Assembly (NCBI GenBank): GCA_944322755.1
Contig: CALUPY010000025.1
Location: 1 to 36,076 of the forward strand
Source: Candidatus Gastranaerophilales bacterium
Lineage (GTDB): Bacteria; Cyanobacteriota; Vampirovibrionia; Gastranaerophilales; Gastranaerophilaceae
DNA: 36,076 bases
Direction of reading: 5' to 3'
The first letter of the stretch is position 1. Each line of letters begins with the position of its first letter. The notes beneath the pieces were generated by a model. That model was given only the letters and a program-made list of their open reading frames with translations. It made no database searches and was not told the DNA's origin. A program made the translations under genes and the position numbers. Below, in pieces: positions 1 through 36,076 of the stretch.

Positions 1-407
1 AAGTTCATTTGATGGTGCCGAAATGGGTCTAATTTAAATACCTCCGCTCTCGCTACGGTTTGTCGCCACATCGGCAAGAAAGATTTCAATGTTCAATTCA
101 GGTGTACAATACCCGCCAGATTTTATTCTAATAAAGAAATATCTTATAGTCAAATGCATAACCGAAAAAAAAGGACTTGTAAAAAAACAAGTCCTGCTGT
201 CTGGAATTAAGAATAGTTGGAAGTATGAAAAAGATTTAATTATATTTAACAGAAATTTTTCGTTTTCAACAATTAGTCACTACGGCAATTATTAGAATAA
301 CCACCATGGTAAGAAACTTTATAAAATTTAATATTCAAAACTCATGTTAAATAATTCTGACAATTTTATAGTATAGTAAACTTGTATAGCTTTATAAGGA
401 AATAAGA
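1..407. other. Intergenic stretch with repeat-like debris
   Basis: No convincing gene is visible in the first 407 bases. Bases 16-76 can fold on themselves: TGCCGA at 16-21 is the reverse complement of TCGGCA at 71-76, with TGG/CCA pairing just inside. This looks like a fragment of a structured intergenic repeat cut by the window edge. A leftward terminator lies at 165-196. A 68-codon plus-strand frame at 89-295 runs through that terminator and has no good ribosome site, so I do not call it. The promoter of the phosphate operon should lie in the last 60 bases (TATAGT at 373-378 is a possible -10). Confidence 0.5.
165..196 (-). terminator. Rho-independent terminator, leftward
   Basis: Read on the minus strand, GGACTTGT pairs with ACAAGTCC around a T-rich loop and is followed by eight T. 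It would end a transcript coming from the right, but no minus-strand gene is visible between it and the phosphate operon, so its transcript may be a short non-coding RNA from 200-400. Confidence 0.7.
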
Positions 408-1049
408 ATGAGTAAATTCAATTTGTTGGCTTATATTCTGCCTCCGGAAGAAAAAGTTTTTTACACACTTTTTGAAGAAAGCACAAACGTCTGCAAAGAA
501 GCAGCGAATCTGTTCAACGAAATTGTAACTAACGGTTTGACAGAAGATCAGATTATCACAGCAAAAAGACTAAAACACAAAAGCAATGATTTATTAAAAG
601 AAACCTTGCATCAACTGAACATTACGCTCATAACACCTATTGACAGAGAAGATATTCAATGCATTGCTTCTTTATTAAACAAAATCACAAAAAGAATAGT
701 AAAGGCATCAGTGAATCTTAGAGTTTACAGACTTGACCTCTACACAGACAATATGAAAAAACAAGCCCAAACCCTTATGAGAGCTACTGAAGAACTAATG
801 TTCATAATTCACAAATTCAAAAAACAAAGCTCGATTAAAGAAATGACTGAAAGCAATTTGAAAATGAAAGAAATTGAATCTCACGGGGATGAAATTTTGT
901 ATCACGCAATGGATGAATTGTTCTCGGGAAAATACGACGCACTCAACGTATTGAAACTCAGAGATATACATAAAGACCTGGAAAATGCGCTTGATAGCTG
1001 TTTTTCCGTTTCTGACCAGGTTGTAAACGTCGTATTAAAACAAAGTTAG
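408..1049 (+). CDS. DUF47 (PhoU-like) phosphate transport regulator
   Basis: This 213-residue protein is entirely helical in character and matches the DUF47/PhoU_div family. Members are usually encoded next to PiT phosphate permeases and are thought to modulate them in the cytoplasm. The N-terminal start (FNLLAYILPPEEKVFYTLFEE) and the late acidic/His segment around residues 160-190 (KMKEIESHGDEILYHAMDEL) are typical; PhoU-like proteins bind metal through such acidic patches. The start is supported by AAGGAAATAAGA just upstream. The PiT gene begins 21 bases after the stop, so the two are almost certainly co-transcribed. Family assignment is firm; the regulatory role is inferred from family context. 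No Pho box was recognised upstream. Confidence 0.88.
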   Translation: MSKFNLLAYILPPEEKVFYTLFEESTNVCKEAANLFNEIVTNGLTEDQIITAKRLKHKSNDLLKETLHQLNITLITPIDREDIQCIASLLNKITKRIVKASVNLRVYRLDLYTDNMKKQAQTLMRATEELMFIIHKFKKQSSIKEMTESNLKMKEIESHGDEILYHAMDELFSGKYDALNVLKLRDIHKDLENALDSCFSVSDQVVNVVLKQS

Positions 1050-1070
1050 ACATAACGAGAGTGAGAATTT

Positions 1071-2087
1071 ATGACAATATCGATAGTATTATTAATATTA
1101 GTAGTCGTAGGCGCCCTTGTTTTTGAATACATCAACGGATTTCACGATGCGGCAAACGCTATAGCGACAGTAGTTTCAACAAAAGTGCTCACCCCGAGAC
1201 AAGCGGTTATCTATGGTGCATCTCTTGAGTTTGGCGGTGCGTTGATGGGTACTCACGTAGCAAAAACAATAGGCGCGGGTATTATACACGCTGATACAAT
1301 TACCCTACATGTTATATTTTGTGCACTTTTAGGTGCAATCATTTGGAATTTAATCACCTGGTATTTCGGACTCCCATCCAGTTCTTCCCATGCTTTGATA
1401 GGCGGGCTGTTGGGTGCGTCTATAGTAAATGCGGGTTTTAGTTGTGTAATTTTCCCTAAACTTATGGAAAAAGTTATTGAGCCGATGTTTCTTGCTCCTG
1501 TAATAGGCTTTTGCGTTGGATTTGTCGTTATGGCAGTATTGCTTAGAATGTTTTACAAAGCTAATCCTGATAAGTTAAATCGCAGATTCCGTCGTGTGCA
1601 AATTTTTTCAGCAGGACTTATGGCTTTAAGCCACGGCTCTAACGATGCACAGAAAACGATGGGTATTATTACACTAGCACTTGTTGCAGGCGGTGTTATT
1701 CACAATTCTACACCAGAACATTTTGAAATACCTGTTTATGTAATACTTGCCTGTGCGACTGTAATGTCTCTGGGCGTAATGTCAGGCGGGTGGAAAATTA
1801 TTCGTACGATGGGAAGCAAGATAATAAAACTGAAACCGATTAACGGTTTTGCTGCAGAGACTTCTGCTGCATCTATCATTTTGCTGGCGTCTCACTTCGG
1901 CGTACCTTTGAGTACAACCCATGTTATTTCAACAGCTATTATGGGTGTAGGCACAACCTTCAAAGCACATGCCGTAAAATGGGGTGTAATCGGAAACATC
2001 GTATGTGCCTGGGTTTTGACAATACCAGTATGTATGCTAATATCAGGCAGTTTGTATGCTGTGTATAAATACTTTATCGCCGCATAG
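1071..2087 (+). CDS. pit: PiT-family inorganic phosphate permease
   Basis: A 338-residue polytopic inner-membrane protein of the PiT family, which imports phosphate (as metal-phosphate or with H+/Na+). The two inverted family signatures are both present: GFHDAANAIATVVS at residues 23-36 (D26, N29) and ALSHGSNDAQKTMG at 185-198 (N191, D192). A GLPSSSSHALIGG stretch lies at 100-112 and a second LSTTHV copy lies near the C terminus, matching the internal duplication of the family. Length fits the short bacterial PiT form. It follows the DUF47 gene closely and is terminated by a strong hairpin at 2110-2145. Whether the ion partner is H+ or Na+ cannot be told from sequence. Confidence 0.93.
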   Translation: MTISIVLLILVVVGALVFEYINGFHDAANAIATVVSTKVLTPRQAVIYGASLEFGGALMGTHVAKTIGAGIIHADTITLHVIFCALLGAIIWNLITWYFGLPSSSSHALIGGLLGASIVNAGFSCVIFPKLMEKVIEPMFLAPVIGFCVGFVVMAVLLRMFYKANPDKLNRRFRRVQIFSAGLMALSHGSNDAQKTMGIITLALVAGGVIHNSTPEHFEIPVYVILACATVMSLGVMSGGWKIIRTMGSKIIKLKPINGFAAETSAASIILLASHFGVPLSTTHVISTAIMGVGTTFKAHAVKWGVIGNIVCAWVLTIPVCMLISGSLYAVYKYFIAA

Positions 2088-2102
2088 ACAAAATAAAATA
2101 AA

Positions 2103-2711
2103 CTATTTCAAAGTCTTTTCGACATTTTTGTTGAAAAGACTTTTTAGTCCGAGTCCGGCCAGAGCAAAGCCGGCAGCTCCGACAATTGCGCCGAAGATTG
2201 CGTTTTTGGACAACAACTTGTATTTCACAATCACATCTTTCTTTGCTTTATTTAAAGTTTCCAAAAACAAGTCGGGATTAATTATTTTTAAATCGAGCAG
2301 TTTTTTATAAAGTTCAGTATTTTTTAAAAATTTTATCTCATGTCTCATGGTTTTATGAGCTGAGTTTGCATCATCTATTGCGCTTTTTAATGTTTGAGAA
2401 CGTTTGCTTTTCGGTGTATCTAAAAGTTTTTCAATCACACTTTCTGCGTTTTCTACACTTTTTATTGAATCAATTGTTCTGTTGATTTTAGTTGCAGTTG
2501 CCAAATCTATATCACCATTTGCTACAGCGTCAAGAACAGCCTGCTTGTTAAATGAGTCATGATAATTTTTATATATTACACTGGTGCGCTGTGTTTGTCG
2601 GTCGATTTTATCTAAAGTTTTTGAAGACGGATGTTTAAAGCCGTATAAACCGCCGGCAAGTGCCCCTGACGAACCATATATAAGTGCAGTTTTTTTATCT
2701 GACGTTTGCAT
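2103..2711 (-). CDS. Unknown protein with glycine-rich terminal hydrophobic segments
   Basis: I do not recognise this 202-residue protein. It has a short polar N terminus, then a glycine-rich hydrophobic stretch (about residues 9-24, ALIYGSSGALAGGLYGF). A long charged helical middle (about 30-165) follows, then a second hydrophobic glycine-rich segment near 170-192 (FGAIVGAAGFALAGLGL), and a basic tail. There is no classical signal peptide. The build resembles other unknown proteins in this window (two hydrophobic segments around a helical body). AAGGGAATT precedes the ATG. It is convergent with pit and shares DNA with pit's terminator. Probably a small membrane-associated protein. Confidence 0.7.
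   Translation of the reverse strand: MQTSDKKTALIYGSSGALAGGLYGFKHPSSKTLDKIDRQTQRTSVIYKNYHDSFNKQAVLDAVANGDIDLATATKINRTIDSIKSVENAESVIEKLLDTPKSKRSQTLKSAIDDANSAHKTMRHEIKFLKNTELYKKLLDLKIINPDLFLETLNKAKKDVIVKYKLLSKNAIFGAIVGAAGFALAGLGLKSLFNKNVEKTLK
2110..2145 (+). terminator. Terminator after pit, inside the convergent gene's 3' end
   Basis: AAAGTCTTTTCGACA pairs with TGTTGAAAAGACTTT (one G-U) and is followed by T residues. The hairpin sits inside the last codons of the convergent minus-strand gene, so that gene's C terminus is encoded by the hairpin. Confidence 0.8.
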
Positions 2712-2791
2712 ACATAATTCCCTTTAATTGTATAACAAGTATAAAACTCTAAAGGCAAAAATTTGCTAAAATAAATAAGAAATATTAAAAA

Positions 2792-3427
2792 TTATTTACC
2801 TGCAGCTTTTCTTAATTCATATATTTCTTCTATATGACGCCTGTCTAAATCAACAGGCGAACCCAACATTAAAGACTGCAGGTATATCTGCGCATAAACT
2901 TCTGCCGTATCCGTTTTGTAATAGGCTTCTTTCAAATTTTTTCCGCCCACAATAATTCCATGATTTGCCATCAGAACCGTATCCAGCTTAACAAAAAACT
3001 TTGATGTATTTTCAACAAGCTCATTGGAAGACGGCATTGCATATTCAGCAACGGGAATTTCTCCAAAATAGAAAACATTTTCGGATATAATCGGTCTTGA
3101 TAATGGCTTATGACAAACTGCAAATGTAGAAACATACGGAGCATGACAATGAACAATTGCATTCAAATCCTGACGCATTTGATAAATTCTGGTATGCAAA
3201 TGTTTTTCAGAAGAAGGTTTTCGATTTCCATCGATAAGGTTTCCTTCTGCATCCATTAAAACTATATCATCCTCAGAAAGCTCATATAGGCATGTTCCGG
3301 AACCAGTAATCAGTATATTTTCGCCAAAACGAAGGCTGATATTACCTGATGTACCCGGAGACATATTCTTAGATCCGAGTTTTTCACCGATTCTTATGAT
3401 TTGTTGTTTTGCTTCTGATATATCCAT
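2792..3427 (-). CDS. Class II aldolase/adducin family protein (FucA-like)
   Basis: A 211-residue, full-length member of the zinc-dependent class II aldolase family (L-fuculose-1-phosphate aldolase, L-ribulose-5-phosphate 4-epimerase, MtnB). Zinc ligands H93, H95 (IVHCHAPY) and H156 (MANHGIIVGG) are present, as are the conserved E74 (SSEKHLHT) and the phosphate-binding GTSGNIS loop at 25-31. The reaction would be cleavage of a deoxy-sugar phosphate to DHAP and an aldehyde, or a related retro-aldol step. No sugar kinase, isomerase or methionine-salvage neighbour is present, so the substrate cannot be fixed. The Shine-Dalgarno is weak. Fuculose-phosphate aldolase is the likeliest label, but the exact activity is open. 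Confidence 0.85.
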   Translation of the reverse strand: MDISEAKQQIIRIGEKLGSKNMSPGTSGNISLRFGENILITGSGTCLYELSEDDIVLMDAEGNLIDGNRKPSSEKHLHTRIYQMRQDLNAIVHCHAPYVSTFAVCHKPLSRPIISENVFYFGEIPVAEYAMPSSNELVENTSKFFVKLDTVLMANHGIIVGGKNLKEAYYKTDTAEVYAQIYLQSLMLGSPVDLDRRHIEEIYELRKAAGK

Positions 3428-3603
3428 GTCTTTTATTCTATCAAATTTTTCTATAAAATGATATAATAAAAGTGTAGTATGTATGAAAATTTTTGAATTG
3501 TTAATTCTAAAAATCCTTTATACAAAATTTTACAAGCACCTGAACGCAACAAATTCCATAAGAATTATAGTGTGCAAGCCAAAACCAGATAATTGAGGAA
3601 AAC

Positions 3604-4386
3604 ATGAGAGCAGAGGAAATAAACTTCACTGAAGTGAGCAGCTGGTTGGAAGAATATCAGTCACTAACCTCGGAAAAATCAAAAAAACAGTTACAAAATC
3701 TTATTGCTATTACATGCCTGCCGCTTGTGAAAAGAATAGCAAGAAATCTGGCAAGGCGTGCTACCGACCCTATTGAAGATATTATTCAGGTAGGAAGTCT
3801 CGGCTTGATAAAAGCTATTCAGTTATACAATCCGCAAGTAAGCAAAAATTTCAAAACTTATGCAACTTATTTGATAACAGGCGAAATCAGACACTATCTG
3901 AGAGACAAAGCCTCTATGATAAAAGCCCCGCGTGCCATACAAGAACTTGCATACAGAGTTAACAAAATAACTCTTGAACTCGCAGAAGAACTAGGAGAAA
4001 AACCAACAGAAACCCAGGTTGCGTCTAAGATGGATGTGCCAGTTTCCAAAGTATATGAAGCTATCGAAGTAGACAGAAGAAAACAAACTCTTTCTCTTGA
4101 CCAATTAACTTTTCAGGAAAATGATGATTTTTCTAACTGGGATGAAAAAATCCCTGATGTGAACTATCAGAACTATCAGTCTGTTCAGGAAGACCGCATC
4201 ATGCTTTTTGAATCTCTGAAAAATCTTGAACCATCTTTGCAGGAAATTATAAAAATGACATATTTTGATGATATGAGTCAGGTAGAAATTGCAAAAAGAC
4301 TAAACATCTCCCAGATGCAGGTATCGAGAAAACTCAAAAAGGCAACCAATCTGCTGCATGAAATGATTGAGGAAAAACGGGCGTAA
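3604..4386 (+). CDS. SigB/SigF-type (group 3) RNA polymerase sigma factor
   Basis: This 260-residue alternative sigma factor has region 2 at about residues 37-105 (EDIIQVGSLGLIKAIQLY, then the core-binding and -10 helix up to GEIRHYLRD). Region 3 is at about 115-165 and a region 4 helix-turn-helix is at about 205-255 (MSQVEIAKRLNISQMQVSRKLKKA). It lacks region 1.1 and is closest in style to the SigB/SigF/SigG class. The start is preceded by TTGAGGAAAAC. The prepilin peptidase gene starts 3 bases after its stop, so the two form a translationally close operon. In Synechocystis the group 3 factor SigF controls pilin expression and motility, which makes a pilus-related regulon a reasonable inference. 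No anti-sigma gene is adjacent. Confidence 0.87.
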   Translation: MRAEEINFTEVSSWLEEYQSLTSEKSKKQLQNLIAITCLPLVKRIARNLARRATDPIEDIIQVGSLGLIKAIQLYNPQVSKNFKTYATYLITGEIRHYLRDKASMIKAPRAIQELAYRVNKITLELAEELGEKPTETQVASKMDVPVSKVYEAIEVDRRKQTLSLDQLTFQENDDFSNWDEKIPDVNYQNYQSVQEDRIMLFESLKNLEPSLQEIIKMTYFDDMSQVEIAKRLNISQMQVSRKLKKATNLLHEMIEEKRA

Positions 4387-4389
4387 ACA

Positions 4390-5361
4390 ATGGAACTGAT
4401 ATTCTGTATTTATGCATTTATATTCGGATTATGCTTTGGCAGTTTTTTAAATGTCGTAGTGTTAAGGGGGTTCAGCGGCGAATCTATTGTACTCCCTCCA
4501 TCAAAATGCCCACATTGTAAACACAAACTCGCCTGGTATGACAATATCCCCGTTTTATCTTTCTTATTGCTTCTGGGAAAATGCAGATATTGTAAAGCAA
4601 AAATCAGTTTTCAATATCCTGTTGTTGAACTAATAACAGGTTTGTTATTTCTCGGACTCTTTTACAAATTCGGTCTCAGTCTGAATTTCATATTTCTGGC
4701 AATTGCCTCTTGTTTATTTGTGATTATGGCAGTTTGTGACATTAGAGAGAAAGTTATTTTCGAAATACACGCATATTTACTTGCTATATTGGGATTGGTC
4801 TACAATTTTTTCAACATAGCCGGTGAAAATGCAGCCAAAGTACACTTTTCTCCTTTTGGGCATATGATTACAATAAATCAAACATTTATCTATGCCGTTC
4901 TCGGATTGATAGCAGGCGTAATAATTATGGAGGGACTTGCGAGAATACCAAAATTTTTAACAGGCAAACGAGCATTTGGTGAAGGTGACTCGTATATTGC
5001 TGGCGCACTTGGTGCTTTTTTCGGACTTCCCAATTTAATTGTAATTCTTATTCTTAGTGTACTGTTGCAGTCATTAATAGTTCTTCCCATGTATTTTTAT
5101 AAACTTTTTAAAGCAAAAGATTTTAAGCTTCTCAGTGCATTGATTCTGCTGTTTGTTATGGTCATTTTATTTAAAATCGGCGATTATGCAGGAGTTTTTG
5201 AATCAACAGGTTTTTATATCTTTTCAGTTGTGTTGCTTGTACTTATAGGCTTATACTGCTGCAGAAAAATATTCAGCTCAATTAAAACAGACACAAATCT
5301 CACTTACCTCCCGTTCGGTCCTGCATTATTGCTTGCAGCTGTAGTAATTATGTTTGTTTAA
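4390..5361 (+). CDS. pilD: Type IV prepilin peptidase / methylase
   Basis: A 323-residue polytopic membrane aspartic protease (A24 family) that cleaves and N-methylates type IV pilin-like leaders at the cytoplasmic face. The N-terminal domain starts with FGSFLNVVVLR and carries the zinc tetrad C40-x2-C43 and C65-x2-C68. The catalytic aspartates are D117 (VCDIREKVI) and D200 in the GEGD motif at 197-200. The motif continues as SYIAG rather than the common VKL-type sequence, but the essential G-x-G-D is intact. About eight membrane segments are visible, and the C terminus is longer than in the minimal family. Because the cysteine domain is kept, methylation is likely retained. No pilin gene is in the window. 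Coupled to the sigma factor upstream. Confidence 0.92.
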   Translation: MELIFCIYAFIFGLCFGSFLNVVVLRGFSGESIVLPPSKCPHCKHKLAWYDNIPVLSFLLLLGKCRYCKAKISFQYPVVELITGLLFLGLFYKFGLSLNFIFLAIASCLFVIMAVCDIREKVIFEIHAYLLAILGLVYNFFNIAGENAAKVHFSPFGHMITINQTFIYAVLGLIAGVIIMEGLARIPKFLTGKRAFGEGDSYIAGALGAFFGLPNLIVILILSVLLQSLIVLPMYFYKLFKAKDFKLLSALILLFVMVILFKIGDYAGVFESTGFYIFSVVLLVLIGLYCCRKIFSSIKTDTNLTYLPFGPALLLAAVVIMFV

Positions 5362-5500
5362 AAGAACATAAATCCGCATTTCATATGGCTTTTGTATAGG
5401 TTTTTAAGATTCAAATAGCCCGTTGAGATAACCTTTTATGGTAATGTTTTTTGACAAATTTCACAGTAATAATGCAACATAAGATGTTAATTATTCTAAG

Positions 5501-5553
5501 TTAGATTGTCAATAAAATCTAATTTAAAAAGCTTGCTTATTAAGGAGGGAAAG
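5501..5553 (+). promoter_or_regulatory. Leader of the SLH protein gene with hairpin and strong ribosome site
   Basis: TTAGATT and AATCTAA form an inverted repeat around 5501-5524, and AAGGAGG lies 6-8 bases before the ATG at 5554. This strong ribosome site decides the start: the frame is open further upstream (an ATG at 5506), but that ATG has no ribosome site and sits in the hairpin. Confidence 0.55.
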
Positions 5554-7614
5554 ATGACAATTAACAAACTTACGCTTGCTGCAGCCCTTACTATCGGACT
5601 GATGGCGGGCACAATGAATTCGGGGATTGCAAGTGTAGATATTTCAACTATAGATATGACGAAACTTGCAGCTTGTCCGTGTCAGGCTGATGTAACACCA
5701 TCAACGGCAGCATGCCCCGTTTGTAATGAACCTGCATGTGACTGTGATTGCGGTTGCGAACCTGACCCTTGCGGATGTACAGGTGCTGCAGCACCATGCG
5801 GATGCGGATGTGAGCCGGATCCTTGCGGATGCGAGCCATGCACATGCGAACCTACTCCGTCAATATCTGCTGTTGTAGATCCGAAATGCGACGGAAAATA
5901 TGAAGCAAAACAGATTTATTCTTATCCCAGCTCTATCTTCTCTGACAGCCAAAGAGTCGGAACAACCGAAAACAACGTAATAATCGGAGAAGGTTATGGT
6001 AACGGATGCGGATGCAACTTATGTCCTACACCGGGTGTTCCTGTTGCAATCAAACCGCAGTGCGGATGTCCGACAGATTGTCAAACTACCGGTGCGGCTG
6101 CTCCGGTTGGATTGCCGGTAATCGGCCCGTCACTTGATTGTATTACAGGATGCGCAGCTCCGGCCGAGCCTGTTGCGCCTGCCTGCACGGCTTGCGGCGA
6201 ACCCGAACAGTGCGGCATTGATATTTCAACATGTTCTTGCATGGATGTTATAAACAGAACTATCGTTCCATTTAACGCTCCTGTAACCGGTGGAGCCGCT
6301 CCGCTTGCTTGTTCATTTGATGATGTTCCGACAGGATACTGGGCAAACTGTGAAATCAACAAACTTGCAGAAAACAAAGTTGTAGCAGGATACCCTGACA
6401 GAACCTTCAAACCGAATCTACCCGTATCAAGAGCAGAAATCGCATCAATGATAGTAAACGGATTTAACCTGAGAAGCCAGGAAGGCTGCCCGCAAAAGGT
6501 ATTTAAAGATGTGCCGAAAGACCACTGGGCAAATCAGGCTATCAATGTCAGTGTAGCAAACGGAATTATGGCAGGTTATCCGAACAATACGTTCAGACCG
6601 AATGAACCTGTATCAAGAGCAGAAGCAATGGCTGCACTTGCGAAAGGCATTCCATGCGAAATGGATTCATGCAAAGCGGAAGAACTTCTTAAAAAATTCT
6701 GCGATGGAGACAAAGTTCCAAGCTGGGCAAAAATACCTATTGCGAAGAACATTGAAATCGGTGCTTTAAATGATTCACCTTACGGCAATGAGATAATGGC
6801 ACACAAAGATGCCAGCCGTGCAGATGTAGCTTCAATGCTCGAACAGGTAAGAATTTCTATGGGATATTCTAACAAAGACATAGCTTCAGCAGACTGCGGC
6901 TGCACAGGCGGTGCTGCTTTCATGGCAAAAGATGAAGTTGTGCAGGTACCTGTATTGAAGTTAAAATTCCAGGATGAAATTTCTTCCCGCCATGCCAATA
7001 TAGGCGACCTGTTTGCAGCTAAAACTCTTGAACCGGTATGCATAAATGGTCAAAACTTCCCGAAAGGCTCAATGGTTTACGGCAAAGTTACAGAAGTTCA
7101 AAGACCGACAAACAACTGCGGCGGTGCATTAAAACTTTCATTCAACACAATCAAATGTGATAAATGCAAAGCTGATTTGCCAAAACAGGTGCTCACTGCA
7201 CAGGTTGATAAAGTTAAAAAACCTAACTTTGTTGCAAGACTTGTTACCGCTCCGTTCACATGGGCAGGAAGTATCGTCGGTATCACAGGCAGAACTGTAG
7301 GCGGCGCCATCATGGCCTTAGGAAATGCCGTTGAACGAGTAGGTGATGATACCGGTCTTGTTCTCGGACAAACCTTCCAGGGTGCAATTCCTGCAGCAGG
7401 CAGAAGTTTATTCGATGGTGTAAAAACGGTTGTAAAAGCACCTATCGATGTAACAAGAACAGCATTAGCTGGTACTGCCGGTCTGTTCCAGACTACAATG
7501 GACGATGTAGCTTACATTGTTGACCCGAAAGGCAACAAAGTTGCTGCAGTCAACCCGAGAGAACACATTTCAGTTGCATTCGGAAATGACTCCTGCACTG
7601 CATACAATAAATAA
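5554..7614 (+). CDS. Cysteine-rich exported protein with two SLH domains
   Basis: Predicted 686 residues. A signal peptide covers about residues 1-26 (KLTLAAALTIGLMAG...GIASVD). A cysteine- and proline-rich region up to about 245 has CGC/CEPDPCGC units and repeated G-A-A-A-P spacers. Two S-layer homology domains follow at about 252-305 (FDDVPTGYWA...AGYPDRTFKPN) and 315-365 (FKDVPKDHWA...AGYPNNTFRPN), then a weaker third unit near 395-450. The last 220 residues form a beta-rich part (LKLKFQDEISS) and an alanine/glycine/threonine-rich helical part. SLH domains bind peptidoglycan-linked polymers, and in Cyanobacteria they anchor outer-membrane porins, but no OprB-type porin barrel is recognisable here. 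It is likely an abundant envelope-spacer or peptidoglycan-anchored protein. The many cysteines suggest disulfide cross-linking or metal binding. Exact role unknown. Confidence 0.85.
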   Translation: MTINKLTLAAALTIGLMAGTMNSGIASVDISTIDMTKLAACPCQADVTPSTAACPVCNEPACDCDCGCEPDPCGCTGAAAPCGCGCEPDPCGCEPCTCEPTPSISAVVDPKCDGKYEAKQIYSYPSSIFSDSQRVGTTENNVIIGEGYGNGCGCNLCPTPGVPVAIKPQCGCPTDCQTTGAAAPVGLPVIGPSLDCITGCAAPAEPVAPACTACGEPEQCGIDISTCSCMDVINRTIVPFNAPVTGGAAPLACSFDDVPTGYWANCEINKLAENKVVAGYPDRTFKPNLPVSRAEIASMIVNGFNLRSQEGCPQKVFKDVPKDHWANQAINVSVANGIMAGYPNNTFRPNEPVSRAEAMAALAKGIPCEMDSCKAEELLKKFCDGDKVPSWAKIPIAKNIEIGALNDSPYGNEIMAHKDASRADVASMLEQVRISMGYSNKDIASADCGCTGGAAFMAKDEVVQVPVLKLKFQDEISSRHANIGDLFAAKTLEPVCINGQNFPKGSMVYGKVTEVQRPTNNCGGALKLSFNTIKCDKCKADLPKQVLTAQVDKVKKPNFVARLVTAPFTWAGSIVGITGRTVGGAIMALGNAVERVGDDTGLVLGQTFQGAIPAAGRSLFDGVKTVVKAPIDVTRTALAGTAGLFQTTMDDVAYIVDPKGNKVAAVNPREHISVAFGNDSCTAYNK

Positions 7615-7637
7615 AATACCAATTGCCTATACAATAG

Positions 7638-7669
7638 AAAGCACAGTATGTGAATACATACTGTGCTTT
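7638..7669. terminator. Bidirectional terminator between the SLH gene and dnaE
   Basis: A perfect 14-bp stem (AAAGCACAGTATGT / ACATACTGTGCTTT) with a GAAT loop separates the two convergent genes. The T/A flanks are modest on each side. Confidence 0.8.
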
Positions 7670-7680
7670 GTTATTAAAAC

Positions 7681-10600
7681 TTATGCATCCAGAGAATTAA
7701 TAGCAACTGCAATCTTGCCGGCATAGTTGTTTTTCACTGCATAAGAAAATTCATTCGTCGAATCTATCCAGAAATTTGAACCGCACAAAATTTTTAAATC
7801 TTCATTTTTTTCGGTTTTCATTTTTATGACGAGCGGATCAGTACCTTTATATCTGGTGACCATATCTTTCAGAGCAACTATATCTTCAAAAGGAAGCTCG
7901 CCATTTATAGAAAGCGTTACTATATTACTGTTCTCTACAGGTTTTACAGAATCAACTACTATACTTATCTGATCTTCATCACGCTTTTGAAGTTTTCCAG
8001 ATATTATTACCTTTTTCTCTGCTTCAAGAAATGAATTGTATTCAACAAGCGTCTTATGAAAAGCAACAAATTCGACTTTTCCGGTCAAATCTTCAATAAC
8101 ACCTGCTTTCAAGAATTTTGTGGGATCTTTTTTGGTCGGAATCTGGCGCACCTGACTCAAAAGCCCGCATATTGTAACTATTTTTTCATCAGGCAATTCG
8201 GATAGTTCCGCAATATTATGCGTTGTCAAAAACGGCAGTTTATCCACAATACTCGACAAAGGATGGCTGGTAACGTAAAAACCGAGATACTCTTTTTCAA
8301 ACGCCTGTATCTGTCTGTCATCAAATTCTTCATCACTTCCGGTCAGCGTATATGAATCCAGTTCAACACCGCTGCTTGTAGTCATACCTGCAAAAAGGCT
8401 TGCCTGCCCAAGCATCTTTGCCTCGTTCTGGCGTTTTGCAGATGACATCAAGGATTCAAGATTTTCTATAAGCTGCTTACGGCTTTTTTCAATATTTGAG
8501 AAGGCACCTGATTTTATTAAACTTTCAAGAGTCCTTGTGTTAAGTGATTTTGAGTCAATTCTTGTACAAAAGTCGTATAGAGATTTAAACTCTCCTTCTT
8601 CCGTTTCTCTTTCTTTTTCAATCTGTTCAATGACACCTTCACCCACATTTTTAATAGACGCAAGTCCGAAACGAATGTTGTTTCCGTCCGGTGTAAATCT
8701 TGCGTTAGATTTATTTATATCAGGTGCAAGAACTTTTATACCCATCTTCTGGCATTCTGCAATGTATAATTGCGTTTTTTCCTGGTCACTTGAGACACTG
8801 GACAAAAGTGCTGACATATATTCAACCGGATAATGCGCTTTTAAATATGCAGTCTGGTATGCAACAAAAGCGTATGCTGCAGAATGGCTTCGGTTAAAAC
8901 AGTATGAAGCAAACTTTTCAATTTGTTCAAACAGCTCTGTAGCCCCTTTTTCGGTCATACCATGCGCTGCAGAGCGTTCTATAAACAGTCCCTTTTGCTC
9001 CGCCATTTTTTCAATCTGTTTTTTACCCATCATACGGCGGACGTTATCAGCTTGACCGAGCGAATAATCAGCAAGCGTCTGGAAAATTTGCATGATTTGT
9101 TCCTGATAAACGATTGTTCCGTATGTATCTTTTAAAATAGGTTCAAGCAGCGGGTGTGCGTACTCAATTTTCTGTCTGCCATGCTTTCGTTCAACAAAGT
9201 CCTGAACCATGCCTGAACCCAGAGGACCCGGTCTAAATAGAGCAACAAGAGCGCCTAAATCTTCAAATACAGATGGTTTTAAGTCTTTTACAAGCTTTTT
9301 CATACCTGAAGATTCAAGCTGGAATACCCCGTCTGTGTCGCCTTTTTGTAATAGTTCAAAGGTTAGTTTGTCGTCCAGCGGAATTTTATTAATTTCAAGC
9401 CACTCTCCGGTGCGCTTTTCAATCATTTTCAGTGCATTGTGAATGATGGTTAAGTTTCTTAATCCCAAAAAGTCCATCTTTAACAGTCCGATGTGTTCAT
9501 CCTCAATCATCGTGTATTCTGTTACGATAATACCTTCCTTTGAAGGCTCAACCGGAACAACATCCGACAATGGCATTTTTGAAATAATAACACCCGCTGC
9601 GTGCATACCGGTATTGTTTTTTAACCCCTCGATAGACTTTGCCATATCAACGAGCTTTTTCACAGTCGGGTTTTCATCATAAAGCTTTTTAAGCTCCATA
9701 CCGTCTTTCAGTGCATCGTCAATTTTTATTTTCGGCTCTGCAGGTATAAGCTGCGCCCATTTATTACTGTCTGCAAATGGTATATCATAAACCCTTGCTA
9801 CAGCTTTCATCGCGTTACGTGCTGCCAGAGTGCCGAACGTGACAATCTGGCAAACTTTGTCCGCGCCGTATTTTTTCGTAACGTAATCTATTACCTCACC
9901 GCGGCGTTCAACACAAAAATCCACGTCCACATCAGGCATGCTGACACGTTCAGGGTTTAAGAATCTTTCAAACAACAGATTGTGCTTAATCGGGTCTAAG
10001 TCAGTAATTTCAAGTACGTATGAAACAAGGCTTCCTGCCGCAGAACCACGCCCCGGTCCGACAGGGATATCGTTCCTTTTTGCATACTGGATAAAGTCAG
10101 ATACAATAAGGAAGTATTCTGCAAATCCCATTTTGTTAATTACACCGAGTTCATACTCAAGACGTTCTTTAAGCTCCGGAGTGAGTGCGCCGTATCTTTT
10201 CTTTATCCCCTTCATACACATATAGTCAAGATATGTTTCTGATGTGTAATTGGGTGGAATTTCAAAATACGGAATGTGGTATTTACCCATTTCGATAATA
10301 AGGTGGCATTTTTCAGCAACCTCAACCGTATTTTTTATACATTCCTCAAACATCTCCGCATCCATCCAGCGGAAAGCATCTCTGAGCTGTTCGGGAGTCT
10401 TCACGTAAAATTCGTTATTCGGAAAACGGAATCTTTCATTGCTTTCCTTAAGGGCGTTTGTTTGTATACATAAGAGTGTGTCGTGCCAATCCGCATCTTC
10501 CTTATGGAGATAATGGCTGTCATTTGTAATAACCATTTTTATGCCTAATTCCCTTGCCAGTTCTATCAAACCTGGATTGGACATTTTTTGTTTTTCAAGA

Positions 10601-11127
10601 CCGTGGTCTTGAAGTTCTATGTAGTAGTCTTCGCCAAATAAACCTTTATAGAATTTTGCAGCTTCGTAAGCTTTCTCTTTTTCTTCCCTGATAAATCCCT
10701 GTGCTACTTCACCCTGCACACAGGCAGAAAGACAAATAAGGCCTTCGTGGTATTGTTCTATAAGCTCATGATTTATTCTTGGTTTGTAATACATACCCTT
10801 ACATTTTGCAATGGACACAAGCTTGACAAGGTTTTTGTATCCGGTCTGGTCTTTAGCAATGAGCACAAGGTGATAAGGATGGGTTTTTGCGGGATTTTTT
10901 TCTGTAATATCCCCGTCGTAGACATAAAATTCACAGCCAATAAGAGGTTTTATTCCCATTTCTTTGGCTGTTTCATACATCTGTATTGCACCGTACATAT
11001 TGCCGTGGTCTGTTATTGCAATAGCGGGCATGTCATTTTCTTTTGCAAATTTGCAAAGGTCTTTAATCCTGATTGCACCATCCAGCAGACTGTTTTCGGT
11101 GTGTAAATGTAGAGGTACGTATTGCAT
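7681..11127 (-). CDS. dnaE: DNA polymerase III alpha subunit
   Basis: The 1148-residue replicative polymerase, of normal DnaE length. An N-terminal PHP domain starts with PLHLHTENSLLDGA and ITDHGNMYG. The palm holds catalytic aspartates in PDVDVDF (about residues 396-402) and LKMDFLGL (about 551), with the GPGRGSAAGSLV nucleotide-binding stretch before them. A helix-hairpin-helix region, an internal beta-clamp binding motif QASLF (about 906-910), and an OB-fold (about 980-1060) follow. GGGAG nine bases upstream supports the ATG. In most Cyanobacteria dnaE is split by an intein into two genes; here it is one uninterrupted frame with no intein. It is monocistronic between a convergent terminator and a divergent gene. 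Confidence 0.97.
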   Translation of the reverse strand: MQYVPLHLHTENSLLDGAIRIKDLCKFAKENDMPAIAITDHGNMYGAIQMYETAKEMGIKPLIGCEFYVYDGDITEKNPAKTHPYHLVLIAKDQTGYKNLVKLVSIAKCKGMYYKPRINHELIEQYHEGLICLSACVQGEVAQGFIREEKEKAYEAAKFYKGLFGEDYYIELQDHGLEKQKMSNPGLIELARELGIKMVITNDSHYLHKEDADWHDTLLCIQTNALKESNERFRFPNNEFYVKTPEQLRDAFRWMDAEMFEECIKNTVEVAEKCHLIIEMGKYHIPYFEIPPNYTSETYLDYMCMKGIKKRYGALTPELKERLEYELGVINKMGFAEYFLIVSDFIQYAKRNDIPVGPGRGSAAGSLVSYVLEITDLDPIKHNLLFERFLNPERVSMPDVDVDFCVERRGEVIDYVTKKYGADKVCQIVTFGTLAARNAMKAVARVYDIPFADSNKWAQLIPAEPKIKIDDALKDGMELKKLYDENPTVKKLVDMAKSIEGLKNNTGMHAAGVIISKMPLSDVVPVEPSKEGIIVTEYTMIEDEHIGLLKMDFLGLRNLTIIHNALKMIEKRTGEWLEINKIPLDDKLTFELLQKGDTDGVFQLESSGMKKLVKDLKPSVFEDLGALVALFRPGPLGSGMVQDFVERKHGRQKIEYAHPLLEPILKDTYGTIVYQEQIMQIFQTLADYSLGQADNVRRMMGKKQIEKMAEQKGLFIERSAAHGMTEKGATELFEQIEKFASYCFNRSHSAAYAFVAYQTAYLKAHYPVEYMSALLSSVSSDQEKTQLYIAECQKMGIKVLAPDINKSNARFTPDGNNIRFGLASIKNVGEGVIEQIEKERETEEGEFKSLYDFCTRIDSKSLNTRTLESLIKSGAFSNIEKSRKQLIENLESLMSSAKRQNEAKMLGQASLFAGMTTSSGVELDSYTLTGSDEEFDDRQIQAFEKEYLGFYVTSHPLSSIVDKLPFLTTHNIAELSELPDEKIVTICGLLSQVRQIPTKKDPTKFLKAGVIEDLTGKVEFVAFHKTLVEYNSFLEAEKKVIISGKLQKRDEDQISIVVDSVKPVENSNIVTLSINGELPFEDIVALKDMVTRYKGTDPLVIKMKTEKNEDLKILCGSNFWIDSTNEFSYAVKNNYAGKIAVAINSLDA

Positions 11128-11210
11128 GAAAAACTACTCCCAGTACAAATATTAAATCATAGAAAAAAATCTTTTTCATTCTGTCTTGATGAAACTTTAC
11201 AAGAAAAAAT

Positions 11211-11239
11211 TTGTCATTAAACATAAAGTGGGTAATAAT
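11211..11239 (+). promoter_or_regulatory. Candidate sigma-70 promoter for the HEALH protein
   Basis: TTGTCA at 11211-11216 and AATAAT at 11234-11239 are separated by 17 bases, about 25 bases before the start codon. Only a pattern match. Confidence 0.45.
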
Positions 11240-11262
11240 ATATTTATAAAAATAGTTGAGGT

Positions 11263-11976
11263 ATGGACAGAACATTGAAGAAGAGTTTATTTTTTACATT
11301 AGTGATTGCACTTTCAATACAGACATGTACGTTTGCTGAAGAAAAAAAGCTTCCCCCCGTAAAATATGACGGACTGACAAAATATGAAAAGAATCAAGAC
11401 AGTCCTGAATTTGAAGAACGAATGAAAGAGCTTAGAAAAGAATACAAAGGCGTCACAAAAGATGTCAGGGTAATTAACGCGCTGGAGCTTATGAAAGGTA
11501 CACTCGGAGAATTTTCGAGAAACGCAATTGTCGGTAAAAATTTAACGGGAAAACCTATAGGTGTTGAATTCACTGATTTGACAAATTTCGGGCCTGCATA
11601 CAGAAATTTTGATGCTCTGGGATGGAAAAAAAATAAGAGACTATATATTTATTTAAACCAGAAACACAAAGATGCACCGGCGCCGGCGCTTGCTGCACTT
11701 CTTTCTCACGAGGCACTGCATCAGGATGAATTTAATTCGTTGAATGAAGAAACATATGCCTGGACGCTGGAAGCTGCTGTCTGGACACAGCTTACAGAAA
11801 AAATGCCTGAATACAACAACAATATGCACCCGCTTTGTGTCAGGGAAAATACGCTCAAAAAACTTTTTATTAAAGGAAATTATACAAACAAATACATAAA
11901 AAAGACGGTTCATGCAAACCCCGGATATGCAGGACTTCCCTCACGCTCGCCGGGATTTGAGAACGACAACCTTTAA
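11263..11976 (+). CDS. Exported putative zinc metallopeptidase (HEALH motif)
   Basis: A 237-residue protein with a signal peptide (about residues 1-25, cleavage likely after TFA). A conserved-looking core contains H-E-A-L-H at 149-153 followed by NEETYAW at 161-167. An HExxH helix with a downstream glutamate is the zincin (gluzincin-type) arrangement, so a zinc-dependent peptidase acting outside the cytoplasm is plausible. I cannot name a family, and no pro-domain or other domain is evident. Many zincin-like proteins are inactive, so activity is inferred only from the motif. TTGAGG sits 3 bases upstream of the ATG. The 3' end overlaps by 4 bases with the convergent dehydrogenase gene. Confidence 0.7.
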   Translation: MDRTLKKSLFFTLVIALSIQTCTFAEEKKLPPVKYDGLTKYEKNQDSPEFEERMKELRKEYKGVTKDVRVINALELMKGTLGEFSRNAIVGKNLTGKPIGVEFTDLTNFGPAYRNFDALGWKKNKRLYIYLNQKHKDAPAPALAALLSHEALHQDEFNSLNEETYAWTLEAAVWTQLTEKMPEYNNNMHPLCVRENTLKKLFIKGNYTNKYIKKTVHANPGYAGLPSRSPGFENDNL

Positions 11977-12809
11977 TTCATCCGTTTATTCATAATATAT
12001 TTTGTGAAAAAATTAGTTACACATAGAGGCAATCTTGAAAAGAATTCTGCCATTTTGGCATCACGTCCTATAGTGTAAGACGGTTTTGGATTTTTCGAAC
12101 GCAAAACTTTAAGAATCAAATCCGCAACTTCTTCCGGACTAAGCCCTTTTTCTTTATTTTTCTCTGCATTTTTTACAAGATACTCAAATTCCCGTCTGTA
12201 TTTTTCTATAGCTGTTTCCGGCAGTCCTTCCATAACCTTTTTGTTTTCATCAATCGATTTTTCCCAGATTTTTGTTTTTATAACCCCGGGTTTTATAGAA
12301 ATGACTTTTAATTCAGGGTTCTTACATTCAAGCATCAGTGCGTTAAAAAAGATATCGAGCGCTCTTTTTGAAGCACAGTAAGGCGAAATAAACGGAAACA
12401 GTCCAAAACTCGCCATGGAGCTGATGTTTACAATTTTCGCACTGCACAACATAGGCATAAACTCTTGCGCTACGCGGATTGCGCCGAAAACATTTATATC
12501 AAACTGCTTTTGTATTGTCTCAACAGGAAGACATTCAACCGCACCAGCATATGCAATGCCGGCATTATTAATCAAAGCATACAAACTGTCCGTAACTTTT
12601 TTTATTTCTTCATAAGCATTTTTTATGCTGTCAGAGTTTGTTACATCTATAAAAACTCCTGTTATATTGGAGTTTTCTGCCTCAACTGCTGTTTTGTCTT
12701 CCGGTTTTCTGACACCTGCAAAAACTTTGAACCCGTTTATCGCAAGTTTTATTGCAGTCGTTTTTCCTATGCCCGAGGAAGCTCCTGTTATCAATACATA
12801 TTTTTCCAT
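11973..12809 (-). CDS. Short-chain dehydrogenase/reductase (SDR)
   Basis: A classical SDR of 278 residues with a Rossmann fold: TGASSGIGK cofactor loop at 8-16, NNAG at 81-84, the active-site N106, S130/S131, and Y144-x3-K148 (YCASK). The A-x-V-R-K-P-E-D segment after strand 2 (about 31-38), with basic residues, hints at NADP(H) rather than NAD(H). A longer C terminus (SYTIGRDAKMAEFFSRLPLCVTNFF) resembles the SDR group that includes 17-beta-hydroxysteroid-dehydrogenase-like and RDH-like enzymes, where it contacts substrate or membrane. The substrate cannot be inferred from neighbours. The ribosome site is weak. Confidence 0.9.
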   Translation of the reverse strand: MEKYVLITGASSGIGKTTAIKLAINGFKVFAGVRKPEDKTAVEAENSNITGVFIDVTNSDSIKNAYEEIKKVTDSLYALINNAGIAYAGAVECLPVETIQKQFDINVFGAIRVAQEFMPMLCSAKIVNISSMASFGLFPFISPYCASKRALDIFFNALMLECKNPELKVISIKPGVIKTKIWEKSIDENKKVMEGLPETAIEKYRREFEYLVKNAEKNKEKGLSPEEVADLILKVLRSKNPKPSYTIGRDAKMAEFFSRLPLCVTNFFTKYIMNKRMN

Positions 12810-12920
12810 AACTTTATATTACACGACATGTTAAATATTGTAAATTTTGTTAACAAATGTGCAATTTTTTATATCCGGAGGTTTTTATAAAAGTATAGAG
12901 TTATAAACAAAGGATGTATT

Positions 12921-13136
12921 ATGAACCCTATCGGACAAATTCAATCACTAAATCCATTTGTTAAATCAGCCGGTGCCGTTGGCAGACGTCAGGCTGGCGG
13001 AGCAACAGGCGTAGGCGGCGGACAAGCTCCTGAACAAACCGGTCTTGTTGACAGACTCAATCAGATGGGCAACGGAGAACTTAAACCGGCAGTAGCAGGA
13101 AGCCACCTCGGCAACAGATTGGATATGACTGCATAA
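12921..13136 (+). CDS. Small glycine-rich hypothetical protein
   Basis: A 71-residue protein, unknown to me: an amphipathic N terminus (MNPIGQIQSLNPFVK), then a glycine/alanine-rich linker (GGATGVGGG) and a short polar C terminus. AAAGGATG just upstream and isolation between a divergent gene and a terminator support a real gene. No signal peptide or membrane segment is present. The start MNPIGQIQSLNPF resembles N termini of small secreted or flagellar-type accessory proteins only superficially; I assign no function. Confidence 0.65.
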   Translation: MNPIGQIQSLNPFVKSAGAVGRRQAGGATGVGGGQAPEQTGLVDRLNQMGNGELKPAVAGSHLGNRLDMTA

Positions 13137-13170
13137 ACAGTCTAAAAAATGGAGTATATCAATTATTCAT

Positions 13171-13210
13171 AAAAAAATGGTTTAGCTATTTTTGCTTAAA
13201 CCATTTTTTT
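13171..13210. terminator. Bidirectional terminator
   Basis: AAATGGTTTAGC pairs with GCTTAAACCATTT (one bulged base), flanked by A and T runs, so it can work in both directions. It overlaps the last codons (KKWFKQK) of the minus-strand gene that ends at 13186. Confidence 0.8.
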
Positions 13211-13449
13211 GCATAATTTGAAACCTGTTCCCAAAGACTATTCTTTGGGATTTCTTCATTTGAAGATACAAATTCATCTTCTTCATCTTGTGAAGAATGA
13301 AATACATCTATTTCATCTTTTTTCTTTTTGTCATCCTTACGGCGTTTCATATAACCCAAATTCCCGCCGCCGCCATTGTTTTGCATATTCTGGGCCTCGA
13401 GAATTGTAGGACGCTTTATTGGTGTAGGACCGTTTATTTCAAATGACAT
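13186..13449 (-). CDS. Small charged hypothetical protein
   Basis: An 87-residue protein if started at MSFEINGP, where TAAGGTTT lies upstream. An ATG 12 codons earlier has no ribosome site. It has a proline-rich start, an asparagine/glycine patch (QNNGGGGN), a strongly basic run (KRRKDDKKKKDE), then an acidic run (SSQDEEDEF), and a short amphipathic C-terminal helix (LWEQVSNYAKKWFKQK). Such a charge pattern suggests an intrinsically disordered cytoplasmic protein that could bind nucleic acid or protein. No family recognised. It sits just downstream of dnaA's stop on the other side of a 106-base gap, oriented away from dnaA's 3' end. Confidence 0.65.
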   Translation of the reverse strand: MSFEINGPTPIKRPTILEAQNMQNNGGGGNLGYMKRRKDDKKKKDEIDVFHSSQDEEDEFVSSNEEIPKNSLWEQVSNYAKKWFKQK

Positions 13450-13555
13450 ATAAACCTTACGCAATTCTATATTGCATTGTGACACTATATATATTATATA
13501 CTACTTTTGTAGAAAATAAAAGACCAATTTAATTTTCCACCCAAAGTATGAGAAA

Positions 13556-14938
13556 TTACTGTTTGTTAAGTTTATTTGTAATATCCGAAACAACTTGGGC
13601 AAGAATGTTATTAGCTGTCAATTCTTCTTTTACTTTGTCATATGAATACATAATGGTGGTATGTTTTTTATCAAAATACTCACCGATGGAGGGAAAGCTT
13701 TGTTTTGTCAAATCTCTGGAAAGATATATAGCCATTTGTCTTGCTTCAGCTATTTTTTGCGAACGGCTTGAGCCTTTTATATCCTTAACCGAAACATTGT
13801 AATAACGTGCTATTTCATCGACTATTGCATCAAATGTAATATCTTTTTTATTTTCAGTGTAGCCGATAATTTTCTTTACATTATCAAGAGTAAGCTCCAC
13901 TTCATTTATGCTTGCATAAGCTGTTACCCTGTTAAATGCGCCCTCCAGCTCTCTTATGTTGTTCGAATAGACTGTTGCCAGAAATTCAATTATATTCGGA
14001 GGAACTTTTATTTCCGAGCTTTGCGCCAAATTCGTCAAAATAGCCATTCTCGTTTCAACATCCGGAACCTGAATATCCGCCATAAGCCCCCATTCAAACC
14101 GGCTTACCAGTCTGTCTGATATTGACGGAATTTCTTTGGGCGTTCTGTCGCTTGTGATAACGATTTGTTTTCCGGCACTGTGCAGAGTATTAAATGTATT
14201 AAAAACTTCTTCTTCTGTTCTTGTTTTTCCCGCAATAAGCTGTATATCATCAATCAAAAGAACATCTGTTTTTCTGTATTTATTCCTGAATTTGTTCATC
14301 TTATCAACTCTGTCACCGCCGTTTGCAAGAGCGTTTACAACGTCATTAACAAATTCTTCAGCCTGCACAAACTGTACTTTTAATTCAGGTTTATTTTTAA
14401 TAATATAGTGCCCGATAGCCTGCATTATATGAGTTTTACCAAGTCCGGGCCCGCCGTAAATATAGAGCGGATTGTACTTTTTACCGGGATTTTCTGCAAC
14501 AGTTTTTGCCGCAACGAATGCAAGTTTGTTGTTTGAGCCTACAACAAAATTTTCAAATTTGTATTTTAAATTCAAATTTGAAGACTGCATCTGGGTTAAA
14601 CTGTCATAGTTGTATCTCTGGGACTGCTGGGTATCTTCTTTTTTTGCTCTGCTTCCGGCTTTTTTGCTAAATTTTTTTGCAAGTTCCTCATCGAAAATTA
14701 TTTTAATTTCAAGATTCTTCCCTGTTACCTTTTTTATGGCATCAACAATCTCCCCATGATGGTTTTTTCTGAGCATACCCGGAGCAAATGCCTGGCCTGT
14801 GTGCACAACAAAACTGTTTTCATCATAATACTGGGGTTCAAGAGGTAATATCCATGTTGAAAACGTCGAATCGGGAATTTCGCTTTCCAGAATTCCCAAA
14901 ATTTCATTCCACACTTCGACGATATTTTCCTGACTCAT
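13556..14938 (-). CDS. dnaA: Chromosomal replication initiator DnaA
   Basis: Full-length 460-residue DnaA. Domain I (about 1-85) has the hydrophobic W-containing helices that contact helicase. A short variable domain II (about 88-120) follows, then the AAA+ domain with Walker A GGPGLGKT at 162-169, Walker B LLIDD at 227-231 and sensor/arginine-finger motifs (TSDRTPKE, LVSRFEWG). Domain IV has the DNA-binding signature around DKKHTTIM (about 423-430). It binds 9-base DnaA boxes and opens oriC with ATP. dnaN is not adjacent and no DnaA-box cluster lies in the flanking gaps, so this does not look like a dnaA-dnaN origin region. Confidence 0.97.
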   Translation of the reverse strand: MSQENIVEVWNEILGILESEIPDSTFSTWILPLEPQYYDENSFVVHTGQAFAPGMLRKNHHGEIVDAIKKVTGKNLEIKIIFDEELAKKFSKKAGSRAKKEDTQQSQRYNYDSLTQMQSSNLNLKYKFENFVVGSNNKLAFVAAKTVAENPGKKYNPLYIYGGPGLGKTHIMQAIGHYIIKNKPELKVQFVQAEEFVNDVVNALANGGDRVDKMNKFRNKYRKTDVLLIDDIQLIAGKTRTEEEVFNTFNTLHSAGKQIVITSDRTPKEIPSISDRLVSRFEWGLMADIQVPDVETRMAILTNLAQSSEIKVPPNIIEFLATVYSNNIRELEGAFNRVTAYASINEVELTLDNVKKIIGYTENKKDITFDAIVDEIARYYNVSVKDIKGSSRSQKIAEARQMAIYLSRDLTKQSFPSIGEYFDKKHTTIMYSYDKVKEELTANNILAQVVSDITNKLNKQ

Positions 14939-14989
14939 GTTCTTATCTTACAACAAAATTTTTTATCCGGACTTTTATGTTAAGAATAT

Positions 14990-15018
14990 TGAAATTGTAT
15001 TCAAAGGGTGTTATAATG
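14990..15018 (+). promoter_or_regulatory. Sigma-70 promoter with extended -10
   Basis: TTGAAA (14990-14995), a 17-base spacer, and a consensus TATAAT (15013-15018) preceded by TGT. One of the best promoter matches in the window; it drives the small gene at 15055. Confidence 0.75.
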
Positions 15019-15054
15019 TATAAGCTAAAGGTAGGAAAGAGAAAGGAGATTTCG

Positions 15055-15333
15055 ATGCGTGTAGGGTTTTCCACTAGTAATGTGATGTCTTGTCAACCAT
15101 TAAGTTTTGGTAGCGGCGATAATCCCAAAGTGAAACCTCAAACTGCTGAAAAACCTTCTCCGGAATCTGATGCTGAAAAACAGTTGAAAATTTTGCAGGG
15201 CAAATATGATTTACTAAGCAAAAAATATGATATTGCTCTGCGTTTGGCTGCGGCTTCAACTAATTTTTCCGCTGTTCAATATAATAATATGATGAAAAAT
15301 CATAATGCCTCAAAAACATATTCAGCTAATTAA
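15055..15333 (+). CDS. Small unknown protein with N-terminal P-L-S-F-G motif
   Basis: A 92-residue protein started at the ATG that follows AAAGGAG by 8 bases; longer readings upstream would run through the promoter. The sequence has an N-terminal MRVGF stretch, the motif LSFG at 16-19, a proline/lysine-rich linker and a helical segment (about 40-75, EKQLKILQGKYDLLSKKYDIALRL) that could form a coiled coil. No signal peptide or membrane segment. It shares the early F-G motif with three larger unknown proteins here. Function unknown. Its 3' end overlaps by 8 bases with the convergent YraN gene. Confidence 0.7.
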   Translation: MRVGFSTSNVMSCQPLSFGSGDNPKVKPQTAEKPSPESDAEKQLKILQGKYDLLSKKYDIALRLAAASTNFSAVQYNNMMKNHNASKTYSAN

Positions 15334-15685
15334 GACTAACGTTTTTTAGATGCTCTATTTGGGGGTTATCCACTGAAAGGACAGATATAACATCTATTCT
15401 GAAATTTTTGTGCGGTTCTTTTGATTGCTGTATATAATATAGTGCTGTCTGATAGATATGTTCAAGTTTCTTTTTGTTAACAGATTCGAACGGATGGCCG
15501 AATGCCGTGGTTGTGCGTGTTTTCACTTCCACAAAAACTATCGTATCCTTTTCTTTTGCGATAATATCGACTTCTGAAAGTTTTGAATAACGAAAATTTT
15601 TGTCTAATATTTTATATCCGGATTTTTTTAAATATTCACAAGCAATACTTTCTCCGAGTGCACCTTTTTGTTTATTATTCATCAT
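15326..15685 (-). CDS. yraN: YraN/UPF0102 family, endonuclease-like fold
   Basis: About 119 residues from the start MMNNKQKGALGE, chosen because TGGAG lies just before it and because the upstream gene's stop overlaps it (translational coupling). The family has a Holliday-junction-resolvase/PD-(D/E)xK fold. The expected residues are visible: E in GALGESIACEYL, D in EVDIIA, and E-x-K in VFVEVKTR, so catalytic competence is likely. Its biological role in bacteria is not firmly established. It is the last gene of a four-gene operon whose preceding two genes encode WYL-domain regulators. The PD-(D/E)xK assignment is family knowledge; a repair role is inference. Confidence 0.88.
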   Translation of the reverse strand: MMNNKQKGALGESIACEYLKKSGYKILDKNFRYSKLSEVDIIAKEKDTIVFVEVKTRTTTAFGHPFESVNKKKLEHIYQTALYYIQQSKEPHKNFRIDVISVLSVDNPQIEHLKNVSLN

Positions 15686-16589
15686 AAATCTCCAGCAATC
15701 TGTCAATATATGCACTAAAACTTTCCCTTACAGATTTTGGATAGACTATTTCACAGTTCTCTCCATATCTGAGAAGTCTGGAAAACAGGCTGTTTATATC
15801 TTCATTTGTGTTAGAGATAAGAAGTTCATTTTTATTTTCAGTTTTGACTATTTTTTCGTTTTCTTTTAACACATAAGATTTTGCAAGTCGGTTTTTGAGT
15901 AAGTAATTAATATATTTCGAAGATTTTTTTTCAGGAGCCTTTTGAGGCAGTTGCCTGCACTTTTTTATGTCCTTTATTTTAAACTTTTTGAACTCATCGT
16001 TTACATAATCGTATCCAAGCAGATACACAAATTCTTTTTCATACTTAATGACTCTGGGATCAATCTTATATTCTTTTTCTTCGCCATCTTCTAAAACACA
16101 AATATTTAATTTCTGCTGTTCTGTGCAATAATTCTCGAATTTTTTCACTGTGTCCGATGGAATTTTTAACTCAAAATTTTTCAGGCCTATACTTCTTTTA
16201 TTTTTTAAGAAACGTTCTTTTGTATCCTCATCCAGACTCTTTTCTACAATATCCAAAAAGCCTATTACTTCCTGATTTGTCTCGTTAAGATATATTTTTT
16301 CGGCATAACGCCGCAAAAACTTAAATACTCTAAGGTTTTCATTGTTTAGATGAACCGGATTTAGAGTATTGGTCATGACATATTTTCCATCCTTTTTATG
16401 GATTTCAAATCCGGCAAGTTTTAAAGTATTTATATATTTACTGAGAGTTTCACGTGTGTAAACCGGTTCCATCTCCTCATTTTCCACAATCAGTTTAAGC
16501 ATTTCATCGATGCTGCAGGAAGATTTTGAAAGAGCTTTGAGAACTTCAAGGATTCGTAAACCGGAATCAGCTATTTTTTTATTTTTCAT
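15675..16589 (-). CDS. WYL-domain transcriptional regulator (second of a pair)
   Basis: 304 residues: an N-terminal winged helix-turn-helix-like region (about 1-75), a helical linker, a WYL domain (about 150-225, with VYLLGYDYVNDEFKKFKIKDI corresponding to the WYL core), and a C-terminal extension (WCX-like, about 240-304). WYL domains sense nucleic acid or nucleotide ligands and often regulate DNA-damage or defence genes. It overlaps by 4 bases (ATGA) with the preceding WYL gene and has its own AAAGGAA. A tandem pair of WYL proteins recalls PafB-PafC, which act together in the actinobacterial DNA-damage response. The literal W-Y-L tripeptide is replaced by V-Y-L here. Confidence 0.82.
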   Translation of the reverse strand: MKNKKIADSGLRILEVLKALSKSSCSIDEMLKLIVENEEMEPVYTRETLSKYINTLKLAGFEIHKKDGKYVMTNTLNPVHLNNENLRVFKFLRRYAEKIYLNETNQEVIGFLDIVEKSLDEDTKERFLKNKRSIGLKNFELKIPSDTVKKFENYCTEQQKLNICVLEDGEEKEYKIDPRVIKYEKEFVYLLGYDYVNDEFKKFKIKDIKKCRQLPQKAPEKKSSKYINYLLKNRLAKSYVLKENEKIVKTENKNELLISNTNEDINSLFSRLLRYGENCEIVYPKSVRESFSAYIDRLLEIYDE

Positions 16590-17539
16590 ATTTTATACGT
16601 TTCCTTTATATTCTGCAGTTCTAACAAATATTCTTCTATGTATGACCTTGGTGTCAGAATTTTGCAATCCAGCCCAAAAGACAGCAGCCTCTGGGTAAAA
16701 TTGAATTTGTTAAAAACTTTAGCTTCCACAACAATATAATCCTGGTTTTCTATGACAACATGCTCAAACCTCGTGGGCTCAAATGCAAGTTTTGCAAAAC
16801 CGGTCAGTCTGTATGTAACAGTTAATATACTTGATTCATACTGTTCAAGAATTGATTTTGCGTTAACATAAAATATTTTCTTCAAACTTTTTATTCTGTC
16901 CAGTCTTAAATAACCGACTGTTTTGTATCTTAAGTTGTAACCCCAAAGATATGTAACATTATTTTCGAATGAAATAAAATCAGCAATAAATGTCAGACGC
17001 TCAGTACCATATAGCGGAGATTTGTAAGTGATTTTAAGGATTTGTTTGGTTTCACAATATCCCGCCAATTCTTCCAACAGCTCCTCATCAACATCGCGAA
17101 GCGGGTGGTTATGCAACAACTGCTCAGTCTGCTCTTCATCAATTGAAAACTTTGCAAACTTTTCATATAGCCGGTTAATTTTACATAGCAGCTGCCAATC
17201 TGAAAAAGAAGTAATACCTTCTCTAATCTTTAGCAAACCATCTAAAGCTTTATCCGATATTTCAGTCGTAAACGGATGCTTTTCCAAAACATATTTATAT
17301 CCGGTTGCTATATTCGGTCTTTTAATTACACAACCGCTTTTTCGCAAAGCCTTAACGATATTTGTGATAGTATCGTATGAAATACCTTTTCTCAAGACAC
17401 AGTCTTCTTCAAATTCTCTATCTATTTCCATTCTGGTTCTTGGGGATGAAAACAGCAATTTGAATAAAAGAATTATTCTGTATCCTGTTTTAGAAATATT
17501 AGAATTTGTTTCAGATTTCTGCTCCAGCGGTTTTGTCAT
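16586..17539 (-). CDS. WYL-domain transcriptional regulator (first of a pair)
   Basis: 317 residues with a winged helix-turn-helix N terminus (about 15-85, MEIDREFEEDC...DTITNIVKALRKSGC), a helical linker, and a WYL domain (about 170-235). The pattern TYLWGYNLRYKTVGYLRLDRI matches the conserved Y-L-x-G-Y...R-x-x-R-L-D-R-I core, including arginines that bind nucleic acid in PafBC. A C-terminal WCX-like extension follows. It starts 4 bases after the stop of the DUF2229 gene and overlaps the next WYL gene by 4 bases, so all are one operon. It keeps the WYL arginines better than its partner, suggesting unequal roles in a heterodimer (inference). Confidence 0.85.
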   Translation of the reverse strand: MTKPLEQKSETNSNISKTGYRIILLFKLLFSSPRTRMEIDREFEEDCVLRKGISYDTITNIVKALRKSGCVIKRPNIATGYKYVLEKHPFTTEISDKALDGLLKIREGITSFSDWQLLCKINRLYEKFAKFSIDEEQTEQLLHNHPLRDVDEELLEELAGYCETKQILKITYKSPLYGTERLTFIADFISFENNVTYLWGYNLRYKTVGYLRLDRIKSLKKIFYVNAKSILEQYESSILTVTYRLTGFAKLAFEPTRFEHVVIENQDYIVVEAKVFNKFNFTQRLLSFGLDCKILTPRSYIEEYLLELQNIKETYKI

Positions 17540-17543
17540 TTAT

Positions 17544-18599
17544 TTACGAAATCTCTATTTTTTTTATCTGAGAAATTTGGTTATTTGTGTTATTTTCCTT
17601 AATAGAAATTTTGTTAATTATAGTTGCTCTTTTTTTACGGAAAAGCATATCTGTAAATGCTTCTATTCTCGTGATAAATCCGGCCTCTCCGGTATGCTCG
17701 TCTATAGACAAACTCAAATGAGGTTTGTTAAATTTGCGAGCCTGTCTTGCTATCTTTTCTACCATAATAGAATCCGGACCGCATCCGAAAGCATTGATTG
17801 TGATGATTCCGTCTATTTTATTGTCTTGCAGATAATGTCCCGCTGCACCGGTCATTTCATATTCATTGGCCCAGTACAGTTCGGAATCCATCGCTGAAAT
17901 ACCTTCCTCAAGCTGTTCTTTTGAGAGCTGCTCTGCAGTAAAAGCCTTTACATCAAGCTTTTCGAGTTTATCAAAAATTTTCATTGAAACTCTGTCATCG
18001 AAAAGATTGTAATTATGAGCAAGAACAGCAACATTAATAGGATATTCTTTCTGGCTGTTAACAATCACAACCTGGCCTTTTTTTGCATATTTCAGAGCAT
18101 CTTCGAATTTTATTCCGGAGTTGAGCATTATCTTAAAATTGTTATACACTCTCCAGCCTGCCTTTGAAGCTTCTTTGATTCTCTTTTCGTCTGTAATACC
18201 GAACGCTTTTACGCTTTCTTTGAGGAAAGTATAAAGTCCGCCATTTTTAGCTGACTTATCAAGTGTAGCATCAATAATTGTGAAATCTTTTTTCACAACA
18301 TTTTTGATTAAATCAGGAAGACCTCTGATTTTTGAACAGTTGTATATTTTATATGCAATAGACTGTATAGAAGGCACAAAAATTTTGTCTATACCTTTAT
18401 CCAGAAGATTCAAAATATGCCCCACGTAAACCTTTATCGGAAGACAAGTCTCTGAAACCACTAGTGCAGAGCCTCTTGACATGGTTTCTTTCGTTGTTCT
18501 GTCAGAAATAACTACTTCAATTCCTAATTCTTCAAAAAATCCGTACCAGAATGGGAAATAACTGTAATAAGACATTGCTCTGGGTATTCCGATTTGCAT
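17544..18599 (-). CDS. DUF2229 acyl-CoA dehydratase activase-related protein
   Basis: 351 residues beginning IGIPRAMSYYSYFPFWYGFFEELG, the hallmark of DUF2229, found as a stand-alone protein or fused to BadF/HgdC-type ATPases. The family is related to 2-hydroxyacyl-CoA dehydratase subunits and binds iron-sulfur clusters. Cysteines at ETCLP (about 50), NCSKI and FGCGPDS could provide ligands. The HTGEAG segment near 305 is also family-typical. The partner ATPase and dehydratase are not in the window, so the process it serves is not clear. It leads a four-gene operon with two WYL regulators and YraN. A lysine/asparagine-rich tail (about 325-351) is low complexity. Confidence 0.8.
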   Translation of the reverse strand: MQIGIPRAMSYYSYFPFWYGFFEELGIEVVISDRTTKETMSRGSALVVSETCLPIKVYVGHILNLLDKGIDKIFVPSIQSIAYKIYNCSKIRGLPDLIKNVVKKDFTIIDATLDKSAKNGGLYTFLKESVKAFGITDEKRIKEASKAGWRVYNNFKIMLNSGIKFEDALKYAKKGQVVIVNSQKEYPINVAVLAHNYNLFDDRVSMKIFDKLEKLDVKAFTAEQLSKEQLEEGISAMDSELYWANEYEMTGAAGHYLQDNKIDGIITINAFGCGPDSIMVEKIARQARKFNKPHLSLSIDEHTGEAGFITRIEAFTDMLFRKKRATIINKISIKENNTNNQISQIKKIEIS

Positions 18600-18965
18600 T
18601 TTACCGCCTTCTATCTAATCCTGTGAGAAATTCCGTATATTTATCCGGCTCTTCTCACCTTTTAAATGACACTTATTATTTTTATTACCCAGATTATAAA
18701 TCAAAAAAAAATTTTTTTGTTAGTTAGTCATAACTCTTCAATTCAAAAAATAATATTTAAAGTCTTGAATTTATGCTAAAATCCAATAATATCAGGAATT
18801 TAAGCAAATTTTATTTCTTTACAATCCTTATACAAACTTAATAATTCTATAGAATAAGTGTTTGTTTTACACATAATTTGTAAAAATATGTTAAAATAGA
18901 CTACACAGTTAGCAATTTAAAAATTTTACATGTATTTAGGAATTGTAGACTTTGGCAGGAAATAA
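18600..18965. other. Divergent AT-rich intergenic region
   Basis: This 366-base gap lies between divergent transcription units. On the minus side a hairpin (GTGAGAA at 18623 with TTCTCAC ending near 18658) lies in the leader of the DUF2229 gene. The centre is very AT-rich, with A9-T7 around 18706-18721. On the plus side, TAAAAT around 18892-18897, preceded by TATGT, is a possible extended -10 for the 18966 gene. No small gene or known riboswitch is seen. Confidence 0.4.
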
Positions 18966-19994
18966 ATGAAAGTTCAACCATCAAATTATACTAGGCCGTA
19001 CCAAAAAACTAATGTAAGTGTAGAAAACAATGATACTCATCGAAATAATCACAAACCATCATTTGGTAATGTGTTGGTTGGTTATTCAAATTTTCTTGAA
19101 AACGGCGGATTTATTGCAGAATTTTTATCGGTAGATACTTTTGGTATGATGACACCGAGAACGGCACAGGGTTTTTTAAGAAATCATGAAAAACTCGGAC
19201 ACTTAAATTACAGAGCCGGCAGAGAAGAAGCTGTCAGAGAACTGCTCTCAGGCCCTGCTTATTACTATGTTCCGCTTGTAATATTGACAGGTGCAGGTTT
19301 ACTGTTCGGAAGAACAGCGCGTGTAAATTCAGAGGTGCTTAAAAATCTCCATAAAGTCATGAAAAATGTCAGCGGAGATATTAAAAACGCAGCAGAAATA
19401 AAACAGAATTTTGTAAAAAAAGTCATGGATGATGCCTTTGAAGGTTTTACCCATGGACGTGAAAATATAGATGAAATAGGCAATATTTTTAACGAAATTA
19501 CAGCGCACAGAAAATCTTCAGTTAACTTGAAAGAATGGTTCAATGGTTTATTTAGAAAAAAAGGAGAAAATGAATTTTCGTTCAAAAAATCTGCTAAAAA
19601 AGCTGAAGAACTTTTGACCTCCGTAAACAAAGCTAACGGTAAGAATCTTGACAATACTACAGTAATCAAAGTCGCAGGTGAAAACTACAAACTTTCTCAC
19701 TTTATGAAAGATGTTTCAAACTACCTTGACGATTTTACGGCCAAAGCAGCCAAGACAACTGATGACAGAGAAACTTTTATAGATAAATTTCATAAAAAAG
19801 CACTTACACTTAAACATACCGCTAATATTCTTGCGTTAGCCGGTCTTTCTGCCTTTTTAATTATTATTCCAAAATTATACAAAACAGGCGAAAGCTTCCC
19901 GGGAATGGAAGGATTAGAGGCTCAGCCCGAAACAACTCCGGACGCTAAAAACATTGAAAATGCAAAAAAGGAGGCTGCTAATGAAAATAAATAA
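18966..19994 (+). CDS. Unknown membrane-associated protein with P-S-F-G motif (paralogue 1)
   Basis: 342 residues, unknown to me. It has a polar, disordered N terminus with PSFG at 31-34, then a conserved-looking block (TPRTAQGFLRN...YRAGREEAVRELLSGP, about 63-97). A hydrophobic segment follows at 98-115 (YYYVPLVILTGAGLLFG), then a long charged helical body and a second hydrophobic segment at 287-305 (NILALAGLSAFLIIIPKLY), with a polar tail. There is no cleavable signal peptide. AGGAAAT precedes the ATG. It overlaps by 14 bases with the next gene, which looks like a diverged copy (same order of motif, E/R-rich block, hydrophobic pair and late hydrophobic segment). Probably a two-segment membrane protein of a lineage-specific family. 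Confidence 0.75.
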   Translation: MKVQPSNYTRPYQKTNVSVENNDTHRNNHKPSFGNVLVGYSNFLENGGFIAEFLSVDTFGMMTPRTAQGFLRNHEKLGHLNYRAGREEAVRELLSGPAYYYVPLVILTGAGLLFGRTARVNSEVLKNLHKVMKNVSGDIKNAAEIKQNFVKKVMDDAFEGFTHGRENIDEIGNIFNEITAHRKSSVNLKEWFNGLFRKKGENEFSFKKSAKKAEELLTSVNKANGKNLDNTTVIKVAGENYKLSHFMKDVSNYLDDFTAKAAKTTDDRETFIDKFHKKALTLKHTANILALAGLSAFLIIIPKLYKTGESFPGMEGLEAQPETTPDAKNIENAKKEAANENK

Positions 19995-20901
19995 TCATTT
20001 AAACACCGCCTCTTATGCAAAATACAACAATAACAGCCCGAAAGGTTCAGCAAATCCTGGTTTTGGCGATTTAAGAAGTGTAGGAAACAAAATCTTAAAA
20101 GAATGCAACTGTGATAACGGTTCATTGTCACGTTCGGCTTTTTTGTTTATAAGTTTTGTATTTCTTGTCGGCAGCAGATTCTTTGAATCCAGAAGTGATG
20201 ATGAAAGACGCGAAGTATTGACCCGTGATATACCGGCAGTAGCTCTTTCTGGCGGAGGGGTTCCTATTATGACCGGTGCTGCCGCATACGCAATAACAAA
20301 AAAATCAGGTATTCCTGTATCAACATCAACAAAAAAAGATTCCATTTGGCATGCTTCTTTGTGTTCCCAAAAACAGGTTAAAGACTGGTATTCTGAACTC
20401 AAAAATGCGGACAATCCTGTAATAAACCTTATGAATACAATTGAGCGTCACGGCGGAGACATTCGTAAGGTAATAAACAAATTCGGATTTGGAAAAGAAC
20501 TTGATGCAGTTACAACAGCCTCAAAGAATAAGGACATTATTGATGCTATAGAAACTGCTCAAAAAAACAGCGCAGAAAGCTTCAAAATTTTGGAAGATTT
20601 AATCAGAAATATAACTGATGACAATAAAGTTTTAAAATTTGCAAAAAATGCACAGGCTTATGTCAAAGTTGGAGGTATTGCAGTAACAGCAGGGCTTCTC
20701 GGATACCTTCTTCCCCGCATAAACATTCTTATTACCAATAAAAAACATGAGAAAAAGGGAAATGAAGCCACTGCCGTTGAAAAACCACAGGTCGCTCAAA
20801 ACAGTGAAAATAAAATTTCATTATCAGGCATAAAAGGTTCCGGTACATTAGGTTTGCACAATTCTTCGGCTATACAGACATTTAAAAGCTTTTTGGGCTA
20901 A
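19981..20901 (+). CDS. Unknown membrane-associated protein with P-G-F-G motif (paralogue 2)
   Basis: 306 residues from the ATG that follows AAGGAGG; that ribosome site lies inside the previous gene, so translation is coupled. N-terminal disordered stretch with PGFG at 26-29. Hydrophobic segments lie at 51-66 (RSAFLFISFVFLVGSRF) and about 84-105, with DERREVLTRDIPAVALSGGGVP between them, echoing the REEAVRELLSGP block of paralogue 1. A helical body and a late hydrophobic segment near 228-250 (GIAVTAGLLGYLLPRINIL) follow, then a polar tail ending in KSFLG. No function is known to me. The pair probably forms a complex (inference from overlap and likeness). Confidence 0.75.
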   Translation: MKINNHLNTASYAKYNNNSPKGSANPGFGDLRSVGNKILKECNCDNGSLSRSAFLFISFVFLVGSRFFESRSDDERREVLTRDIPAVALSGGGVPIMTGAAAYAITKKSGIPVSTSTKKDSIWHASLCSQKQVKDWYSELKNADNPVINLMNTIERHGGDIRKVINKFGFGKELDAVTTASKNKDIIDAIETAQKNSAESFKILEDLIRNITDDNKVLKFAKNAQAYVKVGGIAVTAGLLGYLLPRINILITNKKHEKKGNEATAVEKPQVAQNSENKISLSGIKGSGTLGLHNSSAIQTFKSFLG

Positions 20902-21144
20902 CTAAAATTTCATCTGCTGAATTTCGATTTCTTCTATATCGCAGAGTCTGTTAGCTATATCTACAGCCTTTATGTCATCAATAATTTCTAACAATATCAG
21001 ACCTTTTGGCGAGCATTGACCGTTGATTTCTTCATGAAGCCCGATTCTGGTTTTTATAATACATCCAAAATCTGTCAGAACTTCCTGTACAGATATTGCG
21101 CTTTGGAGTCTGTTGCTTATTTTTATACCGATTATTGTCGTCAT
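20902..21144 (-). CDS. TM1266-like small regulator (ACT/NikR-C-like fold)
   Basis: An 80-residue single-domain protein resembling the family annotated as putative iron-only hydrogenase system regulator (TM1266 type): an N-terminal beta strand (TTIIGIKISNR), a helix, a CIIKTRIGLHE strand, then CSPKGLILLEII and a final helix and strand (IEEIEIQQMKF). The beta-alpha-beta-beta-alpha-beta order is the ferredoxin-like/ACT arrangement used for ligand binding. AAAGGAG precedes the start. No hydrogenase or HydEFG gene is in the window, so the hydrogenase link is only by family name. It lies downstream of hsp20 but beyond that gene's terminator. Confidence 0.65.
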   Translation of the reverse strand: MTTIIGIKISNRLQSAISVQEVLTDFGCIIKTRIGLHEEINGQCSPKGLILLEIIDDIKAVDIANRLCDIEEIEIQQMKF

Positions 21145-21161
21145 AAAATTTCTCCTTTATA

Positions 21162-21196
21162 AAGAAGCCTGCACCGGAATGTGCAGGCTGTTTTTA
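21162..21196. terminator. Terminator after hsp20
   Basis: GCCTGCAC pairs with GTGCAGGC around a CGGAAT loop. TGTTTTT follows on the plus side and TTCTTTAT on the minus side, so it can end the minus-strand hsp20 transcript. It overlaps nothing coding but sits close to the ribosome site of the small regulator. Confidence 0.7.
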
Positions 21197-21202
21197 ATCC
21201 TG

Positions 21203-21655
21203 TTATTTCACTTCCAGTTTTTTATTTTCTTCTTCTTCTTTTATCAATTTCGGGAGGTCAAGATGCAAAACCCCATGCTGCAGATGTGCTTCTGCTTCTT
21301 TTATATCTATTTCGTGGGGAAAATAAACAGTTCTTGAATAGTTGCCGTATCGAAATTCTGTTTTATGGTATTTGTGGCTTTTTTCTTCTTTTTCTTCTTC
21401 TTTTTTAGCGGAAATTGTCACGGATGATTTATTTATATCAATATCAAGGTCTTCTTTTTTGACACCCGGAACCTCGGCTTTGACTTTGTATCCGTTGTCA
21501 AATTCTTGTATATCAACAGGCATGGCCATGCCGTCAATTTCTTTTTCGAGAATGTATTCGGGAAAAACTGTATCAAAACTTTTTCTTAATATTGTATTAA
21601 TTTCATCATTCAACGAACTCATAAAAGTGTCCGGTTTTCTGATAAGGTATTTCAT
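21203..21655 (-). CDS. Hsp20 / alpha-crystallin small heat shock protein
   Basis: A 150-residue ATP-independent holdase chaperone. The N-terminal arm (1-43) is followed by an alpha-crystallin domain at about 44-141: MPVDIQEFDNGYKVKAEVPGVKKEDLDIDI, then the EFRYGNYSRTVYFP strand pair and the GVLHLDLPK signature. The lysine/glutamate-rich tail lacks a clear I-x-I/V motif, which may weaken oligomer assembly. AAGGAGG gives a strong start. No CIRCE or HrcA site was recognised upstream. Monocistronic, with a terminator at 21162-21196. Confidence 0.93.
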   Translation of the reverse strand: MKYLIRKPDTFMSSLNDEINTILRKSFDTVFPEYILEKEIDGMAMPVDIQEFDNGYKVKAEVPGVKKEDLDIDINKSSVTISAKKEEEKEEKSHKYHKTEFRYGNYSRTVYFPHEIDIKEAEAHLQHGVLHLDLPKLIKEEEENKKLEVK

Positions 21656-21690
21656 TCGAGCCTCCTTCTTTAACTATAACCATTTTTAAC

Positions 21691-21728
21691 AAAAAAAATG
21701 ATACTTACATTGCCTGTAAGTATCATTT
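21691..21728 (-). terminator. Terminator of the 104-residue protein gene
   Basis: On the minus strand a 12-bp perfect stem (ATGATACTTACA / TGTAAGTATCAT) is followed by eight T residues. A classic intrinsic terminator. Confidence 0.88.
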
Positions 21729-21754
21729 AAAAATTAATTATTATTTACTACCAG

Positions 21755-22069
21755 CTATTGTTCGTTGGCAGATAACTGCTCATCCATTTGTTCAAGCTGC
21801 TTTTTCTTTAAATTATGAACAACAGCATCAACAAGAAGCCCGTATGATTTCATATTCTGGATTTCGGGCGAAAATTCTTTTATCAATGATTCTCTGACCA
21901 TTTGCTCAAGACGGTCGTTGTTTCTGTCGGCATTTCCCTCTGAACAAATCATATCAATATATTTTGAATTTATTTTATAATCCTGTATTTGTGAGAACAT
22001 AAGCCACTTGAGTTTGGGTTTTATTGATTTCAAGTGTTTTACAATTTTTAGATTTTTCAAATTAAACAT
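21755..22069 (-). CDS. Small unknown cytoplasmic protein
   Basis: 104 residues, no family recognised. A basic N terminus (NLKNLKIVKHLKSIKPKLKWLMF) is followed by a helical acidic/amidic remainder ending in EQLSANEQ. The basic aromatic start could be an RNA- or membrane-binding helix. GTGAGG lies six bases before the ATG, and a strong terminator follows the stop, so it looks like a genuine monocistronic gene. Confidence 0.65.
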   Translation of the reverse strand: MFNLKNLKIVKHLKSIKPKLKWLMFSQIQDYKINSKYIDMICSEGNADRNNDRLEQMVRESLIKEFSPEIQNMKSYGLLVDAVVHNLKKKQLEQMDEQLSANEQ

Positions 22070-22236
22070 ATAAACCTCACCGAATATGGTTTTTAACTTT
22101 CACATTTATACTAACGGAAGTGAATAAATTAATTTACTCAATTAGTACTTGCTCTTAACAAAATGTTACTTTACTCACATTAGTTGTTATTTATATCATT
22201 TTCTCTTTTTATTCGATGTTTGTCAAATTTTAAATT

Positions 22237-22265
22237 TTGCATAAGTTTGAAAAAAATGGTATAGT
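22237..22265 (+). promoter_or_regulatory. Sigma-70 promoter of a short RNA
   Basis: TTGCAT (22237-22242), 17 bases, TATAGT (22260-22265), with TGG before the -10. It lies about 40 bases ahead of a terminator, with no gene between. Confidence 0.6.
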
Positions 22266-22271
22266 ATTTTC

Positions 22272-22338
22272 AATTTAGGAGTTTTTTAACAATAAGGAAA
22301 ATCAACGACGTAATTATAAAGATTACGTCTTTTTTTGT
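22272..22338 (+). ncRNA. Candidate short non-coding RNA or attenuated leader
   Basis: A promoter at 22237-22265 would start transcription near 22272, and a strong terminator (GACGTAAT / ATTACGTC then seven T) ends it near 22337. The product would be about 65 nt and contains no start codon. A second promoter further down supplies the TPR gene independently, which argues for a separate small RNA rather than simple attenuation. The 5' half is unstructured and A/U-rich. Confidence 0.45.
22305..22337 (+). terminator. Rho-independent terminator
   Basis: GACGTAAT (22307-22314) pairs with ATTACGTC (22322-22329) and is followed by seven T. Confidence 0.85.
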
Positions 22339-22347
22339 CTGATTTTC

Positions 22348-22376
22348 TTGTGCCTGATAGAAAAAAATAGTATAAT
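22348..22376 (+). promoter_or_regulatory. Sigma-70 promoter of the TPR gene
   Basis: TTGTGC (22348-22353), 17 bases, TATAAT (22371-22376), about 50 bases before the TPR start codon. Confidence 0.6.
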
Positions 22377-22425
22377 TGGCTAAATTTTACTGATAACATT
22401 TTTATTCTAACAGTAGAGGTTTAAT

Positions 22426-23319
22426 ATGAACACAGAAAATCTATGGATATTATTAACATTTGCAGGCTGGATATCAATTCTGTTATTGCCCTGTTTAATA
22501 TTATTATCCGTCATAGCATATATAAAATTAAGAAAAAAAATCGTTGTTTTAATATCTTTAATTCTCTTTTTGTTTCTTGGATTTTGGGTTTATATTAGTC
22601 TCCCTGTCGGTGTGAGTAATATTATATCATTTACAAAAAACACAAATCCGGAAACAGAACAAAAATTCGTTGATTTTAGCGCAAAAATTACTCCCTTTAA
22701 AAATATTAAATCGAAAATATATGAAATTTTTGCCTACAAATGTAACTCTATGATTAATCAAATTACATATTCACCACAGAACCCGGTATATGCCCAAAAG
22801 GCGCTTGAAAATGCATATAAAGCATATGAATACGGCTCGTGGAAAACTTTACCTTTATATGTTTATCTTGCGACAATAAGAGGTCAAAATGAAGACTATG
22901 ACAAAGCAATCTATATCTATAACAAACTCGGAAGCAGCGCATATGCTTGCCATATAATAACTTTATATGTTCTAAAAAAAGACTATAACAGCGCTCTTCA
23001 AACGATAAATGAAAACTCCGGCAAAAAATGCGCACGCAGAGCAAAAGCTGATATTTATCTAAGGATGAATGACAGTGACAAAGCTTTATCGTGTATAAAT
23101 CAAGAAATACAGAAATACCCGAGAAATTGGCTGAATTATGCACAAAGGGCACAGATTTACTATGCAATGGGAAACTACAAACTCGCACAAAAAGATTTTA
23201 ACAAAGTAAAACAATTAGCCCCTCAATTTATAACGCAAAGCCTTGAAAAATACATAGAAGGCGCGGACTATGAAAAAAAATATACAAACCTCAGAAAGAT
23301 ATACTTTGGAAAAAGTTAA
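22426..23319 (+). CDS. Membrane-anchored tetratricopeptide repeat protein
   Basis: 297 residues. Two N-terminal membrane helices (about 7-34 and 38-59) are followed by a soluble, probably extracytoplasmic, part. From about residue 125 onward it contains TPR-like helical pairs: alanine/tyrosine-rich units such as NPVYAQKALENAYKAYEYG, EDYDKAIYIYNKLG, NDSDKALSCINQEIQKYP, and NWLNYAQRAQIYYAMGNYKLAQKDFNKVKQLAP. TPR arrays hold protein complexes together; no catalytic domain is visible. AGAGGTTTAAT precedes the ATG. The gene is followed after only a few bases by a structured RNA candidate. Confidence 0.82.
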   Translation: MNTENLWILLTFAGWISILLLPCLILLSVIAYIKLRKKIVVLISLILFLFLGFWVYISLPVGVSNIISFTKNTNPETEQKFVDFSAKITPFKNIKSKIYEIFAYKCNSMINQITYSPQNPVYAQKALENAYKAYEYGSWKTLPLYVYLATIRGQNEDYDKAIYIYNKLGSSAYACHIITLYVLKKDYNSALQTINENSGKKCARRAKADIYLRMNDSDKALSCINQEIQKYPRNWLNYAQRAQIYYAMGNYKLAQKDFNKVKQLAPQFITQSLEKYIEGADYEKKYTNLRKIYFGKS

Positions 23320-23325
23320 TAAAAA

Positions 23326-23484
23326 CCCTATACAAGTACGATTTTGTTACCTGCGCGGCTCGCAGGTGGGTGAGCGCCTTAGCAAATCCGTTTCCTGCTG
23401 CTATGGCAGGTCTACTTCAATGTATCAGAGTCGGCTCTCCCGGTATTAAAAAATGTAGGAACAAAATTAATACCTGTATAGAGT
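23326..23484 (+). ncRNA. Structured non-coding RNA candidate, possibly 6S-like
   Basis: The ends pair over long distance: CTATACA near 23331 with TGTATAG near 23475, then ATTTTGTT (23342-23349) with AACAAAAT (about 23461-23468). Inside are a hairpin CCTGCG-CGGCT-CGCAGG (about 23352-23368), a stem GGGTGAGC/GCTCTCCC, and within it CCTGC/GCAGG. The stretch is much richer in GC than its surroundings and has no open frame, which favours a functional RNA. A closed terminal stem with a large internal region and a length near 155 nt recall 6S RNA, which binds RNA polymerase. However, the side hairpin is not typical and I cannot confirm the family. A cis-acting leader for the downstream 61-residue gene is the alternative, though that gene has its own -10. 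Confidence 0.55.
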
Positions 23485-23524
23485 AATATTATTTTGACAT
23501 ATATTTTTAGTTTTTACAATTATT

Positions 23525-23536
23525 TTTTGGTATAAT
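23525..23536 (+). promoter_or_regulatory. Extended -10 promoter element
   Basis: TGGTATAAT (TATAAT at 23531-23536) lies about 26 bases before the start of the 61-residue gene. No good -35 sits at normal spacing (TTGACA at 23493 is too far), so it would rely on the extended -10. Confidence 0.5.
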
Positions 23537-23561
23537 TTTTACTATCACGGAAAGGAAAGCT

Positions 23562-23747
23562 ATGGACAAAATTACTATCAGATCGGACAGAGCAAGCGAT
23601 TACAAATTTATGTACAAAGGTGAAGAAGTAGTTCTCAAAGCCGGCAGTATCATCAGTATCGCTAACGGACTCAACGATGTTGTTCTTCCAACATGCGCAA
23701 TGAAGATTATGCAAAATCTTATTGTAATAAAAGATGATGTAAAATAG
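23562..23747 (+). CDS. 61-residue unknown protein
   Basis: A short protein with strong gene context: extended -10, GGAAAGGAAAG ribosome site, and a clean terminator right after the stop. Sequence pattern is alternating beta-like: KITIRSDRASDYKFMYKGEEVVLKAGSII, then VVLPTCAMKIMQNLIVIKDD. A compact beta-barrel-like fold is likely. No signal peptide, no membrane segment, one cysteine. I do not recognise a family. Confidence 0.72.
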   Translation: MDKITIRSDRASDYKFMYKGEEVVLKAGSIISIANGLNDVVLPTCAMKIMQNLIVIKDDVK

Positions 23748-23771
23748 CCCTGAAATATTTCAGGGCTTTGT
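23744..23771. terminator. Bidirectional terminator
   Basis: AGCCCTGAAA and TTTCAGGGCT form a near-perfect palindrome between the 61-residue gene and the convergent EF-hand gene. Confidence 0.8.
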
Positions 23772-23775
23772 AAAA

Positions 23776-24333
23776 CTATGAATTTTCTTCGTCTTTTGGA
23801 TATCTGCTGTCAATGAGACTTGAATTTTCATCATCGCTGTCACTATTTCCGTAAAAGACTGTCATATCGCTGGTTCTTGGTGTACCATATTCTGTTTTTG
23901 CCTTTTCAACTTCTGCTTCAATCCCAAATGCCTGAATCTCAGAACTTGTGATTCTACCGTCATTGTTTTTGTCTATCTGGTCAAAATAGTTTAAAACAGT
24001 ACTGGTAAGACTGCTGTTTCCCATTGCGCCGGATGAACAGAGCTGTACTATCTCATTGTAAGACAGCCCCTGGGTGGACAACTTTGATGTAAGATTGCTG
24101 ACATCAGAAGCGTTGATTTTTCCGTCTCCGTCTTCATCAAGAGCTGAAAAATTTTGTGCAAGATACGATGAAAAAGATGTGTTATACCCGAGCTGCTGCA
24201 GAGTTTCTGCAGAAGGGTTTGTTAAATCTTCATATGTAATACCGTTTTTGGAGTTTTGGGCAAGTATCGAATAGGTGTTAGTTAGTCCGTACAGTGCTGT
24301 TGAAAACAATCCGTTACCATTAAGTCTGCTCAT
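23776..24333 (-). CDS. EF-hand calcium-binding protein
   Basis: 185 residues from MSRLNGNG; a start five codons earlier lacks a ribosome site, whereas GAGGAT lies ahead of this one. Two canonical calcium loops are present: D66-E-D-G-D-G-K-I-N-A-S-D77 and D121-K-N-N-D-G-R-I-T-S-S-E132; the second has the preferred glutamate at loop position 12, the first an aspartate. No signal peptide is evident. The C-terminal 45 residues are acidic and serine-rich, likely disordered. It probably senses or buffers calcium; the partner is unknown. The N-terminal serine/glycine/asparagine stretch resembles non-classically exported proteins, but this is weak. Confidence 0.85.
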   Translation of the reverse strand: MSRLNGNGLFSTALYGLTNTYSILAQNSKNGITYEDLTNPSAETLQQLGYNTSFSSYLAQNFSALDEDGDGKINASDVSNLTSKLSTQGLSYNEIVQLCSSGAMGNSSLTSTVLNYFDQIDKNNDGRITSSEIQAFGIEAEVEKAKTEYGTPRTSDMTVFYGNSDSDDENSSLIDSRYPKDEENS

Positions 24334-24414
24334 AGAAATAATCCTCATTATTTTTATCCATGATTAGTTTAATGGTGTTTTGTAAAAAGTAAACCATTTA
24401 ACTATATGAAATAC

Positions 24415-24448
24415 AAAAAACGGAATAAAATTATTTATCCCGTTTTTT
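24415..24448. terminator. Terminator of the cysteine-rich gene
   Basis: AAAAAACGG-AATAAA pairs with TTTATCCCGTTTTTT (one mismatch), with T runs in both directions. It follows the minus-strand gene that ends at 24470. Confidence 0.75.
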
Positions 24449-24469
24449 ATATGTGTTTATAAGAAGAAA

Positions 24470-25087
24470 TTAGTCGCAACCGCAGCCGCAGTCATCCTTG
24501 CATCTGTCTTCACATCCGCAAGAATACTGGACGTCAGGCACTTTCTTTTTGCAGGTACAATCATAATCTTTATGCATTTTTTTGAAATCTTTCAGCTGAC
24601 AGCTTGTCAGGATAGATTTAAAACAGTCACAGTATTCTTCCTGTTTCTTTTTCAATCTGTCTTTTGCATCATTCATCTTATCTTTCTGACAGCGCAGCTC
24701 CTGCCTGCAGGCTTTTGCGCATTTGAGTTTTTCATATTTGCATTTTTCCTGAACATAACATTCTTTTAACTGTTCAATTTCATCAAAATATTTATTATCT
24801 ACCGCCTGTGCTTTTGCCGTCTGGTTTTGGTTCAGACACAATTTTTTATACAGTTCGCACCGCATTGCCATATAATCGCTTTTTGTCATACATGGAGTTG
24901 TAACCTGACATGGTCTGTCAGTCTGTGACTGAAAGGCATCCGGACAATCTGACTTAACCATTGGTGCCGCTCCGCAAGGCGCCGGGCCCGGTCTCAATAC
25001 AGGGCAGTTAATAGGAATTTCTGCAGCAAAGACACTCGCTGTTGAACAAACAAGAATAACACTCAAAGTAATAGCAAATTTTTTCAT
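24470..25087 (-). CDS. Cysteine-rich exported protein
   Basis: 205 residues with a textbook signal peptide (1-21, KKFAITLSVILVCSTASVFA). The mature part has about 23 cysteines. A proline/cysteine-rich N-terminal portion (CPVLRPGPAPCGAAP) is followed by a long lysine/glutamate-rich helical middle with regularly spaced cysteines (KLCLNQ, LKECYVQEKCKYEKLKCAKACRQELRC, EEYCDCFKSILTSC). It ends CGCEDRCKDDCGCGCD. The CGC-type tail and the GAAP motif resemble the N-terminal region of the SLH protein at 5554, hinting at a shared envelope context. Periplasmic disulfide cross-linking or metal binding is possible. No family recognised. Confidence 0.75.
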   Translation of the reverse strand: MKKFAITLSVILVCSTASVFAAEIPINCPVLRPGPAPCGAAPMVKSDCPDAFQSQTDRPCQVTTPCMTKSDYMAMRCELYKKLCLNQNQTAKAQAVDNKYFDEIEQLKECYVQEKCKYEKLKCAKACRQELRCQKDKMNDAKDRLKKKQEEYCDCFKSILTSCQLKDFKKMHKDYDCTCKKKVPDVQYSCGCEDRCKDDCGCGCD

Positions 25088-25204
25088 TTCTTCTCCTCAG
25101 GTCTGATGACTTATCTCTTACTGAAACAATTATAAAACTTGCTTCTTTTGAGTAAACTACACAGTCAGTCTGCCAGATGGCGGATATTTTAAAAATATTC
25201 AATG

Positions 25205-25238
25205 AAAAAAGCCACCCCGTTTTCGGAATGGCTTTTAA
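25205..25238 (-). terminator. Terminator of the rplJ-rplL operon
   Basis: On the minus strand AAAAGCCA pairs with TGGCTTTT (inner CCG/CGG) and a T run follows, right after the rplL stop. Confidence 0.8.
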
Positions 25239-25256
25239 GTTATTCTTAAAAGAAAA

Positions 25257-25637
25257 CTACTTGATTTCTACAGAAGCGCCAGCAGCTTCAAGTTGTTTTT
25301 TAATAGCTTCGGCATCTTCTTTTTTGATGTTTTCTTTAATCGGTTTCGGAGCTGCATCAACTAAATCTTTAGCTTCTTTCAAGCCAAGACCTGTGATAGC
25401 TCTAACTTCTTTAAGAACAGCGATTTTGTTAGCACCTGCAGAAGCAAGGATTACACTAACTTCAGAAGCTTCTTCTGCACCGCCTTCAGCTGCTGCACCT
25501 GCAGCGGGAGCTGCTGCTACAGCAACAGGAGCTGCTGCAGATACGCCGAATTTTTCTTCCATAGCTTTTACTAATTCAGCTGCTTCTAATAAAGTCAATT
25601 TTTCAATTGATTCTAAGATTGATTCTACGTTACTCAT
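25257..25637 (-). CDS. rplL: Ribosomal protein bL12 (L7/L12)
   Basis: 126 residues, standard length. The N-terminal dimerisation and L10-binding domain (1-33), an alanine-rich hinge (about 34-55, [17 protein letters not shown]), and the C-terminal factor-binding domain with [20 protein letters not shown] are all intact. It forms the mobile stalk that recruits translation GTPases. AAAAGGAG precedes the ATG. It follows rplJ after a 63-base gap. Confidence 0.98.
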
Positions 25638-25700
25638 TGATTTTTCTCCTTTTTATTTTAAATATACCTTTTTGTTGTTTTAACGGCTATGCCGCAAGAC

Positions 25701-26219
25701 TTAAGCTTTTTGTTTTGCAACCGCATCGAGTGCTCTGACAAGACTGCTCATTACAGCATTTACTGCACCCGCGATACCTGTTGCCGGTGAATTTATGCAG
25801 CCAAGCATCTTTGCGTAAAGTTCTTCTTTCGAAGGTGTTTTTGCAAGTTCTTTAACCTGATCAGCATTCAAAAGCTGACCGTCAAGAGCAGCTGCGATAA
25901 TTTCACATTTTTTTGTATCTTTAATGAATTTGTCAAGAACTTTTGCAGCTGAAACTTCGTCATCAAAACCGAAAGCAATAGCTGTAGATTCTTTCATAAC
26001 ATCAGAAAGAACCTCAAAATTTGTTCCTTTCATTGCCAATTTAGCTAACGTATTTTTTGTAACTGTATAATCAGCGCCTTCTTTTTGAAGAAGTCTTCTG
26101 AGTTTTGTGATTTCTTCAACGCTAAGACCTTTATAGTTGGTTACAATTGCTACTTTAGCCTTTTCAAGATTTTCTTTTATGTGATTGATTTTTTCCTGTT
26201 TAAAGGCTTTTGTTGCCAT
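25701..26219 (-). CDS. rplJ: Ribosomal protein uL10
   Basis: 172 residues: N-terminal rRNA-binding domain (KVAIVTNYKGLSVEEITKLRRLLQKEGADYTVTKNTLAKLA) and a C-terminal helix for bL12 dimers (about 135-170). It anchors the L12 stalk on the 23S GTPase-associated centre. AAAGGAG lies eight bases before the start. Unlike in most bacteria, rplK, rplA and rpoB are not adjacent. Upstream is an L10-type leader RNA with a terminator, implying autoregulation by the L10-L12 complex. Confidence 0.98.
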   Translation of the reverse strand: MATKAFKQEKINHIKENLEKAKVAIVTNYKGLSVEEITKLRRLLQKEGADYTVTKNTLAKLAMKGTNFEVLSDVMKESTAIAFGFDDEVSAAKVLDKFIKDTKKCEIIAAALDGQLLNADQVKELAKTPSKEELYAKMLGCINSPATGIAGAVNAVMSSLVRALDAVAKQKA

Positions 26220-26322
26220 GATGTGCTCCTTTATATTTATTTTTGTATCGACCTTTATTTAAGTTTGTACCGTTTTGATTTATATCTCTGCAGATATTTA
26301 CCATTTTTCGGAATTTTTTACA

Positions 26323-26351
26323 CAAAAAAAATTTTGCGTCACCGCAAAATC
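26323..26351 (-). terminator. Attenuator-type terminator in the rplJ leader
   Basis: Minus strand: ATTTTGCG, a GTGA (GNRA) loop, CGCAAAAT, then seven or more T. It lies about 105 bases before rplJ and well after the L10-binding element, the position expected for attenuation. Confidence 0.75.
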
Positions 26352-26600
26352 ATCAGTTACATTATATTTAATGTAATTCGCTGCAGTCATTGCAGCTTCT
26401 GTCTGATCCTCGACAGGCTTTTTATTTTTAAGGGGAAACTGTTTTTTGCTTTTCCGACCTGTGAACTTGCTAAACATAATGTTTAACGTATTCAATTTGT
26501 CGACCGGTGTACTTGTCAAACATATCTTGACTTATTTGACCTTTGCCAGTCCCCCGCCTGTTGTCTGCGGTTCAAGTATTAATTTATATTAAACAGACCC
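26324..26600 (-). promoter_or_regulatory. Ribosomal protein L10 leader (autoregulatory mRNA element)
   Basis: The minus strand at 26557-26570 reads CCGCAGACAACAGG, matching the L10-binding signature of rplJ leaders, which imitates the 23S site CCCAGACAGCCAGG. Further down are short hairpins (TAAACA-TTA-TGTTTA; GCTGCA-ATGAC-TGCAGC; TTACATT...AATGTAA) and the terminator at 26323-26351. Two tandem 24-base modules (starting ATGTTTGACAAG at 26523 and ATGTTTAGCAAG at 26477; 19 of 24 identical) lie between. TTGATT and TATAAA with a short 15-base spacer just upstream may be the promoter. By analogy with Bacillus, excess L10-L12 would bind and favour termination; this mechanism is inference. Confidence 0.72.
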
Positions 26601-26656
26601 AAAAATCAACCATGAATGTAATATTTTTTAATATTCTTTACCTCATGTATAAATTT

Positions 26657-28669
26657 TTATGATTTTTTCGTATCTGCATGTTTTTGTTTGTATGCTTCCG
26701 GCGGAGAAATGACATCGGCAAGTTTTTGTCTTGCCCGCATCATCAAATCTTTTACGTCCACATTTTTCCCTTTTAGTGCTTCAACGACTTTGCGTCCGCC
26801 TGCACCGGCAGCAGCACCGCCAAGTGCCGTCAAACCAAGAATTAGCGGAAGATTTTTATCACTTTGTGTTTCTTTTTCTTTCTCTTTTTCAGCAAGTAGA
26901 GCTTCTGCCTGTTTTAAAATAGCAGCCTGCTCTTCTGCAGAAAGTCCATCTGTTTCTTTTTCAGCAGCAGAGGAACTGTCTGTCTTGACATCTGTATTCG
27001 AATAGGTCACTGCACTGTCTGAATCACCTTCATAAGTAGTGTCATCAACGAGCAAATCCTCAGGGAAACTTTCTAAATCCATATCTTCATTAACATTTAT
27101 GTCAAGCGTAAAATAATCTTCCATTGTCATTGCGTCGTTATAAGTTTTTTCACGGGTTTCTTTCCAGTTATCAAACATTGCGACTTCCTCAAAATAGGAA
27201 AGATCTCCTTCGACAACAGGATCATCAGCATGTGCTGCATAATAATTGCTGATCATACCCTCTTCAATAGCATTGCCCATTTCGAGCAAGCCGGCTTTTT
27301 TGCCCTGTTCTGTGTAATCAATTACACAAGGCTGATTATTATTATCAGTCATAACACCGTATACTTCATCAGTATTTACATCTCTGAAAAATGCATAGAT
27401 AATTTCGCCATCTGTCCCAGTCATGGCAAGCATTTCCATTTTTCTTTTTCCTAATGCATCGTTTGTTTCCAGAATACCGCTTGTGTATGCAATTTTTTCA
27501 TCTGCCTGGCGCACATCTAATAATGTAGTGAAACTGTTTGTTTTGACTTTCATTTTAACGTTATCGTCAGTTTCTTCAAGAATCTGCGCATTACCGGGCT
27601 CTATGCCTCTTGTGTAAAGAATATTCTGTAAATCATTGAATACAGCTTTCATCATCTTTGTTTCAGCTGCCGGAGGGGCATAGTCTGAGGTTGGGGTGAC
27701 ATCTTTAACGTTGGATGAATTTGACGTATTCACGTTATTTTCAGAATTATTTCCGTTAATAGATTTTTGATTATTCGGAAAATTTCTTGCATACGAATCA
27801 ATCATATCCTGATTTCTTTCCAAAAATCCTATTGGTCCAGAATAAAAACTTTCATGAAGTTTATCTTTATATTTTAAATCAGAAGAATTTGCACCATCGT
27901 TAGCCGGTTCTATGTTCTGATTTTTAGACTGTTCCTGTTGTCTGTATTGCAATAATTTGGCACTTACCATAGCTGGAGACCAATATGTAGCAGTACTCAT
28001 TGCAGCAGTTGTATAACAATTATTTATATTCATATCAAACAAAGACAGCGCTAAGTCTCTATTTTGACGATAATGTGCTCTTATCTTAGGTTGCTTTTTT
28101 ACTGTTTCAGGGGCATATGGATCCGGCTCTCCATTTTCTATAGCTTCTTTGCTCACATACTGTCTCAAAATATAGATATCTTTATAATAATCTATAGCTC
28201 TTTGAATTTTTCCCATTTGAACATCATTAAATTTGAACTGTTTTTTTAAATCTTCCCAATCTATTCTATTTTCCATATACAAATCAAATAGTTCATTCAT
28301 ATCTATCAGCTTAGGAGAGCGTTCACAATCAAACGCATAAAAATACAATTCATTCAAATTCAAATGCAGATATTCTGACTCGCCATCATATTGAGGGTCA
28401 TATCTGCTGTCTGTTTTGGGGTATACTTTTGGCGGCTGCGGGGGTGCCTGAATAGTATAAAATTGCGGCGCATCAGCATTCAATGTTGTTGAAGCAGCGA
28501 CAGGCTGCATGCCGGCCATTGCCATCATGACCGGAAGCATTTTTAAAATCGAAGCTCTGGTAGAGTGAGGATATGATATTTTGGGTTCTGTTTTTGGGTT
28601 TTCTTCCCTTTTGCCAAAACCTGTTGTGTATCCTTTACCCGTATAACCTTGTATTGCAGCTATTTTCAT
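26657..28669 (-). CDS. Large unknown membrane-anchored protein with T-G-F-G motif
   Basis: 670 residues from MKIAAIQGYTGK, chosen because AAAGGATT lies five bases upstream; the frame is open 26 codons further but lacks a ribosome site. TGFG at 16-19 is followed by a hydrophobic segment at about 41-60 (ILKMLPVMMAMAGMQPVAAS). Then comes a long acidic, tyrosine- and asparagine-rich body with a disordered N/S-rich part around 310-345, a more ordered block around 345-500 (KMMKAVFNDLQNILYTRG...), and an acidic stretch. A coiled-coil-like EKEKEKETQ region (about 577-605), a glycine/alanine-rich membrane segment (about 606-625) and a basic tail end the protein. No family recognised. Domain layout (early F-G motif, hydrophobic segment, body, late hydrophobic segment) matches the paralogue pair at 18966-20901. 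Confidence 0.72.
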   Translation of the reverse strand: MKIAAIQGYTGKGYTTGFGKREENPKTEPKISYPHSTRASILKMLPVMMAMAGMQPVAASTTLNADAPQFYTIQAPPQPPKVYPKTDSRYDPQYDGESEYLHLNLNELYFYAFDCERSPKLIDMNELFDLYMENRIDWEDLKKQFKFNDVQMGKIQRAIDYYKDIYILRQYVSKEAIENGEPDPYAPETVKKQPKIRAHYRQNRDLALSLFDMNINNCYTTAAMSTATYWSPAMVSAKLLQYRQQEQSKNQNIEPANDGANSSDLKYKDKLHESFYSGPIGFLERNQDMIDSYARNFPNNQKSINGNNSENNVNTSNSSNVKDVTPTSDYAPPAAETKMMKAVFNDLQNILYTRGIEPGNAQILEETDDNVKMKVKTNSFTTLLDVRQADEKIAYTSGILETNDALGKRKMEMLAMTGTDGEIIYAFFRDVNTDEVYGVMTDNNNQPCVIDYTEQGKKAGLLEMGNAIEEGMISNYYAAHADDPVVEGDLSYFEEVAMFDNWKETREKTYNDAMTMEDYFTLDINVNEDMDLESFPEDLLVDDTTYEGDSDSAVTYSNTDVKTDSSSAAEKETDGLSAEEQAAILKQAEALLAEKEKEKETQSDKNLPLILGLTALGGAAAGAGGRKVVEALKGKNVDVKDLMMRARQKLADVISPPEAYKQKHADTKKS

Positions 28670-29003
28670 ATTAATCCTTTCACACATCCACATTTTAAAA
28701 ATTTTGTTGTTTATAACAAAGTCTCTGCCATGTTTATGCAGAGCCAAAAAAGTATTTACTCAAACTTTTATGGGGTTAAAATATAAGAAGGAAACTCTTG
28801 TGACCTTCTGCAGTTGTCTCACTGCTTTCGCAGTCATATTTAGTAGTAAGAATTCAGTCGAGACTGTCATATTCTGTCCTATTAAACATATTTATTATAA
28901 GTCCTGTGACTTATTAATTTGCTACAATTATAAAATTTGTTACATTTTTTTACATCATACGTATAATCTAACACCAAATACACAACCGAATTTTTTATAC
29001 AAC
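28670..29003. other. Leader/intergenic region of the large unknown gene
   Basis: 334 bases without a gene. On the minus strand a GNRA-capped hairpin (CTGC-GAAA-GCAG, about 28825-28840) sits between GTCTC and GAGAC segments that can pair, suggesting a structured 5' leader for the large unknown gene. ATAAGTC-CTGT-GACTTAT at about 28896-28914 is a second hairpin, possibly ending the transcript of the gene that stops at 29004. No known riboswitch was recognised. Confidence 0.4.
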
Positions 29004-29504
29004 TTATTTTAAAATATAACCTGTTGCCTGTATTCGTCCGTTTTTATATTTTAAAATATAATAATTGTCTTTGGTATCAATAATAGAAGCCTCCATATCG
29101 GCCTGTTCTTCAAGATAAGATGTATCCATCGGCCGTTTTCTCGGACGTTTTCGGTACTTCTTTTCCAGCTTTTCTTTTTTCTTAAGTTTTTCTCTTTCTT
29201 CTTCCTCGTTCACGGCTTCTTCGACAAGATGTGCAACAGGAATAGAAGCTTTAATTTTATTCGACTCCACAAGATGAAGCATTTTTCTGTTAGGGGCAAG
29301 CACCACCTGATAAAACCCCGGAGGCAGAGAATTCTGGTCATAATCATAAAGCTGATAAGGAATATTAACAAGCGGGTATTTAGAAGACGGATAACCGTAA
29401 TAAACTTCCGGATTTTCAAACTCCAAAAGCCCTGACTTTTCGGTACGGTAGGGCATAATATCATCCGGATTATTCAAAGCTAAATAATTACAGTCCAAAA
29501 TCAT
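29004..29504 (-). CDS. Unknown protein with highly charged middle
   Basis: 166 residues. The N-terminal half (about 1-85) looks folded and rich in tyrosine, proline and aromatic residues (EVYYGYPSSKYPLVNIPYQLYDYDQNSLPPGFYQVVLAPN). The centre is a glutamate/lysine/arginine run (about 95-130, including KKYRKRPRKRP), and the end (about 140-166) is a short beta-type segment (YYILKYKNGRIQATGYILK). No signal peptide. The ribosome site (GGTGT) is weak. No family known. It lies downstream of secY beyond that gene's terminator. Confidence 0.65.
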   Translation of the reverse strand: MILDCNYLALNNPDDIMPYRTEKSGLLEFENPEVYYGYPSSKYPLVNIPYQLYDYDQNSLPPGFYQVVLAPNRKMLHLVESNKIKASIPVAHLVEEAVNEEEEREKLKKKEKLEKKYRKRPRKRPMDTSYLEEQADMEASIIDTKDNYYILKYKNGRIQATGYILK

Positions 29505-29540
29505 ACACCAATTTTTATAACATATTTTTATACTTATAGC

Positions 29541-29575
29541 AAAAAGAGCCCTGACTGAATCAGGACTCTTTCTTT
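29541..29575 (-). terminator. Terminator of the rpsE-rpmD-rplO-secY operon
   Basis: On the minus strand AAGAG-T-CCTGA, loop, TCAGG-G-CTCTT then T residues. It ends the operon directly after secY, so adk, map or infA do not follow. Confidence 0.82.
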
Positions 29576-29592
29576 TATTATGAAAAAATAAT

Positions 29593-30936
29593 TTACTCTT
29601 TCAAAAAGCTTTCATAGTTTTTAGCCAGCAATTGCGTTTTTATCTGATTGATAAAATCGAGAGCAACACCGACCATGATTATTAATGATGTAGCTCCGAT
29701 ACCCTGTAATGTTGTTATTCTTGTAATATAACTGGCAAAAGACGGTATCAAAGCGACAACGCCAAGGCATAGCGCACCTAACAGAGTAATTCTACTCAGA
29801 ATTTTATCAAGTGCTTCAGCCGTCGGTTTTCCGGGTTTTATACCGGGAATAGATGAACCGTATTTTTTAAGATTGTTAGCAATTTCCTTCGGCTGCATAT
29901 TCGGCATAATCGAAGCATAGAAGAAAGTTAAGAAAACAATCAGTAAGAAATACAGCACGTAATGCATTACACCTGACGGGCTCAGGAACGTTGTCAAACT
30001 GGTGATAACATCCTTAATCATACCTTCCGGCAAATTTGCCTGTCCGACAAGACTCAAAATAGTCGTCGGGAAAAGCAGAATTGCAATCGCAAAGATGATT
30101 GGCATAACACCGCCGGGGTTCATCTTGAACGGAATATATGTATTAACACCGCCGTATATTTTGTTGCCGACCTGTCTTTTCGGGTTTACAATAAGAACTT
30201 TTCTCACAGCTTCCTGCATTATGACAATCAAAATCATTGTTGCAAAGAATATAGCGAGAAGAAGCAGCAAACCGAGCTGCAATGATGAATCATTCATAAC
30301 CAGCGTGCCTGTCTGTTCACAGTAAAATGGTATACGTGATAAAATACCCACAAAAATCAACAGCGAACCGCCGTTACCGATTCCTCTTTCGGTAATCAGC
30401 TCAGCAAGCCACATTACAAACATTGCACCGGCTGTCAGTATTGAAACCGAGCCGACAAAGAACATGAACGGATTGATACCGGGAACAATAGCAGCCGGAG
30501 CCTGATGAAGCAGATAAAGCATAAATATGCTTGCCTGAAATATAGCAATAAACACGGTAAATACCCTTGTATACTGCGATATTTTTCTTCTTCCGGCTTC
30601 GCCTTCTTCTTTCTGCAGCTGCTCAAGATGAGGAATAACCACTGTCAAAAGCTGCATTATGATAGAAGATGTAATGTATGGTCCGATACCAAGAGCAAGT
30701 ATTGAAATATTTGCAAGCGCACCGCCTGAAAACAAGTCAATAAATCCGATGATATTATTGCTCTGTGCAAGTCTTGCGAACATTTCATTGTTTATTCCGT
30801 ACAAAGGCAAATGCACGCCCAGTCTGAACACAGCAATCATTAAAAATGTAAATATTAATTTTGATTTCAAGCCTGACGCCTGAAACATAGATACCACATC
30901 GTCCATTGACGGCGGTTTCATTCTTGCATTTTGCAT
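29593..30936 (-). CDS. secY: Protein translocase subunit SecY
   Basis: 447 residues, ten membrane helices, the channel of the Sec translocon in the inner membrane. Typical motifs: a cytosolic N terminus followed by FTFLMIAVFRLGVHLPL, the plug-region FSGGALANISILALGIGPYITSSIIMQLL, GNGGSLLIFVGI, and the C-terminal GKPTAEALDKILSRITLLGA. Length is normal. Its ATG overlaps the rplO stop by one base (TAATG), so the two are translationally coupled. It is the last gene before a terminator. Confidence 0.98.
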   Translation of the reverse strand: MQNARMKPPSMDDVVSMFQASGLKSKLIFTFLMIAVFRLGVHLPLYGINNEMFARLAQSNNIIGFIDLFSGGALANISILALGIGPYITSSIIMQLLTVVIPHLEQLQKEEGEAGRRKISQYTRVFTVFIAIFQASIFMLYLLHQAPAAIVPGINPFMFFVGSVSILTAGAMFVMWLAELITERGIGNGGSLLIFVGILSRIPFYCEQTGTLVMNDSSLQLGLLLLLAIFFATMILIVIMQEAVRKVLIVNPKRQVGNKIYGGVNTYIPFKMNPGGVMPIIFAIAILLFPTTILSLVGQANLPEGMIKDVITSLTTFLSPSGVMHYVLYFLLIVFLTFFYASIMPNMQPKEIANNLKKYGSSIPGIKPGKPTAEALDKILSRITLLGALCLGVVALIPSFASYITRITTLQGIGATSLIIMVGVALDFINQIKTQLLAKNYESFLKE

Positions 30937-31388
30937 TATACTAACTCAGCCTTTCCGCCTGCTTTTTGTATTTTTTCAGAAGCTGATGCAGTAAAGTAGT
31001 TAGCTTTAACAGTAACAGCTTTAGAAATTTCTCCGTTACCTAATACTCTCAAACCTTCTGATGAGGGATGAGCTTTTCCGTTTTCTATCAAATAATCCAA
31101 ATCAATTTCTGCTGCGTCAAGTTTTTCAATATCTTTAACATTGATTTCGGCGTAGTTGATAGCATTAAAGTTTCTGAAGCCTTTCAGTTTTGGCATCTGT
31201 CTGTAAGATGGCATCTGACCGCCTTCAAAACCTCTTTTTGCGCTGCTGCCTGAGCGCTGTCCTTCACCGTTGTGACCGCGGCAGCTGGTTTTACCGTGAC
31301 CTGAAGCTCTGCCTCTGCCTACTCTTTTAGATTTGCTGGTAGCGCCTTCGGCAGGTCTTAAATCTTCTAATGTAATTTTATCTGACAT
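30936..31388 (-). CDS. rplO: Ribosomal protein uL15
   Basis: 150 residues. The glycine/arginine-rich N-terminal tail (SKRVGRGRASGHGKTSCRGHNGEGQRSG), which threads into 23S rRNA, and the globular C-terminal domain are both present. AAAGGTATAAATAAAA precedes the ATG. Lies between rpmD and secY in the canonical spc order. Confidence 0.98.
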   Translation of the reverse strand: MSDKITLEDLRPAEGATSKSKRVGRGRASGHGKTSCRGHNGEGQRSGSSAKRGFEGGQMPSYRQMPKLKGFRNFNAINYAEINVKDIEKLDAAEIDLDYLIENGKAHPSSEGLRVLGNGEISKAVTVKANYFTASASEKIQKAGGKAELV

Positions 31389-31409
31389 TTTTATTTATAC
31401 CTTTCTTTA

Positions 31410-31601
31410 CTACTCAATTACTTCCAACAGGTGGGGAACTTTGTTTACCATACCCATAATTGTCGGACTGTTGAAGTGTTCAACTACCTGATTGGTCTTT
31501 TTCAAGCCGAGAGCATGAACGACTTTTATCTGTTTTTCAGTAGAACCAATAAGACTTTTAACAAGTTTTATTGATATTTTTTTGTATTTATCGTTTGCCA
31601 T
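31410..31601 (-). CDS. rpmD: Ribosomal protein uL30
   Basis: 63 residues, normal for bacterial L30, with KISIKLVKSLIGSTEKQIKVVHALGLKKTNQVVEH and the MVNKVPHLLEV end. Strong AAGGAAG ribosome site. Between rpsE and rplO in canonical order. Cyanobacteria generally lack rpmD, so its presence fits a lineage outside photosynthetic Cyanobacteria. Confidence 0.97.
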   Translation of the reverse strand: MANDKYKKISIKLVKSLIGSTEKQIKVVHALGLKKTNQVVEHFNSPTIMGMVNKVPHLLEVIE

Positions 31602-31622
31602 TTTTTTCTTCCTTTATTCCAA

Positions 31623-32285
31623 TTAGTTTAACATTTCTTTCAAAGTAAGTCCGCGCTGTTTTGCTACATCAGAAAATGTTCTGAGATTTTTAAGCGCGTC
31701 TATAGTGGCGTTAGCAGCATTCAACGGGGATTTTGAACCGAGTGATTTGCTCAAAATGTTTTCAATACCTGCAAGTTCAAGTACTGCACGAACAGCACCG
31801 CCTGCGATAACACCGGTACCTTGAGAAGCAGGTTTAAGCATTACACTGCCTGCACCTGAATTTCCGACAATCGGATGAGGAATTGTAGTTTTGAAAATAG
31901 GTACAGTAACAAGATTTTTTCTGCCTTCTGCAATAGCTTTCTGGATAGCGACAATAACTTCAGAAGCTTTTGCACATCCGACACCAACCTGTCCTTTAGC
32001 GTTTCCGACGATAACAATAGCTCTAAAGCTGAGTTTTTTACCGCCTTTAACTACTTTGGTTACACGTCTGATTTGTACAACGCGTTCTTTCCATTCTGAC
32101 TGAACAGCATCAACTGTTTCTACTTTTCTTCTTTTGCCTTTTCCTTCTCTTTTCGGCTTTCTTGCCGGTTTTTCTTCAACAGCAGCTTCTGCAGCAGCAT
32201 TTTCTGTATTTTCAACGTTTTCTACAGTTTCTTGCGAAGCTTCAACTGTTTCTACTGTTTCTTGAATTTCTTTTGATTCTTCCAC
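31623..32285 (-). CDS. rpsE: Ribosomal protein uS5 with acidic N-terminal extension
   Basis: 220 residues using a GTG start behind AAAGGT; the usual length is about 165-175. The core (about 60-220) has the S5 RNA-binding domain ([29 protein letters not shown]), [14 protein letters not shown] and the C-terminal domain ([17 protein letters not shown]). The extra N terminus (about 1-50) is a glutamate/valine/threonine-rich low-complexity tail followed by a basic patch ([13 protein letters not shown]). It is here the first gene of its operon: rplR and rplF, normally just upstream, are absent, and a 1-kb non-coding stretch lies in front. Confidence 0.96.
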
Positions 32286-32607
32286 TGTTATTACCTTTCT
32301 TTAGTGATTTAGTGTACTTTTTATTCTATTTTGACAACCAATAGCACAAACAAAGAGGCTAATAATATTAGCCGGTATGATATTTAATTGTCGGGTAACT
32401 TTTCTGACTACTTTATCATACATGCTCATAGTTTTCATGCAAGACCGGTTTTAATTATAAATGAAATTGTAAAGAAAACTTAACAAACTAAAAAGAAAAA
32501 AGCAATTTTTTAAAAAAGAAATACTTTATATATACACGAGAGATAAATAAAATATCGAGAGTCAAATTCCAAAAGCTTTATAATTTCACAAACATACATA
32601 CTTACTT
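32286..32607. other. Divergent non-coding region upstream of rpsE
   Basis: No gene. It should hold the rpsE promoter (minus strand; TTGTGC and GAATAA with 17 bases between is a candidate) and a perfect inverted repeat GGCTAATA-A-TATTAGCC at 32357-32373. The right half is A-rich and low in complexity. Confidence 0.4.
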
Positions 32608-32636
32608 ACACACTAACCTACCACACACTAACCTAC
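32608..32636 (+). repeat. Tandem 14-base repeats, C/A-rich
   Basis: ACACACTAACCTAC occurs at 32608-32621 and again at 32623-32636. The stretch is free of G, so it would be single-stranded in RNA, and it is followed about 28 bases later by a strong terminator. Confidence 0.8.
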
Positions 32637-32663
32637 ACACGAGGAATCATAAAAGATTTCCGG

Positions 32664-32692
32664 GGGACTTAATTAATAAGTCCCTTTTTTTT
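32664..32692 (+). terminator. Strong rho-independent terminator
   Basis: GGGACTTA-ATTAA-TAAGTCCC (32664-32684) followed by eight T. No coding gene precedes it on this strand, so it probably ends a small RNA that carries the C/A-rich repeats. Confidence 0.88.
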
Positions 32693-32699
32693 ATAAGTT

Positions 32700-32943
32700 T
32701 ACACTCGGAGTATTCAAATTTTCCAACTTTAGTATGAAAAACTTCAAACTAAAGTTCAATTCACAATTCAGTCGTAATGGGTCATAATACAGACAAAGGG
32801 ATGAAGAGATATCTCTTGTCGTAATTGTAAGGTCTTTCGGACTGTAAAAGCTGTCTGATAAAGCTTCCAGCCCAAAAAGACAAATCGCAAATTGAAAAGT
32901 AAATAGAAAAAGCTAAAAGCTTCTATTTTACGACTTTAGCAAC
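32700..32943. other. Non-coding region with short palindromes
   Basis: No gene. Visible structure: AACTTTAGT with ACTAAAGTT at about 32730-32757, and the 14-base palindrome AAGAGATATCTCTT near 32805-32818. A more G/C-rich stretch (about 32775-32880) could belong to a leader or RNA, but I recognise no family. Confidence 0.35.
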
Positions 32944-33179
32944 CCGCCGACCTTTGCAAAGCGAGTTACAGAAAGTTAATTAAACAACGGTTAGTCTCAT
33001 CTGTTTGAGCAGCCTGTAGTTATTTTCTAGGTCTTTAATTTGTTTATGATTTTCGCGAAAATATGGGCTGCGAGTTATGAGACTCGGGTGCAATTTACTT
33101 TCTGTATGAGCGGAGCAGCAGGTCGGCAAGTTTCTTCGGCTCCACCCATTCTTTTTAAAAGAATGGGTGGAACAAAAAG
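32944..33179 (+). repeat. Structured repeat, copy A (upstream of flagellin)
   Basis: A 236-base element matching copy B at 35733-35971 in direct orientation. Its halves pair with each other: CCGACCT with AGGTCGG, TACAGAAAGT with ACTTTCTGTA, GTCTCAT with ATGAGAC, GCAGCC with GGGCTGC. A separate hairpin at the 3' end (CCACCCATTCTTTT / AAAAGAATGGGTGG) follows. The stem arms are conserved between copies while the central loop differs, as expected for an element kept for its RNA or DNA fold. An 85-codon minus frame crossing it is an artefact. Confidence 0.85.
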
Positions 33180-33238
33180 CTAAAAGTATATTTTTTAGCA
33201 AATAGTTTCGTCTGAAATGAAACAAATTGCTAAGCAAG

Positions 33239-33257
33239 GTTGGGCTTTCAGCCTAAC
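33239..33257 (+). promoter_or_regulatory. Hairpin in the flagellin leader
   Basis: GTTGGGCT-TTC-AGCCTAAC lies 40 bases before the flagellin start. AAGGAG (33268-33273) is too far from the ATG (24 bases); AGGGA (33283-33287) has normal spacing. The ACAGGGA there resembles the CsrA-binding core, so post-transcriptional control is possible but unproven. No convincing sigma-28 promoter was found. Confidence 0.4.
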
Positions 33258-33297
33258 AAAGACAACTAAGGAGTAACAACACAGGGAAAGCGTATAA

Positions 33298-35409
33298 ATG
33301 ATAAGCATAAACTACAACCCGTCAGTATTAACGACGCAGCGAAATCTGAATATCGCAACAAATAACCTTAACACCGCACTCGAGAGAATGAGCACGGGGT
33401 ATAAGGTGAATTGTGCTGCAGATGATGCTGCAGGGTTGTTTGTTGCCTCAAACCTTAATGCAAACCTTCGCGGTTTAAAACAAGCCCAGAAAAACGCCCA
33501 AGACGGCATATCACTCCTAAACACAGCCGAAGGCTCACTTTCTAATATGACAAACATCCTAAATCGCCTGAGAGACCTTGCAGTCCAGGGCGCAAACGGT
33601 GTTTACGATTCAAAATCCCTCACCGCAATGCAGGATGAAGCAGATGCCTTAATCTCTCAATTAAAACAAATCCAGCAAAATACAAACTTCAATGGAAAAA
33701 GCATTTTTAATTCAAATGTAATGTCGAACCTGACCACCCAAAACGTAGGTACAGCAACCATCTCCGCCATGTCGGGGGGGGGGGGGTATACTGGCAATGT
33801 CAATAATACCAAGTCTTTAACGGGTGCTGCTACCGTCTCAACCCTTTCAACAGATACAGTTCCGCCTGGTTATACTCCTATATATACAGCACAGGATTTA
33901 GATAATATTCGTTATAATCTGGATGGTAAATATATATTAATGAACGATATTGACTTGTCTGGAATCAATTGGGATCCGATAGGTGATTATGAACCTTCAT
34001 CATCAGATGATTTCTCCTCTGGCTTTTCTGGAATTTTAGATGGTAATGGACATATTATAAAAAATCTGACAATAGATTATAACGCCAATAAAGGTAATAC
34101 TGAAGGATTGTTTGGACTTGTTTATATGGGGGAAATTAATAATTTGGGATTAGAACATATATCATTTTCCGGTGAATTTGAAGAAATAGATGAATACTAT
34201 GGCGAATTTGGTATGAACCTGATTGGTGGGTTAGTTGGTTGGAATGCCGGAGGTACTATATCTAATTGTTGCGTTCAAGGAAATATTTCTCTTTCTATGT
34301 CTCAAATTATATCTCAAGATGATACTACTTACAGATATTCGGAAGGGGTTGGTGGTTTAGCTGGGATAAATCAAGGGATAATTGAAAATTCGTATAGTTC
34401 TTGTAATATATCAGTGGAAGACATAAATCAAATTACTGATGATAGAGAAAATCTGATAGTATCAAATATTGGTGGACTTGCTGGACGTCAGAATGCGGGT
34501 ACATTGTCAAATTGTTATGCGACAGGTATTATAAATTTAAAAAATATTGTTGGTATCCTTGGAGGACTAGTTGGAGATAATGAAGTTGGGGAGATTGTTA
34601 ATTGTTATACGACAGTTTCAATTACAACAAATGGATTAGAACAAGACTATTACCTCTTAGGTGGTATACTTGGAACAGCTGATGGGTATGACGATACAAT
34701 TATTTCTAATTCATTTTTTGATAATGAAAAAACAGGTACTGACGAAATAATGACCGATATTAAGAACGAAATACTTACAAATAATAGTGGGCTTACAACA
34801 AAAGAAATGCAGAATGTTCTGCATTTTATTAATGCTGGATGGGATGCAGGTATTTGGGATTTTTCAACATCACCACCAACACTTAAAAATATGCCAAACA
34901 TTATAAATTCTAGTAATCCGAGTATACAACCTGGAGGTGATGGGACTGAGGGTACTGACCCTGATGACCCGAACACCCCAGGCGGAGGTACTGGCGGGGC
35001 TTGGGATGTGCCGATTCCGGGTGCAGTGCGGCTGCAAATCGGTTCGAATTCTCTCGCAACATCCGCAATCTATGTCGACACCTCCTTTGATTTAGGTACG
35101 TTCGATATCGACTTTTCGTCCGCTGACTCTTGCGCCGCTGCGATTGATGACATTGATGAGGTCTTGTCTCGCATAAACACAAAACGCTCAGAGTTCGGTG
35201 CTGCTATTAACCGTTTGAATTCTATTCTTGAATCACAAACAACAACAATTCAGAACTACACCGCAGCAAAATCAACTATAATGGATTCTGATATAGCAAC
35301 AGAGTCAGCAGACTATGTAAAAAATCAAATTCTGCAGCAAACCTCCTCCGCTCTCCTCGCCCAGTCTCAAAACCCCCATGCGTCGATAGTCCTGTCGCTG
35401 ATAGGGTAG
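33298..35409 (+). CDS. Flagellin with inserted GLUG-repeat domain and poly-G tract
   Basis: 703 residues, far longer than the usual 270-500. Residues 1 to about 155 are flagellin D0/D1 (INYNPSVLTTQRNLN, LERMSTGYKVNCAADDAAGL, LNRLRDLAVQGANG, the stretch that TLR5 recognises in other flagellins). About 597-703 are the C-terminal D1/D0 (KRSEFGAAINRLNSI, ending NPHASIVLSLIG). Between them lie a glycine run at 160-163 encoded by 13 consecutive G, an ordered strand-rich part (YTAQDLDNIRYNLDGKYILMNDIDLSG), and about five GLUG units (GGLVGWNAGGTISNC, GGLAGINQG, GGLAGRQNAGTLSNCYATG, GGLVGDNEVGEIVNCYTT, GGILGTADG). A proline/glycine linker leads back to D1. GLUG repeats are otherwise known from adhesins and secreted proteases. 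The insert is more AT-rich than the flagellin ends, suggesting a different origin. Confidence 0.93.
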   Translation: MISINYNPSVLTTQRNLNIATNNLNTALERMSTGYKVNCAADDAAGLFVASNLNANLRGLKQAQKNAQDGISLLNTAEGSLSNMTNILNRLRDLAVQGANGVYDSKSLTAMQDEADALISQLKQIQQNTNFNGKSIFNSNVMSNLTTQNVGTATISAMSGGGGYTGNVNNTKSLTGAATVSTLSTDTVPPGYTPIYTAQDLDNIRYNLDGKYILMNDIDLSGINWDPIGDYEPSSSDDFSSGFSGILDGNGHIIKNLTIDYNANKGNTEGLFGLVYMGEINNLGLEHISFSGEFEEIDEYYGEFGMNLIGGLVGWNAGGTISNCCVQGNISLSMSQIISQDDTTYRYSEGVGGLAGINQGIIENSYSSCNISVEDINQITDDRENLIVSNIGGLAGRQNAGTLSNCYATGIINLKNIVGILGGLVGDNEVGEIVNCYTTVSITTNGLEQDYYLLGGILGTADGYDDTIISNSFFDNEKTGTDEIMTDIKNEILTNNSGLTTKEMQNVLHFINAGWDAGIWDFSTSPPTLKNMPNIINSSNPSIQPGGDGTEGTDPDDPNTPGGGTGGAWDVPIPGAVRLQIGSNSLATSAIYVDTSFDLGTFDIDFSSADSCAAAIDDIDEVLSRINTKRSEFGAAINRLNSILESQTTTIQNYTAAKSTIMDSDIATESADYVKNQILQQTSSALLAQSQNPHASIVLSLIG
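33774..33786 (+). repeat. 13-base poly-G tract inside flagellin (phase-variation type)
   Basis: Thirteen G in a row at the junction between conserved flagellin and the insert. With 13 the frame is open; with 12 the next stop is TAA at 33818-33820, and with 14 it is TAA at 33804-33806. Long G runs in AT-rich genomes are typical slipped-strand contingency tracts. Confidence 0.9.
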
Positions 35410-35420
35410 AGAATCTGTAG

Positions 35421-35446
35421 GTTTTGGTAATCTCTGATTACCGAAA
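35421..35446 (+). terminator. Hairpin after flagellin
   Basis: TTTGGTAATC-TCT-GATTACCGAA follows the stop by about 12 bases. No T run follows, so termination efficiency is uncertain. Confidence 0.5.
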
Positions 35447-35459
35447 CAACAACAAAGAC

Positions 35460-35612
35460 TGTCATCCTGAAGCGTAAAATCAGGAGAGCAGCGATAGTCG
35501 TGTATGTTCAGGATCTTGCACACTTGGCGTTTTGTGCTGAACTTCTAGTCGGTAAGATGCTGAACATGGAGATATTGAAGCGGATACAAACGCCTGTTGC
35601 TTCAGCATGACA
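35460..35612. repeat. 153-base element with imperfect inverted ends
   Basis: TGTCATCCTGAAG at 35460-35472 and CTTCAGCATGACA at 35600-35612 are inverted copies with one mismatch. There is no open frame inside. The form is that of a MITE or a dispersed intergenic palindrome; other copies cannot be checked here. Confidence 0.55.
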
Positions 35613-35618
35613 CAACGC

Positions 35619-35656
35619 GTCATTGCGAGGGAGTCCGGAGGACGACCGCGGCAATC
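35619..35656. repeat. Short palindromic intergenic repeat (TCATTGCGAG type)
   Basis: TCATTGCGAGGGAGTCC ... GCGGCAATC forms an imperfect stem (ATTGC with GCAAT; GTCC-GGA-GGAC inside). It resembles dispersed palindromes of this kind seen in many bacterial intergenic regions. Confidence 0.5.
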
Positions 35657-35732
35657 TATAAAAACATACGACGTGACATGTAGTGATAATATTTATTATG
35701 TAAAAAACAAAAATTTAACGAGCGTAACACCC

Positions 35733-35971
35733 CCGCCGACCTTTGCATAGCGAATTACAGAAAGTTAATTAAACAACGGTTAGTCTCATCTGTTTGAGCA
35801 GCCCGTAATTATTTTCAATGATTTTGGATATTACCATAATTCATGCGGAAATATGGGCTGCGAGTTATGAGACTCGAGTGCAATTTACTTTCTGTATGAG
35901 CGGAGCAGCAGGTCGGCAAGTTTCTTGGGCTCCACCCGTTCTTTGCGCCAAAGAATGGGTGGAACAAAAAG
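35733..35971 (+). repeat. Structured repeat, copy B (downstream of flagellin)
   Basis: A 239-base direct copy of the element at 32944-33179. Stem arms are nearly identical; the central loop (about 35805-35850) is different. In the 3' hairpin, CCACCCGTTCTTTG pairs with CAAAGAATGGGTGG: the A-U pair of copy A is a G-U pair here and the loop has changed to GCGC-like, so pairing is kept despite sequence change. Confidence 0.85.
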
Positions 35972-36076
35972 TATAAACCGTACTATTAAAGCCAACAAGT
36001 TTTTTTTACGTTCATTCGCAAAATAAAGAGGAATTTGCCTCCGGCGGGTCCTACCCGGACCGGGGCAGCTTTGGCG

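Follow-up and report, generated by a model that had tools for sequence, protein, structure and literature searches.

The long flagellin gene and its poly-G tract

The window, by which we mean the whole stretch of 36,076 nucleotides that was analyzed, carries a long flagellin gene of 703 amino acids whose reading frame stays open through a run of 13 G residues. The features of this gene and its flanks are as follows.

33298..35409, + strand: long flagellin gene, 703 aa, in its assembled ON frame (ORF; Pfam Flagellin_N, Glug, Flagellin_C)
33307..33714, + strand: conserved flagellin N-terminal domain (part of D0/D1), PF00669 over the cut-off; OFF forms would retain it
33718..33843, + strand: predicted disordered linker, residues 141-182, which contains the tract (AlphaFold2 pLDDT <50)
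33774..33786, + strand: G13 tract, proposed site of switching by slippage; it encodes the Gly run of SGGGGY (codons 159-163)
33871..34857, + strand: variable insert, residues ~192-520, predicted beta-solenoid with a GLUG motif (Pfam, AlphaFold2, fold matches)
35143..35388, + strand: conserved flagellin C-terminal domain (PF00700), missing from OFF forms
32935..33170, + strand: upstream copy of a ~230-bp genus-wide intergenic repeat
35732..35962, + strand: downstream direct copy of this repeat, 88% identical

The tract occupies nt 477-489 of the ORF, and both its position at the border of the N-terminal domain and the variable insert and its in-frame state were correctly described in the initial annotation, as was the GLUG insert. 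Pfam places Flagellin_N at residues 4-139, a single Glug match at 389-413 and Flagellin_C at 616-697, and the C-terminus (NPHASIVLSLIG) is intact. With PF00669 and PF00700 at opposite ends of the protein, both over cut-off, the gene product has the domain arrangement of a FliC-family flagellin.

The AlphaFold2 model (mean pLDDT 73.5, 23 sequences in the alignment) has flagellin helices at residues 8-128 and 609-689, a beta-rich solenoid at about 192-520 and a disordered linker at 141-182. Its Foldseek partners are flagellar filaments and the beta-helix part of the pneumococcal IgA1 protease (6xja/6xjb). A sequence search of the insert against the PDB gave no match, and the IgA1-protease beta-helix is seen by fold comparison only; this fold match agrees with the Peptidase_M26_N/GLUG matches of sister flagellins in Pfam. 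The linker is predicted to be a tolerant site for whole-codon changes, because three bases more or less would merely add or remove one Gly.

Changing the length of the run by a single base has a very different outcome on the simulated sequence, where it toggles between the full-length and a truncated product in the manner of a contingency locus. Runs of 12 and 14 G give products of 173 aa and 169 aa, with the stop 5-10 codons past the tract, while 11 and 15 G give 168 aa and 174 aa. The early stop predicted in the initial annotation is therefore upheld, and its estimate of 165-170 remaining residues was close.

The ~230-bp repeats on either side have inverted ends and 7-33 matches per genome, short partial ones included. 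We considered them as part of the switch and rejected them, since they belong to a genus-wide element most of whose copies lie away from flagellins. The window genome also encodes seven ordinary short flagellins of 285-332 aa, distant from every long run, together with FliD and an FlhA that passes the curated cut-off. FlhA-type export gate genes of full length lie at G000:C1:179459 and G000:C14:32857; one of the two scores above the FlhA cut-off and the other falls below it. A third, partial FlhA match occurs in the same genome, and a second export system is possible.

Long G/C runs are rare in the window genome

No other G or C run of at least 9 occurs in the window, and when the window was shuffled 100 times with its dinucleotides preserved, no shuffle reached as many 9-G matches. 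Codon shuffles of the gene produced a run of at least 13 in a fraction of only 5e-5. The tract is longer than chance would give and exceeds the 7-8 G/C expected of a contingency run in a reading frame or promoter. In 87.7 kb of the window genome sampled around the flagellin and tract loci, G/C runs measure 1-6 bases and then there are only three more, each exactly 13, with none of 7-12; these being draft assemblies, exact counts of 13 may be off by one. The whole genome (2.19 Mb, 43 contigs) holds five runs of at least 9, of which two are of 9 bases and in no evident gene. The three of 13 bases are all intragenic, in the window flagellin, a second long flagellin and an AlgX/DHHW-like gene.

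A family of tract-bearing flagellins in the genus

The genus was sampled as four species with one assembly each (G000, the window genome, and G001, G002 and G003), and loci were found by a search with the window protein combined with a pattern search and then extracted. This yielded 19 long flagellins whose genes contain 7-13 consecutive G or C at nt 424-537, mostly at nt 476. The initial annotation had proposed comparing tract length at the same place in related genomes, and among these homologues it does differ; the picture of a single switch has to give way to that of a multigene family, with two tract flagellins each in G000, G001 and G002 and thirteen in G003. On the coding strand the tracts include both poly-G and poly-C, encoding poly-Gly or poly-Pro. 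The second long flagellin of the window genome (G000:C12:57899), for instance, has C13 on its coding strand and is OFF at 172 aa.

Seven of the 19 genes are in frame (one cut by a contig end) and 12 are out of frame, a proportion compatible with the one third ON expected if tracts drift freely among the three frames (p=0.81). Exactly one of +1 or -1 rescues each of the 12 OFF genes, nine then reaching the normal stop and three running off the contig, and no further lesions were found in these 12 flagellins. Both states thus exist among homologues whose OFF copies are otherwise unlesioned, as is characteristic of contingency loci. The near copies within G003, alike at 94-95 of 100 nt after the tract, illustrate this: those with 11 G are ON (C21 and C4c, and C4a up to its contig end) and those with 12 G are OFF (C16b and C2a), with no net length change across the group in the 476 nt upstream of the tract.

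Among the flagellins of the genus, tracts are confined to long ones, being present in 19 of 21 long and none of the 8 short genes checked (p=1e-5). For comparison, 141 flagellins from other bacteria (29 at least 500 aa long) were examined; runs of 7-8 occur in three of these, and no run exceeds 8. A search of viral contigs returned three flagellins, all distant.

We also considered the tract as a junction at which whole N- and C-modules are swapped. Distances of the N- and C-regions correlate over all pairs (Spearman 0.89), which leaves free reassortment of modules unsupported; insert types beside near-identical N-regions do differ. GLUG-type repeats like those of the flagellin inserts are found as well in giant open frames of 11061 aa (G000:C5), 6214 aa (G000:C2), 8905 aa (G002:C1) and 7277 aa (G003:C6), and the G000:C2 frame has a weak FliD_N match.

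Selection acts on out-of-frame genes

After the tract, each OFF gene continues in a single open frame of 432-1474 codons, whereas the two alternative frames are interrupted by 20-134 stops; the OFF genes that are complete on their contig finish with a normal flagellin C-terminus. Over the last 110 codons of the G003 genes, mean dN/dS is 0.09 for OFF-OFF pairs and 0.10 for both ON-ON and mixed pairs; the paralogues do not form independent pairs, and part of their similarity may stem from gene conversion, against which stand mean dS values of 0.64-0.86 (0.64 for OFF-OFF pairs) that indicate well diverged paralogues. The N-region of the G003 flagellins has dN/dS of 0.06-0.07. The second long flagellin of the window genome and its G002 relative, both OFF, give dN/dS of 0.18 before and 0.19 after the tract, values that are rough owing to high dS. 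Strong purifying selection on parts that are currently untranslated implies that the OFF DNA is not permanently untranslated, and judged by this selection the OFF flagellins are living genes.

Tracts in genes other than flagellins

An AlgX/DHHW-like gene of the SGNH acetyltransferase type carries a tract at about codon 101 in three species and is OFF in all three. The tract is at the same place in each, two of the species having poly-G there and the third poly-C.

G000:C1:162739-162751 (L009, L099): G13, OFF at 106 aa; 583-584 aa with 11 or 14 G
G001:C12:6823 (L089): C10, OFF
G003:C2:121135 (L110): G12, OFF

Between species, the 482 post-tract codons have dN/dS of 0.09-0.17, and both halves of the gene are under purifying selection.

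In addition, an Acyl_transf_3 gene has G11 at its extreme C-terminal end in two species (G001:C9:41395, L088; G003:C14:25934, L114). Here each frame encodes a different short tail, much like the C-terminal switching of Helicobacter canadensis.

Poly-G upstream of long flagellins in other genera

Of 78 genomes sampled from the family, 33 (19 genera) contain flagellin N-domains. None of the examined long flagellins outside the window's genus has an in-gene tract. Instead, G9-G13 lies upstream in 9 of the 21 long flagellins examined from other genera versus 0 of 27 short ones (p=1.8e-4), eight times at -74 to -112 and once at -263 within a block of similar type. The poly-G is directly followed by a TATAAT-like box, e.g. 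ttttacctttcGGGGGGGGGGGtataat (example loci: L294, L295, L297, L299, L290, L291 and L286). In one genome, G061, all three runs of at least 9 in the whole genome sit just upstream of long flagellins. With a promoter assigned by eye from the sequence, the upstream tract would probably be a transcriptional switch that alters promoter spacing. The occurrence of two tract routes within one family suggests repeated selection for switching long flagellins.

Runs of at least 10 G are abundant in many family genomes (G043, G012, G025, G017, G076 and others), reaching 124 per 2 Mb. The majority of those in G025 and G060 occur in a common context (..cacGGGGGGGGGGcacaggc.tagtctcctttt..) close to the starts of ORFs, which sets them apart from the flagellin tracts (L235-L247). 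Several tracts at L249 (G078:C6) read ctcGGGGGGGGGGtaaaagtggtataat, with poly-G about 8 bases before a TATAAT box at several loci.

Discussion

The tract in the window flagellin is very probably a contingency locus, at which replication slippage would switch a long flagellin that is one of a family with independent tracts. This reading, drawn from comparison of genomes, agrees with the proposal in the initial annotation of a phase-variable poly-G inside the flagellin structural gene, which is now well supported by 19 tract genes in four species, by the presence of ON and OFF states, and by selection on the OFF parts. Slippage at the G13 would gain or lose a G, such that 13 G is ON and 12 or 14 G is OFF, and it would be frequent and reversible. 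The OFF product would be an N-terminal D0/D1 stub that presumably fails to polymerize.

Long homopolymer runs can slip in transcription too. Slippage in RNA or frameshifting could therefore yield a fixed mixture of full-length and truncated flagellin and would account for selection on the OFF parts without any switching of DNA. Such a mechanism needs no variation in tract length, yet the lengths span 7-13, and it leaves the poly-G upstream of a -10-like box in other genera unexplained. We regard it as improbable as the sole explanation, although RNA slippage may act in addition to DNA switching.

Another concern is that the tract lengths reflect mistakes of assembly or sequencing, every gene being in reality in frame with a shorter run of fixed length. 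Homopolymers of 13 bases are hard to count in draft assemblies, and two-colour chemistry is known to generate spurious poly-G. Errors would have to recur, however, at one site of a single class of genes in all four assemblies and again in the AlgX-like gene of three species, appear as poly-C as well as poly-G on the coding strand, fall within flanks of unique coding sequence, and leave the sampled part of the window genome free of any run of 7-12. The chance that this is the case seems very small to us.

We give equally little weight to the idea that the OFF genes are pseudogenes, fixed in a broken state as a flagellin expansion decays. The 12 out-of-frame genes among 19 and the AlgX-like gene that is OFF in all three species would fit such decay, but a second lesion is seen in none of the 12, the C-termini of OFF-OFF pairs retain dN/dS of 0.09 at a mean dS of 0.64, and the AlgX-like gene is likewise constrained after its tract (0.09-0.17) despite being OFF in all. 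That the two parts of OFF genes function as separate proteins, as conservation of both parts might imply, is hardly credible, given that ON forms join the same parts and that neither a conserved start codon nor a ribosome site was noticed downstream of the tract.

With DNA slippage as the preferred mechanism, the question becomes what the switch would change. Because flagellins without a tract are present, the switch probably alters the decoration of the filament and not its presence, and an OFF event would drop one decorated subunit; the short tractless flagellins, together with FlhA and FliD, indicate that a basic filament probably persists. The initial annotation had suggested that a TLR5-visible filament is turned on and off, which in those words is less likely. 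Melainabacterial flagellins were earlier predicted to have a TLR5 motif (PMC3787301), and the stub would still hold the segment with this motif, which weakens a simple reading as TLR5 evasion.

Long flagellins may enter the filament and alter its surface with respect to adhesion, antigenicity or phage binding. If the tract of every long flagellin drifts independently, each cell would display a random subset of decorated flagellins, beside short flagellins that stay constant. On balance we favor a combinatorial display in gut Gastranaerophilales that may comprise up to 13 independently slipping beta-solenoid flagellin genes per genome plus the constant short flagellins, with an in-gene route in the window's genus, a promoter-spacer route in at least four other genera and possibly a phase-variable AlgX-like gene for surface-sugar acetylation. 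Were such switching true, the flagellar surface of a gut commensal would differ from one cell to the next, which would be relevant to its interactions with mucosal antibody, TLR5 and phages. It would also mean that annotation of a single assembly labels many such genes as truncated or broken though they are merely OFF.

Gastranaerophilales are gut Vampirovibrionia, largely uncultured commensals that form a non-photosynthetic sister group of cyanobacteria. In the literature searched, which covered few subscription journals, we found neither a published flagellin structural gene switched by slippage nor phase variation or homopolymer switching in Gastranaerophilales/Melainabacteria. Homopolymer switching is best known from pathogens (Campylobacter, Helicobacter, Neisseria), where the targets in the reports consulted are enzymes, regulators, receptors or adhesins.

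The closest parallel is found in Campylobacter jejuni and its relatives, which likewise have G/C runs of 7-15 within the frames of mostly surface-structure genes (maf1, cj1295, cj0170 and capsule/LOS genes), and in which the flagellum is a main target of poly-G/C switching, as here (PMC6321876, PMC8355987). The proportion of genes that are ON in draft Campylobacter genomes is also near that of neutral drift (PMC6321876), much like our own. Campylobacter, however, switches flagellin-modifying enzymes or regulators, whereas the gene described here is a flagellin structural gene, in many copies and in a different phylum (PMC8355987, PMC6321876); it is not an orthologue of the maf, cj1295, flhA, fliP or flaG switch genes, although it would work similarly. 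A homopolymer frameshift also makes flagellin expression phase variable in Campylobacter coli, where the poly-T lies in the export gene flhA and the whole flagellum is affected instead of a single flagellin (cited in PMC2831843). Helicobacter canadensis has poly-G in coding sequences and promoters, with one flagellar gene affected and a spread of tract lengths visible in reads, but its flaG stays full length with only the C-terminal tail changing, and no flagellin is switched, the word itself being absent from that paper (PMC2823697). A random choice of flagellin, as proposed here, is made by the Hin/FljB-FliC system of Salmonella, which uses inversion of promoter DNA to select between two alternatives (PMC9368917) and not independent slippage at many genes. 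The present system would stand apart in that what is switched is the flagellum's own filament protein, encoded in many copies, and in that the host belongs to a commensal gut lineage neighboring the Cyanobacteria.
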